Assembly: GCF_029309905.1 (NCBI RefSeq)
Contig: NZ_JARBJP010000006.1
Location: 140,569-204,568, forward strand
DNA length: 64,000 nucleotides
Source of the DNA: Brytella acorum
GTDB taxonomy: Bacteria; Pseudomonadota; Alphaproteobacteria; Acetobacterales; Acetobacteraceae
Direction: 5' to 3'
A program made the translations under genes and the position numbers. The number at the start of each line of letters is the position of its first letter. The stretch's first letter is position 1. Shown here piece by piece: positions 1-64,000 of the stretch. The notes under the pieces are model-generated. The model did no database searches. It was not told where the DNA came from and saw nothing but the letters and a program-made list of their open reading frames with translations.

Positions 1-2
1 GG

Positions 3-338
3 GCGCTAATGGTCTGGTTTGGTTCTGCTCTTGCAATCCTTGTCGGATCCGTCAGTGAGCATTCGGAACTGTTTGAGCGTCTGTGGCATCCCATTACTTA
101 TCTGTTGATAGGATTTTCCGGTTTGGGGTTTCTGGTCGATGCGATGCCTGCCGCCGCGCAGAAGTACCTGGTGTTGATTCCCATGGTGAACTGTTCTGAA
201 ATCATCAGGGATGGTTACTTCGGATCACTGTTTGTCGCACATTATGATGTTTTATACGTAGTGATCTGGAATATTGTCTTGACATTTCTTGCCATGATCG
301 GCGTCAGGTCCGTGTCCCAAGGAACATCGCTGCAATGA
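3..338 (+). CDS. ABC-2 type polysaccharide export permease, C-terminal part
   Basis: The reading frame is open at the left edge, so only about the last 111 residues are visible. They contain three or four hydrophobic segments, one starting with the phrase WFGSALAILVGS and a last one near the C-terminus, as in Wzm/KpsM permeases. The stop codon overlaps the start of the next gene (ATGA at 335-338), and that gene encodes a Wzt/KpsT-like ATPase, so the two should form one exporter in the inner membrane. The role as exporter of a galactofuranose polysaccharide is inferred from galE, glf and GlfT2-like genes downstream. The N-terminal half and true start lie outside the window. Confidence 0.75.
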   Translation, partial: ALMVWFGSALAILVGSVSEHSELFERLWHPITYLLIGFSGLGFLVDAMPAAAQKYLVLIPMVNCSEIIRDGYFGSLFVAHYDVLYVVIWNIVLTFLAMIGVRSVSQGTSLQ

Positions 339-1846
339 TTGAATTTCAGGATGTCCGTAAGAATTATCCTGTCCGAAAGGGGCTTAACCGGGTGCTGAGA
401 GGCGCCGATCTGCTCATTCATCCGGGAGAAAAAGTAGGAATTCTCGGTCGCAATGGTGCTGGAAAGTCAACCACGATTCGCTTGCTAAGCGGCTCGGAAC
501 TTCCAACGTCGGGAACGGTCGATCGTAGGATGTCTGTTTCGTGGCCGTTAGCTTTCGGAGGTGCCTTTCAGGGAGCACTGACAGGGCGGGACAACGCGAA
601 GTGTATCTCACGCATCTACGGGCGGGATATCGAGGATACCCTCGACTTTGTGCAGGATTTTGCCGAGCTTGGTATTTATTTTGATGAACCCGTAAGAACT
701 TATTCGTCAGGAATGGCAGCGCGTCTGGCTTTCGCAATATCGATGAGTATCGAGTTCGATTGTTTTCTAATCGACGAAGTTGTTCATGTCGGAGATCATA
801 AATTCCACGAAAAATGTCAGGTTGAACTATTTGAAAAACGAGCGGATCGAGCGCGAGTCATCGTTTCGCATAGCGAGGATTTTGTCAGGGAGCATTGCGA
901 TCGTGCTTATGTGCTTAAGGATGGTTTATTCCGGCCGTTCGATGACGTTGATGAGGCGATAGATTTCCACATAAATTCTATGCACGAGAAGAACGACGCG
1001 AAAGATATCGACAGGACGATTGCTGCCATGCCATCGCATGATCCGAATTCTATCTATTCCCCCCATCCGTCAACAATACGTCGACTGGATGTACCGCAAG
1101 GCACTCAGATCGAGTTGCATCTTCCGCCGTCCTCGTTTTTTCCTGAATGCCAGCATCGGACCTGGCTTTACAGGCCCGCCGGATACGATGGGAGTAGCGC
1201 TCTGCCGCTTATAGTTTTGCAAGACGGTTGGTGGTTCAAGGCTGATGACGGCCCCTGGCAAACACCAGTCGTCCTGGACAATCTAATTGCTGATGGTGTC
1301 ATTCCGCCTGTTGCGGCGTTGTTGGTGGAGCCTGGAAAAGCAAACCATGAGCATGGACTTGCGAGCGAGCAGAGATCCTTTGAATACGACAGCCTGTCGG
1401 ACCGCTATGTTCGCTTTCTAGAGGAAGAGGTCTTTCCTGAGGCTCGCAAGCATATCACGATCGCCGATGACCCGGCAATGAGGGCAATCGGGGGTTTCGG
1501 TAGTGGTGGCATCTGTGCGTTCACGGCTGCCTGGCAGCGCCCTGACGTATTCGGACAGGTCTTTTCGTTTTGTGGGAGCTTTGTCGATATTCGCGGTGGT
1601 GGCTCGTATCCTGATAGCATCATGCAGACAGATCCGAAGCGCCTGCGTGTATTCCTGCAGGTTGGGATTAATGCGAGGCCTTCAGGTCGTTTTGACGGAT
1701 TGGACTGGCCATCCGGCAACCGCGCGATGGCGAGGGCTCTCGCGTTCAAAGGATATGATTATCAGCTCGTGACAGGGGAAGGGGATTTTTCCCACATTCA
1801 TGGGGTATCCATTCTTCCTGATGTTCTGAAATGGCTTTTGCGTTAA
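335..1846 (+). CDS. Polysaccharide ABC exporter ATPase fused to an esterase-like domain (Wzt-like, catalytic triad apparently lost)
   Basis: A 503-residue two-domain protein. Residues 1-220 are a Wzt/KpsT-type ATPase: Walker A GRNGAGKST at 38-46, signature YSSGM at 123-127, Walker B ending LIDE at 145-148, and the H-loop histidine at 179. Residues about 250-503 match the COG2382 enterochelin-esterase-like alpha/beta hydrolase fold, including GGICAFTAAW (391-400) and the terminal ILPDVLKWL. By comparison with family members as I know them, the nucleophile serine position is Gly389 (GFGSGG), the acid position is Ala447 and the histidine position is Phe485, so hydrolysis looks unlikely. In classical Wzt the C-terminal domain binds the glycan chain end, and a similar carrier role is inferred here. 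The gene is coupled to the permease by ATGA overlap. Confidence 0.85.
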   Translation: MIEFQDVRKNYPVRKGLNRVLRGADLLIHPGEKVGILGRNGAGKSTTIRLLSGSELPTSGTVDRRMSVSWPLAFGGAFQGALTGRDNAKCISRIYGRDIEDTLDFVQDFAELGIYFDEPVRTYSSGMAARLAFAISMSIEFDCFLIDEVVHVGDHKFHEKCQVELFEKRADRARVIVSHSEDFVREHCDRAYVLKDGLFRPFDDVDEAIDFHINSMHEKNDAKDIDRTIAAMPSHDPNSIYSPHPSTIRRLDVPQGTQIELHLPPSSFFPECQHRTWLYRPAGYDGSSALPLIVLQDGWWFKADDGPWQTPVVLDNLIADGVIPPVAALLVEPGKANHEHGLASEQRSFEYDSLSDRYVRFLEEEVFPEARKHITIADDPAMRAIGGFGSGGICAFTAAWQRPDVFGQVFSFCGSFVDIRGGGSYPDSIMQTDPKRLRVFLQVGINARPSGRFDGLDWPSGNRAMARALAFKGYDYQLVTGEGDFSHIHGVSILPDVLKWLLR

Positions 1847-2510
1847 ATCGCTTTCTTTTGCAGTTTGGAACGGAAAGTTTCCCCAAATACGTGTGATATG
1901 TCTCGAGATGATAACTGCCATTGGGGTGCCTCTGGATATCATCAGAGGTTTTATCTTCGGACTTTTACGATCTTGTGGCGACCGCCGTTTCGAATGGAGC
2001 GTCATGTGGTCAGCGAGCGGAAAGGTTTGGCGCTAACTCGTCGAATACGATTTGTTAACGCTCTTCAGTTGTTGGGAGCGGTAATGTCACCGTTAGCCTG
2101 CGGAGCAGGATCATGAGGCTGAATTGTGCGATCGGCGGCGACAGTGCTCAAGCCCATATCGATCGCATCGTCGTGTGCGATTTGCGACGCTGTGACAGCT
2201 TTATCATGGGTAATCTTGGATCGTGAAAAAGACTGGACATTTAGATCGCGCTCAGAGTCTCATCTGTCGCCGTAAAGTATCTCCCGTTCTACAGTCCTGA
2301 CACATCGGGCCTTAGAAGACCGTGATGGATGAATCAAACCGACGGGAGACGTAAGTTCCACCAGAGCGGCGATGGTGTGAGCTAAATTGAGAGGAAAGCA
2401 CTTCAGTGGGTTCTCTTCCACGATAGGAACATGGTATCCATTCTTCAATCAAGAAACTTCTGATGGTTTTTTTTTCTTATTCGTGGCGTCGGTCTTTCGG
2501 AGAGTTTTGA
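1847..2510. other. 664-bp stretch without a recognisable gene inside the galactofuran locus
   Basis: No frame here reads as a family I recognise. Short open frames exist: 1865-2116 plus, 2113-2226 plus (37 codons) and 2260-2448 minus. None has a convincing ribosome site or conserved motif. A T-run of nine sits at about 2467-2475, just ahead of galE. The stretch separates the exporter pair from galE and could be a promoter region or the debris of a lost gene. Confidence 0.4.
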
Positions 2511-3497
2511 ATGCGTTATCTTGTTACCGGTGGGGCAGGTTTCGTCGGTAGTCATGTTGTTCTTGCTCTGCTCGATGCGGGTCATGATGTTGTTGTCCTG
2601 GATAATCTGAGCACAGGGTATCGCAAGGCCGTTCCCGCTGGCGTAACCTTTCACAAGGTGGATCTTCTGGATTACGCTGCGACCTCGGCCGTGGTGGGGC
2701 AGGGAGCATGGGATGGCGTTCTGCATTTCGCGGCTCTTTCTCTGGTCGGCGACAGTATGCGTGATCCCTTTTACTATCTTCGTCAAAACTACCTGACAGC
2801 GCTGAATCTCGTACAGATATGCGTTGAGCATTCCGTCAAGAAGATCGTATTTTCTTCGACTGCTGCCCTTTTCGGTGGACCCGAACGGCTAGGCCCTATC
2901 CCGGAGACCGCACCCGTTCAGCCTGGATCCCCGTATGGTGAAAGCAAGTTCATGATCGAACGCGTGCTGAATTGGGCTGACGCGATCTATGGTCTCAGAA
3001 GTGCATGTCTGCGATATTTCAATGCTGCGGGGGCGGATCCTCAGGGCCGCGCAGGCGAAGATCACCGTCCTGAGACTCACTTGATTCCTCTGACCGTTGA
3101 CGCTGCGCTCGGCCGCCGATCCGCGCTGAAGTTGTTTGGTACAGATTATCCGACCCGAGACGGTTCCTGTATTCGTGACTATATTCATGTCACGGATCTT
3201 GCCGATGCTCATGTGAGGGCACTTGGTCAGATCGACCATCGCAGTGTCACATATAATATTGGCAATGGCCAAGGATATTCGAACCTCGAAGTCCTCCAAA
3301 GTGTCGAGCGGGTCAGTGGCCGAAAAGTTCCTTGGGAAGCTGCTCCCAGACGAGAAGGAGATCCTGCCTTTCTCGTGGCGGATTCCACAGCTCTAAAAAA
3401 TGATACGGGATGGGCGCCTCGCTTTGGGAGTATTGATAGTATCGTCGAGACAGCATTGCTGTGGCGTAAAAAAAACCCGAACGGTTACGAAGTGTAA
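2511..3497 (+). CDS. galE: UDP-glucose 4-epimerase
   Basis: 328 residues, typical length for GalE. It interconverts UDP-glucose and UDP-galactose in the cytoplasm, supplying the substrate of the mutase encoded next. The NAD-binding glycine motif TGGAGFVGSH is at residues 6-15. The catalytic Ser/Thr lies in FSSTAAL near 114-120, and the Tyr-x-x-x-Lys pair is Y142/K146 in PYGESK. The C-terminal substrate region RDYIHVTDLADAH is intact. The gene lies 34 bp upstream of glf on the same strand, consistent with one transcription unit for UDP-Galf synthesis. Extended SDR relatives such as UDP-glucuronate epimerase are possible, but the neighbour glf strongly favours GalE. Confidence 0.9.
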   Translation: MRYLVTGGAGFVGSHVVLALLDAGHDVVVLDNLSTGYRKAVPAGVTFHKVDLLDYAATSAVVGQGAWDGVLHFAALSLVGDSMRDPFYYLRQNYLTALNLVQICVEHSVKKIVFSSTAALFGGPERLGPIPETAPVQPGSPYGESKFMIERVLNWADAIYGLRSACLRYFNAAGADPQGRAGEDHRPETHLIPLTVDAALGRRSALKLFGTDYPTRDGSCIRDYIHVTDLADAHVRALGQIDHRSVTYNIGNGQGYSNLEVLQSVERVSGRKVPWEAAPRREGDPAFLVADSTALKNDTGWAPRFGSIDSIVETALLWRKKNPNGYEV

Positions 3498-3531
3498 CTA
3501 GAAGAAATTAACGGATTACGGATAGAAGATA

Positions 3532-4680
3532 ATGAGATTTTGTATTGTTGGTGCTGGATTCAGTGGTGCCATTATTGCCCGTCATCTTTCAGAGAAAGGG
3601 CATAAGGTCTTGCTACTGGATGAACGGTCCCATATCGCCGGGAATTGTCACACTGAGCGGGACGATAAGACAGGCGTGATGGTGCATCGTTATGGACCGC
3701 ATATCTTTCATACTGCTGACGAGCGTGCCTGGAGTTACATCCAGAGTTTTGGGAAATTCCGCCCCTATATCAATCGGGTGAAAGCGATTTCCCAGGGACG
3801 TATTTACACTTTGCCGGTCAACCTCCTGACGATTAACCAGTTCTTCAATGCAGTGATGTCGCCCGCTGAAGCACGCATGTTCATTGAAGAAAAGGCCGAT
3901 AAATCGATCAAGGATCCAAAAAATTTCGAGGAGCAGGCACTCTCGATGATTGGTCCGGAGCTATATAAGGCATTTTTCTACGGGTATACGCGAAAGCAAT
4001 GGGGACTGGAACCGACGGAACTTCCAGCTTCCATTCTCAAAAGGTTACCTCTTCGCTTTAATTATAACGATAATTACTTCAATCATCCTTATCAGGGAAT
4101 GCCGGAAAACGGATACTCTGCGATTGTCGAAAATATTTTGAAGTCTGAAAATATTGAAATTCGTCTCAATACAAAATTCGAGGACCTATCAGAAGACTTC
4201 CAGCATATTTTTTATACGGGTCCAATAGATCGTTATTTCTCGTTTGATCTCGGACGTCTAGGATATCGCACACTTGATTTTGAGCGCATTGACAGCGATG
4301 GCGATTATCAGGGTGCGGCAGTGATTAATTACTGTGATCAGCAAGTGCCGTTTACGCGCATTTCGGAGCACAAGCATTTCGCGCCATGGGAAGCGGAGTC
4401 CTTGCAAAAGACAGTTGCCTTCAGAGAATATAGTCGTCTGGCTGAACCTAACGACATTCCTTATTATCCTATCCGTCTCGTCAATGAGAAAACCATGCTC
4501 GATAGCTATATCGCTCGGGCACGGGCTACAGCAGGCGTTTCTTTCCTTGGCCGACTTGGAACGTACCGGTATTTGGACATGGATGTGACGATTTCCGAAG
4601 CTCTCAACGCCTGTGATCAGATTGATCAGCGATTGGAAGCAGATGCTCCACTTCCGGCGTTCTTTATCGATCCGTCTTAA
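3532..4680 (+). CDS. glf: UDP-galactopyranose mutase
   Basis: 382 residues, the usual size for bacterial UGM. This flavoenzyme converts UDP-galactopyranose to UDP-galactofuranose, the donor for galactofuranosyltransferases. The FAD-binding GAGFSG is at residues 7-12, the conserved YGPHIFHT at 54-61, and the UGM-specific YGYTRKQWG at 150-158 followed by RLPLR at 171-175 and YQGMPENGY near 187-195. No key residue is missing. It sits between galE and two GlfT2-like transferase genes, so the pathway from UDP-Glc to a Galf polymer is complete in this locus. Confidence 0.95.
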   Translation: MRFCIVGAGFSGAIIARHLSEKGHKVLLLDERSHIAGNCHTERDDKTGVMVHRYGPHIFHTADERAWSYIQSFGKFRPYINRVKAISQGRIYTLPVNLLTINQFFNAVMSPAEARMFIEEKADKSIKDPKNFEEQALSMIGPELYKAFFYGYTRKQWGLEPTELPASILKRLPLRFNYNDNYFNHPYQGMPENGYSAIVENILKSENIEIRLNTKFEDLSEDFQHIFYTGPIDRYFSFDLGRLGYRTLDFERIDSDGDYQGAAVINYCDQQVPFTRISEHKHFAPWEAESLQKTVAFREYSRLAEPNDIPYYPIRLVNEKTMLDSYIARARATAGVSFLGRLGTYRYLDMDVTISEALNACDQIDQRLEADAPLPAFFIDPS

Positions 4681-4772
4681 ATCTCTCTCGTGTTTCTGTT
4701 CCCTGCGATTTCTTTTATCGTGGGGAAGAGATAGACTCGTATCAATGATCTTTCGAAGGCTTCGGCGCGTTA

Positions 4773-6881
4773 ATGACCAATTCAAATCGTGATGCCGCGA
4801 CACAGACTTACTCACATGTCGATCGTTTTCCATTCTTTCCGATAAATTTTTCTCCAGATCAGAGAAGCAAGCCACTGTATATGGTCAAGCCGTATACGGA
4901 TTTGGACGACGCAGGGAACATTATCGTGGAACGTGGTCGCGTTGTCACGTTTGATGGTTTCATGACTGCGCTTTACGAGCGTGAGATCAATCAGATTGTT
5001 CCGAACGCCAGGCTTTACCTCGAACTGGAAGTCAGCGGTAACTGCCGCGTCGGTCTGTTCCATCGCTCTCAGGCCGGAGAGGTCATTGAATACGCGATGG
5101 AAAAGCACGTCGCGGCGACCCGAGATGAGGTCCGCACCATCCGGATTGATTTCGATATTGTGGGAGCCGAGGCCAAGCTCGGCCGGTGGTATTTCACGAT
5201 CGAAGCGCTGGATTTCTATTCCACGACCTCGGAAGTTGCGGATAAATCCCCCTCAGAAGCAGAAACGCTTATGCATAAAGCGTATCGCAGTGCGTGGAAT
5301 GCTTTGGGGGCTGAGGGCACACCGACAGATGTCATCCTGCGACGTGCAACGTGGGGGCTGCATAATGCAAGGTTGCAGGATGTGCGCCCCTGTTTCGTGA
5401 TCTGCACGTTCCGACGCGAGAAGCAGCTTGTTGGTAATGTTGATCTTCTCGTTAAAGCGCTTGAAGCTGAATATCCGTCCTATGGCATCATCATTGTTGA
5501 TAATGCTCGCACGGTTGAGCGTCAGAATTACTGGCCCGAAAACGTCCGTATTATCCAGCAGCGGAATGTTGGTGGTGCCGGTGGCTTCGGCCGCGGTATG
5601 TTCGAGGCATTGGAAGATGGCGGTTACACTCACATTGTCATGCTTGATGATGATGCCGACGTTGAAAAGACAGCCATTGCGCGTATGACCAATCTTTTCC
5701 GAGTCAGCCTGGACCCAGAGGTTTTCATCGGTGGCGCGCAGTTGGATGTCTACGATCCCGTGCGGTTGGCAGATGGAGGCGCTCACTGGGTGCCGGATCG
5801 CTTCGAGCGTCCGTTTGCGCGGCTGGCGCCAAGCGATCTTGGAGAGCTTTCGGCGAAGGACGCACTTATGCGTAACCATTCGCTCAACTTCAATGGTTGG
5901 TGGCTTTTCGGCGGTCACGTAGACGGATTCCGTAAATTTGGAATGCCTCTTCCCTGTTTCGTACATCTTGATGACGTGGAATACGGTGTGCGGCTTACTA
6001 TGCGAGGCGGGCATGTTCTCTCGGTTCCGGGTATCGCGGTTTGGCATGAACCGTATTATGCGAAGCCGGAAGGTTGGTTTGCTTATTATAACATCCGTAA
6101 CGAGCTGATCCGCCTTTCTTGTCATATCGAAGTGCTTTACGCGTTACTTGTTGGCGATGATTTCGAAGATGTCCGCGTTCAGGTTGAGCAGCGTATCTCT
6201 AAGATTATGAGGCGTGTCATGCGTCTTCTCTTGCGACGCTTTCGCGGCTTCGCAGATATTTATCACTATGGTTCAGCGATGCTGCTGGTTCTGGCCGTCG
6301 AGGATTATCTCAAAGGACCGAGTATTCTTGCCACGACTGATGCTGCGGATCTGCATGCAGACATTATGAACGTTTACAAGCGGTTCAATTCTAATTATCG
6401 CTTTGCGGCGTCGCTGCCTGCGGGTGTTATTCCAACTCCACCGGGCACTTCGGATAAGTTCGTTGTGCCGTGGGTCAGTAACACGAAGCGTGGGCGCAGC
6501 ATGTTGTTGCGCGGGTATAATATGTACCAGCGCCTGAGCCGCAATGGAAACATTTCCCTTCTACCGAAGAAAAAGACGTCCCTGGATGCGATTTCCGCCC
6601 GTCGACGTCAGATGACGGTCTTCAACAGTCGGAATGATATTAACTGGCGTGATATTCGTTCCGGACGTGACTGGGCCTATTACGATCCTCAGAAAATCGG
6701 ATATCATATTTTCTCCAACGATCCTGAGCTTTATAAGGAAGCGCGTGAGCGTCTTGCAAAGGCGCTCCAAGCGTACCGCAAGGATGTTTCTCGTGTGCAG
6801 CCTGAGTGGGCGGCTAATTACGATCATCTGATTTCAGAGCCCTTCTGGCGCGAACTGATAAAGACGTTTGACCGTAACTGA
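4773..6881 (+). CDS. Galactofuranosyltransferase, GlfT2-like polymerase
   Basis: 702 residues. It has an N-terminal beta-rich region (about 30-150), a GT-A glycosyltransferase fold (about 205-440) and a helical C-terminal part. This is the architecture of mycobacterial GlfT2, the bifunctional polymerase of the cell-wall galactan. Active-site motifs of that family are all visible: LDDDAD with Asp292-294 and Asp296 for metal and UDP binding, WW at 376-377, the catalytic-base pair HLDD with Asp400/401 followed by VEYG, and His425 in VWHEPYYAK. Substrate is inferred to be UDP-Galf because glf is directly upstream. A plain GT2 rhamnosyltransferase is less likely given the extra N- and C-terminal domains. 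Confidence 0.85.
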   Translation: MTNSNRDAATQTYSHVDRFPFFPINFSPDQRSKPLYMVKPYTDLDDAGNIIVERGRVVTFDGFMTALYEREINQIVPNARLYLELEVSGNCRVGLFHRSQAGEVIEYAMEKHVAATRDEVRTIRIDFDIVGAEAKLGRWYFTIEALDFYSTTSEVADKSPSEAETLMHKAYRSAWNALGAEGTPTDVILRRATWGLHNARLQDVRPCFVICTFRREKQLVGNVDLLVKALEAEYPSYGIIIVDNARTVERQNYWPENVRIIQQRNVGGAGGFGRGMFEALEDGGYTHIVMLDDDADVEKTAIARMTNLFRVSLDPEVFIGGAQLDVYDPVRLADGGAHWVPDRFERPFARLAPSDLGELSAKDALMRNHSLNFNGWWLFGGHVDGFRKFGMPLPCFVHLDDVEYGVRLTMRGGHVLSVPGIAVWHEPYYAKPEGWFAYYNIRNELIRLSCHIEVLYALLVGDDFEDVRVQVEQRISKIMRRVMRLLLRRFRGFADIYHYGSAMLLVLAVEDYLKGPSILATTDAADLHADIMNVYKRFNSNYRFAASLPAGVIPTPPGTSDKFVVPWVSNTKRGRSMLLRGYNMYQRLSRNGNISLLPKKKTSLDAISARRRQMTVFNSRNDINWRDIRSGRDWAYYDPQKIGYHIFSNDPELYKEARERLAKALQAYRKDVSRVQPEWAANYDHLISEPFWRELIKTFDRN

Positions 6882-6883
6882 GC

Positions 6884-8578
6884 GTGGATAAGCCGCCAGT
6901 CTGGTATATGCTCCAGCCATGGAGAGCCTCGGCTTCGTTACCTTTTTTTTCGAAGTCGCTCTTTCCTCTGGCCTGGGGTGGCTATGCACGATTTGAACAA
7001 CTTGGGTTGCAGATTCGGACGGGGATTCCCATTGTCGTCAAGGTGTTTCGACAATGGGGCCGGGAGGGACCAGAGCAGGTTTCCGAGCATGCTTTTGCGC
7101 CCGGACATTCAATTCTTGCTCTACCAACCCTGAGCGAGGCAGGCAGTCGACTGTTTTACAGTTTGCATGGGATTGATCAGGCGAGCCTGCCAGATAAGTC
7201 GGATGTTATTATAGACTGGGTTTGTGACAGGGCCCCGGAACATGCGGTGCATCTTGCCGTCGTTATATGCACGCGCGATCGGGAAATACAGATTCAGACG
7301 CTTCTGGATCAGATCGATACTCAACGTGAGGATCTGACGACATGCGTCATCGTCAATCAGGGCGCGACGGGTCTGCATGAGCGGTTGACAGTACGTGAGG
7401 CTCAAAAATATCTTTTTGTCGAACAGGAGAATTTTGGCGGAGCTGCGGGATTTACCCGTGGGATCATCGAAGCCCTAAATAATCCTCATATTACTCACGT
7501 CGTGCTTATGGATGACGATGTGGAAATCGACTCAGGTGTCTTGTGTCGTATCCGCTTTGCTCTGGCCTATATCCCCCCAGAAATTTGTATAGGCGGTGTG
7601 ATGGTGGACCGGGATTGCCGACAGCACCTCTTGTCTGTTGGACACGATTTCGATTCCCGTCGTGCCATGACGACTGATCGGCTCGTTCGCAGAGACTTGC
7701 ATCTGGAGGACGACATGGCTCGTTCCTTGTTGGAATATCCTCTGAATGTTGGGTTTTGTGGCTGGTGGTGTTTCTGCTTCCCTCGACAGGTCGTAGAAAC
7801 CTGCGGATTGCCGTTGCCTCTGTTTCTTCGGGGAGACGATGCGGAATATGGCTTGCGATTGAAGCGTGCCGGATTTCCAACAGTCATGTGGCCCGGTATT
7901 TACGTCGCCCACCCTAATCTACAGAATCAGACGCGACCTTGGCATAATTATTACGACCGTCGAAATGCCTTGATCTGCGCCCTTCTTGAGCGTGGTATCG
8001 TATCATCCAAGGCTATAATGCGGCTTATGCGAGGGGTATTCAACGCCTTAGCCTTGTACCGCTATGCTGAAGCACGCGCAAGTCTGGACGCATTGAGGGC
8101 ATATCTCGGAGGGGCAGACAGTCTGGAGTGCTGGAATGAAAACATACATCGCGCGCGTGTAAATGATGATGAGATGTCAAAAATTCTTCCAGCAGGGAAC
8201 CTTGTTTTTCTTGCTATTCATCGTACATCTTTTGTCAGGACAGTCGTTACTATATTGCGGGTTTGTAGGGATATTTTTTCACTTGGCTGGGGTAAAACCA
8301 CGATTTCCAATGATTCAATTTTGCAAATTGATGAGGCGAGTTGGATGGTTGGTACCGTTCAACGCCCTGAGAGAATTCAAGTTGTCAGCGGACGCAATGT
8401 AACTGAGTTAAGGAGGGATCCATCGCAAGCGCGTAATCTGTTTTTCAGCATGCTTCGTATCCTATGGTTCACTATGACACATCTTGCGCCAAAGCCTGAA
8501 GATTTTTTGAGGTTATCAACGCCAGTTTGGTGGAGCGCACGTCTGGAAACGATCAATAGGAAGTCAAAATCTAAATAA
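6884..8578 (+). CDS. Second GlfT2-like glycosyltransferase
   Basis: 564 residues, starting with GTG two bases after the stop of the preceding transferase. The start gives tight coupling and is the first in frame. It shares the same active-site order as its neighbour: MDDDVE with Asp210-212, GWW at 293-295, GDDAEYG with Asp318/319, and His343 in VAHP. It is shorter at both ends, so it may be an initiating or side-branching Galf transferase (compare GlfT1 and GlfT2 in mycobacteria). That division of labour is inference. The DNA around 8.15-8.6 kb is more AT-rich than the rest of the gene. Confidence 0.8.
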   Translation: MDKPPVWYMLQPWRASASLPFFSKSLFPLAWGGYARFEQLGLQIRTGIPIVVKVFRQWGREGPEQVSEHAFAPGHSILALPTLSEAGSRLFYSLHGIDQASLPDKSDVIIDWVCDRAPEHAVHLAVVICTRDREIQIQTLLDQIDTQREDLTTCVIVNQGATGLHERLTVREAQKYLFVEQENFGGAAGFTRGIIEALNNPHITHVVLMDDDVEIDSGVLCRIRFALAYIPPEICIGGVMVDRDCRQHLLSVGHDFDSRRAMTTDRLVRRDLHLEDDMARSLLEYPLNVGFCGWWCFCFPRQVVETCGLPLPLFLRGDDAEYGLRLKRAGFPTVMWPGIYVAHPNLQNQTRPWHNYYDRRNALICALLERGIVSSKAIMRLMRGVFNALALYRYAEARASLDALRAYLGGADSLECWNENIHRARVNDDEMSKILPAGNLVFLAIHRTSFVRTVVTILRVCRDIFSLGWGKTTISNDSILQIDEASWMVGTVQRPERIQVVSGRNVTELRRDPSQARNLFFSMLRILWFTMTHLAPKPEDFLRLSTPVWWSARLETINRKSKSK

Positions 8579-8813
8579 ATGTGGTCCGGAATGGAGGGAA
8601 GAAACGATCTTATTAATCGATTTCGTTCTCTTATTCTATATTTATGGTGAGATATGAAGTACCAACATAAACCATATAAATAACTTATAAATATATCGGA
8701 CGAACGAAGAACAACGGATTGGTTCCATTGCATCCTGATTTCGGGCACGCGGAGTGTCTGTTGAAGTGCTCCCTGAAAACCCGGCTAATTTGAATTGGAA
8801 TTTTCCACATATG

Positions 8814-8830
8814 ATCCCGTAAAGCGGGAT
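8814..8830. repeat. Small hairpin ATCCCG-N5-CGGGAT
   Basis: Six-base perfect arms at 8814-8819 and 8825-8830 with a five-base loop, 12 bp ahead of the IS3 orfA start. The same arms with another five-base loop occur at 15925-15941. It could lie near the left end of the IS element or shield the transposase from read-through. Confidence 0.4.
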
Positions 8831-8842
8831 GAGGAAAATTTC

Positions 8843-9208
8843 ATGAAGGCATCGAAGTCCACCGAGGTGCAGATCGCGTTTATTCTGAAGCAGGCGGATG
8901 GAGGAACACTTGTCGCCAGAGTTTGGCGGAAGGCAGGCATTTCGGATGCGACGTTCTACTACTGGTGGAAGAAATATGCCGGTCTGATGCCGTCCGAGAT
9001 GAAGCGGTTGCGGAAGTTTGAAGACGAAAACGCGAAGCTGAAACGGATCGTGCTGGACCTGTCGCTCGACAAGTTGAGGCGTGGCACGCAGGCCGAACCG
9101 ACCCAGCGGATCCGGGAGATCTGCGCAACCCGTGTGCGCTATGGCTATCACCGCGTTCGTATCCTGCTGCAACGAGATGGCCTATCTTCAACGTCGGGAA
9201 AACCGTGA
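8843..9208 (+). mobile_element. IS3-family transposase remnant (orfA fused to a short piece of orfB)
   Basis: The frame from ATG 8843 gives a typical IS3 orfA N-terminus: a STEVQIAFILKQ opening, then ISDATFYYWWKKYAGL in the helix-turn-helix, and a leucine-zipper-like ENAKLKRIVLDLSLDK. The sequence then jumps directly to an orfB-type phrase (RVRYGYHRVRILLQRDG), so the end of orfA and the start of orfB are missing. Nothing of the DDE catalytic core follows. This is an internally deleted, inactive relic. It lies exactly where the lower-GC polysaccharide locus gives way to GC-rich metabolic genes. Confidence 0.85.
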
Positions 9209-9387
9209 CGTTTCCTACTGCTATCCCTCCAATCAAAACCAAAGGAAGGAAGTCACAGTGAGTGGTTCGTGACAAAAGAGGTTTCCTGACTCCCCGATTA
9301 CAGCTTTCTGTTGCCTATCTTTAAGAGAGTCTTGTAACTTATAGCTTCCTGTGTAGTTAGGCTCTCCGATCTGGAGAAAATAGCCCG

Positions 9388-10647
9388 ATGACGCACGTTT
9401 CTGTGGATGATCCGAAGACAGGGAAGTCACAAGGAACTCTGTCAAACCGCGCATTATTTTCATTATGTGCCCTGAACTTTTTCATGGCCGACGTGCAGGC
9501 CGGTATTGGTCCCTTCCTGGGCGTGTTTCTCCAGCGTCACGGCTGGCAGACAGGGCCGATCGGATCCGTCATGACGGCTGGCGGCATTGTCGGAATGCTC
9601 GCCACCATTCCTGCCGGTGCGCTTATCGACCAGACGACAAAAAAGCGTCTTTTCGTTGTTGTCGCAGCATTATGCACCATTTCTGCCTCACTTCTTTTAC
9701 TGAGTTCCCAATCGATTTTTGTCGTGACCGTCAGTCAGCTCGCTACCGCGCTGGCGGGAGCAGGGATTGGTCCGCTGATGGCCGGTATGACACTCGGGAT
9801 CGTTCGCCAGAAAGGTTTCAACACGCAGATTGGGCGCAACCAGGCATGGAACCACGCCGGTAACATGGTGGGAGCCGGTTTGTCCGGCTGGCTCGGCTGG
9901 CAGTTTGGTTTGTCCGCCATTTTCTTTCTTGGAATCACATTTGGGCTGCTGGCTATCGCTGCCGTACTCCTGATTCCTGAGAAATCCATTGATCATCAGG
10001 CGGCACGCGGACTGGAAGATACAGACAGTCAAGATACCGGCAAGGCCGAGGGACTACGGTCATTTCTGCGGCACAAACCTCTGCTGATCCTCGCGGCCTG
10101 TCTATGTTTCTTTCATCTCGGCAATGCTGCGATGTTGCCGCTTTACGGTATGGCGGTGGTTAGCGCCGGGAAAGGTAATCCCGCGATGTTTACGGCGATG
10201 ACCGTGGTAGTGGCTCAGGCCGTGATGATCGGTGTCAGCCTTCTGGCCATGCGTTTCGTAGCAAACCGTGGATACTGGATCGTATTGCTGGTTTCATTTG
10301 CCGCCCTGCCGCTGCGCGGCATGATCGCGGGTACGTTCGTCCAGCATTGGGGTGTGTGGCCCGTGCAGTTTCTGGATGGGATAGGGGCCGGACTACAAAG
10401 TGTTGCCGTGCCGGGTCTGGTGGCAAAGCTTCTGAATGGCACGGGGCGAGTCAATGTGGGGCAGGGTGTCGTCATGACCGCACAAGGCATCGGAGCAAGC
10501 CTTTCGCCCGCGCTGGGCGGCTGGCTGGCCGAGGATCTGGGGTATGCGACGGCATTTTATACTCTGGGCTGTTTTGCAATCCTGTCGTTAGGACTGTGGA
10601 TTTCCTCAGCATCAGTCATGCGTTCTGCGGATCGTGCACCAGTATGA
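9388..10647 (+). CDS. MFS transporter
   Basis: 419 residues with about 12 hydrophobic segments and the MFS loop 2-3 signature GALIDQTTKKR near residue 80. The opening FFMADVQAGIGPFLGVFLQ resembles a widespread group of MFS proteins of undefined substrate. A ribosome site (GGAG) lies about 11 bases before ATG 9388. The stop codon overlaps the start of the ArsB-type permease gene by ATGA at 10644-10647, implying coupled translation and a shared role. No arsenic reductase or ArsR gene is nearby, so an arsenic substrate is not supported. Confidence 0.8.
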   Translation: MTHVSVDDPKTGKSQGTLSNRALFSLCALNFFMADVQAGIGPFLGVFLQRHGWQTGPIGSVMTAGGIVGMLATIPAGALIDQTTKKRLFVVVAALCTISASLLLLSSQSIFVVTVSQLATALAGAGIGPLMAGMTLGIVRQKGFNTQIGRNQAWNHAGNMVGAGLSGWLGWQFGLSAIFFLGITFGLLAIAAVLLIPEKSIDHQAARGLEDTDSQDTGKAEGLRSFLRHKPLLILAACLCFFHLGNAAMLPLYGMAVVSAGKGNPAMFTAMTVVVAQAVMIGVSLLAMRFVANRGYWIVLLVSFAALPLRGMIAGTFVQHWGVWPVQFLDGIGAGLQSVAVPGLVAKLLNGTGRVNVGQGVVMTAQGIGASLSPALGGWLAEDLGYATAFYTLGCFAILSLGLWISSASVMRSADRAPV

Positions 10648-11897
10648 TGCTGCATCGTGAGGCGATCTGCGCGGTCGCAAGCCTGACGACTGCCGGGGTC
10701 ATTACCCGGCCATTTCGGATTGCCGAGTGGGTGTGGGCTGTAACAGGAGCCGCGCTGTTGGTCGTGACGGGCCTGATCCCCGTTTCCATGGCGGAAACAG
10801 GTATTCTGAAAGGCGGAGATGTCTATCTCTTCCTGACCGGCATGATGCTGCTCAGTGAAACGGCGCGGATCAACGGCCTGTTTGACTGGATTGCGACATG
10901 GGCCGTCAATCATGCTGCGGGCTCAACGACCCGATTGTTCACGCTGGTCTATCTGGCTGGCGTCGTGGTGACGACATTCATGTCCAATGATGCGACAGCT
11001 GTCGTGCTGACACCTGCGGTTCTGGCTGTAGCGACCCAAGCAAAAGCGGACCCTCTTCCTCTGCTGTTCGCATGCGCGCTCATCGCCAACGCTGCCAGTT
11101 TCGTCCTGCCGGTTTCCAATCCGGCCAATCTGGTTCTCTACGACGGCGCTCTTCCGGCTCTGGGATCGTGGATGGCATCCTTCGCGCTGCCGTCGTTTAT
11201 GGCAATCGCGACGACCTATCTGGTCCTTCGCGTGGTTGAACACAAACATCTCAGACAGGAATACGCGCCTCAGGTTGAGACGGAGCGTCTGACGACCGGT
11301 GGCAAGGCTGCCTTCGGGGGAATCGTGTTGACGGCAATCCTGCTTGTGACGATTTCGGCATTCGACCGTCCTCTCGGACTGCCTACAGCGCTTGCGGGTC
11401 TCGTAACGGCCCTTGGTGTATCCGCATTGGCGCGACGCTCACCACTGACGCTGGCGCGGGAAATTTCATGGGGCGTTCTGCCCCTTGTGGCAGGGCTATT
11501 CGTTTTGGTCGAAGCCATAGACAGCACCGGACTGATCGGGGAGATCGCTCGGATACTTCGAAATGCGGCCCGGTCTAACCCTGTGATGACGGCTTGCGGC
11601 TCCGGCACGCTTCTGGCTTTTGTTTCAAATATCATGAACAATTTGCCTGCCGGGCTGATTGCGAGCGAGGTTGTGGCACAGGCTCATCCCCCGCGCCTGG
11701 TCGTCGATAATCTCCTGATTGGCGTGGATCTTGGTCCCAATCTTTCGGTCACGGGCTCTCTGGCCACAATTCTGTGGCTTCAGGTGATCCGTCGCGGCGG
11801 CGAGGATGTCGGGTTTCTGCAATTTCTCAAGGTGGGCGCCGTGGCCATGCCTGTAGCGCTGTTTGCGGCCCTCGGTGCGCGATTGCTGATGGGGTGA
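10644..11897 (+). CDS. ArsB/NhaD-superfamily ion permease
   Basis: 417 residues from ATG 10644, which overlaps the MFS stop; the longer frame upstream is only the shadow of the MFS gene. About ten to eleven membrane segments are visible. Hallmarks of the ArsB/NhaD (ion transporter superfamily) fold are the discontinuous-helix phrases FMSNDATAVVLTPAV and LPVSNPANLVLY in the first half and FVSNIMNNLPAGL in the second. Such proteins export arsenite or exchange Na+/H+ or carboxylates across the inner membrane. No ars regulator or reductase flanks it, so the substrate stays open. Confidence 0.8.
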   Translation: MMLHREAICAVASLTTAGVITRPFRIAEWVWAVTGAALLVVTGLIPVSMAETGILKGGDVYLFLTGMMLLSETARINGLFDWIATWAVNHAAGSTTRLFTLVYLAGVVVTTFMSNDATAVVLTPAVLAVATQAKADPLPLLFACALIANAASFVLPVSNPANLVLYDGALPALGSWMASFALPSFMAIATTYLVLRVVEHKHLRQEYAPQVETERLTTGGKAAFGGIVLTAILLVTISAFDRPLGLPTALAGLVTALGVSALARRSPLTLAREISWGVLPLVAGLFVLVEAIDSTGLIGEIARILRNAARSNPVMTACGSGTLLAFVSNIMNNLPAGLIASEVVAQAHPPRLVVDNLLIGVDLGPNLSVTGSLATILWLQVIRRGGEDVGFLQFLKVGAVAMPVALFAALGARLLMG

Positions 11898-11906
11898 GGT
11901 TTTTGC

Positions 11907-12145
11907 TCACGGTCCCATGGAATTCATGTTTCCCAGCACATGTTCGAGGCGAGAGTTATGTATCTCATCGTCGGTTAGAGCCTTCGTCGTTTCAGAATTG
12001 CCCTGACGGAGCATTGCGCGTCCTGCCGGAAGTTTTTCCAAGGTTGCAGCCGTCAATGAAACGAAGCTGGAGCGTTTGTCCTCGGGATCCGGCACCGCTA
12101 CACGATGCCGTCCCGCTTCATCCGGGAAAGCATCCGCGCCATAGT
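11907..12145 (-). pseudogene. MarR-family regulator remnant (N-terminus missing, frame broken)
   Basis: Reading the minus strand from about 12145, the first frame gives MTMARMLSRMKRDGIV followed by a TAG. The next frame continues with VPDPEDKRSSFVSLTAA. Together they match the recognition helix and the wing (DPEDRR-type) of MarR proteins. The C-terminal dimerisation helix continues to about 11907. The break near 12103 looks like loss of one base. The N-terminal half is absent because the MFS gene ends at 12148. This was probably the local regulator of the adjoining MFS gene. Confidence 0.7.
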
Positions 12146-12147
12146 CA

Positions 12148-13437
12148 TTATTGTAGGCAGTCTCCCTTGTCCGTGGCGCTTTCGTGCATCAACGCGATCG
12201 GCACCAGCGCTGCCAGCGAGAGCAGGGCAAGGAGAGTATAATGGGCGCCGAAGCCCATGTGATCGATCAGCCATCCCGCCACGGGCGCTGCGATCACCCC
12301 GGAGAGACCCAGTCCGATCCCGACCATCAGTCCCAGTCCGGATGCTGCTGATTTGGGAACGATATCGATGACGGCCGCGTAAAGAACGGGATAGGGCGAA
12401 TTACGAAACAATCCCCACCCCATAAGAAGCAGCCATGCCATCGACACGCTACTGATGTAGCCCATAAGGAAAATGCTGACCGCACTTCCGATCGCCAGAA
12501 AATTCAGCGAAAATTTACGACCGCGATGATCGGAAACGGTCCCCCAGAAGATCTGCCCCATCCACCCGGTGATTCCCGAAGCACCGGAAATGGTTGCGGC
12601 CTGTGCAAGAGAAATATGAATTTCCCGGGTAAGCTGGAGCGTCAGGAAGCCTGTTACAGCGGCCTCGGTCCAGAGAAAGAGGAAGTTGGTGATGACGGCC
12701 AGAAGCACGTTACGATCGCTCCGCATGGCGTGCATCAGGATGGGAAAGGGATTTTTGAGATAGGGGGAGGGCTTGTCGTCTCGTGTCAGAGAAGGCGTCA
12801 TGCCCTTGTCGTTGATCCAGGCATTGACGCTGTCGAGATGTTGCCAGCGCGCCAGGACGATCTGGAGGATGACGACGGGCAGGGCGAGAAGAGGAAGTAC
12901 AAGAAAGGTTTCACGCCACGTGGCGAAAGCGACAATTCCCGCAATCATCAGAGGTCCTAGGAACTGACCGATGGGAAAACCGGTATGATGGGTTCCGACG
13001 GCGAAGCCACGATGCTCCTTGGGCCACCATTCGCTGATCATCGCGACGTTGATCGGCTCGAGGCCACCGGTGCCGATACCCATGGTGACGCGCAGGATCT
13101 TGAAAAGCGTCATGCTGCGCGTCCAGGCCGTGGCGACGGATGAGAGGATGACGATCATGACCGTGACCAGCCATGCCCAGGCGCGGCGCGGACCACCTCC
13201 CATGGCGTCTCCGAATATTCCGAGAATGACACCACCGATAGTGCTTCCGATGAAACTCAGCGAGACCAGTATGCCGCCCTGCGTGGCATCAAGATGAAAA
13301 TCCGTCAGCAGGGCGGGCAGGACTGTCGGCAGGATCGCGCGATCAATGGAGGTGATCAGAACAGCCCCGGTCGTGACGAGAAGCATCCACCATGAGATGG
13401 AATGGGCGCGAGGAACGAAGCGTGTGAGGGAGCGCAT
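12148..13437 (-). CDS. MFS transporter, probably for an organic or sugar acid
   Basis: 429 residues with 12 predicted membrane segments. The loop 2-3 motif lies near GIFGDAMGGGPRRAW, and SEWWPKEHRGFAVGTHHTGFPIGQFLGP is typical of anion-cation symporter-like MFS carriers (only part shown is diagnostic: the EHRG and G-x-x-x-G helix 5 pattern). It is 44 bp downstream of another MFS gene on the same strand, in the sugar-acid block. Substrate is not identifiable from sequence alone. Confidence 0.8.
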   Translation of the reverse strand: MRSLTRFVPRAHSISWWMLLVTTGAVLITSIDRAILPTVLPALLTDFHLDATQGGILVSLSFIGSTIGGVILGIFGDAMGGGPRRAWAWLVTVMIVILSSVATAWTRSMTLFKILRVTMGIGTGGLEPINVAMISEWWPKEHRGFAVGTHHTGFPIGQFLGPLMIAGIVAFATWRETFLVLPLLALPVVILQIVLARWQHLDSVNAWINDKGMTPSLTRDDKPSPYLKNPFPILMHAMRSDRNVLLAVITNFLFLWTEAAVTGFLTLQLTREIHISLAQAATISGASGITGWMGQIFWGTVSDHRGRKFSLNFLAIGSAVSIFLMGYISSVSMAWLLLMGWGLFRNSPYPVLYAAVIDIVPKSAASGLGLMVGIGLGLSGVIAAPVAGWLIDHMGFGAHYTLLALLSLAALVPIALMHESATDKGDCLQ

Positions 13438-13480
13438 CGTGGATTTCTTTCGAACGGGTGGAAAGAGGGCACGAACCGAT

Positions 13481-14842
13481 TTACTGACTGATATCTTCCA
13501 GTTCCTGGCCGGGAGGAATGTCGCGGAACAGGAAGGTGATCACCAGGCCGCAGGGCACGAAGACTGTCAGCACGAGCCATGTCACGTCCGGGGCGTAATG
13601 GTTGCTCAGGAAGGTCCATAGGATCGTGCCCAACACGAAGCCCAGAACCTGCATGGCGCTGAGAAATCCGATCGCGGTGCCACGCATGCGCGTCGGAAAA
13701 CTCTCGCCCTGATAGGCATAGCCGGCGCCCGACCATGTTCCGTTCGTCGCCTGATAAAGGCAGAAATAGATCACGCAGACCAGCCAGGGAGCCTGTACGA
13801 GCCAGAACAGGAGGCCGAGCGGAGCGATGGCCAGGCTCGTCCAGATGATGACGGCGCGACGTCCATAGCGCTCTCCGAGCATCCCTCCGAGAACGTAAAA
13901 GAAAAAACCGATGCCGCCGCTGACGAGAAGGAGCAGGCTGGTCGCTTCGCTGGAAAACTGTTTGTGGGTCGTGAGCCAGTAGGCAATGTAAAAATTCGAA
14001 GCAACGAAGCTGGTCGCATAGATGATCCATGCGCACGAAAGAATGACCAACTGCTGGCGCAGAACGCCGGGCGTGGAAAAAAGCTGTTTCAGACTGACGC
14101 GTTCCAGTGCCCCGACATCGACCGCGTGGTGTTCGAGCAGACGTGAGATCGCTTCCGAATTGCCTGATTTCTGCGCTTCCTTCAGTTGTTGGACATGCTC
14201 GAAACGTTCTGATTCCCGGATAAACATCCGACCGATGATCACGGCGAACAGAGGTATGACGCCGAGAAGAAACACGAACCGCCAGCCCAGATGGCCGAAC
14301 ATCAGATAGACGCCCGAGGCCAGGAAAACTCCGATTGGCCATCCGCCCTGCACAATTGAGTAGAGCAGACCGCGACGCGCGGCGGGGACCTGCTCGTTAA
14401 CAATCGTGATCGATACGGCAAGTTCCGCATAGGCCAATCCTGATGCCAGCGCCCGGACGGCGACGAGTTGCCAGAAACCCTCTACGAAATAGGTCAGCCC
14501 CGTGAAGACGGCACTTCCCGTCAGACAGAACATCCAGACCTTGCGGCGCCCGAATGTATCCATGCCGTAGCCCGCGAAGATCGTGATGCAGAATTGCGCG
14601 GCATAGACGAAGAAGCCCAGCGTCCCGAGGGCTGCCTGGGAAATATCGAGACTTTTTGCGATATCCGGCAGCGCCAGCACAAGCAGGTTGACGTCGTAGG
14701 ACGCCAGGGACCAGCCCATGAGCGCCATGATGACCAGATAGAAGATATAGCGGTTCTGGGAGTCCGTCGTGGTGCCTGAAATGCGCCGGAGACGGTTTGT
14801 GAATGTGCCCGTCCCGGAGGAAGGGCCGATCATGTTTTTCAT
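13481..14842 (-). CDS. MFS transporter (sugar/aromatic acid type)
   Basis: 453 residues. An ASYDVNLLVLALPDI segment in helix 1 and GYGMDTFGRRKVW in loop 2-3 resemble the AAHS/NanT-like carriers of carboxylates. A longer central loop (about residues 215-250) carries charged residues. It lies 32 bp downstream of the SMP-30 lactonase gene, which suggests import of the acid or lactone handled by that enzyme. Two alternative upstream Met codons (M1, M4) exist; the longer start is kept. Confidence 0.8.
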   Translation of the reverse strand: MKNMIGPSSGTGTFTNRLRRISGTTTDSQNRYIFYLVIMALMGWSLASYDVNLLVLALPDIAKSLDISQAALGTLGFFVYAAQFCITIFAGYGMDTFGRRKVWMFCLTGSAVFTGLTYFVEGFWQLVAVRALASGLAYAELAVSITIVNEQVPAARRGLLYSIVQGGWPIGVFLASGVYLMFGHLGWRFVFLLGVIPLFAVIIGRMFIRESERFEHVQQLKEAQKSGNSEAISRLLEHHAVDVGALERVSLKQLFSTPGVLRQQLVILSCAWIIYATSFVASNFYIAYWLTTHKQFSSEATSLLLLVSGGIGFFFYVLGGMLGERYGRRAVIIWTSLAIAPLGLLFWLVQAPWLVCVIYFCLYQATNGTWSGAGYAYQGESFPTRMRGTAIGFLSAMQVLGFVLGTILWTFLSNHYAPDVTWLVLTVFVPCGLVITFLFRDIPPGQELEDISQ

Positions 14843-14874
14843 CGCAAGGCCTTCTTCATGACGAATGTCACGAA

Positions 14875-15789
<915 letters not shown>

Positions 15790-15944
15790 GATGCTTTTCC
15801 ATGTCCATCAACGCCGGAAAGTCGATGTTTTTTCAACTGCGCCAGCTTCGTCGAATTTCTAAAATGTTCCGATTTTATCATCCAATATTATTTATGGTGG
15901 TCGTAATCGGGGAATGGAATTGCCATCCCGAATAGCGGGATCGT
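15790..15944 (-). promoter_or_regulatory. Promoter region of the lactonase unit plus a hairpin after the hydroxy-acid oxidase gene
   Basis: AT-rich DNA at about 15855-15905 is the likely promoter for the SMP-30 gene. A hairpin with arms ATCCCG (15925-15930) and CGGGAT (15936-15941) starts only a few bases after the stop of the upstream oxidase gene. It has no T-run on either side, so it is a weak terminator candidate at best. Its arms are identical to those at 8814-8830. Confidence 0.45.
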
Positions 15945-17132
15945 TCAGAAAGCCGAGCGCAGGATCATATCCTCGGTGATATCCTCTGGCATGTTGACGC
16001 CAAGGAGCGCCATGTCGATATCGATCTCGGTTTTCAAGCGTGAAATCGCTTGCGTCACCGCACGCTCCCCGCCCAGCGCGGCGGCGAAGAGGAAAGGGTG
16101 ACCGATCAGAATGCCGTCTGCGCCCAGAGCCAAGCCTTTGAGAATATCCGTGCCTCGCCTGAAGCCGCTATCCGCCAGAACGGTCATGGTTCCGGCTTCG
16201 GCTCGTATGGCCTGGAGAACATCCACGGGCGAAACCGCGCTGTCGAGCTGACGGCCGCCATGGTTGGATACGACGATCCCGTCGGCGCCGATTTCCCGCG
16301 CAAGGCGTGCGTCACCCGGTGAGAGAATACCCTTGAGCACGAAAGGGCCCTTCCAACAACGGCGGATCTGCTCGGCATGACGCCATGAAAATCCCGCATG
16401 GCCGGTGACAGCGCCTATGTTGCGGGAGAAAATACTTGGCCGCGCGATAGGATCGACGTTGCTGATGCGGGGAAGGCCCCGATGACGCATAGTGCGGAGC
16501 ATGGTTCCAAGGGCCCATCGCGGATGCCTCAATACATCGAATCCGAGTCGTTTCGACATGCGAAACGGCATCGTGTAGCCGGTACGGACGTTGTTCTCCC
16601 GGTTCGAGGCGACGGGAACGTCCACCGTAAGCATGTAGAGCGACAACCCCGCATCCGCGACACGCAGACACATGTCCTCGATCTTGCGTGCGTCGGGAGA
16701 CTGATAGGCCGCGAACCATGCACCGGGATAGGTACGGGCCATTTCCTCGATGGGCGTGATGGAGTTGGCGCTGAGTACAAAAGGAATGCGCGCGGCTCTG
16801 GCTGCGCGAGCCATGCTGTTGTCCGCGTCGTAACCCACGATCGAGGATGCTCCCATGGGAGCTACAAGAAAGGGCGCGGAGTAGGTCTGGCCGAAGAGTG
16901 TCGTTTCCTGCGTCCGGGTCGAGACGTCTACAAGCACTTTCGGGATCATGCGGATTGACCGGAAGACCTCGCGATTATGGCGGCATGCCTCTCCGTCATC
17001 GGCACCGCCCTCGACATAGCCAAATACGGAGCGCGGGAGGCGACGCCGCACGAGGCGTTCGTAATCTTCAAGGTTCAGGGCATGGCGCAGACTGGAGGGA
17101 CGAGGGCGGGTCAGGCGTTTGGACATGGTCAT
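15945..17132 (-). CDS. FMN-dependent alpha-hydroxy-acid oxidase/dehydrogenase (LldD family)
   Basis: 395 residues. The family TIM barrel oxidises L-2-hydroxy acids to 2-keto acids with FMN. Visible marks are the N-terminal FGYVEGGADDGEA, APMGASSI for FMN binding, the catalytic Lys in LKGIL, and the active-site SNHGGRQLD with His and Arg, then DSGFRRGTDILKGLALGA for the FMN phosphate. The start overlaps the stop of the MFS gene by ATGA (17129-17132). In this sugar-acid block the substrate may be an aldonic or tetronic acid rather than lactate, since usual lactate partners (LldP, LldR) are absent. Confidence 0.85.
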   Translation of the reverse strand: MTMSKRLTRPRPSSLRHALNLEDYERLVRRRLPRSVFGYVEGGADDGEACRHNREVFRSIRMIPKVLVDVSTRTQETTLFGQTYSAPFLVAPMGASSIVGYDADNSMARAARAARIPFVLSANSITPIEEMARTYPGAWFAAYQSPDARKIEDMCLRVADAGLSLYMLTVDVPVASNRENNVRTGYTMPFRMSKRLGFDVLRHPRWALGTMLRTMRHRGLPRISNVDPIARPSIFSRNIGAVTGHAGFSWRHAEQIRRCWKGPFVLKGILSPGDARLAREIGADGIVVSNHGGRQLDSAVSPVDVLQAIRAEAGTMTVLADSGFRRGTDILKGLALGADGILIGHPFLFAAALGGERAVTQAISRLKTEIDIDMALLGVNMPEDITEDMILRSAF

Positions 17133-18439
17133 CTCGCAATCGGGTGAGCTTCAGAAAGAGGCGTCACGATGTCTGGTGTCATCCGGTCTGCTGAAAGAAC
17201 GAGAGGTTCAACCCGCCCGACGATGAACAGATAGGACAAGGCGCCCAGCACGCTGAACGCGCCCGTGACGCAAAGAGGAATGATGAACGACCCGTTTGTG
17301 AAGCCGACCATGATGCCTGTGAAACTGGAAGTCATGATACCTGCCACGTTGGCCGCGCTGTTCTGAAGACCGGCCAGGGTCGCCACATGTCCGGGATCGG
17401 GAGCGACGTCACTGGGAAGCGACCAGATGTTCGCACCCGTGAAAGCGATCCCCGAGAACGATAGGCACAGCAGGACAATGCACCATGACGCGCTGCCGAT
17501 AAAAGCAGTCAACGCGATCACGGATGACACGAGAAGGCCGCCGACGAGGCATGTCTTGCGCGCCGCGGTCAGGCTCCAGCCCGAGCGGTGCAGACGATCG
17601 GACGTCCAGCCTCCCAGCCAGGCGGAGGGAACGGAGGCGAGGCCTGGCAGCATGCCCGCAATGCCGAGATCCCGGAGCGAAAATCCATGAGCCTGCACGA
17701 GATAGGTGGGAAACCAGGTCGCGTAGAAATAGAACACGAAATTCGTACAGAAAAAGCCGATCATCATCCCCCAGACCGTGCGCCGTCGAAGCATGGCTCT
17801 CCATGAAGCATGCGACGCGGGCTGGACTGGCTGGGCTGCGCGCAGCGCACGGAGTTCTGACGCCGAAACGCGCGGATGAACGTCGGGGTCGCGATAGAGG
17901 ATCCACCATGCAAACGTCCAGAGAACGCCGAGCGACCCGGCAGCCACGAATGCCAGCCGCCAGCCGAGCGTCGCGATCAGGAAGGCGACGAATGGAATGG
18001 AAACAGCGGCCCCTGCGCGCGATCCGCTGTCGAAAATTCCGGCGGCGAGTCCTCGCTCCTGTTTCGGAAACCAGAGGGAAGCGACCTTCGTGTTGGAGGG
18101 ATAGCTGCCGGACTCTCCTATGCCGAGCGCGAGGCGCAGTCCAAAGATCGAGACCGCCCCCTGTACGAGCGACGTCAGGGCGGTACACACGGACCACCAG
18201 AGAACGGCAAGGCTGTAACTTTTGCGAACGCCCAGGCGGTCCACCAGCAGACCGAAGGGTAACTGCATGAAGGCGTACGTCCAGAAGAACGCGCCCAGAA
18301 GAAAGCCAAGCGTAGCCGGGCTGATATTCAGGTCTTTCGCCATGAAAGGGGCGGCGACCGCGATCGTCGCGCGATCGACATAATTGATGGTCGTCGCGGC
18401 GAAACACAGCGCGATCATCAGCCAGCGTAAACGGGGCAT
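17129..18439 (-). CDS. MFS transporter, anion:cation symporter (ACS) family
   Basis: 436 residues from the Met at 18439 (MPRLRWLMI). Longer in-frame starts would overlap the preceding isomerase gene, and an inverted repeat (CGATCCCC ... GGGGATCG, about 18454-18481) lies just before this start. Helix 1 carries NYVDRATIAVAAP, a hallmark of hexuronate/galactonate-type ACS carriers, and loop 2-3 has GLLVDRLGVRKSY. The gene is coupled to the hydroxy-acid oxidase by a four-base overlap, so it probably imports that enzyme's substrate. Confidence 0.85.
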   Translation of the reverse strand: MPRLRWLMIALCFAATTINYVDRATIAVAAPFMAKDLNISPATLGFLLGAFFWTYAFMQLPFGLLVDRLGVRKSYSLAVLWWSVCTALTSLVQGAVSIFGLRLALGIGESGSYPSNTKVASLWFPKQERGLAAGIFDSGSRAGAAVSIPFVAFLIATLGWRLAFVAAGSLGVLWTFAWWILYRDPDVHPRVSASELRALRAAQPVQPASHASWRAMLRRRTVWGMMIGFFCTNFVFYFYATWFPTYLVQAHGFSLRDLGIAGMLPGLASVPSAWLGGWTSDRLHRSGWSLTAARKTCLVGGLLVSSVIALTAFIGSASWCIVLLCLSFSGIAFTGANIWSLPSDVAPDPGHVATLAGLQNSAANVAGIMTSSFTGIMVGFTNGSFIIPLCVTGAFSVLGALSYLFIVGRVEPLVLSADRMTPDIVTPLSEAHPIAR

Positions 18440-18494
18440 GACAGTCGTTCCCGCGATCCCCGGCGGCCATGTCGGGGATCGCTTTTCCATGCTT

Positions 18495-19430
18495 TTATTG
18501 CGGCAGGATACGCCGGAGATATTCGCGGTTCGTCGCACTCACGCTCAGACCGTCGCCGCCGTAATGTTCGCAGAGGAAAGCGCTCTGGAAACCATGAGCC
18601 AGCGCCATGCGGATCGCGGCGCGGTAGCTGATCACCCCGAACTCCAGTGGAGCGGGCGCGGTGACGATCATGCCGGTCGTGGCGTCTTCGGTGCGGAAAT
18701 AATTTTTCGCGTGCCAGTAGCGCGCGAACGGCGCCACCTTTTCCATCATGGACGCCCAGTGTTCAACCGGACGGTGCAAACGCACCAGATTGCCCAGATC
18801 CGCGTTGAGTCCGACCGACGGGTGATCGACGTCCTGCACGAAGCGGACGGCGCTTTCCGCGCTGCCGAGATAAGTGTCTTCATACATTTCGAGCGAAATG
18901 CCGACACCGACTTCCTCGGCGTGGCGGCCGAGTTCGCGGATGCGTTCGACGGCTTTTTTCCATGTCGCCGGATCGTCGGGACTGCTGTAGCCTTGAGCGG
19001 TCCAGAACCAGAGCGCCTTTTTCTGTGCTTCGTTGAGGGGATAGAACAGCCCGAACGAGACTTCCTTCGCGCCGATTTTCGCCGCTGTATCGAGTACGCG
19101 ATGGCAATATTCCAGAAATTCGTCGCCACGTTCAGGATCTATGACGGAGCGACGGGACGTCGAAATGGCCGGAATGGTCAGACCGGCATCCCTGATGAGG
19201 CCGAGAAACGTGTCGAGCCGTGCAGGCGAGAGATCGGCAAGGCGCAGCCATGAGTCCGTCGGATCGATCTCGGTGAAGCCGGCGTCGGTGACGTCGGCCA
19301 GCGTGGCGGCCCAGCCTTCCGGCGATTGGTCCTGCACGGAGGAACCATCAGGCAGAATGTTGGGATACTGGATCATGGCCGCCGCGATGGGCCAGTTGTG
19401 GCGGTTGAGCTTGGTTGTTGTCCTGGACAT
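18495..19430 (-). CDS. Sugar phosphate isomerase/epimerase family protein (TIM barrel)
   Basis: 311 residues of the xylose-isomerase-like/AP-endonuclease-2 TIM-barrel superfamily. Metal-binding acids of this fold are suggested by SFGLFYPLNE, ISLEMYEDTYLG, GLNADLGNLVRLH and WHAKNYFRT, spaced as in the Glu-Asp-His-Glu set. In tetronate and related pathways such proteins isomerise keto-acid intermediates (OtnI belongs to this superfamily), but the reaction here is not provable. It sits between two ACS-type MFS genes, 27 bp after one of them. Confidence 0.75.
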   Translation of the reverse strand: MSRTTTKLNRHNWPIAAAMIQYPNILPDGSSVQDQSPEGWAATLADVTDAGFTEIDPTDSWLRLADLSPARLDTFLGLIRDAGLTIPAISTSRRSVIDPERGDEFLEYCHRVLDTAAKIGAKEVSFGLFYPLNEAQKKALWFWTAQGYSSPDDPATWKKAVERIRELGRHAEEVGVGISLEMYEDTYLGSAESAVRFVQDVDHPSVGLNADLGNLVRLHRPVEHWASMMEKVAPFARYWHAKNYFRTEDATTGMIVTAPAPLEFGVISYRAAIRMALAHGFQSAFLCEHYGGDGLSVSATNREYLRRILPQ

Positions 19431-19457
19431 GGAGAAATCCTTCCGATGAGGGGGAAA

Positions 19458-20789
19458 TCAGAGAGCCGGACGCACGGAGGCTGGCGTGCGTGCCGGCAGG
19501 AAAGCGGTAATGACGAGACCAATCACGCCAGCGGTCGCCACGGCGTAGAGGCCCGCCATGGGGGTCTGCCAGAGGTGGATGGCGAGGGAGCGGATATTTG
19601 GGGCCGCGAAACCACCCAGATTGCCGACGGCATTGATGAGCGCGATGGCGCCTGCCGCCTGAAGGCCGCTGAAATGGGCCAGCGGGAAGTTCCAGAACAC
19701 GGCCTGCACTGTTACGACCCCGGCGGCGGCGAGACATAGTCCCGCCAGCGCGAGCGGCCCGAAACCCGAGCCGGACATGACCAGCCCCACAGCCGAGGCG
19801 ACGAGGCATACGATCACGCCCGTCCGGGGCGCGTTGAAACGTTGAACGAAGCGCGACATGACATAGGTCGAGAGAACCGCGCATCCCCAGGGAAGCGCGC
19901 TGACCAGGCCGACTCTCGGGCCAATTTTTTCATGCAGGATGCCGGAGACCTGCTCCGGCAGGTAAAATACGACGCCATAGCTTGCGATCTGCATGACGCC
20001 ATAAAGAGCGAGAAACTGGAGCAGCTTCGCCGAGCGCAGCATGGCGAGCATGTCGCTGCCATGTCCTCCCTTAAGCGCGCCTTTGCTCGCGTCTTCCGCG
20101 GCGAGTACGGTTTGGAGCGTCTGTTTTTCCGCGTCGGTCAGCCATTTCACGTCGGCGGGACGATCCGGCAGCACGAACCATGTCATAACGCCGACAATGA
20201 CCGCCAGCGCGCCTTCGATGAGGAACATCCACTGCCAGCCGCGCAGTCCCAGCATGCCGTCGAGACCAAACAGAGCGCCTGAAAGCGGGCTGCCGAGCGT
20301 CATGGCGAGCGGATAACCGAAATAGAAGAAGCCGAGCACGCGCGTGCGTTCTTTTTCCGGAAACCAGAAGGTGAGATAGAGCATGATGCCGGGGAAGAAA
20401 CCCGCCTCGGCGATGCCGAGCAGCGAGCGCAGGGCGATGAAGGATTTATCGCCCGAAACGAACATCATGGCTGACGATACGACGCCCCATGTGATCATGA
20501 TGCGCGTCATCCAGCGCCGCGCTCCCACACGATAGAGGATGAGGTTGCTGGGGACCTCGAAAATGGCGTAACCGACGAAGAAAACCCCTGCTCCGAACGC
20601 GAAGACGGCGTCGGAAATGCCGATATCGGTGTGTAGCGCCTGCTTCGCCGATCCGACATTCGACCGGTCGAGAAACGCGATCATGTACATCAGGATCAGG
20701 AAAGGCAGCAGTTTCCAGAGGGCTTTTCGTACGGCGTTCGTGCGCGCAGGGTCCTCGACAGGAGGCAGCGTTGTGATGGTATCGGACAT
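19458..20789 (-). CDS. MFS transporter, ACS family
   Basis: 443 residues from Met 20789 (MSDTITTLPP); the upstream 43 codons of the open frame lack membrane or family character and run into the DenD gene. Helix 1 phrase YMIAFLDRSNVGSAKQAL is diagnostic of tartrate/phthalate-like ACS carriers, and FAFGAGVFFVGYAIFEVPSN is the matching helix 2. About 12 membrane segments. Placed 37 bp after the DenD-like dehydrogenase gene, it is a good candidate for uptake of the acid oxidised by that enzyme. Confidence 0.85.
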   Translation of the reverse strand: MSDTITTLPPVEDPARTNAVRKALWKLLPFLILMYMIAFLDRSNVGSAKQALHTDIGISDAVFAFGAGVFFVGYAIFEVPSNLILYRVGARRWMTRIMITWGVVSSAMMFVSGDKSFIALRSLLGIAEAGFFPGIMLYLTFWFPEKERTRVLGFFYFGYPLAMTLGSPLSGALFGLDGMLGLRGWQWMFLIEGALAVIVGVMTWFVLPDRPADVKWLTDAEKQTLQTVLAAEDASKGALKGGHGSDMLAMLRSAKLLQFLALYGVMQIASYGVVFYLPEQVSGILHEKIGPRVGLVSALPWGCAVLSTYVMSRFVQRFNAPRTGVIVCLVASAVGLVMSGSGFGPLALAGLCLAAAGVVTVQAVFWNFPLAHFSGLQAAGAIALINAVGNLGGFAAPNIRSLAIHLWQTPMAGLYAVATAGVIGLVITAFLPARTPASVRPAL

Positions 20790-20826
20790 GACTGGCAACT
20801 CCCAACGCGTGATCCGCGCGATCTCT

Positions 20827-21813
20827 TCACGCGATATGACCGCCGAGCTCGTCGTCGATGTGAGCCCGGATGATGTCCTCGAAGTTCGTCTCGGCGACGA
20901 AGCCAAGGGCCAGGGCACGCTGCGGATCGAAGGCGCGCGCCCATCCCGCGACGATGCGGGCGATCACGGGGTCCGGCTCGCGTCTGATATGTGCCACGGC
21001 CTTTTCCCCCGCGACGCTGCGCAGCGCTTCGATCTGCTCGCCCACGGTGACGGAAAGCGCGGGCATGGTCAGGTTCGGACGATCACCGACCCGCGCCGGA
21101 TCGAGGATTGCCGCATGTCGCAGGAACTGCACGGCCGAACGCGGGCTGGTCATCCAGTGACGGGTGCTGTCGGGTACCGGCAGAACAGCGTCCAGCCCAA
21201 CGAGAGGCTCGCGGATGATGCCGGAGAAAAATCCCGAGGCCGCGCGGTTTGGTTTTCCCGGACGGACGCAGATCGTTGGCAGGCGCAGGCCGATTCCGTC
21301 GAAAAATCCGCGCCGCGTATAATCCGCAAGGAGGAGTTCGCCGATGGCTTTCTGTGTGCCGTAACTCGTCTGGGGGGTGAGAATGTAATCGTCCGGAATG
21401 ACGTCCGGAAAGTCACCACCGTAAACGGCGTTGGATGATGCATAGACGACGCGGGGGCGCCAGCCCTCTTGCTGGTTCGCATGGCGAATGGTTTCGAAGA
21501 GCGCGCGCGTGCCGTCGAAGTTGACGCGATAGCCTTTTTCGAAATCGGCTTCCGCTTCTCCCGAAACGATGGCTGCCAGGTGGAAAATGATGTCGGGCCG
21601 TCCCGAAAGAAGATTTTCCGCCGCTCCCGTCTGCGTCAGGTCAACGGTCAGAGTCGTGGCAGGGCCGGAAAAACCGGATGGAACGGTGGGCGCGACGACG
21701 TCGGCCAGGGTCAGGGCTGAGACGCGCGCACCATTTTCAAAGGGGTTTCGAACAATATTCTCGGCGAATTTCCGACCGATCATCCCGGCCGCGCCGATAA
21801 TAAGAACATGCAT
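20827..21813 (-). CDS. denD: DenD-like NAD-dependent dehydrogenase (D-erythronate type)
   Basis: 328 residues from Met 21813 (MHVLIIGAAGMIGRK); the 12 codons before it look non-coding. It is an extended SDR: GAAGMIG dinucleotide motif, YASSNAVYG with the catalytic Ser, and SYGTQK with the Tyr-x-x-x-Lys pair. The overall pattern (FHLAAIVSGEAE, LRLPTICVRPGKPN, RHWMTSPRSAVQFL) matches D-erythronate 2-dehydrogenase, which starts tetronate catabolism. Typical downstream enzymes OtnC and DtnK/OtnK are not in the window, so the pathway may be a variant. Alternative: another sugar-acid or nucleotide-sugar SDR. Confidence 0.7.
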   Translation of the reverse strand: MHVLIIGAAGMIGRKFAENIVRNPFENGARVSALTLADVVAPTVPSGFSGPATTLTVDLTQTGAAENLLSGRPDIIFHLAAIVSGEAEADFEKGYRVNFDGTRALFETIRHANQQEGWRPRVVYASSNAVYGGDFPDVIPDDYILTPQTSYGTQKAIGELLLADYTRRGFFDGIGLRLPTICVRPGKPNRAASGFFSGIIREPLVGLDAVLPVPDSTRHWMTSPRSAVQFLRHAAILDPARVGDRPNLTMPALSVTVGEQIEALRSVAGEKAVAHIRREPDPVIARIVAGWARAFDPQRALALGFVAETNFEDIIRAHIDDELGGHIA

Positions 21814-21911
21814 GAATCGTGCTCCTGTCCGGTCATGGCGGCTTGGCACGATCCAGGCAGCGATGACGGCGAACGATGGTCATGAAAATGTCTTCAGAAA
21901 TTCCCTGCTGC

Positions 21912-22880
21912 CTACAAGCAAGTTTGAACCGGCCGATCGGCTTTTCCGATCACGTGCTCCAGCAGGGCGTCGCGGACGAATGAAGCCGCGGGTGTCAGCG
22001 GTCGATCCTCGGCGGCAATGAGGGAATAGGCGCCGAGAAATTCGGGTACGGGAACCGAAAGACGTCGCAGAATGCCGGTGTTCTCATAATGCCTGCTCAC
22101 GCTGCACGGTATGACAGCCAGCATCTTGCTGTGTTGCAGCAGGTCGATTGTGGCGAACATCGACGAGGCTTCAACCGGATGTGATGGAAAAGGCAACATC
22201 GCTATGGTGAAGGCGGCCTCGACGGCACGCCGCATCGGACTCGGTGCGGTCTGCAGGATCCAGCGCTCGGAGGCGACGTCGCGGAGGCTGAGCTGACCAT
22301 GGTCCACGATCGGGCTGCGACAGCCTGCCACCACGCAAAGGGGCTCCTGCGCGAGTTCCACGCTGGACAGGGCCATGGGACGGGGAGCGCCCAGCATTCT
22401 GCCGACCATGAAGTCGATACGGCCATCTTCGAGCGCCAGAAGGAGGGCATCGCTCGTATCGACGGAGAGTGACACGCTGATGCCCGACGTGGTGTCCGAT
22501 ATTTGGGCGAGGACCGGGGACACCAGTTCGGGCAGGGAGGCGACGATGGCGCCCAGCCGCACGCTGCCGAACGTGCCCGTGCGCATGCCGTCCATGTCTC
22601 TTTGCATGCGCGCGAGATCGTTCAGCATCAGCCGCGCGTGACGTGCGGCGAGGGTGCCGAAGGGCGTGGGAAACACGCCTTGGGACGAGCGCTCGAAAAG
22701 CGGTACGTGGAGGGCGTGTTCGACTTCCTGAAGCAGCTTCGAAACCGAAGGTTGCGAGAGGTTCATGCGCTCGGCGGCTCGATGCAGGTTATGAGTGGTC
22801 TCGAGTTCGAGGATCAGGCGCAGATGCCGAAGCTTCAGCCGGTTGAGGAGCGGATATGGATCGGTCATGAACAATGTCAT
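21912..22880 (-). CDS. LysR-family transcriptional regulator
   Basis: 322 residues. N-terminal winged helix-turn-helix: RLKLRHLRLILELETTHNLHRAAERMNLSQPSVSKLLQ lies at about residues 14-51 (key motif AERMNLSQPSVSKLL). The rest is the two-lobed effector domain. The GbpR/PcaQ-like opening (LKLRHLRLI) suggests a sugar or aromatic-acid ligand. The start overlaps the stop of the upstream LysR gene by ATGA (22877-22880). It lies 98 bp upstream of the dehydrogenase-MFS unit and is its probable activator. Confidence 0.85.
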   Translation of the reverse strand: MTLFMTDPYPLLNRLKLRHLRLILELETTHNLHRAAERMNLSQPSVSKLLQEVEHALHVPLFERSSQGVFPTPFGTLAARHARLMLNDLARMQRDMDGMRTGTFGSVRLGAIVASLPELVSPVLAQISDTTSGISVSLSVDTSDALLLALEDGRIDFMVGRMLGAPRPMALSSVELAQEPLCVVAGCRSPIVDHGQLSLRDVASERWILQTAPSPMRRAVEAAFTIAMLPFPSHPVEASSMFATIDLLQHSKMLAVIPCSVSRHYENTGILRRLSVPVPEFLGAYSLIAAEDRPLTPAASFVRDALLEHVIGKADRPVQTCL

Positions 22881-23890
22881 GCGAAGAGCTCAGATGACTG
22901 CTGCGTTGAAGATCGCGTCGGGCTGAGGGCAGGGGCCGCGATGGACGAGGCGACGAGGTGCTGTTCACACGTCTCCAGAAAGCTCGAAAGCGCGGGCGAA
23001 ACGGGACGATGGCGAGGGCGGATCAGACCATAGGCCGCTCCGCCGAGATCCAGGGTTACGGGGATGATCGAAAGCTGCCCGCAGGCTGCCTGTTGCAGCG
23101 CCACAGCTTCCGAAATGACGGATAGGGCGTCGCTGCGTTGCAGATAGGCCAATGTCATCAGCAGGGAATTCGTGTTGACGATATGCCCCGGCAGCGGCAG
23201 GTCCGTGCCCGAAAATATGGCCTCGAACCACAGGCGAAGAGTCGAGCCGCGATTTTGGATGACCCAGTCGAATTTCTGGAGAGCCTCCGCATCAAGGGGG
23301 CCGGCATTCGCCTGTGGGTGGTCCTTGCGGCCAACGATTGCGAAACGTTCCATCTCGATCTCACGATAGCTGAACGCATCGGGGTTGAAGGCCGGAATCA
23401 CGCGCCCGAACATGACCTCGATCTCGCCCCGGGAGAGGCTTTCAAACAACTGCTGGCTTGAACCCGTTTCCACTTCCATTTCGATCAGGGGGAATCGCGC
23501 GCGCATGGCGGCCAGAACGTCTGCGAGATAATTGACTGTAGGACCGTCGATTGCGCCGATCGTCACGCGTCCGCGTCGTCCGTCTATGAGCGCGGAAAGT
23601 TCGTCCGAAGCCTGTTCCAGTTCGCGAAGCATGGCCTGGGCCCGGTGAGTCAGAACGGTACCCAGCGTGTTGGGAATGAGCGTGCGCCCCCTTCTTTCAA
23701 ACAGGATATGCCGAACCGCGTATTCGAGATCCGCCAGCAGCTTCGATGCGGCGGGCTGCGAAACGCCGATCTCGGTGGCCGCACGGTGCAGTGCGGGGAA
23801 ACGCGCCAACGCGGCCAGCAGGCGGAGATGCTGCAATTTGATGCGACGTTCCATGAACCATTGTCGCGGAATGCAGGACGAGGCGGACAT
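22877..23890 (-). CDS. LysR-family transcriptional regulator (second of an overlapping pair)
   Basis: 337 residues. A possible internal start is Met13 at 23854 (MERRIKLQHLRLL), closer to the usual LysR N-terminus. The helix-turn-helix includes HRAATEIGVSQPAASKLLADLE. The effector domain is full length. It has the same GbpR-like layout as its downstream partner but clear sequence divergence. Transcribed away from the 3-hydroxyacid dehydrogenase at 24053, whose promoter it may also control. Confidence 0.85.
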   Translation of the reverse strand: MSASSCIPRQWFMERRIKLQHLRLLAALARFPALHRAATEIGVSQPAASKLLADLEYAVRHILFERRGRTLIPNTLGTVLTHRAQAMLRELEQASDELSALIDGRRGRVTIGAIDGPTVNYLADVLAAMRARFPLIEMEVETGSSQQLFESLSRGEIEVMFGRVIPAFNPDAFSYREIEMERFAIVGRKDHPQANAGPLDAEALQKFDWVIQNRGSTLRLWFEAIFSGTDLPLPGHIVNTNSLLMTLAYLQRSDALSVISEAVALQQAACGQLSIIPVTLDLGGAAYGLIRPRHRPVSPALSSFLETCEQHLVASSIAAPALSPTRSSTQQSSELFA

Positions 23891-24052
23891 TAAAAAATCT
23901 CACATAAGAACATTATCTATCAATGAATTAATCATATTGGACGGCGAGACAAATCATATGCACGTTATATACGTAACGTAACGATGAGATAGGCGTCGTC
24001 CCCGCTCACAGGACCGGGTTAGGAGGCGCGCCTCGACAGGGAACGCGAAAAC
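23891..24052. promoter_or_regulatory. Divergent promoter region with inverted repeat
   Basis: AT-rich DNA (about 23893-23985) between the divergent LysR and dehydrogenase genes. An inverted repeat ACGTTA (23962-23967) / TAACGT (23974-23979) with six-base spacing is a candidate LysR-type or other dimer site. A ribosome-site-like AGGAGG lies at about 24020-24025, somewhat far from ATG 24053. Confidence 0.45.
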
Positions 24053-25030
24053 ATGATCAGGACCATCGAAACAGTCGCTGTTGTGGGCGCCGGATATATG
24101 GGAGGCGGCATCGCCCAGTCTCTGGCCTCCGTTGGAATCCGCGTCGTCATCGCGGACGTTTCCGCCGAAGCGACCGCGGCGAACTATGCGCGCCTGTTGC
24201 GTGAGGCCGACGAATTTGAGGCGCAGGGGTTGTTTCCAGAAGGGGCTGCGGCCGCGGTACGTGCAAATCTTTCTGCCGCCGATACGATCGAGGAGGCGGT
24301 CCGGACCGTCGATTTCATCGAAGAAGCCGTGCCGGAAATTCCAGCGATCAAGCAGGCGGTCTATGAACGCATCAGCAAGGCGGCTCGGACGGACGCCATC
24401 ATCGGGACCAACACCTCTACATTGCCCGTTCATACGCTGGCGCCCTATGTCAGCCATCCCGAGCGCTTTCTCACGGTCCACTTCAGCAACCCTGCGCCGT
24501 TCATTCCGGGCGTCGAACTGGTGTGCGGCGCCGAAACAAATCCGGCGGTCATTCCCGTGATCAAGGAGATGCTCTCTCGCGCCAAACGTTGCAGCGCCCA
24601 AGTGGCCGACACGCCGGGTTTCGTGCTGAATCGCCTTCAGTATGTGCTGCTCAAGGAAGCCGCGACCATCGTTGAGGCGGGAATCGCCACGCCGCGCGAT
24701 GTGGATACGATCGTGCGCAGCACGTTCGGTTTCCGGCTTCCTTTTTTCGGACCTTTCGCGATCGCGGACATGGCGGGGCTCGATGTCTATGTGAACGGGT
24801 TCAAGACGGTCGAGGACGCGTTTGGTCCTCGCATGGCGGCTCCCGAACTGCTCAAGACGCTCGTGTCCGAAGGCAAATACGGTACCAAGAACGGCGAAGG
24901 ATTCTACGGGAAATTTACGCCCGAACAGGTCGCGCAACTCGTGGCTTATCGGAACAAAGCCTATGCGGGGATGGCGCGTTTGATGGAAGAACTCGGCCCT
25001 TCGGTCTACGATGACCCGCTCATGTCATGA
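24053..25030 (+). CDS. 3-hydroxyacyl-CoA dehydrogenase-family protein, probably a 3-hydroxy-acid (sugar-acid) dehydrogenase
   Basis: 325 residues. NAD-binding GAGYMGGGIAQ at about residues 12-22, then HFSNPAPFIPGVELV with the catalytic His/Glu region and GFVLNRLQ linking to the helical C-terminal domain, which is a single copy. Relatives include 3-hydroxybutyryl-CoA, L-carnitine and L-gulonate 3-dehydrogenases. There is no thiolase or crotonase nearby, and all neighbours concern sugar acids, so an L-gulonate- or tetronate-type hydroxy-acid substrate is the better guess. Divergent from two LysR genes. Confidence 0.75.
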   Translation: MIRTIETVAVVGAGYMGGGIAQSLASVGIRVVIADVSAEATAANYARLLREADEFEAQGLFPEGAAAAVRANLSAADTIEEAVRTVDFIEEAVPEIPAIKQAVYERISKAARTDAIIGTNTSTLPVHTLAPYVSHPERFLTVHFSNPAPFIPGVELVCGAETNPAVIPVIKEMLSRAKRCSAQVADTPGFVLNRLQYVLLKEAATIVEAGIATPRDVDTIVRSTFGFRLPFFGPFAIADMAGLDVYVNGFKTVEDAFGPRMAAPELLKTLVSEGKYGTKNGEGFYGKFTPEQVAQLVAYRNKAYAGMARLMEELGPSVYDDPLMS

Positions 25031-25230
25031 CATCAGCGGAAAGGGGAACTGTCAGGGCAACTCGATATCTCAAAGCTTTTGCAAAAACCGTGAAGGCGAA
25101 ACTCCTTTGGCGATCGGCCAGAAGCATGCGTCAGGAGGTCGAACAGACCATCACACGCAGCTTCGACGATTTCCGCAATCCGCAGAGGCTTGCTTTGCGA
25201 ACGCCGCCGGTAAAAGCGCAGGGATCATGA
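25027..25230 (+). CDS. Hypothetical small basic protein, start overlapping upstream stop
   Basis: 67 codons from ATG 25027, which overlaps the stop of the dehydrogenase gene by ATGA. The product would be basic, with an amphipathic KAFAKTVKAKLLWRSARSM stretch, and matches nothing I recognise. The coupling geometry favours translation, but other frames across the same DNA are also open, so it could be chance or decayed sequence. The palindromic terminator candidate at 25279 lies 48 bp downstream. Confidence 0.3.
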   Translation: MTSAERGTVRATRYLKAFAKTVKAKLLWRSARSMRQEVEQTITRSFDDFRNPQRLALRTPPVKAQGS

Positions 25231-25278
25231 GCGCGAAGCCGCCTGACAGGTAATCCATCGTTCAGAACTGAACCGTGA

Positions 25279-25310
25279 CGCGCCCGGTGTTTCATGAAAC
25301 ACCGGGCGCG
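25279..25310. terminator. Perfect 32-bp palindrome between convergent genes, likely bidirectional terminator
   Basis: The two 16-base halves (25279-25294 and 25295-25310) are exact reverse complements, beginning CGCGCCCGGTG. As RNA it would fold to a GC-rich stem on either strand. It lies between the plus-strand dehydrogenase unit and the end of the minus-strand polyol operon at 25350, the expected place for a shared terminator. No clear U-run follows on either strand. Confidence 0.65.
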
Positions 25311-25349
25311 TTCATTGGACATTCTGATTTCCCGCCAAAGGAGTGTTCG

Positions 25350-26078
25350 TCAGACGTCGAAGCTGTGAGGCAGAAGGACGAGATCGCGCACGACCGTTCC
25401 TTTGCGGCGGGTCAGCATGAACACGAGGGCTTCGGCGACATCCGCGGGCTGCATCATGGCGCCAGCTTCGATGTTCGCCTTGAGGCGTTCAGGATCCCAG
25501 TCATTGAGCAGAGGCGTGACAACGGGGCCGGGCTGGATGGCGCCGACACGGATCCCGAAGGGAGCGAGTTGGCGACGTATGGTATGGGCAAATGCCTGCA
25601 CCGCGTGTTTGGACGCGGTATAGATTGGTTCCGCCGGAATGGGGACGATGCCCGCGATCGAACTCGTCAATACGATGTCGCCGCTTTTCTGCTTCATCAT
25701 AGCTGGCATGACCGCGCGAGCTGATCGAAAGGCGGCGTTGATATTGAGATTAAGCATTTTATCCCACGCGTCGGGATCGCCTTCCCAGATATTACCGCCG
25801 ATATAAGCGCCTGCGTTGGCGTGGAGAATATCGATATGATCCTGTTCGGACAGGATGGTCTCGATGGCGCGATCAACCGTTTCGTAACGGAACAGGTCGA
25901 CCTCAATCGTATGAAGGTGCTTTCCCAATGCCGCCCGCGCCGCTTCGAGAGCCTGATGGTCGCGATCGAGAACATAGACCGTTGCGCCGTTCTCAACGAG
26001 TTGGCGTGCGCATTCCAGGCCGATACCCGAGGCGCCGCCGGTGACGATGGCCACCTTATTCTGAAGTGAGGAAGTCAT
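25350..26078 (-). CDS. SDR-family dehydrogenase, ribitol 2-dehydrogenase-like
   Basis: 242 residues, classical SDR. Cofactor motif TGGASGIG at about 14-21, NAG near residue 90, catalytic Ser in LTSSIAG and YTASK with Tyr and Lys near 153-157. The C-terminus RDLVLLPHSFDV resembles ribitol dehydrogenases, and the setting next to a sugar ABC importer supports a polyol substrate. Asp in VLDRDH after the second strand favours NAD over NADP. It is last gene of the seven-gene operon and starts 30 bp after the permease gene ends. Confidence 0.8.
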   Translation of the reverse strand: MTSSLQNKVAIVTGGASGIGLECARQLVENGATVYVLDRDHQALEAARAALGKHLHTIEVDLFRYETVDRAIETILSEQDHIDILHANAGAYIGGNIWEGDPDAWDKMLNLNINAAFRSARAVMPAMMKQKSGDIVLTSSIAGIVPIPAEPIYTASKHAVQAFAHTIRRQLAPFGIRVGAIQPGPVVTPLLNDWDPERLKANIEAGAMMQPADVAEALVFMLTRRKGTVVRDLVLLPHSFDV

Positions 26079-26108
26079 TCTCTGTCTCCTTGGTTGTGTA
26101 TCTTCGCG

Positions 26109-27110
26109 TCAGTGAGCCGCGCCAGGGCGGGTTTGACGGCTGATGAATATGGCCAACAGGATGATTGCTCCCTTGATGACGTTCTGGACATAGGGCGAGA
26201 CGTTCATCAGGTTGAGGCCATTGTTGAGGACGCCGAGCAGGAGCGCTCCGACCAGCGTTCCGATAATCGAGCCGCGACCGCCCGAAATGGCCGTTCCACC
26301 GAGCACGACGGCTGCGATGGCGTCCAGTTCGAAGCCCATGCCCGCGTTGGGCTGACCGCTCATGAGCCGCGAGCTCAGCAGTATCCCCGCGATGGCGGCG
26401 GTCACGCCGCTGATAAGATAGACGATGATCTTGTAGCGTCGTGCATCGATGCCCGAGAGGCGCACGGCGTCTTCATTTCCGCCGATGGCGAGGATGTAAC
26501 GGCCGATCGGCATCCGTTGCAGCAGGATGTAAGCGATCGCGTAGGTCAGGATTGTGATCAGGACCGGCGTCTGGATGCCGAGCACGGAGCCACGCCCAAG
26601 AAAGGAGAACCAGTCGGGAAGGCCCGTGATGGGATAGCCGTTGGTATAGATCAGTCCCAGTCCACGCGCGATGCTCATGGAGGCGAGGGTGACAATGATC
26701 GGTGGCATGTGCAGCCGTGCGATGCACAGGCCGTTTCCGAGGCCGAAGATCATGCCCGTGCCGATGCCCGCCGCGATCGCGACGATGCCCGGCACACCGC
26801 TGGCCAGCAGCCCGGCCGTGAGCGTGCCGATGAAGGCCATCGTTGCGCCGACCGAAAGGTCAATGCCGCCCGTGAGAATGGCAAATGTCATTCCGACGGA
26901 AATAATGGCGTTGATCGAAACCTGCCGCCCGATATTTTCGAGGTTGCCGACCGACAGAAAGCGACCGTTCAGCAGGATCATGCCGAGTACGACGACAATG
27001 AGCCCCATCGCGGGAAGAAAGGCTGTCGAGCGCCGCGCCGTTTTCCATAGATGTTCGACCCGGAACGTCGGCTTAGTGCTGGACGGGTGTGGGAGCGCTT
27101 GCTGTTGCAT
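26109..27110 (-). CDS. Sugar/polyol ABC importer permease (RbsC family)
   Basis: 333 residues from Met 27110 (MQQQALPHP); an earlier in-frame Met would overlap the ATPase gene further. As chosen it overlaps the ATPase gene by 38 bp. About nine to ten membrane segments and family phrases: [18 protein letters not shown]-like loop [12 protein letters not shown], and the conserved [29 protein letters not shown] region near the C-terminus. It should homodimerise in the inner membrane with the RbsA-like ATPase. Substrate is unknown; nearby SDR and zinc dehydrogenases suggest a polyol. Confidence 0.88.
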
Positions 27111-28608
27111 GACGCATGACCTCCTCGGCGTTGATGTCGGCTCCTTCGAGAATTCTCGAGATCGCGCCACGATGGAACACGGCGACGCGGTCGCACATCC
27201 CGATGACTTCGGGCAGTTCCGATGAAATCATAATAATCGCGTAACCTTCCGCCGTAAGCGCGCGCATGAGGCGGTAGATTTCCGCCTTGGCCCCGACGTC
27301 GATCCCGCGTGTCGGTTCGTCAAAAACAAGAACGCGACTGCGCCGGTTGAGCCAACGGGCGATGACGACTTTTTGCTGGTTGCCGCCACTGAGCGAAACG
27401 GCCGGCGTTTCTTCGGACGGCGCCTTGATCTGAAGTTCGCGCATCAACGTCAGCGTTGTTTCGCGCTCCAGCCCGCGGTCGATCCACCCGCTTTTGCGGG
27501 TATATTTCGGCAGGTTATTGATCGAGATGTTGTCGCGGATGCTGAATGGCAGGATCAGGCCATCCGCCTTGCGGTTCTCGGGCAGGATGCCGATTCCCGC
27601 CTTGAGAGCCGCCGCCGGGCCGTCGATCGCCGTGATCTTGCCGCCGATCGTGACCTGCTTGCCGCGACACGGGATCGCACCGATCAATGCCAGGGCCGTC
27701 TCGGTGCGCCCGGAGCCGACCAACCCCGCGAAGCCGAGGATTTCGCCTTCCCGCAGATCGAAATGGCTCTTCGGGCCGCCATCATGAATGCTGAGGTCTC
27801 TGGCTTCGAGCAGCACTTTATCCGGCACCGTCGATGGCTTTGCCGGAAAGCTGTTCTCGATCCTGCGCCCCACCATGACTTCGACCAACTGGTCCATGGT
27901 GCAGTCGTCAACGCGCGTCAGACCGACATTGGCCCCGTCGCGCAGGATCGTGATGCGGTCGCAGACCTCGAAAATCTCATCGAGATGATGGGAGACGAAG
28001 AACAGGCCGATACCTTCATCGCGCAACTGACGCATGACGCGAAAGAGGAGGGCGGCTTCGTTGGGCGTGAGCGGCGCGGTCGGTTCGTCCAGGATCAGGA
28101 TACGCACATCGAGCGACAGCGCCTTGGCGATCTCGATGAACTGCTGCTCCGCGACGCTCAGGCGACCGACGGGAAGAGTCAGGTCGATGGATACGCCGAT
28201 CCGTTCAAAAAGGGCGCGGGCCCGCTCCGTCATGACACGCTTGCGCGACAGGCCGAAGCGATCGCGCATTTCGCGCCCGAGGAAAATATTGTCCACGGCG
28301 TCCAGATCGGGGACGAGGCTGAACTCCTGAAAGACAATCCCGATGCCGCGGGCAATGGCGTCACGATAGCTGGAAAAGCGGCATTCCTCGCCATCGAGCA
28401 GAATCCGCCCTTCGTCGGGAGATTGGATGCCACCGATGATCTTGATGATCGTTGATTTTCCGGCGCCGTTCTCGCCGAGCAAGGCATGGATTTCGCCCCT
28501 GTCGAGTTCCAGCGAGACCTCGCGCAAGGCCTTGACGCCTGGAAAGCTTTTGGAGATGCCTTCCAGTCTCAGGAGCTGACCTGTCATTGTGCTGTTCGTT
28601 GCTGACAT
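27073..28608 (-). CDS. Sugar/polyol ABC importer ATPase with two ABC domains (RbsA/MglA family)
   Basis: 511 residues from Met 28608 (MSATNSTM), preceded by GAGG; Met 28587 is an alternative. The longer open frame runs into the binding-protein gene. First domain: GENGAGKST Walker [16 protein letters not shown] signature, LILDEPTA Walker B. Second domain: degenerate Walker A region [11 protein letters not shown], then [15 protein letters not shown] and [15 protein letters not shown], as normal for carbohydrate importers of this class. Energises the permease encoded next and receives sugar from the binding protein encoded upstream. Confidence 0.9.
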
Positions 28609-28642
28609 GGCGCGTTTCGCCTCTTCGTGGCCGTGTCGCCGC

Positions 28643-29548
28643 TCACCAGTGGAATGTTTTCGCACCATTCGCATCGACGAGCTGCACATCGACGGGAACG
28701 GTGGCCGGAGGCGTCGCGCCCCACAGCTTCGCCAAAGCCATGGCGAGTGCGAGGCGGATCTGCTGGCGCGGGAACTGCGCGGCCGTGCCGATAAATTTCG
28801 ATCCGGGCTTGGCGATGGCTTTTATGGCTTCCGGCGCGCCATCGACGCTGACGAGCTTGACATCCTGGCCGCTGGATTCGATGGCCGACAGCACCCCCAG
28901 GGAGCCGTTGTCGTTGACGCTGAAGATCCCCTTCAGGTCCGGGTTGGCCTGGAGCATGTTCTCCGCCACCGTCAGGGCCTGGTCCCGCTCCTGCTTGCCG
29001 TTCTGGACACTGACGATCTTGATATCGGAAAATTTGCCCAGAGCGGCGCGACAACCTTTCACGCGCTCCAGGATCGGCACTACGGGGATGCCATCGACGA
29101 TGCCGACATTGCCGCTTTTGATCGTCTGTCCGAGATAGGCGCAGGCCTTGTAGCCCGCGTCGTAATTCTTGGAACCGACGAAGGAGTCGATCGGACCGCT
29201 GGCCTGCGCATCGACCGAGACGATCGGAATATTCTTGTCGTGCACGGTTTTGACGATGGAGGAGACGCCAGCGGAATCGGTCGGATTGATCAGGACAAGC
29301 CTGACGCCCTGCTGGAGCATATCTTCGATGTCGTTGACCTGCTTGGAGACGTCGTGATGGGCGTCGCTGACGACCAGCGTCGCACCGATGGTATTCGCGG
29401 CATCCTGAAGCGCATCTTTCATTGTCACGAAATAAGGATTGTTCATTTCCTGAAAGGAAACGCCAATCCGCAGCGGTTCGGCCGCGGAGGCCATAGCGGT
29501 GCTGCCCATCAGAAGGGATGCCATGAAAAGCGTGCGAAATTTCTTCAT
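28643..29548 (-). CDS. Sugar-binding periplasmic protein of ABC importer (RbsB family)
   Basis: 301 residues. Signal peptide [22 protein letters not shown] with a likely cut after about residue 22, so the mature protein is periplasmic. Two-lobed type I binding fold: [16 protein letters not shown] at the first strand, [11 protein letters not shown], and [17 protein letters not shown] late, all common to ribose/allose/xylitol-type binding proteins. Encoded directly ahead of the ATPase gene (34-bp gap). A 120-bp gap upstream separates it from the SDR gene and may carry an internal promoter. Confidence 0.9.
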
Positions 29549-29668
29549 ATCACAACCGTATTGAATGGGCTGTCTGTCGCAGCCATGTTCAGTGAAGCGT
29601 CCATCCGCAACGGGACAGGCGCGGGATGGGCGAAGAGGTGCGAAAGGCGTGTGAAACTGGGAAGAGCT

Positions 29669-30439
29669 TCAAAGAGCGGTGTAGCCGCCGTCCACGAAGA
29701 TCTCCTGACCGTTGACCATCCCCGAGGCCGGAGAGGCGAGATAGAGAACGAGGTCGGCAACTTCCTCAGGCGTTGCGACGCGGCCCGCAGGAACCTTTTC
29801 GAGGAACGTCTGGAGCTTGTTGCCGACGCCCCAGACGCGCTCTCCCATCGGCGTCCAGACGACGGTCGGACACACAGCATTGGCCTGAATGTTGTGGCGG
29901 GCCCATTCCGCTGTCATGACTTTGGTCAAACCATTGAGCCCCGCCTTGGAGGCCACGTAAGAGCCGTGATCGGTGAGGGCGATCGTGCTGGCCATGGAAC
30001 TGATGTTGATGATCTTGCCGCCGCCGCGCGTGATCATGTCCGGCGCAAAGGCGCGGGCCATCAACCAGGGCGCGCGCAGGTTCAGATCGAGAACAGCATC
30101 CCACTCCTCCACGCTCTGTTCGAGGAGGGATTTCGGAAGGCTCATGCCCGCGTTGTTCACAAGAATCGCGGCTTCGCCCAGCTCTGCGCGGACGTGTTCC
30201 ACGATATTCCGGGGCGCCGTCGGATTGGCAAGGTCGGCGGCAATCGTCACGCAGCGGCGACCATGCGCTTCGACGATGGAACGGGTTTCGCCCAGCAGGG
30301 CCTCATCGCGTGCGACGGCGGCGATATCCGCGCCTGCCGCGCTCAGCACATCGCAGATCGTAACGCCTAATCCGCGCGACGCGCCGGTGACGACGGCAAT
30401 GGTTCCAGCGAGGGAAAATCTTTGAGGTAGTGTGGTCAT
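29669..30439 (-). CDS. SDR-family oxidoreductase
   Basis: 256 residues, classical SDR: TGASRGLG cofactor motif near 19-26, NNAGMS near 95, catalytic Ser in NISSMAS, YVASK with Tyr and Lys near 159-163, and the usual C-terminal NGQEIFVDGGYTAL. Similar to gluconate 5-dehydrogenase and sugar-alcohol dehydrogenases. With the SDR at 25350 and the zinc enzyme at 31402 it makes three oxidoreductases in one uptake operon, so a multi-step polyol-to-keto-sugar oxidation is plausible. Exact substrate not identifiable. Confidence 0.8.
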   Translation of the reverse strand: MTTLPQRFSLAGTIAVVTGASRGLGVTICDVLSAAGADIAAVARDEALLGETRSIVEAHGRRCVTIAADLANPTAPRNIVEHVRAELGEAAILVNNAGMSLPKSLLEQSVEEWDAVLDLNLRAPWLMARAFAPDMITRGGGKIINISSMASTIALTDHGSYVASKAGLNGLTKVMTAEWARHNIQANAVCPTVVWTPMGERVWGVGNKLQTFLEKVPAGRVATPEEVADLVLYLASPASGMVNGQEIFVDGGYTAL

Positions 30440-30444
30440 GAATT

Positions 30445-31380
30445 TCAGCTTTCCTGTAGGGCTGGCGCATTGACGATCTGACGGGACTGGCGTCGGAAGT
30501 CGCGCGGGGTGCAGCCTCGGAACCTCAGGAAGGTCCTGTTGAAGTTCGAGATGTTGCTGAACCCCGACGCGCAGGAGATATCGGTGATGGGCTCGTCGGT
30601 CGTCGCCAGAAGATGGCAGGCATGGCCGATCCGCAGCCGCTGCAGGAAGCTCATCAGCGTCTCCCCGGTCGTGGCACGGAACTGACGCGAAAAAGTCGAC
30701 GGACTCATGCCCACCGATTCCGCCAGTGTTTCATGTCGGATTTCGGCTGGATCGGACGAGAGCAGCGTGCGGATGAGCCCGTTCATGCGACGGATTTCGG
30801 GGCGGTCTATGTCCGGCGCACCAGCCCGAATGGCGAGCTTGCGAAAGGAACATTCGGACAGGCTCGCAATGATGGAAATGCACGCGGAAAGCCGCGCGGT
30901 CCCTTGCAGCGTGCCCAGATCTTCCAGGGCCATGCCGAGGCGCAATGCACGGTCACCCGTAAATTCAAGGCCATACGAAGCGTCCTTGAAGATGCGTGCG
31001 ACCGCTCCGAGTTCCGGACAGAGCGCGATGAGGCCCTCGATCCATTTCTGGGTGAACTGCAAAACGACATCGCGACCCTGAAGGGTCTCGCCCTCGGCCA
31101 GCGGACTGAACCAGGCATGGGGCAGTCCCGGCCCGATCAGGACGAGCTGCCGGGGAGCGAATGTGCCGATATGATCGCCGATCATCATGCGTCCCGAGCC
31201 GTGCGTGATCAGATGCAACTCGTATTCGGGATGATAATTCCAGCATGCGATTGAAGCGGGATAATCATGTCGGTGCCAGCGGAAGCTCTCGTCACGTGGC
31301 GGAAGAATCAGTTCACAGACCGCCGCCCGCCGGGCTTCGGCGTGGTGCTGTGCTCCTGAAGGGTTGCGCATATGCGACAT
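30445..31380 (-). CDS. AraC-family transcriptional regulator
   Basis: 311 residues. N-terminal cupin-like sensor (FRWHRHDYPASIACWNYHPEYELHL region, about 30-60) with GSGRMMIGDH, and a C-terminal double helix-turn-helix (about 200-300) including LAESVGMSPSTFSRQFRA and ISCASGFSNISNFNRTFLRF-type second HTH followed by GCTPRDFRRQ. It lies inside the polyol operon and is expected to respond to the transported sugar and act at the operon's promoter near 32500. Confidence 0.88.
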   Translation of the reverse strand: MSHMRNPSGAQHHAEARRAAVCELILPPRDESFRWHRHDYPASIACWNYHPEYELHLITHGSGRMMIGDHIGTFAPRQLVLIGPGLPHAWFSPLAEGETLQGRDVVLQFTQKWIEGLIALCPELGAVARIFKDASYGLEFTGDRALRLGMALEDLGTLQGTARLSACISIIASLSECSFRKLAIRAGAPDIDRPEIRRMNGLIRTLLSSDPAEIRHETLAESVGMSPSTFSRQFRATTGETLMSFLQRLRIGHACHLLATTDEPITDISCASGFSNISNFNRTFLRFRGCTPRDFRRQSRQIVNAPALQES

Positions 31381-31401
31381 AGTAGCCTGAGACTGCTTCG
31401 C

Positions 31402-32439
31402 TTACAGGGCGATCTGGATCTTGACGTCAGCGGGACGGCCTTCCGCTGCGCGTTCGAACGCCGCCACGGCATCGCGGAAAGGGTAGGTCGCCGAAATCAG
31501 AGGTTTGAGATCAATGCTGCCGGAGGCGACCAGCGCGATCGCGCGGTCATAGACATGGGCATAGCGGAACACCGTCTCGATGCTGAGTTCCTTGGCCTGG
31601 GCGGCGACGATATCGAAACCGACCTTGTGCGGCGGCATCCCGACCAGGACGAGCGTTCCGCCCGGTCTCGTGCAGGCGAGCGCGTCGGCATAGGCGCTTT
31701 CAAATCCGCTCGCCTCGAATGTTACATCCACGCCCCAATCGGCCCCGCAAGTCGCGTCCACGGCATCGCGGATGCCGGCATGAGTGAGATCGACGGGCAG
31801 CACGCGATCATAGGATCCTGCGATGCGAAGCTTGGCTTCCGAAATATCCGTGATCAGGACGCGGCTTGCCCCGGAAGCCAGCGCCGACAGAGCCGTCATG
31901 ATTCCGATCGGGCCCGCGCCTGTGACAAGGCAGATATCTCCCGGCTTGATCCGCGCCTTGACGCAGGCATGCACACCCACGGCGAGAGGCTCGATCATCG
32001 CGCCTTCAGCAAACGAGACGTTGTCGGGCAGGCTGTATGTGAACGCGGCCGGATGCACGACGGTGGGCGTCAGACATCCGTGTACCGGCGGCGTGGCCCA
32101 GAAACGTACTGCGGGATCAATGTTGTAAAGACCCAGTCGGGAAGATCGCGATCCCGCATCGGGAATGCCCGGCTCCATGCAGACCCTGTCGCCAATGCGG
32201 AGATGTCTGACATTCTGACCGATCTCGATGACGGTTCCTGCCGCTTCATGACCGAGGATCATGGGTTCGCGCACCACGAAGGGACCGATCGCGCCATGTT
32301 TGTAATAATGCACATCGCTACCGCAGATGCCGACCGTATGCACGGCGATCCGCACGTCGTCCGGCCCGAGTGTCTCGGAAACGGCAATATCCCGCAATGC
32401 GATTTTGTGGCGTTCTTCCAGAACGAGTGCCTCGGCCAT
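31402..32439 (-). CDS. Zinc-dependent polyol dehydrogenase (sorbitol/xylitol/L-iditol type)
   Basis: 345 residues of the medium-chain dehydrogenase family. Catalytic zinc ligands appear in [14 protein letters not shown] (Cys, near 43) and LGHEAAGTV (His-Glu near 72). The structural-zinc cysteine cluster is absent: where it would lie, the protein reads [20 protein letters not shown], as in sorbitol dehydrogenases with only part of the cysteines. NAD-binding GAGPIGIM near 178-185 followed by ITDIS with an Asp for NAD. It oxidises a polyol to a ketose. First gene of the seven-gene operon. Confidence 0.85.
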
Positions 32440-32580
32440 ATTGGGTATCCTGCCCTCTGCGCTGTTACCTGATCTTGCGGATATCCCTCTTTCATATAGG
32501 CCGGTTATATCATTAAAAAGGTTTGTATCTCATAAAGTATGATACTTTTTTGTCGATAAATAACACAGATTCGTGATACT
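32440..32580 (-). promoter_or_regulatory. Operon promoter region with palindrome and repeated TGATACTTT
   Basis: AT-rich DNA upstream of the polyol operon. A perfect 7-1-7 inverted repeat AAAGTAT-G-ATACTTT spans 32534-32548. Its right part TGATACTTT (32540-32548) recurs directly at 32574-32582, 34 bp away (about three helical turns). Tandem sites on one face suit an AraC-type regulator such as the one encoded at 30445. The assignment to AraC is inference. Confidence 0.5.
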
Positions 32581-32718
32581 TTAGTGGAACTCGTTGAAAG
32601 CCTCCGAGAGCATTTCAGGACTTGTGTCTGACAGCCAATCTACGAACCCCGCCATGAATGCTTTGGACGCGGCTTGCGTAAGAATTTCGGTAAAGCGCCT
32701 GAAACCGCATGGTGACAT
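32581..32718 (-). CDS. Possible 45-residue small protein downstream of the LuxR gene
   Basis: ATG 32718 follows the luxR-like stop by 13 bp and has a GAGAGG ribosome-site-like sequence with eight-base spacing. The product (opening MSPCGFRRFTEIL, ending EAFNEFH) is an acidic-ended, largely amphipathic helix with a WL pair in the middle. I do not recognise it. It overlaps the distal TGATACTTT copy. Small genes next to LuxR-type regulators occur in acetic acid bacteria, but homology to those cannot be shown here. Confidence 0.35.
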   Translation of the reverse strand: MSPCGFRRFTEILTQAASKAFMAGFVDWLSDTSPEMLSEAFNEFH

Positions 32719-32730
32719 GACGTTCGCCTC

Positions 32731-33408
32731 TCAGCTTTCGATATCGCCATTCTGTATGGCGGTGCGGATGGCCTGCGCCGTGGTCGATGCGCCCAGACGC
32801 TTGCGAATACGGCGCAGATGATTCTCGACCGTGCGTTCCGAAAGCCCGAGGATCGCCGCGAGATCGACCTGACGACGTCCGGCGGCGGTCCAGGACAACA
32901 CTTCCCGTTCCCTCTCCGAAAGCCGTGTGATGATTTTTTCGCTTGGACCATCAATCAGCCTGCGCGCGGTTGTGAAAGCAACTCCTGCAACCATGCACAG
33001 GGCGAGGTGCACCGTGACCGACGCGTCAATCCTCGTCCCTCCCAGACTCATGGCTCCTTCGAGGCCAAGTGGTCCGAAGATCGGAATCTGGATGCCGTGG
33101 ATACCTTCACCGTGCGGCGTATCAACCATCCTGTAGTCATCGCCTGGTGCTTCCGACGTCTTGCTCCAGAAAAAGGGTTCGTGAGCCTCCGGCATGTGAT
33201 GCGTCACTGGTCAGCACCGGACGTAACTGGCGGCATCGATCTCCGTGCCATCCCCGACCCAGTCGCCCTCGACCCAGTATATACGGTCCACGATATCCTC
33301 GCGCGCCGACGATGCCGCGAACAGTACGAAGCGGTCATACCCGAGCTTCTGCCCGAACGACCGGATGGCGTCCTCGATGGTGCCCTGCGTTTGAGCCCGA
33401 ATGATCAT
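32731..33408 (-). pseudogene. LuxR-type (autoinducer-domain) regulator interrupted by an in-frame TGA
   Basis: One continuous frame of 226 codons from ATG 33408 is interrupted by a single TGA at 33211-33213. Before it lies the start of an autoinducer-binding domain (LGYDRFVLF near residue 25 and IYWVEGDWVGDG). After it lie the rest of that domain (EPFFWSKT, HGIQIPIFGPLG) and a C-terminal LuxR helix-turn-helix: LSEREREVLSWTAAGRRQVDLAAILGLSERTVENHLRRIRKRL region, about residues 158-200. No LuxI synthase gene is in the window, so it was a solo receptor. GTG 33207 could restart translation of the C-terminal part. Confidence 0.85.
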
Positions 33409-33443
33409 GGTGGCGGTTTTTTTCCTTGCCGAACGTTCGGACG

Positions 33444-34439
33444 TTACACGTCCAGACGCACCAGCGTCTTGCCGGTGTTGCCACCACTGAAAAGTGAGAA
33501 GAACGCCTCCGGTCTTTTATCGAGACCGTCGAAAATTGTATAACGACTTTGAATAAGTCCTTTGGACACCCAGTATCCCATCTGCGCCATGCACTCACTG
33601 CGGCGGGATATGTAATCGCTGTTGATGAATCCCCGGCTCTGCAAGCGTTTGGAGATGACGGCGAACAGGTTGGCAAACCCGATCCGTGCGTCGGAATTGT
33701 ACATGCCGATCATGCCGCAGATCGCAAATCGGGCATTGCGTTTCGCTACGCCCATCGCCGCATCGAGCTGTTCGCCACCGACATTGTCGAAATAGACGTC
33801 CAAACCGGCTGGTGCCGCCGCGCGCAGCTTGTCCTCGAACGGGCCGGGAGATTTGTAATCGATGACATGGTCGGCATCCAGAGACCGCACGAAGTCGCAT
33901 TTCTATGCTCCACCCGCTGAACCGATGACCGTCATGCCACGCAGTGTGGCGATCTGTACCACCAGCGATCCGACCGCACCTGCGGCTGCCGAGACGAACA
34001 CCACATCGCCCGGTCTGGCTTCAGCAACGTCGAACAGCCCGAAATAGGCTGTCATGCCGATAGTGCCGAGGACATCAAGGAAATATTCGTCCTTCAGGTT
34101 TTCGCCCGGCAGCGGAAGTGCACCCTCGGCCCTGAGAGCGGCGCTATCCCGCCAACCCAGAAAATGACTAACCCGGTCGCCAACCTTGAATCGCCCGGAC
34201 CGCGTTTCAACCACGCGTCCGACGGCAGCCCCCGTCATGGGGTCGTTCAGTTCGAACGGGGCGATATAGCTGTCCCCCTCGTCCATACGGGCACGCATGT
34301 AGGGATCGACCGAGAAGAAGCTGTTCGAGACCCTGATCTCACCATCTTTCAATAGCTGGTCCGGTATGTCCCGCAGCGCGAAGTTCTCCATGGTCGGAGA
34401 GCCTTTCGGACGGGATGCGAGAGTCCAGGCATGCGACAT
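33444..34439 (-). pseudogene. NADP-dependent MDR oxidoreductase (CurA/prostaglandin-reductase-like) interrupted by an in-frame TAG
   Basis: From Met 34439 (MSHAWTLASRPKGSP) one frame runs to 33444 with one TAG at about 33903-33905. Upstream of the stop: FFSVDPYMRARM and VFVSAAAGAVGSLVVQIA (cofactor binding) ending GSAGGA. Directly after it: KCDFVRSLDADHVIDYK and YFDNVGGEQLDAAM, and a normal C-terminus GNTGKTLVRLDV. Intact relatives read GGADKC here, so Asp to amber is the simplest change. Full-length product would be about 331 residues, as usual for curcumin/double-bond reductases. Lies 35 bp upstream of the broken luxR-like gene. Confidence 0.85.
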
Positions 34440-34594
34440 GCGTTTTGCTTTCTGCTCAGGACGCACGGGACGAGTATGACCCACTGAGCGTCCGTGGGAT
34501 CGGGGAGGGGCGTCGATCCACGCCCTAAACGGCAGACTCAGGCGATTGCTGGCGATCCGTCAGTGCGTAACCGCCCGAACCTTCCGCCTTGTTG

Positions 34595-35463
34595 TCATGC
34601 GTTGACGGCTTCAAGAAGTGTTTCGGCCGCGAGCTTGCCAAGGTTGTTCGACGCCAGCGGACTATCACCTGTCAGCAGCAGCCGATCGCGATGGACCTGT
34701 CCGGTAATACCCGTGTTGAGGATCTTGACGTAGTATTTGCGTAGGTTTTCACCCACCAGCCATGCCATCGGTCCGGGAATGTAGCCGATTTCGATGTTGG
34801 CCCCGGTGTCCAGGCTGTCCGGGAACACGCGCATCTCATAGCCTTCATAGGCGAATTTGCCGCCGTCGATCGCCTCGGCCAGCAGGCTGGCCGGTCCGTG
34901 GCAGAGCGAGATCGTAAAGCGCTCGTTGGCTTGCGCCCAGCGCAGAATGTCGTCGACGTCCTTGCTGAACGGGATACCGTTGAGTACGCCGTGACCGCCG
35001 GGGATGAAGATGCCGATATAGGGGGGGCGGCCGTGAAACCCTCACCGATCACATCGGCCAGCCTTCTGGGTTGCTTGAGTTGCTTTTCGTATTTTTTGTA
35101 GGTCGCCTTGACGGCTTCGTCCTCGTGCGGAAATGCCCACCATTCGAACTTGACCGGATCGCCGGAAATGGTCGCGACTTCGATCTCGAACCCTGCCGCA
35201 TCCAGATGATACATCGGCAGAAGCATTTCCACCGGATGATTGCCGGTCGAGAAAAATTCGCCACCCTTCATCATCAGGTAGCGCTCCTGCGAGCCGATCA
35301 TCAGGATCTTCCACTTTCCGCCCGCATAGGGCTTCGGGTAGGTCGCGCCGTCGAAATCGGTCTTCGAGGACGTGTATTTGGTCAGGGAATATGCCGACGG
35401 GAAGAAGGCGCCGGCTTCCGCGCGGTCGGGAACCGGAGCGCGGCTCAGTTGTTCATCGCTCAT
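34595..35463 (-). pseudogene. hchA: HchA/Hsp31-like DJ-1 family gene with a homopolymer frameshift
   Basis: The N-terminal frame from 35463 ([16 protein letters not shown]) reads through [20 protein letters not shown] and [12 protein letters not shown] like Hsp31 (glyoxalase III/chaperone). It loses family sense at a run of seven G (seven C on the coding strand) at 35021-35027. Removing one C restores [30 protein letters not shown] with the nucleophile Cys, and the C-terminus that occupies the second frame down to 34595 ([18 protein letters not shown] and ETLLEAVNA). So the gene is one base too long. The run could also be slippage-prone or a sequencing error. Confidence 0.85.
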
Positions 35464-35803
35464 GGATCTTCTCCTGTTGTGAAGCCTGTCGCGTGCATTG
35501 TCGAATAACGGGCCACGTAACGGATCATAGGCAGCTTAAGGACCGAGAAAAATGAGGGAAAACCCTCAATGTGGCATGATACCGCTCGGTCTTTTCCTGC
35601 GATCAGTTTCCGGGAATCCTTTTGCTCGGATCGAGCGCATTATCAGAATGGACGATCGACATGTCTGCCACATAAGGCAGGGACGTCGGGTGTATGAAAA
35701 TCTGATAGATAATCTTTGAGTTTCATTCCGATATCATCTCATTCACTGCGGCTTGTCTGAAGTTCTTCGGGGTATCCATTTTCGGTTCCAATAAAGACGT
35801 GTC
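35464..35803. other. 340-bp intergenic region between fecR-like and hchA-like genes
   Basis: No gene recognised. It should contain the promoter of the hchA-curA-luxR unit near 35470-35540. It also holds a hairpin with a T-run on the minus strand (35548-35568). The part 35690-35780 is AT-richer, without a clear motif. Confidence 0.4.
35548..35568 (-). terminator. Rho-independent terminator candidate after fecR
   Basis: On the minus strand a perfect six-base stem TGAGGG / CCCTCA with a TTTT loop (35553-35568) is followed directly by five T (35552-35548). It lies about 235 bp past the fecR-like stop. The stem is short, so it may be weak. Confidence 0.45.
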
Positions 35804-36763
35804 TCACCCCGGCCGTCTCCGCAGCAGAAGGATGCCGGCTGGCAGGTGCGTCACTGTCATCCCCGCTGTCGCGGCGATGGTCGTGATGGCCGCATCCGCC
35901 TGATCGATACGAAAGGCACCGCTGATGCGCGGTGTTTCCGTATCGCTGCCCAGAACGTAGACGCCCCCCCTGCGGTATCGTGCAATGGCCGCGATGGCTT
36001 CGTGGATCGGCGCGTCGTCCAAAATGAGATCGCCATGCGCCCAGGCCGCGATTTCCTCCGGCGTGATTCCATGTTCGACCCGTGCGACCATGGCGTCGGT
36101 GTAACTCGTGCGATCTCCCGTCCTCAGTCTGACGGCGGTCGGAGCGCCAAGCGGCGCATGAACGTCGACAACGCCACGAGCGACCGCCACGCGAACGCTC
36201 GTCTCCTCCTGACGGACCTCGAATACCGTTCCCACATCCTCCGTCACACCATCGCGCGCCAGGACCCGGAAGGGACGGTGCGGATCGTGCTTCACTTCGA
36301 ACAGTGCGTTACCTTTGAGAAGCGTGATCGTACGGTCCGTTGCTGTGTAGCGTATGGCGATGGCGGTATCGCTATCGAGAATGGCGCGCGACCCATCGGT
36401 CAGGGCCAGGGTCTGCACAGTAATTCCTGACCAATGATCGGCCCGAAACCATAGCGAGGCAACCGGGGCATACAGCACGAGCATGGACGCGACCATGGCG
36501 GCGCTGCCGAGAAACAGGCCCCGGCTCACATGGCCTCTCCGGCCCAGCCGCTTCCACGTGCTGCGGGTGATACGATCCTGTTCCGGCGTGAGGTGAAGCG
36601 CGCGCCACAGCGCCCGTTCCCGCTCAAAAACCGCGTTGTGCTCCGGTGAGGCTGCCCGCCACTCCCGGAACGCGCTCAATTCCTCGGCGGTCATTGCGCC
36701 GGACGCCATCCGGACGATCCAGCGGCGCGCCGTTTCCGCGATATCCTGCGGTTCGTCTGTCAC
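35804..36763 (-). CDS. fecR: FecR-type transmembrane sensor / anti-sigma factor
   Basis: 319 residues. N-terminal anti-sigma part with the paired phrase ARRWIVRMASGAMTAEELSAFREW (DUF4880-like, about residues 10-35), a single membrane segment near 85-105, and a periplasmic FecR domain with GSRAILDSDTAIAIRYT and RPFRVLARDGVTEDVGTVFEVR. The secretin-like C-terminal end contacts the STN domain of the matching TonB receptor, here probably the product at 37581. It lies 87 bp downstream of the sigma-factor gene on the same strand. Confidence 0.9.
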   Translation of the reverse strand: MTDEPQDIAETARRWIVRMASGAMTAEELSAFREWRAASPEHNAVFERERALWRALHLTPEQDRITRSTWKRLGRRGHVSRGLFLGSAAMVASMLVLYAPVASLWFRADHWSGITVQTLALTDGSRAILDSDTAIAIRYTATDRTITLLKGNALFEVKHDPHRPFRVLARDGVTEDVGTVFEVRQEETSVRVAVARGVVDVHAPLGAPTAVRLRTGDRTSYTDAMVARVEHGITPEEIAAWAHGDLILDDAPIHEAIAAIARYRRGGVYVLGSDTETPRISGAFRIDQADAAITTIAATAGMTVTHLPAGILLLRRRPG

Positions 36764-36850
36764 ATGGTGCCCTTCGCCGTGTCCACGCCCTTCTTCCTCA
36801 GACGAACGGGCATCGCATGATTTAACAGACGAAGCATCGAACCGGGAAGG

Positions 36851-37354
36851 TCAGCCCGATCGGGACGACGCAATGATGTCCAGCGCGCGGCAGATATGGC
36901 GGCTGACAAGCGCGATGGACCGGCCCATGTGCGCGGCGATGTCCTTCTGGGGAACGCCATGGAAACGGTTCAGGATGAAGACGGTTCTCATCGGTTCCGG
37001 CAATGCCGCGACGGCCTTTTCGATCGCCTCCAGTTCGTGTCGGGCACACAGCGCACGTTCGGGCGACGGCGTGTCGTCTTCGATCCAGAGGAGATCGTGG
37101 ATGTCGCCCTGGACCTCTTCGCGCCGCCTGGCCTGTCGGGCGCAGTCGATCGCGAGATTGGAGGCGAGACGATAGAGAAAGGCGCGCGGATTGACGATGT
37201 CCGTCGCGTTTTCGATGCGTCGGATCTTCTCAAACAGTGATTGTACGGCGTCCTCAGCCGTCTCCGGGTTGCCGACGATCCTCTGGATGACATTGAGTAG
37301 TTTCCGCCGTTCCGCAGAAATCAGATCCGTCAAAACCGCGATGTTGTCCTGCAT
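36851..37354 (-). CDS. fecI: FecI-type ECF sigma factor
   Basis: 167 residues from Met 37354 (MQDNIAVLTDLI). The open frame extends upstream to 37495, but that part covers a Fur-box-like site and lacks sigma character. Sigma region 2 includes GNPETAEDAVQSLFEKIRR and NPRAFLYRLASNLAID; region 4 includes LPEPMRTVFILNRFHGVPQKDIA and SIALVSRHICRAL. It directs RNA polymerase to the receptor operon when FecR signals substrate binding. Confidence 0.9.
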   Translation of the reverse strand: MQDNIAVLTDLISAERRKLLNVIQRIVGNPETAEDAVQSLFEKIRRIENATDIVNPRAFLYRLASNLAIDCARQARRREEVQGDIHDLLWIEDDTPSPERALCARHELEAIEKAVAALPEPMRTVFILNRFHGVPQKDIAAHMGRSIALVSRHICRALDIIASSRSG

Positions 37355-37392
37355 GGCGCGCCGCCTGTCCGATGATCTTTTCCGCCTCCTAC

Positions 37393-37413
37393 CATTCATG
37401 AGAATGGTTCGCA
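37393..37413. promoter_or_regulatory. Fur-box-like site upstream of the ECF sigma gene
   Basis: Core ATGAGAAT followed by GGTTCGCA; 13 of 21 positions agree with the pattern TGCAAATGAGAATCATTTGCA-type (two ten-base half sites) that I used as a mental consensus. It lies 39 bp upstream of the chosen sigma start, a normal operator position, suggesting iron repression of fecIR. Confidence 0.5.
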
Positions 37414-37544
37414 AATTTACCGGATGTGCCTGCTGGTCCGCGCGATCTGTGAAGCCACCGATCCCATTTTCGGAGCGAACGGAAAAAAAATGCACGGCAA
37501 GTGTAGAGAGCGGCGATCCCCCGTCGTCATAGATCTGTAGTTCT

Positions 37545-37565
37545 TAAGAATACGTTTCATTTGCA
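37545..37565. promoter_or_regulatory. Possible second Fur-like half-palindrome before the TonB receptor
   Basis: The right half TTTCATTTGCA fits a Fur half site well; the left half (TAAGAATACG) is poorer, 13 of 21 in total. It lies 16 bp before the GTG start of the receptor, so it could also overlap the FecI-dependent promoter. Confidence 0.35.
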
Positions 37566-37580
37566 ACGGGGAAAATTTCG

Positions 37581-40052
37581 GTGACAGTCCACAGCCGCTA
37601 TCGCGGAGTCCGGTCGTTCTCGCGGTTTTACGCCATCGTCCAGCTGACGGGTTCGTGCCTTGCCGTGTCGGGAGCCCGCGCGGCCGAAGGGCAAGTCGCA
37701 CTCACGCCCCCTCCGGCGATCCGGCATTTCTCGATCCCCGCGCAACCGTTGCAAAGCGCGTTGCAGGCGTATCTTCAGCAAACAGGTGTCCAGGTCGCCT
37801 ATCCGACGGCCGATGCGGGGGCTGTGCGCAGTACCGCCGTGACAGGTGATTTCACGCCTCGGGATGGACTATCCCGTCTGCTGGCCGGCACGGGCCTGAC
37901 CTATCGTTTCACTGGCGCGAACAGTGCGACGCTCGGCAAGGCGACTTCGGCCATCATGCTCGGTCCCGTGCGTGTCGGCGGTACGGCAAGGTCCACCGGC
38001 GGGGACGCGCAGTCCGCCTACGGCCCCGGCGTAGGCTTCGTCGCAACCCGGAGCGCGTCGGCCACCCGGACCGATACGCCACTGATCGAGACCCCGAAGA
38101 CGGTCTATGTCGTGACGCGCCAGCAGATGGACGATCTGCAGCCGCTCTCCATTGGAGCGGCGTTGCGGTATACGCCGGGTGTGGTCAGCACGACTGCCAA
38201 TGACAGCACACCTTCGGCCAGTCTGTTCCAGCCCGTGCATCAGCGTGGTTTCGAGTCCTACACCTTCGTGGACGGGCTGCTGAATGGCACCTCCGTGAGC
38301 GATCCCTTCTTTCTGGACCGGATCGAAGCGCTGAGTGGGCCGTCATCGGTTATGTATGGGCAGGCCAACCCCGGCGGTCTCATCAACATGACGCTCAAAC
38401 GGCCGACTGAAAAGGCGCAGGGGCAGGCGAATGTGGGTTTTGGCAATTACGGGCGTTACGAAGGGCAGGTTGATTTCAGCGGTCCGCTCAATAAAAGCGG
38501 GACGTTGCTTTATCGGCTTATCGGTGTCGGTATCACCCAGGGATCGCAGATCGCTTACAACCACTACAAGCGGGTCGCCGCCCAAGGCGATATTGAGTGG
38601 AAAATCGACAAAAAAACTGATCTTACCATCATAGGGCAATTTTCTTATGACCCGGAGACATTGGATCCATGGATCGGAGTTCCCGCCTATGGCAGTTTGA
38701 TCAAGGGGAGTTCCGGTCGCCTCCCGGTATCCAGATATTACGGTGATCCGTCTTTCAACTATAACTGGAATCGCGAATATATGGTGGAGGCTATTTTCCA
38801 TCATGAGTTTACGCGGGATCTGCAGTTCAATTCGACGGCACGGTTTGACGCGCAGAGTAACGCTGGATGTGGTCTCTGGCTTAACAACGTTGATCGGACT
38901 ACCGAGACGATTACCAGATCAGCATTTTGCAATAGCTCGATCAAGGGACGATCATCTCAGATGACGGCCAATCTGAGCTATAAGCTGAAAACGGGGCCAG
39001 TTTCGCATTCCTTCCTCGTTGGCGTCGATTACCGCTCACAATGGTCGGATGGTTACTGGGGGTTCGACTTCGCGACGGTTCCGGACGCAAGTATTCTCCA
39101 CCCGGTATACGGACAATACACATTTTCCGACTACAATAATTATCGGCAGGGAAAATCCACATGGGCCAAGTATGCATATTGGCAGGACGGTATTTATTTT
39201 CAGGATCAGATAAAATGGCGCCGTTTTTACGTGAACCTCTCGGGCCGTCAGGACTGGAACGGATATGGCGATCTCTTTAATCGCCCATTCACATGGAATG
39301 CCGGAATTAACTATGTGTCCAGTATCGGGCTTGCACCTTATTTCAATTATGCGAAATCATTCATGCCGCAAATCGGTAAGGTTTATAGCAACGGCAGTGT
39401 TAGGCAGCCCGACCCATTGAATGGACATCAGTGGGAAGTCGGCCTGAAATATCAGATTCCGAATACTCAGTCTCTTTTCACAGCAGCTTATTATGACCTC
39501 GCCGAAAATAATGTTCTGGTGAACAATCCTGAATTCCCGCAGTATAGCCGTGAGGTCGGTCAGGTACGGTCGAAGGGTGTCGAACTCTCCGCCCACGCCA
39601 ATCTGGCGCAAGGGCTGGATCTGATCGTGAACTATACATGGAACCGGGTTTATAACGCCCGTACGAACCTGACCGATCAAACGATTGGCGGCGAGACGGT
39701 CTCCCTGATGGGCAAGCGCTTGGCGCAGCAGCCGACGAGTGCGGCGTCCGGATTTCTCGACTACCGCTTTCCCAGAGCGCTTGCACCGGGACTGTCGGTC
39801 AATTTTGGCGTTCGCTATCAGGGTCAAAGCTGGGCGGACCAGGCAAACTCTTTCCGTAATCCCTCTTATGTGCTGTTCGACACAGGCTTCAACTGGGAAG
39901 TGGGGCAATTGTTCAAATCAACCAAAGGTCTGAACATCCGGTTGAGCATGACCAATCTCGCGAACAAAACCTATGTCCAGTGCAGTTCCAGCAACCTTTG
40001 TTTTTACGGCGATAAACGAATCGCTTACGGAACGGTCGGCTATCGTTTTTGA
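37581..40052 (+). CDS. TonB-dependent siderophore receptor with STN signalling domain (FecA/FpvA type)
   Basis: 823 residues starting GTG 37581. A signal peptide covers about residues 1-35 (cut after ARA). The STN domain (FSIPAQPLQSALQAYLQQTG to GLTYRF, about 50-110) contacts FecR. The plug follows (ETPKTVYVVTRQQMDDLQ, then GGLINMTLKRPT near 275), and a 22-strand outer-membrane barrel ends in YGTVGYRF with terminal Phe. The TonB box is probably near VGFVATRSASATRTD. Divergent from fecI and fecR, forming a complete cell-surface signalling set. Ligand is likely a ferric siderophore; identity unknown. Confidence 0.9.
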   Translation: MTVHSRYRGVRSFSRFYAIVQLTGSCLAVSGARAAEGQVALTPPPAIRHFSIPAQPLQSALQAYLQQTGVQVAYPTADAGAVRSTAVTGDFTPRDGLSRLLAGTGLTYRFTGANSATLGKATSAIMLGPVRVGGTARSTGGDAQSAYGPGVGFVATRSASATRTDTPLIETPKTVYVVTRQQMDDLQPLSIGAALRYTPGVVSTTANDSTPSASLFQPVHQRGFESYTFVDGLLNGTSVSDPFFLDRIEALSGPSSVMYGQANPGGLINMTLKRPTEKAQGQANVGFGNYGRYEGQVDFSGPLNKSGTLLYRLIGVGITQGSQIAYNHYKRVAAQGDIEWKIDKKTDLTIIGQFSYDPETLDPWIGVPAYGSLIKGSSGRLPVSRYYGDPSFNYNWNREYMVEAIFHHEFTRDLQFNSTARFDAQSNAGCGLWLNNVDRTTETITRSAFCNSSIKGRSSQMTANLSYKLKTGPVSHSFLVGVDYRSQWSDGYWGFDFATVPDASILHPVYGQYTFSDYNNYRQGKSTWAKYAYWQDGIYFQDQIKWRRFYVNLSGRQDWNGYGDLFNRPFTWNAGINYVSSIGLAPYFNYAKSFMPQIGKVYSNGSVRQPDPLNGHQWEVGLKYQIPNTQSLFTAAYYDLAENNVLVNNPEFPQYSREVGQVRSKGVELSAHANLAQGLDLIVNYTWNRVYNARTNLTDQTIGGETVSLMGKRLAQQPTSAASGFLDYRFPRALAPGLSVNFGVRYQGQSWADQANSFRNPSYVLFDTGFNWEVGQLFKSTKGLNIRLSMTNLANKTYVQCSSSNLCFYGDKRIAYGTVGYRF

Positions 40053-40177
40053 AGAACGGTACCCTCGGGTCGAAGGGGATTTTCCAGAGTAAAATTTCAG
40101 AATGGCCTGCGCGCAAGTTTGTTCTGAAAAATTTCTTTTGAAAAATTCGCCATCATAATCGTCTTGAAAGACGAGAG

Positions 40178-40210
40178 GCCTGTATCAGGCGGGTCAGCTT
40201 ACGGGCTGAC
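40178..40210. terminator. Two adjacent small hairpins after the receptor gene
   Basis: GCCTG-TAT-CAGGC (40178-40190) and GTCAGC-N6-GCTGAC (40193-40210) lie back to back about 125 bp after the receptor stop. Neither has a long U-run, so termination would be weak or Rho-assisted. Confidence 0.35.
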
Positions 40211-40253
40211 AGATTAAGGTGAGACAGGGCAAAGATGGGACTTTACAACCGTC

Positions 40254-40272
40254 GAGAATGCGACTCATTATC
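40254..40272. promoter_or_regulatory. Fur box upstream of the PepSY-exbBD-tonB operon
   Basis: GAGAATGCGACTCATTATC matches the classical 19-bp Fur consensus (GATAATGATAATCATTATC) at 15 of 19 positions by direct comparison. It is 30 bp ahead of ATG 40303, so iron-loaded Fur would block the promoter of the PepSY, exbB, exbD, tonB series. Confidence 0.65.
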
Positions 40273-40302
40273 ACGCTCATCTGCGGAGGGTGACTGAACG
40301 CC

Positions 40303-41532
40303 ATGACCACCACGACGCTGCGTCGCTGGTTCGTCGTCCATAAATGGACGAGCCTGATCTGTACGCTGTTTCTGCTGGTCGTATGCGTCACCGGGCTGCC
40401 GATGCTGTTCTCCGAGCAGATCTGGGACACGTTCGTCGGTGACGACGATCCACCTTACGAGGTTCTGCCGCCCGGCACGCCGAACACCAGCTTCGATATC
40501 ATGGTCGCGAAGGCGCGGGCGATGTTTCCCGGTCAGATCGTCACCAGTGTCAATCCGGACGACGACGAGCCGGCGGTGCTGGTGTCGATGGCCCCAAGCT
40601 GGCAGGCGCTCAAGGACGACGAAAAATATCCGGATCGAAATTCGGGGCACTGGATCAAGTTCGACGCCCGTACTGCGAAAGTGCTGAAACAGTCTCCGCT
40701 TCCCGATGCGCCGAAGAAGCCCCGCACCTGGACCGGAATCATCCTTGGCACGGCGACACGCCTGCACATGAATCTGTTCGCGGGTCTGCCCGGCGCGCTG
40801 TTCATGGGCGTCATGGGCGCTCTGTTCGTCGCATCTCTCGTCTCGGGAACGGTGCTCTATGGACGCTATATGAAGCGTCTGTCTTTCGGCACGCTGCGCC
40901 GGGATCGGGCGGTGCGCCTGACATGGCTGGATCTGCACAATCTGCTGGGCACGGTCACGCTGGCGTGGGCCCTGGTGGTCGGCTTCACGGGCTTCGTCAA
41001 TGAATTGCAGACGCCGCTTTTCGGACTGTGGCGCATCACGGATGTCCGCCAGATCCTCAAGCCTTACGTCGGGCTGCCGGAAGTATCACAGGCGAATCTG
41101 TCCTCGGTGCAGGCGGCGTTCGACACGGCGGCGAAGGCCGCACCCGGCAACGAGGTGACGGGGCTGTCCTACCCCGGCGCGCCGTTCGGCAGTCCGGTGC
41201 ATTACGTGCTGTGGACGCATGGCGCGACACCGTTGCGCGGGCGGCTCTTCACGCCGGTTCTGGTGGACGCCCGCACGGGCGCGCTGACCGGGGCGTACCC
41301 GATGCCGTGGTATCTGCGCTTCCTCGAAATCTCCCGTCCGCTGCATTTCGGCGATTACGGCGGGTTACCCCTCAAACTGCTCTGGGCGTTGCTGGATATG
41401 GTTGTGATCGCCGTTCTTGTCAGCGGCGTCGTACTCTGGGCCGGGAAGCGCCGGATCGCGACGGATGTGCGTCTGCGTGCGCTTGGCTTTGATCTGGAGA
41501 ACGTGCCGACACCCGGGGAGGCAATGCAATGA
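40303..41532 (+). CDS. PepSY-associated membrane protein (iron-uptake linked)
   Basis: 409 residues with four membrane helices: one near 18-40, one near 165-190, one near 220-240 and one close to the C-terminus (about 365-385). The first part reads RWFVVHKWTSLICTLFLLVVCVTGLP, the usual PepSY_TM opening with a conserved HKW (only the HKW and CVTGLP parts are diagnostic). Such proteins accompany TonB-dependent siderophore systems and may act as inner-membrane ferric reductases or siderophore-processing partners. It opens an operon whose genes overlap or nearly touch. Confidence 0.8.
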   Translation: MTTTTLRRWFVVHKWTSLICTLFLLVVCVTGLPMLFSEQIWDTFVGDDDPPYEVLPPGTPNTSFDIMVAKARAMFPGQIVTSVNPDDDEPAVLVSMAPSWQALKDDEKYPDRNSGHWIKFDARTAKVLKQSPLPDAPKKPRTWTGIILGTATRLHMNLFAGLPGALFMGVMGALFVASLVSGTVLYGRYMKRLSFGTLRRDRAVRLTWLDLHNLLGTVTLAWALVVGFTGFVNELQTPLFGLWRITDVRQILKPYVGLPEVSQANLSSVQAAFDTAAKAAPGNEVTGLSYPGAPFGSPVHYVLWTHGATPLRGRLFTPVLVDARTGALTGAYPMPWYLRFLEISRPLHFGDYGGLPLKLLWALLDMVVIAVLVSGVVLWAGKRRIATDVRLRALGFDLENVPTPGEAMQ

Positions 41533-41774
41533 ACGCCACTCCGCCGATTCCGCCATCCCTGTCCTCCGCATCCCGCGCGCCTGTCGCGGTCTGGCCGTGG
41601 CCGATGGCGCTGGGTCTGCTCACGGTGTTCGGGCTGCTGTCGGCGCTCCTGGGGCAGCATGGCGTCTGGCTTGCGCTGTCCTGGATCACACTTTCCGTTC
41701 CCCTCGTCGTGACGCTCGCCTGCCTGATCCGGGCCTGGCGTCGCGCACCGTCTGTCAAAGGAGGTCCGTCATGA
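41529..41774 (+). CDS. Small two-helix membrane protein in iron operon
   Basis: 81 residues with two hydrophobic helices (about 25-45 and 47-67), a Pro-rich N-terminus and a basic C-terminal tail. ATGA overlaps on both sides (41529-41532 with PepSY, 41771-41774 with exbB) show tight translational coupling. Similar small proteins of unknown function occur between PepSY and exbB genes; I cannot assign a family with certainty. Confidence 0.75.
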   Translation: MNATPPIPPSLSSASRAPVAVWPWPMALGLLTVFGLLSALLGQHGVWLALSWITLSVPLVVTLACLIRAWRRAPSVKGGPS

Positions 41775-42499
41775 CCCCGATATCCTTCTCCCCGTGGGAG
41801 ATGTTCCTCACCGCAGGCCCGGTCGTACGTGCCGTCATGACCCTGCTGGTCGTGGCTTCGCTGCTGACCTGGACCGTCTTCATCGCCAAATCCGTCGAGT
41901 TTTTTCGCCTTCGCCTGCGGCTGGCTCGCGCGGAGCGCGTCCTGACGGAGGCCAATACGCTCACTCTCGGCGAAGAATGGACGCGTGATTATGGCGGTAT
42001 CGCCCATAATCTCGTCATGGCTGCCGCGGCGGAGCGTCAGCAGTCGCAGGACATCCTCGAAGACCGGGAGGGCCTCAAGGAACGTATCGTGCTCCATCTC
42101 GAACGGCTCGAAGCGGCCGAGGGCCGCCGCCTGATGCGCGGCACCGGGCTGCTGGCCACCATCGGCGCAACGTCGCCTTTCATCGGGCTGTTCGGGACGG
42201 TCTGGGGAATCATGACCTCGTTCACCGGCATTGCGGCGGCAAAGGCCACCAGCCTCGCCGTGGTGGCGCCGGGCATCGCGGAAGCGTTGCTGGCCACTGC
42301 GCTGGGGCTGGTCGCGGCCATTCCGGCGGTCGTGATCTACAATCATCTGGCTCGTCAGTCCGCCTCCTGCCGCGCGCAGGTGGCGGATCTGACATCACTG
42401 GTCATGCGGCTGGTCTCGCGTGATCTCAGCCGCATGGGCCTGCCGCTCGTAACCGGTCAGGTCGTGCGCTTCGACGCACGGGCCGTCACGGCGGAGTGA
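41771..42499 (+). CDS. exbB: ExbB/TolQ-type proton channel subunit
   Basis: 242 residues from ATG 41771, which overlaps the previous stop; the longer upstream frame is only its extension. Three membrane segments: about 15-38, and a pair in the second half containing GTGLLATIGATSPFIGLFGTVWGIM and ALGLVAAIPAVVIYN with the conserved Thr of the proton path. It forms the inner-membrane motor with ExbD and TonB that powers the outer-membrane receptors in this window. Confidence 0.92.
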   Translation: MTPISFSPWEMFLTAGPVVRAVMTLLVVASLLTWTVFIAKSVEFFRLRLRLARAERVLTEANTLTLGEEWTRDYGGIAHNLVMAAAAERQQSQDILEDREGLKERIVLHLERLEAAEGRRLMRGTGLLATIGATSPFIGLFGTVWGIMTSFTGIAAAKATSLAVVAPGIAEALLATALGLVAAIPAVVIYNHLARQSASCRAQVADLTSLVMRLVSRDLSRMGLPLVTGQVVRFDARAVTAE

Positions 42500-42505
42500 C
42501 ATGTC

Positions 42506-42961
42506 ATGATCCGCATCCGCCACGCCGACGAGACGCCGCACGAGGCCAGCGAGATCAACGTCACGCCCTTCATCGACGTGATGCTGGTGCTGCTGGTGAT
42601 CTTCATGGTCACGGCCCCGCTGACCACGGTGAACGTGCCGGTGGACCTGCCATCCTCATCCGAGAAGCCGACGCCACGCCCGGACGATCCGGTGTTCCTG
42701 ACCGTCAAAGCCGATCATGGTCTGGCGCTGGGCGAGGACACCGTCGCACCGGACGGCTTGGCGTCCGCTCTCGCGGCGGCAACCAAAGGTAACAAGGACC
42801 AACGCATTTTCCTGCGTGCCGACAAGACGGTCGATTACGGTACGCTGATGGGCGTTATGGATAAGCTGCGCGCCGCCGGATACCTCAAGGTCGCGCTGGT
42901 CAACCTCCAGGGCCAGGAAGAAGGCAGCGCGGCGGGTCTCACGCCAGGCGGCACACCGTGA
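42506..42961 (+). CDS. exbD: ExbD-type biopolymer transport protein
   Basis: 151 residues. One N-terminal membrane helix containing INVTPFIDVMLVLLVIFMV, with the essential Asp (about residue 27), then a periplasmic domain with VFLRADKTVDYGTLMGVMDKLRAAG. The gene starts six bases after exbB ends and its stop overlaps the tonB start at 42958. Confidence 0.92.
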   Translation: MIRIRHADETPHEASEINVTPFIDVMLVLLVIFMVTAPLTTVNVPVDLPSSSEKPTPRPDDPVFLTVKADHGLALGEDTVAPDGLASALAAATKGNKDQRIFLRADKTVDYGTLMGVMDKLRAAGYLKVALVNLQGQEEGSAAGLTPGGTP

Positions 42962-43812
42962 GCAGTACCACGCATATCCCGAGCAACGCGCGTCCGACCG
43001 CCTTTGTCGACTGGCAGCGCGACCAGCTCCATAGGGCAGGGCGTGAGGACGCCATGCGCTGGGGCCTGTCCTTCCTCGCAGTGCTGGCGGTCAGCGGCGG
43101 TATCGTTTGGTACGTCATGCGTCTGCCGTCCCCGATCATGGCCGTCCCGGAACCGCCCCCGGCTGCCATTGCCATCGATATGGCCCCGGAACCGGTTTCC
43201 GCGCCGACCCCGCCGACGGATCAGCCGCCGGGGCCGCAGCAGACGCAGTCCATTCCCGACCCGGCGCCCGTTGAGCCACCCAAGATTACCGCGCCCCCAT
43301 CGCCCGCGCCCAATCCGCCTGTTCCGGTGCCCAAACCGGAAAAGCCGCAGAAACTGGTGAAGAAACACAAACCGGTGCCAATGCTCAAAAAGCCGATTCC
43401 GGACAGGACGCCACCTGCCGAGGCAACCACGGCGCCTCCGTCGTCAGAGGCACCTCCCGCACCGAGTCAGGCGGCACCGGCACCAGGCGCATCGTCGTCA
43501 CAGGCATCGCATGATCCGGTGACCTGGCAGGGAGCGCTGTTGGCGCAGCTTGAAAAGTTCAAGCGCTATCCGTCCGACGCCATGGCCGATCATCAGGAGG
43601 GCGTTCCGACGGTGACCTTCACCATGGACCGAAAAGGGCATGTGCTGTCCGTTACGCTGGCGAGCAGCTCCGGCCATGCGCTGCTGGATCAGGAAGCAGT
43701 GGCTCTGCCGAAGCGCGCCGATCCTCTTCCGCCACCGCCCGACAGTGTCACCGGCGATCCGGTGACGCTCACCGTGCCGATCGAGTTCTACATCAAATCC
43801 GACAGGAACTGA
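42958..43812 (+). CDS. tonB: TonB energy-transducing protein
   Basis: 284 residues, GTG start overlapping the exbD stop. A cytoplasmic stretch of about 35 residues, a membrane helix near 38-56 (LSFLAVLAVSGGIVWYVM), a long Pro-rich and Lys-Pro spacer (about 65-175), then a C-terminal TonB domain with LAQLEKFKRYPSDAM and GVPTVTFTMDRKGHVLSV. Spans inner membrane to periplasm and contacts the TonB boxes of the two receptors encoded at 37581 and 53386. Confidence 0.92.
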   Translation: MSSTTHIPSNARPTAFVDWQRDQLHRAGREDAMRWGLSFLAVLAVSGGIVWYVMRLPSPIMAVPEPPPAAIAIDMAPEPVSAPTPPTDQPPGPQQTQSIPDPAPVEPPKITAPPSPAPNPPVPVPKPEKPQKLVKKHKPVPMLKKPIPDRTPPAEATTAPPSSEAPPAPSQAAPAPGASSSQASHDPVTWQGALLAQLEKFKRYPSDAMADHQEGVPTVTFTMDRKGHVLSVTLASSSGHALLDQEAVALPKRADPLPPPPDSVTGDPVTLTVPIEFYIKSDRN

Positions 43813-43858
43813 GGTTTTCCGCCCATTCGTTATCCAGGATCGTGACAGGATCAAAACC

Positions 43859-44377
43859 ATGCTCGTCTTTCCCGAACACCGCCGCTCACCTCCTGACGTC
43901 CAGAAAATCCGACCCGGCATGGAGGCCAGTGGCAGGCTGGTACGGCAGATCGAACGACGCTGTCGCGCGGTGGGCTTCAAGATGACCGGTGTGCGGCGCG
44001 TTCTCCTGCATGGTATTCTCGAGGCGGGCGAGGGTGCCACCGCTGTCGAGATCTGGAAGACGCTGGGCATGATGATCGAGGGACATGTCCCGAGCCATGG
44101 CTCACTCCAGCGGAACCTGAACCTCCTGGTCGAGCATGGCGTGCTGCATCGCGATGTCGGCGCGGACAGGATCTGGCGCTATCGCGTCGCGCCGAAAGAT
44201 GGAACGATGGGGATGGCCGTCACGTTCGTGGAAGCCGACACCGGTCGGGAGATTGCGTGTGATGCTCCGGAGGTCGCGATCCTGCTGCGTCGCATTGCCG
44301 CCCGGCATGGCCTCGCGGTGCGCGAAGCCTCCATCACCGTCGCCCCGTCACCGCTCCACGCCGTGGAGGCTCGCTGA
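43859..44377 (+). CDS. Fur-superfamily regulator lacking the usual metal-binding residues
   Basis: 172 residues. The Fur-like winged helix is visible: AVGFKMTGVRRVLLHGIL, then SHGSLQRNLNLLVEHGVLHR for the recognition helix and wing. The canonical HxHxxxC and CxxC metal motifs of Fur/Zur are missing; the dimer part reads EADTGREIACDAPEVAILLRRIA. It lies 46 bp after tonB and before the RND gene. It may act as a metal-independent local regulator or sense something other than free metal. Weak chance of a different winged-helix family. Confidence 0.7.
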   Translation: MLVFPEHRRSPPDVQKIRPGMEASGRLVRQIERRCRAVGFKMTGVRRVLLHGILEAGEGATAVEIWKTLGMMIEGHVPSHGSLQRNLNLLVEHGVLHRDVGADRIWRYRVAPKDGTMGMAVTFVEADTGREIACDAPEVAILLRRIAARHGLAVREASITVAPSPLHAVEAR

Positions 44378-44468
44378 ATCCCAGAATATTTTTCGCCCGA
44401 CCGCTGAAAAGCCGCCGCAGTTGATCGTCTTATAAACAGAGCCCTCCCGCGGGGACGGGGCATTCCCT

Positions 44469-47400
44469 TTGAGCTTCATCGCCTTTTTCATCCGTCGTCC
44501 GGTTGCGACCACGCTTTTGCTGCTGGCAGCCGTGCTGTCGGGCCTTTTGGCCCTCCCGTCGCTGCCGGTTTCGGATCTTCCGGATGTCAGTGTCCCGGTC
44601 ATTTCAGTCTCCGCGAGCAACGCCGGGGGCACGCCGGAGGTTATGGCACGTACGGTCGCCGCACCCTTGGAGCGCCATCTCGGCACCATCGCTGGCGTCA
44701 CGCAGATGCAGTCGGTTTCCACACGCGGCGAAACCATGATCTCGCTGGGCTTCGAGGTCGGGCGCGATCTCAACGGCGCCGCGCGCGACGTCGAAGCGGC
44801 GATCCGTGCGGCGCGGGCGGATCTGCCGAAAACACCAGGTTCCGACCCCAGCTATCATCGCGCCAATCCGAATGCGACGCCGGTGCTGATCCTTGCCGTC
44901 ACACCCGGAATGATGGCGATGCCGCGTCTCTATGATCTGGTGAACGTCACGCTGCGTCCCATGCTGCTCCAGGTGCCGGGGGTGGGCGATGTCGAACTCC
45001 TGGGCAGTTCGGCGCCTGCCGTGCGCGTGGCCATGAACCCGCTGGCCTTCTTCAAATACGGTATGGGTTTCGAAAACCTGCGCGCGGCACTGGCCTCGGC
45101 CAACGCCCATGCGCCGAAGGGCGTCATCGATACGCATGGCCAGCGTTTCCAGCTGGCAGTCAACGACCAGGCGGAACATGCGGTCGACTACCGAAATCTG
45201 ATCATCGCATACAAGAACGGCCGTCCGGTCAGGCTCAGCGACGTCGCGACCGTGAGCGACAGCATGCAGGACGTCAACGCCGCCGCCTTCTTCGATGGCA
45301 AGCCAGCCCTGACGCTTCTGGTGCGCGCCCAGCCGGGAGCCAATCTGCTCGGCCTCGTCGATGCGGTGAAAGCGCGCCTTCCTCGTCTGCGCATGCTGAT
45401 GCCACCAGGGGCGAACGTCGCCGTGGCCCGGGACGGCTCCGTCGTGATCCGCTCATCCCTGCATCATACGGCCATTACCCTGCTGCTCGCATGCGTGCTG
45501 GCGCTGGGCGTGGTCTGGGCGTTCCTGCGCTCCGCTACCGCGGCGCTGGCAGCGGCGATCGTCGTGCCGTGCTGCCTGATCGCCAGTCTCGGCCCGATGC
45601 ATCTGGCCGGGTTCGGGCTGGACAATCTCTCGCTCATGGCCCTGACCGTGGTGACGGGACTGGTCGTCGATGACGCGATCGTGGTGATCGAAAACATCAT
45701 GCGCCATCGCGCTCTCGGTCTGTCGATCGAGGAGGCGGCGATCATGGGTGGAAGCGAAGTGGTGTTCACCCTGCTGTCCATCACGATCTCGGTGGTGGCG
45801 GTATTCGCGCCGATCGGTCTTGCGCCCGGCCTCACCGGGCGGCTGTTCGGGGAATTTGCGGGCACGGTCGGGATCGCGGTCACAGTGTCTCTGGTCCTGT
45901 CGTGCACGGCGACGCCGTGCCTGACGGCCACCTTTCTGCGGCTCTCCGACGCGTGGCGGCCCGCGATGAGCCGGAGCGCGCCTGCCCCGAGGAACAATCG
46001 GCCAGCCAGTCTCTATCCTCACATACTGGATCTCTGTCTGCGACACCCGGGCAAGACGGTGCTGCTGCTGCCGATGACGCTGCTGGTCGCGTTTGTCCTG
46101 TTCGTCCGTATGCCGAAGATCGTGTTTCCGAAACAGGATATCGGTATCGTTTCGGGCGGTTCGCGCGCCGACGGCGCCACGCTGGCCGATACGAAGGCGC
46201 GCATCGCGCGCTTCAGTCGCGTCATGCTGTCCGATCCTGGCGTCTCGCATGTCGTGGCCTATCTCGACACCTCCGAGGGATCGAGCCATGGCATGGTCTT
46301 CGCGACCCTGCGCGATATGGCCGACCGTCAGGACAGCGCCACCACGATCGCCCGGCGTGCCGCAGTGACCATGCGGCACGAACGCCACGGCGAATATCAC
46401 GCCCAGGCGCCCGGCAACCTGATGATGCGTGTGGGATCGAGCAGCTCCGGCCTCAGCTATATCCTGCGTAGCGACGACGAGCGTGTTCCCGGACCTGCGG
46501 CCCGACGACTGGCGCAGGCGCTGAAACGACATCCCGAATTCAGCGATGTCGACGAGGATAGCGATCCGCCGGACGAGAGCCTTTCCTTTATCATCAACCG
46601 TGATGTCGCAGCCCGCCTGGGTGTCACGCCGCAGGTTATTGGCTCGACCCTGTCCGATGCATTCGGGCAGATCACCGCTTCGGTCGTCTATAGCTGGCGC
46701 GGGCAGTATAATGTCGTCATGACGTTGCAGGAGCAGTTCCTACACGATCCGGCGCTGCTCCGGAATTTCTGGGTCAGCCCTTCCGGCGGTTCGGCTTCCG
46801 GCAGCGCGGCGTCGAACACGATCCGCGCGATCACGCAGGGAGCGGTCGGCGGGCCGTCCACGCTCGCAGCGGCAGCGTTTCGCAACCAGATCGCCAATGG
46901 GTTGGCTGGCGGCGCGACCGCCTCCACAGGGGCGGCGGTCGCGACAGGGACGGAGACGCTGGTTCCGCTTTCAGTGGCAGCAACGCTTGTCTCGACCCGC
47001 GATCCCACAAGCGTCACGCATCTCGGCTACGCCAGTTCGGCGTCCATCGCGCTGTCTTTGCCACCGACTCTCAGCGGTGTCCTGCAGAGCGATGAAGGGG
47101 ACGCGGCCAAAAGCACGCGAGACAGCGAAATGCTGATACTGGGTGCAATCGTCGCGGTCTATCTCACGCTGGGGATCCTTTATGAAAACACGTTTCGCCC
47201 GCTGACGATCCTGTCCACCGTGCCTTCGGCAGGGATCGGCGCGGTGCTGGCGCTGGAGCTGTTCGGGTTGCCGTTCTCGGGCATGGCGGTCGTGGCGATG
47301 CTGCTGCTCACCGGCGTCTCGCTCAAGAACGCCATCATGCTGGTCGATTTCGCGGTGCTGGCACAGCGCATGCAGGCTCTCGCGCCCCGTGCGGCGATCC

Positions 47401-47693
47401 GCAAAGCGGCCCTGCTGCGGCGCCGGCCCATCCTGATGACCACCGCCGCCGCCGCTCTCGGCGCGCTGCCCCTGGTCGTCATGGGCGGTTACGGCATGGA
47501 ATTGCGCCAGCCTCTCGGCATCGCCCTGATCGGCGGCCTCGTGGTCAGCCAGATCCAGACCATGTTCACCACGCCCGCGCTTTACGTGCTTGTTGCGCGC
47601 CTGCATGGCGTTTTTGGAGCTTGTCCGGTTCGGGACATGGAAAGAGGATTGGAGGCGGCCGAGCGTAATGCACCGAATGATCATGGTGAGTAG
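44469..47693 (+). CDS. RND-family efflux pump, AcrB/MdtB-like (HAE1)
   Basis: 1074 residues, TTG start. Twelve membrane segments in two repeats and two large periplasmic loops. The proton-relay residues are present: the Asp pair in VVTGLVVDDAIVVIENI near 400 and the Lys in GVSLKNAIMLVDF near 960. No membrane-fusion or outer-membrane partner gene is adjacent. Its position at the end of the exbBD-tonB series suggests siderophore efflux or recycling, which is inference from context. A long Ala/Gly/Ser-rich loop near 775-825 is unusual. Confidence 0.88.
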   Translation: MSFIAFFIRRPVATTLLLLAAVLSGLLALPSLPVSDLPDVSVPVISVSASNAGGTPEVMARTVAAPLERHLGTIAGVTQMQSVSTRGETMISLGFEVGRDLNGAARDVEAAIRAARADLPKTPGSDPSYHRANPNATPVLILAVTPGMMAMPRLYDLVNVTLRPMLLQVPGVGDVELLGSSAPAVRVAMNPLAFFKYGMGFENLRAALASANAHAPKGVIDTHGQRFQLAVNDQAEHAVDYRNLIIAYKNGRPVRLSDVATVSDSMQDVNAAAFFDGKPALTLLVRAQPGANLLGLVDAVKARLPRLRMLMPPGANVAVARDGSVVIRSSLHHTAITLLLACVLALGVVWAFLRSATAALAAAIVVPCCLIASLGPMHLAGFGLDNLSLMALTVVTGLVVDDAIVVIENIMRHRALGLSIEEAAIMGGSEVVFTLLSITISVVAVFAPIGLAPGLTGRLFGEFAGTVGIAVTVSLVLSCTATPCLTATFLRLSDAWRPAMSRSAPAPRNNRPASLYPHILDLCLRHPGKTVLLLPMTLLVAFVLFVRMPKIVFPKQDIGIVSGGSRADGATLADTKARIARFSRVMLSDPGVSHVVAYLDTSEGSSHGMVFATLRDMADRQDSATTIARRAAVTMRHERHGEYHAQAPGNLMMRVGSSSSGLSYILRSDDERVPGPAARRLAQALKRHPEFSDVDEDSDPPDESLSFIINRDVAARLGVTPQVIGSTLSDAFGQITASVVYSWRGQYNVVMTLQEQFLHDPALLRNFWVSPSGGSASGSAASNTIRAITQGAVGGPSTLAAAAFRNQIANGLAGGATASTGAAVATGTETLVPLSVAATLVSTRDPTSVTHLGYASSASIALSLPPTLSGVLQSDEGDAAKSTRDSEMLILGAIVAVYLTLGILYENTFRPLTILSTVPSAGIGAVLALELFGLPFSGMAVVAMLLLTGVSLKNAIMLVDFAVLAQRMQALAPRAAIRKAALLRRRPILMTTAAAALGALPLVVMGGYGMELRQPLGIALIGGLVVSQIQTMFTTPALYVLVARLHGVFGACPVRDMERGLEAAERNAPNDHGE

Positions 47694-47771
47694 GGTTCAT
47701 GCCATATCCCGTGCCGAAGGCTTTTCACTCGCATGGGGTATTTACGCCCCATCCGCGGCAAAGAAGTTCGA

Positions 47772-48596
47772 CTATCCTCCCGACCTGTCGGCTCCGGAAT
47801 ACCGTTGCGCCATGTATCGCCCGGGTGGCGTGCCCAGCACTTTGCGAAACATGGTCACGAAGCTCGGGACGCTCTCGTAGCCCAGATCGTCGGCGACCTG
47901 CTGGATCGTCGCACCGCCCGCCAGCCACTTCACCGCAAGCATCACGCATAATTGCTGACGCCAGCGGTCGAAACTCATACCGGTCTCCCGAACGATCAGC
48001 CGGGACAGCGTTCGTGCGCTCAAACCGGCCCGGCTGGCCCAGACAGCTAACTTCTCCTGTTCGGCGGGCGCTTCGATCATCCGGTCGACGATCCTGCGCA
48101 GACGGCTATCGTCGGGCATCGGAAGATGAAGGTCTTCGGTCTTCGCCGCAGCGAGTTCGTCGAACAATACGTCCAGCATGCGCATGGTCGTGTCGCTCGT
48201 CTCGTAGTACAGCGGCAGTTCGGCGGCCCGGATGAGAAGTTCACGCAATAGCGGCGTCACCGCGATCGCTCGGCACGATCGTGGCGATGCTGGTCCAACC
48301 GCCGGGTCGATGAAGGCGTTATATCCCTGAAGCTCCCCGCTGGCGCGGATGGCGTGACGTGCGCCGCCAGGGATCCAGAAGGCGCTGCGCGGCGGGACGA
48401 TCCATAGTCCTCCGTCCACCTCGCAACTGAGCGTGCCGCGCTGAACCAGCATGATCTGGCTTTTGACGTGGCTGTGAAAAGCCAGATCGATGTCGTCCAG
48501 ACGTTCCGCCAAATACCCGTAGGTCACGATCCGACGCGGGACGTCGTCCGGTTCGATCCAGTCTTTCACCTTCGATGGTTCGGTCCATATCGGCAT
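47772..48596 (-). CDS. AraC-family regulator (NimR-like)
   Basis: 274 residues: N-terminal cupin sensor (HSHVKSQIMLVQRGTLSCEVDGG, with PPRSAFWIPGGARHAI) and a C-terminal AraC double HTH including ASRAGLSARTLSRLIVRETGMSF and VADDLGYESVPSFVTMFRKVLGTPPGRY. This layout is that of NimR/YdeO-type regulators that control a neighbouring transporter. It is convergent with the RND gene and divergent from the FAD monooxygenase, its likelier target, across 191 bp. Confidence 0.88.
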   Translation of the reverse strand: MPIWTEPSKVKDWIEPDDVPRRIVTYGYLAERLDDIDLAFHSHVKSQIMLVQRGTLSCEVDGGLWIVPPRSAFWIPGGARHAIRASGELQGYNAFIDPAVGPASPRSCRAIAVTPLLRELLIRAAELPLYYETSDTTMRMLDVLFDELAAAKTEDLHLPMPDDSRLRRIVDRMIEAPAEQEKLAVWASRAGLSARTLSRLIVRETGMSFDRWRQQLCVMLAVKWLAGGATIQQVADDLGYESVPSFVTMFRKVLGTPPGRYMAQRYSGADRSGG

Positions 48597-48787
48597 GACG
48601 CCATTGTCGAGGGTGAGTCAGTATATGGCAAGATCGAATAATAAATTGGCCAGACTTCGAAATGACGCCAGGCAGAGCGCGGTGGTAATTATCGACCGCG
48701 ACCGCAGACTGTCCCGAGAGGAAAGCACGAACCATAAACGAGGTTCCTGTCGGCTTCTTCACGGCGCGATGATCGAAAGGAAGCTTC

Positions 48788-49987
48788 GTGAAGGCTCGAA
48801 AGAAAATTCTTATATGCGGTGCTGGCATAGCCGGTCCCGTATGTGCGTACTGGCTGCATCAATACGGCTACGACGTCGTCATCGCTGAAAAAGCGCGCAC
48901 CCTGCGCGACGGCGGTCAGAACATTGACGTCAAGGGAGCAGGGCAGCAGGTCATCAAGATGATGGGGCTTGCCGAACGTATCGAGGCCAAGAACACGCGG
49001 GAGCAGGGCCAGAAATATGTCGATGCAACCGGCAAACTCGTCGCGGTTTTCCCGAAAGGGGCGTTTGCGACGCTGACGAGCGATTTTGAAATTCTGCGTG
49101 GCGATTTCGCACACGTCCTGTTCGAGGCCACGGCGGAGATCTGCGACTATCGATTTGAGACATTCGTGACCCATCTCGATCAGCGCGACGACGGCATCGC
49201 GGCGACGTTCAACGATGGTAGCGTAGAGGAGTTCGAACTGGTCATCTGTGCCGAGGGAATCGGTTCATCCACCCGGGAAATGATTCTGCCCGAGCAGACC
49301 AGCTTTCGCTACCTTGGCGCCTATATGTCGTTTTTTAAAATCAGGAAACGCCCGGAAGATGGCTTATGGGCTCATACGGTCAACGGTATTGACGGGACGT
49401 TCATCACGTTGCGACCTGGAAACGACATGGAAACGACCGTTCTGATCACATTTCCGCGGAAAAAGCCCGACCTTGCATGGGATGATCGGGCCAGTATGAA
49501 GAAACTGCTGCTCGATGCCCTGAAGGGCAGGGGAACGATTGCGGATCGCATCAGCGCGGAACTCGATACGGTGCGCGACTTCTATTGCGGACCGATGAGC
49601 CAGGTGCGGGCCTCGCGCTGGTCGAAAGGTCGATTTGTAATGGTGGGTGACGCCGCCTGCTGTCCGACGCCCTTCACGGGCGAAGGCACCGCCCTGGCTC
49701 TGGTCGGGGCTTATGTGCTCGCGGGCGAGATCAAGCGGTGCGCGGATCCTGCGGACGCTTTCGAGGCTTATGTAAAACGCGTCCGCCCTTATGCGGAAGC
49801 ATCGCAAAACCGTATGAGCCCTGCCTTGATCCGCCTGCTCCATGTCAGGAGCGGGATCGCGATTGCGCTGACACGAGGTGTTCAGAAAATCCTGGCGAGC
49901 GGCATTGTCCAGAGACGGCTGAAACCCGGTGCCGCGCAGCGTGAGAGAAAAATCGCGGAAGATTTCGTGTTTCCTGATTACACATGA
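48788..49987 (+). CDS. FAD-dependent monooxygenase (PHBH/TetX-like)
   Basis: 399 residues, GTG start 48788 with AAGGAAG just upstream. Rossmann motif GAGIAGPVCAYWLHQYGYDVVIAEKA near 11-36 (diagnostic GAGIAG), the internal motif FELVICAEGIGSSTRE and the second FAD motif VGDAACCPTPFTGEGTALALVGA near 285-305. Substrate not clear; relatives hydroxylate aromatic or polyketide compounds, including tetracyclines. A C-terminal basic tail follows a helix. Confidence 0.85.
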   Translation: MKARKKILICGAGIAGPVCAYWLHQYGYDVVIAEKARTLRDGGQNIDVKGAGQQVIKMMGLAERIEAKNTREQGQKYVDATGKLVAVFPKGAFATLTSDFEILRGDFAHVLFEATAEICDYRFETFVTHLDQRDDGIAATFNDGSVEEFELVICAEGIGSSTREMILPEQTSFRYLGAYMSFFKIRKRPEDGLWAHTVNGIDGTFITLRPGNDMETTVLITFPRKKPDLAWDDRASMKKLLLDALKGRGTIADRISAELDTVRDFYCGPMSQVRASRWSKGRFVMVGDAACCPTPFTGEGTALALVGAYVLAGEIKRCADPADAFEAYVKRVRPYAEASQNRMSPALIRLLHVRSGIAIALTRGVQKILASGIVQRRLKPGAAQRERKIAEDFVFPDYT

Positions 49988-50170
49988 ATTCCGCAGCCGG
50001 TTTTGTTTCGGAAGAACGACAAATTCGGGAAGGGATATGAAGCGAGGACTATAAAATACGGGCGACATGCCTGTGGCACGCCGGACATGTCGCCGGTTTC
50101 ACGATCCTGCCTATAGAAAAAAGATATCACGGGTGCCGCACATGGCCGGACGAAGCCGTGTGCGGGAGCT

Positions 50171-50485
50171 TCAGGATTCGACGCTCTGTAGGACCTCGAA
50201 CCCTTCGAAAACCGGCGGTCCAACCGTCAGTTTCCGGCCGTCCCCGGCGCTGGCATGGGCCTGGCGGAACTGTTCGGACTGCGTCCAGCCGATGAAGGCT
50301 TCATAGGAAGCCCAGACCGTGTGCGAGGCGTAGAGCGTGCTGTCCTCGCCGACCGGTCCCTTGAGGAACTGGAAGGACTCGAAGCCGGGGACTGTCTTCA
50401 GCAGGACTTCGCGGTCGAGCCAGCGGCGCTGGAACGCTTCTTCGCAGTCCGGAGCGACCCTGAAGCGGTTCATGGCAATATACAT
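50171..50485 (-). CDS. IsdG/HmoA-type heme-degrading monooxygenase
   Basis: 104 residues of the antibiotic-biosynthesis-monooxygenase ferredoxin-like fold. The catalytic Asn-Trp-His set of IsdG-type heme oxygenases is matched by Asn6, Trp67 and His77, at nearly the same numbers as in IsdG. It overlaps the end of the HmuV-like ATPase gene by 16 bp, last in the heme-uptake operon, so it probably frees iron from imported heme in the cytoplasm. The family also holds quinol monooxygenases, but the residue set and context favour heme. Confidence 0.8.
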   Translation of the reverse strand: MYIAMNRFRVAPDCEEAFQRRWLDREVLLKTVPGFESFQFLKGPVGEDSTLYASHTVWASYEAFIGWTQSEQFRQAHASAGDGRKLTVGPPVFEGFEVLQSVES

Positions 50486-51306
50486 GGTGCTGCCTTTCTT
50501 TCTGTTTCCGACGCCTGAGCGGCGGTGATGTCATGTGGGACGACGAAGGGTCGGCCCGATCTATCGTGCATATGAACGCGGGGCGCCGCCACAGCGAAAG
50601 TCTCCTTCAGCATGTCCGGCGTCAACACCGCATGCGGCGGTCCTGTCGCGCAGACGCGACCCTGACTGAGGACCATGATCGAGTCGGCGCGGGATGCCGC
50701 CCAGTTCAGGTCGTGCAGTACGACGAGACAGCTACCGCCGCGCCGCGTATGCTCGCGCGCGATGTCGAGGACGAGGGCCTGTCGCGGCAGATCCTGCGCC
50801 GACAGGGGTTCGTCGAGCAGCAGCAGGCCGGGCGTATCCGACAGGGCTCCGGCTTCGAGCTGAGCGAGAACGCGCGCCAGATGGACCCGCTGCCGTTCGC
50901 CGCCCGAAAGGCTAAGAACGTCGCGTCGTGCGAAATCCGCGAGCCCGACGCGCCGGAGGGCCAGGGCCGCGAACGCATCGACCTGTTTCGCGGGAACGCC
51001 GCGCAGGCCGGTGCGCACGAGGTCCATGACGGGAAAGCGCGTGCGCAGAGGACTGTCCTGCGTGAGCATCGCGCGTCGCATGGCCAGACGCTCCGGTGTC
51101 ATGTCTTTCAGAGGGATGCCGTCGAACGTGACGTCGCCCGCCTCAGGTTCGATCAGACCGCTGGCCACTCGCAGCAGCGTGCTCTTGCCTGCTCCGTTTG
51201 GCCCTACGACGGCGACCATGGCGCCGCGAGGAACCTCCAGCGAGACGGCGTCGAGCAGGAGCCGGGAGCCTACCCGACATGACACGGCTTCGAGGCGCAG
51301 TGTCAT
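50470..51306 (-). CDS. hmuV: Heme ABC importer ATPase
   Basis: 278 residues from ATG 51306, which overlaps the permease stop; the open frame upstream is the shadow of the permease gene. GPNGAGKST Walker A near 34-42, LSLSGGERQRVHLARVL signature, LLLLDEPLSAQD Walker B, and an H-loop in LVVLHDLNWAAS. The pattern is that of FecE/BtuD/HmuV ATPases. It energises the permease encoded upstream; overlaps in the operon imply equal expression. Confidence 0.9.
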   Translation of the reverse strand: MTLRLEAVSCRVGSRLLLDAVSLEVPRGAMVAVVGPNGAGKSTLLRVASGLIEPEAGDVTFDGIPLKDMTPERLAMRRAMLTQDSPLRTRFPVMDLVRTGLRGVPAKQVDAFAALALRRVGLADFARRDVLSLSGGERQRVHLARVLAQLEAGALSDTPGLLLLDEPLSAQDLPRQALVLDIAREHTRRGGSCLVVLHDLNWAASRADSIMVLSQGRVCATGPPHAVLTPDMLKETFAVAAPRVHMHDRSGRPFVVPHDITAAQASETERKAAPCILP

Positions 51307-52313
51307 GACGGTGCGTCGCCGCGCTCTGCACGTGCGAGGAGCCACACGAAGACCGGCGCACCGATCGCCGCCGTCACCACGCCGACCGGCACATCGGCCG
51401 GAATGGCCACGATGCGCGCGATCGTATCCGCGCATACCAGCAGGATCGCGCCCAGAAGCGCGCTGCACGGGAGCACCACGCGATGATCGGGGCCGGTCAT
51501 GAGCCGAACGAGATGGGGCACGACCACGCCCACGAAACCGATCACGCCCGCGAACGCGACGACAGGGCCGGTCGCGAGCGCCACGCCGAGCATGGCGAGA
51601 CGCTTGGAGCGCTCGACCCGGTATCCCATCAGGGCGGCGTCGGTGTCGCCCAGAAGCAGGGCGTTGAGCGGGGTCGCCAGCACGCCGATCAGAACGGCCG
51701 CGACGATCAGAAACGGCATCAGAAGGCCGATCCGTGTCCATGTGGCGCCTGCCAGGCTACCCATCGTCCAGAATGTCAGATCGCGCAGGGCCGTGTCGTT
51801 GGCGCGGAAGATCAGGATACCGGTCAGAGCGCCGGAAAATGCGCCGAGCGCTACGCCCGCGAGAATGACGGTGTTCGTCGACATCACGCCGTCACGCGTC
51901 GAAAAACCATAAAGCAGCGCCGTGCTGGCAAGGCCGCCCGCCATGCCGCCGAGCGGGACGGCCCAACTGGCAAAGAGGCCGCCCAGTCCGAGGACGATCA
52001 CGAGCGCGGCCCCCAGCGCCGCACCGGATGAGACGCCGATCAGGCCCGGATCGGCCAGCGGATTGCGGAACAGTCCCTGCATGACGGCACCTGAAGACGC
52101 GAGCGCCGCGCCAGCCAGCATCGCAAAAGCGACGCGTGGCGCGCGGATCTGGGTGATGACCAGCCGCGCGACGTCGCCCGAAGCGTCTGTTCCGAAAACG
52201 GCTCCAAAGCCGAGACCGGTCGCGCCGATAGCAAGCGCGCCGATCCCTGTGACAAGAAGCAGTCCGCACAGGATGGCGATGATCGTCGAGGACGAAAGAG
52301 GCGCAACCCTCAT
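51303..52313 (-). CDS. hmuU: Heme ABC importer permease (FecCD family)
   Basis: 336 residues with about ten membrane helices. Family phrases: RAPRVAFAMLAGAALASSGAVMQGLFRNPLADPGLIGVSSGAALGA, the FecCD hallmark (AMLAGAALASSGAVMQG and NPLADPGLIG parts), and GFVGVVVPHLVRLMTGPDHRVVLP near the C-terminal half. Start and stop overlap the neighbours by four bases (52310-52313 and 51303-51306). Sits in the inner membrane as a dimer. Confidence 0.92.
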   Translation of the reverse strand: MRVAPLSSSTIIAILCGLLLVTGIGALAIGATGLGFGAVFGTDASGDVARLVITQIRAPRVAFAMLAGAALASSGAVMQGLFRNPLADPGLIGVSSGAALGAALVIVLGLGGLFASWAVPLGGMAGGLASTALLYGFSTRDGVMSTNTVILAGVALGAFSGALTGILIFRANDTALRDLTFWTMGSLAGATWTRIGLLMPFLIVAAVLIGVLATPLNALLLGDTDAALMGYRVERSKRLAMLGVALATGPVVAFAGVIGFVGVVVPHLVRLMTGPDHRVVLPCSALLGAILLVCADTIARIVAIPADVPVGVVTAAIGAPVFVWLLARAERGDAPS

Positions 52314-53230
52314 GCGGGCTGGGACGCAATCATCTTCGCGAGATCAAGGGCCGCCTGTGGCGTCCGCGGGCCGAAGCCGAGCAGGCGCTCGCCCTCCATG
52401 GCGATGATCGCCTTGTTCCGGCCCGCCGGGGTGAGGCCGAAGCCGGGATCGGCCAATAAGGCAGCGCGAATGACATCGGCGTCCTGGCTCATGGTGAGGA
52501 TGACATCGGGACGCAGCCCGATCAGGGCTTCGTCCTCGACGATCTTGTATCCCTGCATGGCGTGGCCGGCGTTCAGGGCGCCCGCGAGACCGATCACGGC
52601 GTCCGCCGCCGTGCCGGTGCCGGCTGCGAGCGCATGACCGCCGGTCATGCGCATGACGAACAGGACGCGCCGGGTCAGCGGGTGGGTGGCCCGCCAGTCT
52701 GCCAGCGCGCGAAACCGGGCATCGATTGTCCGGCAGAGCGCGTCACCCTGCGGCTGGGCGCCGACGAGAGAAGCGAGAAATCGCGTGCGGCCGACGATCG
52801 CCTCGGCCGAAGGCGTCGCATCGACGAAGATCACGGGCGTCCCCGATGCGACGATCTGGTCCATGGCGGCGGGAGGGCCGGCGTCGTTCATCGCCAGGAT
52901 CAGGTCCGGTCGCAGCGACAGCGCACCTTCGGACGAAATCATTCGCATATAACCGAGCGATTTCTTGTCGTGCAGCGCCTCGGGAGGCCATGTCGATGTC
53001 GTATCGACGGCGATGATTCGATCCGTGGCCCCAAGAGCATATAGCGTTTCGGTAATCGTGCCGCCGATGCAAGCGATCCGCTGACTGCTGCGCAACGCGA
53101 CCCTTCGCCCCCGACAATCTGTGACGATCCGTTCAGCCGCACTCGCGGGCACGAGTGGTACGGCAGCCATGCCGAGCGATCCCAGTGCTGCGCGGACGAA
53201 TGTTCGTCGGTCCAGAAAATGCTGTGCCAT
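52310..53230 (-). CDS. hmuT: Heme-binding periplasmic protein of ABC importer
   Basis: 306 residues. A twin-arginine-like signal (DRRTFVRAALGSLGMA) with cleavage near residue 31, so it is exported folded or by Sec. The BtuF/HmuT fold has IACIGGTITETLYALGA near 55 and MQGYKIVEDEALIGLRPDVILTMSQD late. Heme ligand is inferred from the operon with a heme receptor and an IsdG-like enzyme. First gene of the hmuTUV-monooxygenase unit, 155 bp from the divergent receptor gene. Confidence 0.88.
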   Translation of the reverse strand: MAQHFLDRRTFVRAALGSLGMAAVPLVPASAAERIVTDCRGRRVALRSSQRIACIGGTITETLYALGATDRIIAVDTTSTWPPEALHDKKSLGYMRMISSEGALSLRPDLILAMNDAGPPAAMDQIVASGTPVIFVDATPSAEAIVGRTRFLASLVGAQPQGDALCRTIDARFRALADWRATHPLTRRVLFVMRMTGGHALAAGTGTAADAVIGLAGALNAGHAMQGYKIVEDEALIGLRPDVILTMSQDADVIRAALLADPGFGLTPAGRNKAIIAMEGERLLGFGPRTPQAALDLAKMIASQPA

Positions 53231-53313
53231 GCGGGGAGGATCTCCAATGGATCAGGACAAACGGCGGCATCGGAAACCGGTGCCTCAAGGTGATACATCG
53301 TCGCGATCTGTAT

Positions 53314-53334
53314 TGCAAATAGGAATCGTTCGCA
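53314..53334. promoter_or_regulatory. Fur box between hmuT and the heme receptor
   Basis: A 21-bp near-palindrome, TGCAAATAGG-A-ATCGTTCGCA, agrees with a TGCAAATGAGAATCATTTGCA-type Fur site at 17 of 21 positions. It lies 84 bp from the hmuT start and 52 bp from the receptor start, so it can control both divergent promoters. Confidence 0.65.
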
Positions 53335-53385
53335 CTAGGAATCGCTTCCATCGTTTTGCTGAAATTCACGACAGGATATTGCCCC

Positions 53386-55542
53386 ATGTCCTCCACCCGC
53401 CGTCTGCTCTTCTGTTCAGTCGCCTCTCTGGCGCTCAGTTCGCTGCCCGTCGCACAGGCGTCTACATCGCAGGATGGGAGCGGTGATCGACCCGCGCGTG
53501 CGGCGTCACTGTCCACACGATCGCAGCTCCGCAGCCATGCCCCGATCACACTGCCGAAGGTTCGGGTGAGGGGAGACGGATCGGTGACGGTGCCGCAGGC
53601 GTCGTCGAGTCTGTCACGCGCCGATATCCAGCGGGTCCAGCCCAACGAGCCCTATGCGATTCTCACCGGCCTGCCGGGCGTTTATTTTCAGAATGATGGC
53701 ACGCCATCGCTGGCCGTCTCGATGCGCGGCATGCAGGATTTCGGGCGGGTCAATGTGATGATCGACGGCGCGCGCCAGAATTTCCAGGAAAGCGGGCATG
53801 GCGCCGATGGGAGTGTCTATGTCGATCCGGCCCTTCTGGCCGGGCTCGAAGTACGTCGCGGCACGGTCGCGACTGGCGACGGCGCAGGCGCGATCGCGGG
53901 AGTCATGAATCTGCACACGTTCGATGTCGACGATCTGGTCGATCCGGGCAGGCGCTACGGCGTGCTCGGTCGTGCTCTCGGGGGCACCAACAATTACGAC
54001 GGGTCCGGTGTCGTCGGTGCGGGCGCGCGGATCAATGACTGGCTGGGCGTCGCGGCGGCGTTCAGCATGCGGAGTTCGGGTGATTACGAGGACGGCAACG
54101 GCGATCGTGTGGCCCACACCTTCCAGCGCCTGCAATCGGGCCTGTTCAAGATCGACATCAAGCCGGGAATCGACCAGACCCTGAAGCTGGGAACGGTGAT
54201 CTATCACAACGCGTTCGGTGTGGGCTCCGAGGGGATCGCCACCGCCGACAGCGTTCAGAACGATACAGGCACGATCGACTACCGCTTCACCCCGCGCGAC
54301 AACAAACTCGTAGCCCTGCATGTGAAGGGCTATGTCGTCAGTACCAGCATGGCCAACTATACACCGTCCTTCATGGGCGTGAGCGTGGCGGCGGCGGACC
54401 TCACGCATTACGGTCTGACGACGCTCGGTTTCGAGGCGGACAACACCACCCGCCTGCGTGGCGGCCCGATCGATATCGCCCTGAATTACGGGGGTGAATA
54501 TTACCATGACAGTGTCCGGACCACGGATCAGACCGGCTATATTGGTGCCACGCCGAGCGGTGGCCGAAGTGTCGGCTCTGCCTTCACGCAGGCGACGCTG
54601 GGCTGGAAGATCGTCCAGCTGACGGGCGCGCTACGCTACGACAGCTACGGCCTGTCAGGCGGAGGGGTGAACGAAGCGGGTGGCTTCACGAACGCGGTCG
54701 CGGGACCGTTCCACGTCGGAAAGGGATCCGATGCGGTCAATCCGAAAGTGACGCTGGCCATCAATCCCGTTCGTGGCTTGCAGATTTACGGCAATTACGG
54801 ACTTGGTTTCCGGCCGCCAGCCACGACCGAGACGCTTTATTCCGGCTCCCATCCGGGACTCGGATTTCTGAAGTTCATCCCCAACCCCGCGCTCGATCCT
54901 GAGCGGACATACGGGTGGGAAGTCGGTACGAAACTGAATTACAGCGATATTCTCGCCGACCATGATCATCTGGAATTCAGCGCCGATTATTTCGACACAC
55001 GGATCAAGGACTATATCGGACAGACTCTGGTCGTAGGGGCTCCCGCCGCGGGATCTTACATTCCGACTTATGGCTATTTTTTCCAGAATATTAGTGGAAA
55101 CACCCGAACGAGCGGCGTGGAGGGACAGGCGAAATACGACTCCCGTCTCGTTTTCGCGACTCTCTCTTACACGAATACCACCACGAAGCTGCCGGGGCCG
55201 GATTACACGGGATACGACCAGATGGTCACTACGCCGCCGCGTTCCGTGATGGCCGGCACGCTGGGATTTCACCTCCTCGACGACAGGCTGACGCTGGGTG
55301 GACGCATTCGGGCGGCGACGCACACACTCGGCCAGATGAGCAGCGATTCCGGGGTCGCCGCGCTGCGCGCCGGCTACGTAGTCTTTGATCTGTTCGGCTC
55401 TTATCAGATCACGAAACGGCTACAGCTTTTCACGAGCGCCGATAACGTCACGAACCGACAATATTACACCAGCGCGCTGGCCTCGATCCCCAACCAGGGG
55501 CTGACGGTGATGAGCGGCCTGAGTTTTGCTCTCTCGCGCTGA
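53386..55542 (+). CDS. TonB-dependent heme/hemoglobin receptor (HmuR/HasR type)
   Basis: 718 residues from ATG 53386 (MSSTRRLLFC); an in-frame start at 53356 only adds ten residues before the signal peptide. Signal peptide to about residue 26. Plug domain with MRGMQDFGRVNVMIDGARQNF. Barrel with the heme-receptor pair FRPP (FRAP-like) followed by a NPALDPE (NPNL-like) motif near 455-505, the region that carries the heme-binding His in relatives. C-terminus SFALSR lacks the usual final aromatic. Divergent from hmuT. Confidence 0.9.
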   Translation: MSSTRRLLFCSVASLALSSLPVAQASTSQDGSGDRPARAASLSTRSQLRSHAPITLPKVRVRGDGSVTVPQASSSLSRADIQRVQPNEPYAILTGLPGVYFQNDGTPSLAVSMRGMQDFGRVNVMIDGARQNFQESGHGADGSVYVDPALLAGLEVRRGTVATGDGAGAIAGVMNLHTFDVDDLVDPGRRYGVLGRALGGTNNYDGSGVVGAGARINDWLGVAAAFSMRSSGDYEDGNGDRVAHTFQRLQSGLFKIDIKPGIDQTLKLGTVIYHNAFGVGSEGIATADSVQNDTGTIDYRFTPRDNKLVALHVKGYVVSTSMANYTPSFMGVSVAAADLTHYGLTTLGFEADNTTRLRGGPIDIALNYGGEYYHDSVRTTDQTGYIGATPSGGRSVGSAFTQATLGWKIVQLTGALRYDSYGLSGGGVNEAGGFTNAVAGPFHVGKGSDAVNPKVTLAINPVRGLQIYGNYGLGFRPPATTETLYSGSHPGLGFLKFIPNPALDPERTYGWEVGTKLNYSDILADHDHLEFSADYFDTRIKDYIGQTLVVGAPAAGSYIPTYGYFFQNISGNTRTSGVEGQAKYDSRLVFATLSYTNTTTKLPGPDYTGYDQMVTTPPRSVMAGTLGFHLLDDRLTLGGRIRAATHTLGQMSSDSGVAALRAGYVVFDLFGSYQITKRLQLFTSADNVTNRQYYTSALASIPNQGLTVMSGLSFALSR

Positions 55543-55657
55543 ACCCGGTTGAAAGCGGTCATTAGCTCTTCTCAGCAGCCTGCCGAAGGCTCAATGACTG
55601 CTGGCGGATCAGAGTCGCGACGCCGACCGGTTTCGTGACGCTCGTCAGGCGAAATGG

Positions 55658-55855
55658 ATCAAGCCTTGCATCCTGGGACGGAAAAATCCTGCGCTCGCCC
55701 CGTCAAGCACGACAAGCGGCGCTATAAACGCCGCAAACGCATCGAGATCAGCTTTGACAGCCTCCAGGACTGGAGGTGAGCCGCCACGCGCTACGATAGG
55801 TGTCCGACAGCCTTCTTCTTCGCCATCTGTCTCCGCTGCCACGCTCCTCTTCTGG
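55658..55855 (+). mobile_element. IS5-family transposase relic (C-terminal part only)
   Basis: Plus-strand frames give KHDKRRYKRRKRIEISF, then SLQDWR, a stop, then ATRYDRCPTAFFFAICL. These match, in order, the C-terminal end of IS5/IS427-group transposases (KYDKRRYKRRNRIEIMF ... WRRVATRYDRCPKTF ...). One stop codon and at least one frame change before KHDK show that it is dead. Nothing of the N-terminal half is found upstream. It marks an insertion hot spot next to the AT-rich acetyltransferase gene. Confidence 0.75.
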
Positions 55856-56337
55856 TTATGAGATCTGAGCCTAACAGATCGCGTTGAGCCGCTCAGGTTC
55901 CTCGACGCGTGCTCGGGTCGAGTGTCGGCAAGGCGTATCCATCAGTTCAGAATCTGCGCGTCCGGTGCTGGATTAAGGTTAGATACACGGAAAACAATGG
56001 GAGAGATGCAACAGGCAGATAATGCCTGGGCGACATTTGGGATGCAAATTGCGCGGTCAGCGTGATGAGACATGCCGCGAGCGTTATAGTGCGGACTCCC
56101 GCGATTATGCAGGTTGAATTTGTAGACTCTTTTTGAAAAGGGGATAATTTCTAAGCGTAGAAAAAAACAAAAACAAGCATATTTTTATTTCTGTAAAGCT
56201 ACTCTAAAACAAATTTCGTGATATTATTCAATTAAAACTATGAGGTGTTAATTATATCGAAAAATAAATAATGCTATTATGCTCGAAAATAGCAGACATT
56301 CTGAAGTTTATAAAAATTCTTACCCAAGGAGGAATAA
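55856..56337. other. Intergenic region, AT-rich in its right half
   Basis: No gene recognised. Base composition changes sharply at about 56100-56130 from GC-rich to very AT-rich, so this is a likely left border of imported DNA. A strong ribosome site AGGAGG precedes the next gene at about 56327-56332. Confidence 0.5.
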
Positions 56338-57426
56338 GTGGAAAAAGAAGTTGAAAAAAACATACTTAGGAATTTGATGAATAACACCGTGTGGATATAT
56401 GGAACGTCTTCAGGTTATACTTTTGGTTCTTTTTTTAAATTCAACGAAGATGGTACGATTTCGGGGTATCGACACCCGATTGAAACATCTTGGGGCGTAG
56501 AAGATGGAAAAATTGCCATTTTTAGTGATCGCGGCGAGACGAGTATTTTATTTAATGTAAATATAGAAAATGGGTCCGTAATAGAACTTTATGGTAAGTT
56601 CTTGCTCCATGATGAGGGAAGTGAGCTGAGAGTATTAAAAAAATCTGATCCCGGCAAGGATCATTACCCTCTATTGCTATCTTGGTCAGAAGATATGGAA
56701 AACTTCTGTGTCGACAACCGGGTATTTCTCGCTCCAGGATTCAATATACGAGGTGTTATACCATTCGGTTCCAGCGTTAGATTTGATCATAAAATTCTTG
56801 TTGAACCTTATGCATCTTTGCCGCGAGACGGATTTTGTAGCATGGGGGCCTTTTCTTACTCCGAAAGTAAGCTCGCTCAGAATTTCGTCATCGGTCGGTA
56901 TTGCAGCATCGCTGAGCGGGTCCGTCGCATGGGAGATGACCATCCTTCAAAGCGTTTGACTACAAACACTTTTACATACGATCATATTTGGGAGAAACTC
57001 GCACGAGAAGATTTCGGCCAAGATTTTAAGATAGAAGACTATCCCGTTGAACATCCGATTTGTGCGCACATAGAAAATGACGTTTGGGTAGGATCAGGCG
57101 TATCAATTAAGGACGGCGTGACAATTGGCACCGGGGCGATTGTTGCTTCCGGAGCAGTGGTCACAAAAGATGTTCCCGCCTATGCAGTAGTGGGCGGGGT
57201 TCCAGCCAGAATTATCAAGATGCGCTTTCCTGAGGACCTAATTGAGCGTCTGCTTGCATCCAAATGGTGGGAATACAAATTTACTGACATCCCTTCATGC
57301 TGGTCCGACGTCCCACGGACATTGGACGAATTGGAAGAGAAGGCGGGAAAAGGAGAAATTATCAAATTTCTTCCCGAGAAAATAGATCTGGTGAGTGAAT
57401 TTAAGCGTCTATCTTTGGGCGCATAG
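56338..57426 (+). CDS. CatB-like hexapeptide-repeat O-acetyltransferase with an extra N-terminal domain
   Basis: 362 residues, GTG start five bases after AGGAGG. The C-terminal 230 residues form a left-handed beta-helix acetyltransferase of the xenobiotic (XAT/CatB) class: [23 protein letters not shown], the extended loop with DHP and WEK, then [38 protein letters not shown] hexapeptides and [14 protein letters not shown]. The first ~130 residues ([24 protein letters not shown]) are an extra domain of repeated beta strands that I have seen in glycan-modifying acetyltransferases. DNA is far more AT-rich than the surroundings, suggesting recent transfer. Confidence 0.8.
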
Positions 57427-58031
57427 TAGGAATTGTAATGGACCGCCAGCACTGATCGGTCCGGGTTTATCGTTAGGTGGTGCGGGGCCCGTTTCCAGCG
57501 TAGCCGCTCGGCGACGCCGGAAACGGGATCGTTCCGGGTCTGGCGCTCGGTTCAGCTCGACCGGAAAGCCTCAAAATCCCCAGTCTGGGAAAACGCGTCG
57601 AGTGGGCCATCCCGTCCGCTCACCCGGACACGAATTCAATCAGATCAGTGAAAACACGGGTCGTCGAAAAGCAGATGTCCTCACAGTTCCAGAATGAGTT
57701 TGATTTCGACCCACGCCATCCGACGCCCGCATTCGCCTGAGTGCCAGATAATCGGATAATGAACTCTACCGCCGCCATCGTATCGACCACGCGACGATGG
57801 GCCAGGTTGCGGTGCCGAGGAATGCCGGGCAGGACGAAAGCACCAGTGGCGAGCCGAAATCCAAAAAGCCGAATAGTGAAACTCCAAATTGCCCTTAACG
57901 ACTTCGCGTGCCCGTACGTCTGCGGCTACAGGAAATTTGCCGGAGCGAGGAAAAGCGTCACGGAGCAAAGAGTTCCTTCTCCGCAGACACTGAGGTTTCG
58001 CACTGAGTTGCCGACGCACTCTCGATTTCTG
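57427..58031. other. 605-bp stretch without a recognisable gene
   Basis: Both strands have short open frames (for example 57741-58037 plus and 57681-58019 minus), but none carries a family motif I know, and codon patterns look random. It returns to GC-rich composition just after the acetyltransferase gene. It contains the long imperfect palindrome at 57488-57527. Probably degraded insertion or former gene sequence. Confidence 0.4.
57488..57527. repeat. 40-bp imperfect palindrome, possible terminator or repeat element
   Basis: Arms CCCGTTTCC / GGAAACGGG enclose further pairs GCGT/ACGC and GCCG/CGGC with single-base mismatches and a CT tip, giving 17 base pairs in one hairpin. It lies about 60 bp after the acetyltransferase gene. 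There is no T-run after it, so it may be a REP-like element instead of a terminator. Confidence 0.5.
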
Positions 58032-58826
58032 TTATGAGGGCTCTGGTTCCGCGATATGCAGGACGAAACGTACGGCCCCTGGTGTTTCCAGGCCGGGTTT
58101 CAGTTCCATCGTCGGGATCTGATAGTCGCCGTCGTTCTGCTTTCGGTAGGGGATCGGCCCCGTCGTCGCAAGCGTGCGCATACGCTGCCGAAGTTGTTCG
58201 GACACAATTTCAAAGCGTGGTTCGTCCAGACGATCGACCCGGTAAGCTACGAAAGGCGGCAGCACCGTGAAGCCTGGATAGAACAGGATGCCATGATTGA
58301 TGGGAAACAGCAGATCGTCGATCTGGCCGTTGATCCCTCGCTCGGAATAATGCTCTGGCCAGCCTCCGGCCGTAACAATCAGCATGGCGCGCTTTCCCGC
58401 CATCATGCCCTCGCCGTAGCGGTCGCCCCAGCGACGATCGCTGTGCTCTCCAACGCCATATGCAAAGCCGCAGGCATAGACGCGGTCGACCCAGCCCTTG
58501 AGAATCGCGGGCATGGCGAACCACCAGAGCGGAAACTGGAGAATCACCGTGTCGGCCCAGCGGAGTTTGTCCTGTTCCGCTTTAACATCGTCCGTCAGAC
58601 CGTCCTTCGCGAATTCACGGGAAGATGCTGACGCCACTTTCAGGCGTTCGCCAGACGGCATATTTGGAAAGTCGCTCCTGTCGACGGCTGCTTTCCAGCG
58701 CATGGCATAGAGATCCGAAACTTTGACCTCGTGCCCCTGCGCCTGCAGTTCGGCGATGGCGGTATCGAGTAGGGCACCATTGAGGGAGTGTCGTTCAGGA
58801 TGCGCGAAGACGATCAGGACATTCAT
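58032..58826 (-). CDS. NAD(P)H:quinone reductase, MdaB/NQO1-like flavodoxin-fold
   Basis: 264 residues. Opens with MNVLIVFAHPERHSLNGALLDTAI, the flavin-phosphate loop of the Flavodoxin_2 family (key: FAHPERHSLN). Then VILQFPLWWFAMPAILKGWVDRVY near 95-120 and VTAGGWPEHYSERGINGQ around 150, both typical for two-electron quinone reductases. Divergent from a LysR gene at 58929, which is the usual regulatory pairing. Cytoplasmic, FAD- or FMN-dependent. Confidence 0.88.
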   Translation of the reverse strand: MNVLIVFAHPERHSLNGALLDTAIAELQAQGHEVKVSDLYAMRWKAAVDRSDFPNMPSGERLKVASASSREFAKDGLTDDVKAEQDKLRWADTVILQFPLWWFAMPAILKGWVDRVYACGFAYGVGEHSDRRWGDRYGEGMMAGKRAMLIVTAGGWPEHYSERGINGQIDDLLFPINHGILFYPGFTVLPPFVAYRVDRLDEPRFEIVSEQLRQRMRTLATTGPIPYRKQNDGDYQIPTMELKPGLETPGAVRFVLHIAEPEPS

Positions 58827-58928
58827 GAGCGGGCCTTGTTATTGCGGGAAACGATTCTTGTTCGCCAAGACTAGGGGATGGGATATTCTTGTCCCATATG
58901 GAGATAGCGGAAGGTACCGTGCCGAAAA

Positions 58929-59846
58929 ATGGAACAATCCCTGATTTCGCTGGAGCGAATGCGAACCTTCGTGCGCATCGCCGAAAGGGGTAATTTGGCC
59001 GCCGTTGCGCGGGAAACCGGCGCCGGGCAATCGACGATTACGCGGCATCTGCGTGAACTCGAAGACGCTCTTGCTGTCTCTCTACTCACGCGCACGACGC
59101 GCCGCACCGCGCTGACGGACGAAGGAACACGGTATTATGCGCATTGCGTACACATTCTTTCTCTCGTCGAGCAGGCGAGCCAGGAAATGCGCGAAACGCG
59201 GCAGGCGACGGCCGGGACGGTGCGTATTTCCTGCACCGGTGCGCTGGGTGTCCTGCATGTCGGTCCTCTCATCTATGCTTTTCAGGACCAGAACCCCGGA
59301 ATACGGCTTGACTTCGGCCTGACGGACGAGCGGGTCGATCTGGTGCGTGACGGGGTCGATATCGCCATCCGTCTTGGCCCTCTGAGCGATTGTGCGATGA
59401 AACTACGCTCTCTGGGCGCGAGTCAGCGCGTACTGGTTGCGTCCCCCGAGTGGCTTGGTCGCAACGGTCCAATAAGGCGCCCGGAGGACCTGCGTGACCT
59501 TGAAGGCGTGCGGATGTCGCGTGTGCATGGATCGGAGCGGTTGGTTCTACGAAGCCCGAAAGGCAGAAATCATGTCGTTCCGTTCCATGGTCGGTTGATC
59601 GTCGATCATGGTTTGGCGGCTCGCGATGCGTTTCTGGCGGGGCGAGGCTATGGGCCTGCCCATCGCTGGCTGGTGGAGGACTGCTTGCGGGATGGTCGTC
59701 TCGAACATGTGCTGCCGGACTATATGCTGCCGCCTGTGTCGCTGAGCATGCTGATCGCGCCGGAACGGACGAACCTGACCCGGGTCCGTCTCTGCGTGGA
59801 TTTTCTTGCAGATAGACTCAGCCAGGTCGCCGGCATCAGTCGGTGA
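58929..59846 (+). CDS. LysR-family regulator
   Basis: 305 residues, HTH in ARETGAGQSTITRHLRELEDAL near 25-46 and a CrgA-like effector domain with RISCTGALGVLHVGPLI. LysR proteins of this subgroup usually repress or activate a divergent quinone-reductase gene. Here that gene starts 102 bp away on the opposite strand. The 3' end overlaps the convergent SRPBCC-like gene by 11 bp. Confidence 0.88.
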   Translation: MEQSLISLERMRTFVRIAERGNLAAVARETGAGQSTITRHLRELEDALAVSLLTRTTRRTALTDEGTRYYAHCVHILSLVEQASQEMRETRQATAGTVRISCTGALGVLHVGPLIYAFQDQNPGIRLDFGLTDERVDLVRDGVDIAIRLGPLSDCAMKLRSLGASQRVLVASPEWLGRNGPIRRPEDLRDLEGVRMSRVHGSERLVLRSPKGRNHVVPFHGRLIVDHGLAARDAFLAGRGYGPAHRWLVEDCLRDGRLEHVLPDYMLPPVSLSMLIAPERTNLTRVRLCVDFLADRLSQVAGISR

Positions 59847-60426
59847 TAGACCGGGATCTGGCGCGACTTTCCACCTGCGCGCGCACCGAGGCTAACATGC
59901 GTCTTCGGATGAGCCCGCTGACGGGCCGGATGAGATACCAGTAGGGCGCAAAACGCCGTCGTGTCGCTGGCGTGGGGCAGAAGACACTCGTCTCGGTCGT
60001 GAGGCGGTGTGTCCCGCGTGTCAGTGGCCGAAGTGTGTAGGACAGCACAAGCTTGCAGACGTCCTGACGTGCGCACACCCGGAAATCTTCTACCGAGGGG
60101 CAGGGGAGCAATCCGTAATCGGCTTCCCAGAATGCGCCGATCAGGCCGAAAGCAAGGGCGTTGTCCCGATCACGCCCGAGAAAGGTAAAATCGTCCCGGT
60201 CGAAGGGTGGCCGAGTGGTTCGTCCCAGCATACGTGCGGGCAGTTCCCGCAATGCTATGGCGGCACGGACGAGTGGGTCGTTTTTCAATCGATAATCGTC
60301 AACGCAATCAAGAATGAACCCGGGAGGAGCGAGAATATCGATGCGGTGCCGTTCTCGAAAGTCGATGTGAGGAAGAAGCGTCTCAATCCAATTCGCGGGA
60401 AGCTGTGTGGCGCCGTCGTCTCTCAT
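59836..60426 (-). CDS. Hypothetical protein, SRPBCC/START-like
   Basis: 196 residues, no membrane or signal segments. Tail part ETSVFCPTPATRRRFAPYWYLIRP with SGLIRRRML resembles a widespread group of uncharacterised proteins with a polyketide-cyclase/START-like fold. No catalytic residue can be pointed to. ATG 60426 overlaps the end (TGA at 60423-60425) of a GST-like fragment on the same strand. Confidence 0.6.
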   Translation of the reverse strand: MRDDGATQLPANWIETLLPHIDFRERHRIDILAPPGFILDCVDDYRLKNDPLVRAAIALRELPARMLGRTTRPPFDRDDFTFLGRDRDNALAFGLIGAFWEADYGLLPCPSVEDFRVCARQDVCKLVLSYTLRPLTRGTHRLTTETSVFCPTPATRRRFAPYWYLIRPVSGLIRRRMLASVRAQVESRARSRSITD

Positions 60427-60539
60427 GCGTCACTGCCGGGTGTCGGCACGAATGCTGGCAGCAGTGCACGGACACGCTGGATCACACCTTCATGTGCCAG
60501 CGTGAAATAGGGAAACAGGGCGCAATCCGCGATGGTCAT
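60423..60539 (-). pseudogene. Glutathione S-transferase C-terminal fragment
   Basis: Minus-strand frame from 60539 gives MTIADCALFPYFTLAHEG and ends PTPGSDA. TIADCALFPYF is the helix 6 N-capping region conserved in GST C-terminal domains. Upstream the frame closes at a TGA within five codons, and no N-terminal thioredoxin-like half is seen up to the pirin gene at 60767. A gene fragment left by deletion is the best reading. Confidence 0.45.
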
Positions 60540-60766
60540 CAATGTCTCGTTTCGTCAGGACCGACCTCAAGGGGCAGTCTTGAATCGCAGTCTGTTACTC
60601 AACCGAATCCCAGAATCCGATAAATTATCACTGTAATCTAAAGTAGGGGGCGGCATCATTTGATTCACGCCGTACATAGCGGTCCTTCGGGCAGGTATGA
60701 TGTCGCCCGTATTTACATGGTATGCGACAAGAAACGAATATTTTCCGTTATCGCTGCTCCTGGCGT
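60540..60766. other. Intergenic region
   Basis: No gene recognised in 227 bp. It probably contained the rest of the GST-like gene. AT-rich around 60600-60650. Confidence 0.4.
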
Positions 60767-61468
60767 TTACGAAGCCGTATCAACAAGGACCATTTCGGCG
60801 TCTGCGAGTGCCTGAACCTTCAGGATATCCGTGTCTGAGATCGCAGCGCCATCACGCTCGCTTACGGTTTTGCCTTCAATCTCCACAGATCCTTTGGCGA
60901 CTACGAGATAGGCAAGTCTTTCAATACCAAGATGGTATTCGGTGGTTTCTCCTTTTTTCAGCGCCACACCCAGCACACGTGCATCGGTATGAATGGAGAG
61001 GGCATCGACGTCACTCTGATAACCGGATGCCAAAGTAACGAATTTTCCTGCGCGGTCGTCTTTCGGAAAAGTGCGGGTACCCCATGACGGTGCATGACCC
61101 GCGCGGTTTGGCATGAGCCAGATCTGGAAGATACGAGTTGTCGCACCTTCCAGATTATATTCACTGTGTCGGATTCCCGTGCCAGCCGACATGACCTGAA
61201 CGTCACCGGCGATAGTTCGGCCCTTGTTGCCAAGACTGTCCTGATGCGTGATCGCACCCTCCCGGACATAGGTGATGATTTCCATGTTTTCATGCGGGTG
61301 GGTGCCGAAGCCAGTTCCGGGCGCGATCGTGTCGTCATTCCAGACGCGCAGAGCGCCCCAGTTCATCCGGTTGGGATCGTAGTAATTCGCGAAGGAGAAG
61401 TGGTGCTTTGCATCTAGCCAACCATGGTTGGCGTGGCCGAGTTCATCGAAAGGGCGAATTTCAATCAT
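60767..61468 (-). CDS. Pirin family protein (possible quercetinase)
   Basis: 233 residues, bicupin with the metal ligands of pirin: His57 and His59 in GTHPHENME and His101 with Glu103 in GTGIRHSEYN. Some YhhW-type pirins show quercetin 2,3-dioxygenase activity and others act as redox regulators. Divergent from a LysR gene at 61650, a frequent pair in proteobacteria. Promoter region 61469-61649. Confidence 0.88.
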   Translation of the reverse strand: MIEIRPFDELGHANHGWLDAKHHFSFANYYDPNRMNWGALRVWNDDTIAPGTGFGTHPHENMEIITYVREGAITHQDSLGNKGRTIAGDVQVMSAGTGIRHSEYNLEGATTRIFQIWLMPNRAGHAPSWGTRTFPKDDRAGKFVTLASGYQSDVDALSIHTDARVLGVALKKGETTEYHLGIERLAYLVVAKGSVEIEGKTVSERDGAAISDTDILKVQALADAEMVLVDTAS

Positions 61469-61649
61469 GATCAGTTTCCACTGGGTAATCGTATATTTTC
61501 TTTCGGGATCAGATTATCCGCAGACCCCAAGAGGGTATACGGCAATCATAGAAAACTATCGTTTCTGATTTTGACACGCAAAATGACGACAGGCTTCTGA
61601 AAGAAAGATATGGAAATTATAACCATCAACTATTTCCAGGAACACTGTC
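61469..61649. promoter_or_regulatory. Divergent promoter of pirin and LysR genes
   Basis: 181 bp, AT-rich (TATATTTTC at about 61491, ATAGAAAACTATCGTTTC at about 61551). Partly symmetric GTATA...TATAC-like half sites near 61489 and 61535 are candidates for the LysR binding site; no exact operator can be set. Confidence 0.4.
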
Positions 61650-62570
61650 ATGCGCCTTCCAGATTTTGAAGCATGGGCCATTTTTGCAAAAGTGGCCGAG
61701 CTCGGTTCATTCGCCAGAGCGGCGGAAGATATCCAGCTTTCAAAGCCTACTGTTTCCAAAGCGATAGGTCGTCTGGAGCAGGCACTGGGAGTGGCACTTT
61801 TTAACCGTAACTCCCGCCACCTTTCCCTGACAGAAATGGGACGAACACTTCTGGGGCACGCCAATCGTATCCTGGCTGAAGCAGAAGCTGCGGAAACAGA
61901 GGCCAAAGGCGGCACACAACGTCCATCTGGGCTTATCAGAATTGCGGCTCCCATGGCATTTGGCATCGGTCACCTCTCCCCCGTTTTACCCGCATTTCTT
62001 GCGCGATATCCGGACATTGATATTACGGTCGATTTCAGCGATGCGCTCGTGGATCTTGTGGCCGATGGGTATGATGTTGCTTTGCGGATTGCTTCTCTGG
62101 CAGATTCATCCCTGCGAGCTCGCAAACTTTGTGATGTCCGATTATTGCTGGTGGCAAGTTCCGACTATCTGGATCGGGCGGGACGTCCTGATCATCCTCG
62201 TGATCTGGAGACGCAGAAAAGTTTCGTTTACACCAATACGTCTGCACCAGGAAAAATTCGGCTCCGGCAGGTTGAAAACGGAAGTGAGTTTGTGCTGACA
62301 CAAACATCTCGCTTCCGGGCTGATAATGCTGAGGCCTTTCTACCGTCTCTGACGGCAGGGTTGGGTTTTGGTCTGTTTCCCGAATTCATGGTGGGAGACG
62401 GGCTGGCTTCCGGCCGGTTTGAACAGCTCCTGCCAGATTGGGAAGCTCCATCCATCGCTCTGTATCTTGTCACGCCGTCCAGTTCTCTCAGACCGGTGCG
62501 GGTCACTGCATTGCTTGACTACCTGGTGGAATGTTTTGGTCAGCCGAGATGGTTGGGGTTGGCGAGATAG
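61650..62570 (+). CDS. LysR-family regulator
   Basis: 306 residues. HTH near residues 18-40 (SFARAAEDIQLSKPTVSKAIGRL part), CrgA-like effector domain with PMAFGIGHLSPVLPAFLARYPDIDI. Expected to control the divergent pirin gene and perhaps wrbA. Ends 140 bp before the convergent wrbA gene. Confidence 0.88.
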   Translation: MRLPDFEAWAIFAKVAELGSFARAAEDIQLSKPTVSKAIGRLEQALGVALFNRNSRHLSLTEMGRTLLGHANRILAEAEAAETEAKGGTQRPSGLIRIAAPMAFGIGHLSPVLPAFLARYPDIDITVDFSDALVDLVADGYDVALRIASLADSSLRARKLCDVRLLLVASSDYLDRAGRPDHPRDLETQKSFVYTNTSAPGKIRLRQVENGSEFVLTQTSRFRADNAEAFLPSLTAGLGFGLFPEFMVGDGLASGRFEQLLPDWEAPSIALYLVTPSSSLRPVRVTALLDYLVECFGQPRWLGLAR

Positions 62571-62710
62571 GCCTGTCGTTTTGATACGTTTTTCATGGAT
62601 GCGTGCGCAGAGGTGAATACGCAGAAATATAATGGTCTGCAAAAGAAACTTCCCATGCCAGTTTGGAGCCGGCACGGGAAGAAGAAACAGAACAACGACG
62701 TCCTGACGTA

Positions 62711-63310
62711 TTACTGGCTCAATTTTCTTGCGATACCTGCCACGTGCTGACCAAGGAATTTTGCGCCGTTCAATTCATTGACACTCGGCTGGCGTGATCC
62801 ATCACCAGCGGCAATAGTGGTAGCGCCATAAGGTGAGCCGCCAGTGACTTCATCCAGCTTGAGCTGTCCTTGGAAGCTGTATGGCAGACCGCTGACGACC
62901 ATACCATGGTGGATGAGGTTGGACATCAGGGAATACAGGGTTGTTTCCTGTCCACCATGCTGGGAGGCGGTTGAGGTGAAGACGGCGCCGACCTTGCCAA
63001 TCAGTGCGCCTTTGAGCCACAGACCACCCGTCTGATCCCAGAAATTCGCCATCTGGGCTGGAAGACGCCCGAACCGTGTGGGCGCGCCGATAATAATCGC
63101 ATCATAGCTAGGCAGTTCGTCCGTTGTCGCAATCGGTGCGCTCTGCTCCGTTTTAAAGTGGTGCGCTTTGGCGACGTCTTCAGGCACGAGTTCAGGAACC
63201 CGCTTGATGTCAACCTCAAGGCCCGCGGCCCGAACACCTTCGGCTACAGCACTGGCCATTGTTTCTATATGCCCGTAAGACGAATAATAAAGAACAAGAA
63301 TTTTAGCCAT
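62711..63310 (-). CDS. wrbA: NAD(P)H:quinone oxidoreductase WrbA
   Basis: 199 residues from Met 63310 ([16 protein letters not shown]), preceded by GGAGG nine bases upstream; the longer frame to 63466 has no family character. FMN-binding [12 protein letters not shown] near 8-19, [24 protein letters not shown] near 77-100 and [15 protein letters not shown] near 110-124 are all typical of WrbA. Cytoplasmic tetramer reducing quinones by two electrons, part of the redox gene group here. Confidence 0.95.
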
Positions 63311-63484
63311 CTTGGGATCCTCCGTTATTGTTGAAAGCAGTTTCCGTAAAGTATTCAGAAACACCATGACGATACGTCCTGTGTTAAAGATGGATACGCA
63401 AAAGGCGGAAACACTTGGTTTCCGATTTTGGTATCTAAGGCTTGTCAGGTCTTGAAAGACGGGCAAGGCGCGTCACTCATTGTG

Positions 63485-63835
63485 ATGAACATGATGCAGC
63501 CTGTCTTTTCCGATGATGCGTGGTTGGTCTGGGAACCTCTGATTGAGGCAGTCCGTCCGAAAGGGAAAACGTCGCCGCGCGACATGCGACGGACCATATC
63601 AACGATTTTCGGGCGGCATCAGAATGGGGCGCAGTGGCGATCCATCCCGTCGGAGCTCGACCCATGGCGGACCGCAGCCCAACTCTTTAGTCGCGGGGCG
63701 AAGGCTGGAATGTGGCAGGGCCCTCTTCGAACGGGTGAAAGACCCGGACCCTGCTTTGGGCATGGTGTTCCTCGGCGGCACGCACATTCGGGCTCATTAC
63801 AGGCCCGCAGGAGCGACCAAGGAAGGGGAAATTAG
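63485..63835 (+). mobile_element. IS5-family transposase relic (N-terminal half, frameshifted)
   Basis: The frame gives MQPVFSDDAWLVWEPLIEA, then DMRRTISTIFGRHQNGAQWRSIP and LFSRGAKAGMW, all typical of the DUF4096/IS5 N-terminus. A one-base gain in the GGGCCC run near 63718-63724 shifts the frame, after which FERVKDPDPALGMVFL and THIRAHYRPAGATK continue the transposase. The sequence loses similarity after about 63835. The DDE core is therefore incomplete. Confidence 0.75.
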
Positions 63836-63925
63836 AGGACGCCGAGACGGTCTTGAAGCACTTGACCATCGGCATCGCAGCAGCAGGTCATCTCAAGACT
63901 TAACAGGTCCTAGAGCACGTCCACT

Positions 63926-64000
63926 TTATTCCGGCTCATATCCAGCGGCTGTAAAGAAGTTGGCGCATTCGTCAGGAGTGAAAGCATCCAGGACTGATCC
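63926..64000 (-). mobile_element. IS630-family transposase, C-terminal end (continues beyond window)
   Basis: On the minus strand 24 codons run from the window edge to a TAA at 63926-63928: LDAFTPDECANFFTAAGYEPE. This matches the usual C-terminus of IS630-type transposases (ECANYF-x-x-AGY). The outer end of the element probably lies near 63890-63925. It seems to have inserted in or beside the IS5 relic. Confidence 0.65.

What the first reader, a model, noticed from the sequence alone, without database searches (positions are those of the whole stretch)
335..1846. Exporter ATPase fused to an esterase fold that has lost its catalytic triad
Wzt-type ATPases carry a C-terminal glycan-binding domain. 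Here that place holds a COG2382-like alpha/beta hydrolase whose nucleophile, acid and histidine positions read Gly389, Ala447 and Phe485. It may be a new kind of chain-recognition domain, or a relic of a chain-end deacylase. Mycobacteria also combine a galactan ABC exporter with esterase-fold enzymes of the Ag85 type, which makes the pairing suggestive.
Basis: partly seen in the sequence, partly recalled or inferred. Interest (0 to 1): 0.8.

Follow-up and report, generated by a model that had tools for sequence, protein, structure and literature searches.

The report
Dead esterase built into capsule exporter
In a Gluconobacter-like bacterium, the motor protein of a capsule-sugar exporter ends in an esterase-type domain that has lost all three of the expected catalytic residues yet remains conserved and carries tryptophans found only in such fusions, so it likely works as a grip that holds the sugar chain for export rather than as an enzyme.

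Summary
Window 335-1846 is one 503-residue gene: an intact ABC ATPase (1-218), a flexible linker and a CE1/Fes-type alpha/beta hydrolase domain whose nucleophile, acid and histidine slots read Gly389, Ala447, Phe485. The ATPase is KpsT-type, not Wzt-type: KpsM-, KpsE- and KpsD-like genes sit upstream. Thirteen further fusion clusters were found (Gluconobacter, Sphingobium, metagenomes), forming one clade in both domain trees. None of the 14 has the triad; the acid is lost in all, Ser in 10 (four losses on the tree as drawn, at least three). In 185 listed unfused relatives Ser and His are invariant and Asp is in 182; 23 of the 27 closest have an export-like N-terminus. The fused domain is under purifying selection (dN/dS 0.05, one species pair) and has fusion-only residues at strand ends around the old active site (W299 14/14, W300 13/14, C413 14/14; 0/185 unfused), which argues against a relic. 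Best reading: an esterase captured once onto a cytoplasmic capsule-export motor became a non-catalytic module that likely binds the probably Galf-containing chain; docking of synthesis enzymes is the main rival. No ligand was tested.

The parts
3..338 (+). 3' end of the KpsM-like permease gene (complete gene begins upstream of the window, 265 aa); overlaps the ATPase start by 4 bases
   Evidence: full gene L009:16110-16907, ABC2_membrane 36.1 bits, NF050053 KpsM 93.9 bits, below its cut-off of 300
335..988 (+). KpsT-type ABC ATPase domain, residues 1-218, with intact Walker A, signature, Walker B and H-loop
989..1066 (+). flexible linker, residues 219-244, fast-evolving (dN/dS 0.26)
   Evidence: pLDDT below 50 at 221-234
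1067..1843 (+). non-catalytic CE1/Fes-type alpha/beta hydrolase domain, residues 245-503
1229..1234 (+). W299-W300 in the loop after strand 292-296 (oxyanion-loop position of this fold, recalled); fusion-specific
   Evidence: W299 14/14 fused, 0/185 non-fused; W300 13/14, 0/185; strand
1499..1501 (+). Gly389 in the nucleophile slot
1571..1573 (+). Cys413, fusion-specific invariant residue just after strand 408-412
   Evidence: 14/14 fused, 0/185 non-fused; strand
1673..1675 (+). Ala447 in the acid slot
   Evidence: Asp in 182 of 185 non-fused, 0 of 14 fused
1787..1789 (+). Phe485 in the histidine slot
   Evidence: His in 185 of 185 non-fused, 8 of 14 fused
2511..3497 (+). UDP-glucose 4-epimerase-like gene (galE; name recalled for this family)
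   Evidence: Epimerase 188.3 bits
3532..4680 (+). UDP-galactopyranose mutase (glf)
   Evidence: GLF 258.6 bits
4773..6881 (+). GlfT2-like galactofuranosyltransferase
   Evidence: matches solved galactofuranosyltransferase 9dtp (E 2.4e-25) and GlfT2 4fix (E 4.5e-24)
6884..8578 (+). second GT2 glycosyltransferase; weak matches to EpsD (46.1 bits, cut-off 370) and GlfT1 (42.6 bits, cut-off 330)

Best explanation
This is a KpsT-type capsule-export ATPase fused to an esterase-fold domain that lacks the catalytic triad and is kept by purifying selection, and the domain likely binds the newly made capsule chain in the cytoplasm and presents it to the exporter. Shown: one gene, intact ATPase motifs, a CE1/Fes-type fold in a confident model, triad absent in all 14 fusions found, one fusion clade in both domain trees, purifying selection on the domain, and fusion-only Trp and Cys residues at strand ends around the former active site. 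Inferred: an exported esterase was captured onto the cytoplasmic ATPase, catalysis was dropped (probably the acid first, since it is missing in all; then Ser repeatedly), and the emptied sugar-ester pocket was re-used as a binding site. The locus encodes glf and a GlfT2-like enzyme, so the likely ligand is a galactofuranose-containing chain or an acyl group on it. Held on a flexible linker, the domain would raise the local concentration of chain at the KpsT/KpsM gate, or gate ATP hydrolysis, as the unrelated jelly-roll domain of Wzt does for capped O antigen.
For: Fusion and fold. KpsT type and operon: 8tsi E 1.1e-51, an entry of the KpsMT-KpsE complex; KpsE TIGR01010 319.7 bits and KpsM-like 93.9 bits; Poly_export/SLBB KpsD-like; PF05159 genes at G000:C5. 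Triad. Single origin: esterase tree 100/100, ATPase tree 100/100. Ser lost four times on the tree as drawn, at least three if its open fork is regrouped. Selection: dN/dS esterase 0.051, galE 0.050, glf 0.026, ATPase 0.014, linker 0.26. New residues: W299 14/14, W300 13/14, C413 14/14, each 0/185 in non-fused. Free-standing relatives look exported: hydrophobic N-terminal stretch in 23 of 27, lipobox-like motif in 13 of 27. Galf genes. Precedents: the Wzt binding domain recruits the chain and modulates ATPase activity (passages of PMC9445017); alpha/beta-hydrolase members without a triad include cell adhesion proteins (passages of PMC5943944).
Against: No ligand evidence; the binding role is inference. 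Ordinary KpsMT exporters have no such domain, and KpsMT is reported to have limited specificity for chain structure, with the conserved Kdo-glycolipid suggested to mediate recognition (passages of PMC11041684). Gluconobacter sphaericus and Acidisoma plasmids carry unfused 215-aa KpsT-like proteins. Related ATPases carry TPR or GT90 extensions, which points to docking instead. Two of 14 fusions (P0004, P0007) still have both Ser and His, lacking only the acid. S486 and C413 are invariant and H373, H489 nearly so in the fusions, so unconventional chemistry is not excluded. Association with glf is shown in only two loci (window and G. oxydans). dS is near saturation (1.27-1.36), and dN/dS rests on one pair.
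Confidence: 0.42

Rival explanations
1. Docking platform: the dead esterase domain binds the synthesis enzymes (GlfT2-like or GT4 proteins) rather than sugar, coupling polymerisation to export.
For: Related alphaproteobacterial KpsT-like ATPases carry C-terminal TPR regions (P0109, P0116 by Pfam; the Sphingomonas taxi plasmid copy groups with them in the tree and has a 253-residue tail) or a GT90 glycosyltransferase domain (P0120) at the same place. TPR regions usually mediate protein contacts (recalled).
Against: The fusion-only tryptophans W299/W300 lie in a former active-site loop by secondary structure, which suits a pocket. No interaction data either way.
Confidence: 0.32
2. Small-ligand sensor: the pocket binds a soluble metabolite or acyl donor and gates the ATPase allosterically, like hormone receptors of the same fold (recalled).
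For: The pocket region carries invariant new residues and is tethered directly to the motor.
Against: I saw no gene in the locus that suggests such a ligand; simpler glycan readings exist.
Confidence: 0.13
3. Residual or unconventional catalysis, for example through a Ser-His dyad in some members or through Cys413 or Ser486.
For: P0004 and P0007 keep Ser and His; Cys413 and Ser486 are invariant and H373 and H489 nearly invariant in the fusions.
Against: The window protein has Gly, Ala and Phe in the three slots; Ser389 is absent in 10 of 14; Cys413 and Ser486 are not at the nucleophile elbow by secondary structure.
Confidence: 0.07
4. Decaying relic of a deacylase with no present function.
For: Triad residues lost repeatedly.
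Against: dN/dS 0.051, equal to galE; 14/14 invariant new residues. One shorter copy, P0022 (359 aa), keeps only part of the domain, in a metagenome contig.
Confidence: 0.04
5. Artefact: frameshift or misassembly joining two genes.
For: None.
Against: Same 503-aa frame in an independent G. oxydans assembly and both domains in 13 other protein clusters.
Confidence: 0.01

Closest known systems
KpsT, ATPase of ABC-dependent (group 2-type) capsule exporters
   Same: Best solved match is 8tsi (E 1.1e-51), deposited as KpsMT-KpsE; KpsM-, KpsE- and KpsD-like genes adjacent; KpsC/KpsS-family (PF05159, name recalled) genes in the genome
   Different: Of 12 distinct KpsT-like ATPases read from searched genomes and plasmids outside the fusion clade, 11 end within 44 residues of the ATPase and one has the TPR-type tail; this one has a 285-residue extension with a hydrolase fold. 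NCBIfam equivalog cut-offs are not reached
Wzt with C-terminal carbohydrate-binding domain (O-antigen exporters)
   Same: Extra C-terminal domain on a polysaccharide-export ATPase, possibly chain-binding
   Different: Wzt's domain is a jelly roll (passages); here an alpha/beta hydrolase. The ATPase is farther from Wzt (8dku, E 4.2e-33) than from KpsT
Fes enterochelin esterase and CE1 feruloyl/acetylxylan esterases (PF00756)
   Different: No Ser, Asp or His in the triad slots; fused to an ATPase that works in the cytoplasm
KpsT-like ATPases with TPR or GT90 C-terminal regions (sphingomonads, metagenomes)
   Same: Same ATPase subgroup with an added C-terminal part
   Different: Unrelated cargo domains; other places in the ATPase tree, though P0120 (GT90) is next to the fusion clade with moderate support, 84/81
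Antigen 85 mycolyltransferases
   Same: Same superfamily and a link to furanose glycans (recalled)
   Different: Exported active enzymes, not fused to an ATPase (recalled); not compared here

Membership tests
KpsT-type capsule exporter ATPase | ATPase domain closest to KpsT with intact nucleotide-binding motifs | tested here: met
KpsT-type capsule exporter ATPase | Encoded with KpsM, KpsE and KpsD/Wza-type partners | tested here: met
   L009 genes: Poly_export/SLBB; KpsE TIGR01010 319.7 bits (cut-off 437.5) and KpsM NF050053 93.9 bits (cut-off 300): best family clear, curated cut-offs not reached
KpsT-type capsule exporter ATPase | KpsC/KpsS-family primer enzymes in the genome | tested here: met
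   PF05159 over cut-off at G000:C5:165332-166075 and 166538-167458; that they serve this exporter is not shown
KpsT-type capsule exporter ATPase | Curated score cut-off of an NCBIfam exporter-ATPase model | tested here: not met
   best models TagH-type 121.9 bits (cut-off 538), galactan_ABC_ATP 103.6 (400), VexC 72.2 (313); the output showed 25 of 178 families
KpsT-type capsule exporter ATPase | Exports a Kdo-lipid-linked chain | not testable with these tools
   needs biochemistry
Wzt with carbohydrate-binding domain | C-terminal jelly-roll binding domain | tested here: not met
   C-terminal domain matches PF00756 and the Fes/CE1 fold
PF00756 esterase family (fold) | Profile match and alpha/beta hydrolase fold | tested here: met
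Active serine esterase | Ser-Asp/Glu-His triad | tested here: not met
   0 of 14 fusions have it; S and H 185/185, D 182/185 in non-fused
Exported CE1-like esterases (closest free-standing relatives) | N-terminal export signal | tested here: not met
   fusions start with the ATPase and have no strongly hydrophobic stretch at the N-terminus or linker; 23 of 27 free-standing relatives have one at the N-terminus (a simple hydropathy and motif test)
Antigen 85 mycolyltransferases | Mycolyl transfer and Ag85-specific sequence features | not tested
   no comparison made; not among the 50 fold matches shown, which excludes nothing

The most novel reading that the evidence does not exclude
A capsule exporter has turned a captured esterase into a chain receptor: a substrate-recognition domain on a KpsT motor, evolved from a glycan-ester enzyme by stripping the triad and placing tryptophans in the oxyanion loop, so that KpsMT-type export in these bacteria checks or holds its Galf-containing capsule before ATP hydrolysis.
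Probability: 0.33. Interest if true: 0.78.

Novelty: new variant of a known kind. Interest (0 to 1): 0.6.

Why it matters
How KpsMT exporters choose their chains is not settled; the shared lipid end is the favoured signal. A dedicated, selected, apparently non-catalytic domain on the motor would make chain recognition in this class directly testable with one isolated domain. It is also a clean natural case of enzyme-to-binder evolution: one fusion, an acid missing in every member, and three or four separate nucleophile losses.

Tried and rejected
Relic reading: disfavoured by dN/dS and new invariant residues. Artefact: rejected. Wzt membership: rejected. Long KpsT frames in G237 and G278 looked like fusions, but the extra length is open frame upstream of the ATPase; their C-tails are 2-3 residues.

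Hunting the Sphingobium loci to see whether glf sits beside those fusions failed: searches with P0007 in four families (10, 96, 390 and 298 genomes) gave no match, without a positive control, without knowing which family is which, and with only 3-15 candidates scored per genome in the last three, so they show nothing. A plasmid search (320 records with a match, 10 listed, 5 opened) found no record covering 80% of the fusion. The first AlphaFold model had a poor ATPase part; a deeper alignment gave 86.7 mean pLDDT but pTM 0.55, so domain placement is unknown. The acid and His slots could not be aligned residue by residue to a solved enzyme.

Literature: five searches for an esterase- or pseudoenzyme-fused capsule ATPase or for the Gluconobacter locus and two for background; listings and starts of abstracts seen. 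No listed title or abstract reports this fusion. The library is open-access only. Of four papers opened, passages found by term were seen: PMC11041684, PMC9445017, PMC3448643 (not relevant) and PMC5943944.

Full report

It is a KpsT-type exporter, not Wzt. The best solved match is 8tsi (E 1.1e-51), deposited with KpsMT-KpsE, ahead of Wzt 8dku (E 4.2e-33). Upstream on the same contig (L009) are a Poly_export/SLBB (KpsD/Wza-like) gene, a KpsE gene (TIGR01010, 319.7 bits, cut-off 437.5) and the KpsM-like permease (93.9 bits, cut-off 300). NCBIfam equivalog cut-offs are not reached, also not by the ATPase, so these are relatives, not curated equivalogs. Two PF05159 (KpsC/KpsS family, name recalled) frames lie at G000:C5. 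Downstream are galE, glf and a GlfT2-like transferase matching solved galactofuranosyltransferases, then a second GT2. Gluconobacter oxydans NBRC 14819 has the same gene order on a 14-kb contig (L030). The chain is therefore likely to contain galactofuranose; its structure is not known.

The triad is gone, and not only here. Position 389 aligns with the nucleophile of solved CE1 enzymes. I examined 185 non-fused relatives: all esterase-bearing rows of two lists capped at the best 120 (out of 2539 and 5061 proteins), leaving out the fragment P0022 and 15 ATPase-only proteins. Position 389 is Ser in 185, 447 is Asp in 182 and 485 is His in 185. Across 14 fusions Ser389 is kept in 4, Asp447 in 0, His485 in 8. 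No fusion has all three; P0004 and P0007 keep Ser and His. The acid and His slots rest on this conservation, since the HMMER alignments to solved enzymes stop before them. I see no conserved replacement triad: H274 is the only invariant His of the fused domains. But S486 and C413 are invariant and H373 and H489 are in 13 of 14, so unconventional chemistry is not formally excluded.

History. The fused hydrolase domains form one clade (100/100) nested among free-standing relatives, in a tree of 57 rows (14 fused, 27 free-standing, 16 of 64 planctomycete-type rows, long branches flagged). The fused ATPases form one clade (100/100; the row L115_0 there is the window itself). So the fusion most likely arose once. 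On the hydrolase tree Ser389 needs four losses as drawn and five state changes, three if the unresolved fork is regrouped. The free-standing relatives look exported: 23 of 27 have a hydrophobic N-terminal stretch, 13 of 27 a lipobox-like motif (a simple test, no signal-peptide predictor). The fused form starts with the ATPase and has no such stretch, so the domain likely changed compartment. Gluconobacter and Sphingobium belong to different orders (recalled), and the unfused KpsT copies of G. sphaericus, Acidisoma and G066 lie elsewhere in the ATPase tree; transfer between the orders is likely but not tested.

It is rare in what was searched. Of 200 family genomes 18 had some match to the hydrolase domain, the window's own at 645.9 bits and the next at 126.2. 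Of 385 class genomes 4 had a match at E up to 1e-30, only the own being fused. Of 105 fetched esterase loci examined (L010-L114; two gave no esterase frame), three frames hold both domains: two are the window itself and one is G. oxydans. Eight of 385 class genomes have a close KpsT-like ATPase at E up to 1e-60; in the seven besides the own, the protein ends 0-12 residues after the ATPase.

It does not look like a relic. Between the window and G. oxydans the hydrolase domain has dN/dS 0.051, like galE (0.050), with ATPase 0.014, glf 0.026 and linker 0.26 (dS 1.27-1.36 in the two domains, near saturation, one pair). Fusion-specific residues are fixed: W299 14/14, W300 13/14, C413 14/14, each 0/185 in non-fused relatives. 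By the model's secondary structure W299/W300 directly follow strand 292-296 and the invariant Asp-Gly, the oxyanion-loop position of this fold (recalled), and so sit at the same kind of strand end as 389, 447 and 485.

Mechanism. Best supported: a non-catalytic binding module tethered to the motor. CE1 enzymes act on esterified, often furanose-bearing, glycans (recalled); emptying the triad while adding tryptophans is what a sugar-binding pocket would need (inference). In Wzt an unrelated C-terminal domain recruits the chain and changes ATPase activity, and its W362L change abolishes LPS binding (passages of PMC9445017). Alpha/beta-hydrolase members without a triad include cell adhesion proteins (passages of PMC5943944). 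Against it: KpsMT is reported to have limited chain specificity (passages of PMC11041684), and sister KpsT-like ATPases carry TPR or GT90 extensions, which makes a docking platform the main rival. The steps 'binds glycan', 'presents it to the gate' and 'gates ATP hydrolysis' are inference.

Novelty. Exporter ATPases with C-terminal binding domains are known (Wzt), as are dead hydrolases that bind. A dead CE1/Fes-type domain on a KpsT motor was not seen in the listings of seven searches of an open-access library. New variant of a known kind.

Noticed in passing
window 1847-2510: The gap between the fused gene and galE is 664 bases here but 98 in G. oxydans (L030); a perfect 14-base direct repeat at 1804-1817 (inside the 3' end of the gene) and 2433-2446 spans it, suggesting an insertion or local duplication at the gene's 3' end.
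   Followed up: partly
window 8795-9208: Transposase-type helix-turn-helix ORF (HTH_Tnp_1, 48.4 bits) shortly after the last glycosyltransferase, possibly the right edge of the capsule locus.
   Followed up: partly
P0109, P0116, P0120; L132: KpsT-like ATPases with other C-terminal extensions: TPR regions (P0109, P0116; a similar tail on a Sphingomonas taxi plasmid) and a GT90 glycosyltransferase domain (P0120).
   Followed up: partly
P0114, P0115: KpsT-like ATPases with long N-terminal extensions (319 and 219 residues), the first with PBS_linker-like sequence.
   Followed up: no
L131 7001-9280 (Novosphingobium sp. P6W plasmid): An unfused 252-aa KpsT-like gene is followed at once by a GSCFA-domain protein gene.
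   Followed up: no
alignment A5; P0015: Several planctomycete/verrucomicrobial-type relatives of about 568 aa seem to hold two esterase domains in tandem: doubled consensus and two PF00756 stretches in P0015.
   Followed up: no
L009 11780-12385: Fatty-acid-hydroxylase-like gene (PF04116, 67 bits) inside the capsule locus, with a similar ORF in the same place in G. oxydans L030.
   Followed up: no
G000:C14:1331-1933 and G000:C1:558360-558938: Two further ATPases in the own genome that resemble polysaccharide-export ATPases (36% and 33% identity; 253 and 294 aa), with no large C-terminal domain.
   Followed up: partly
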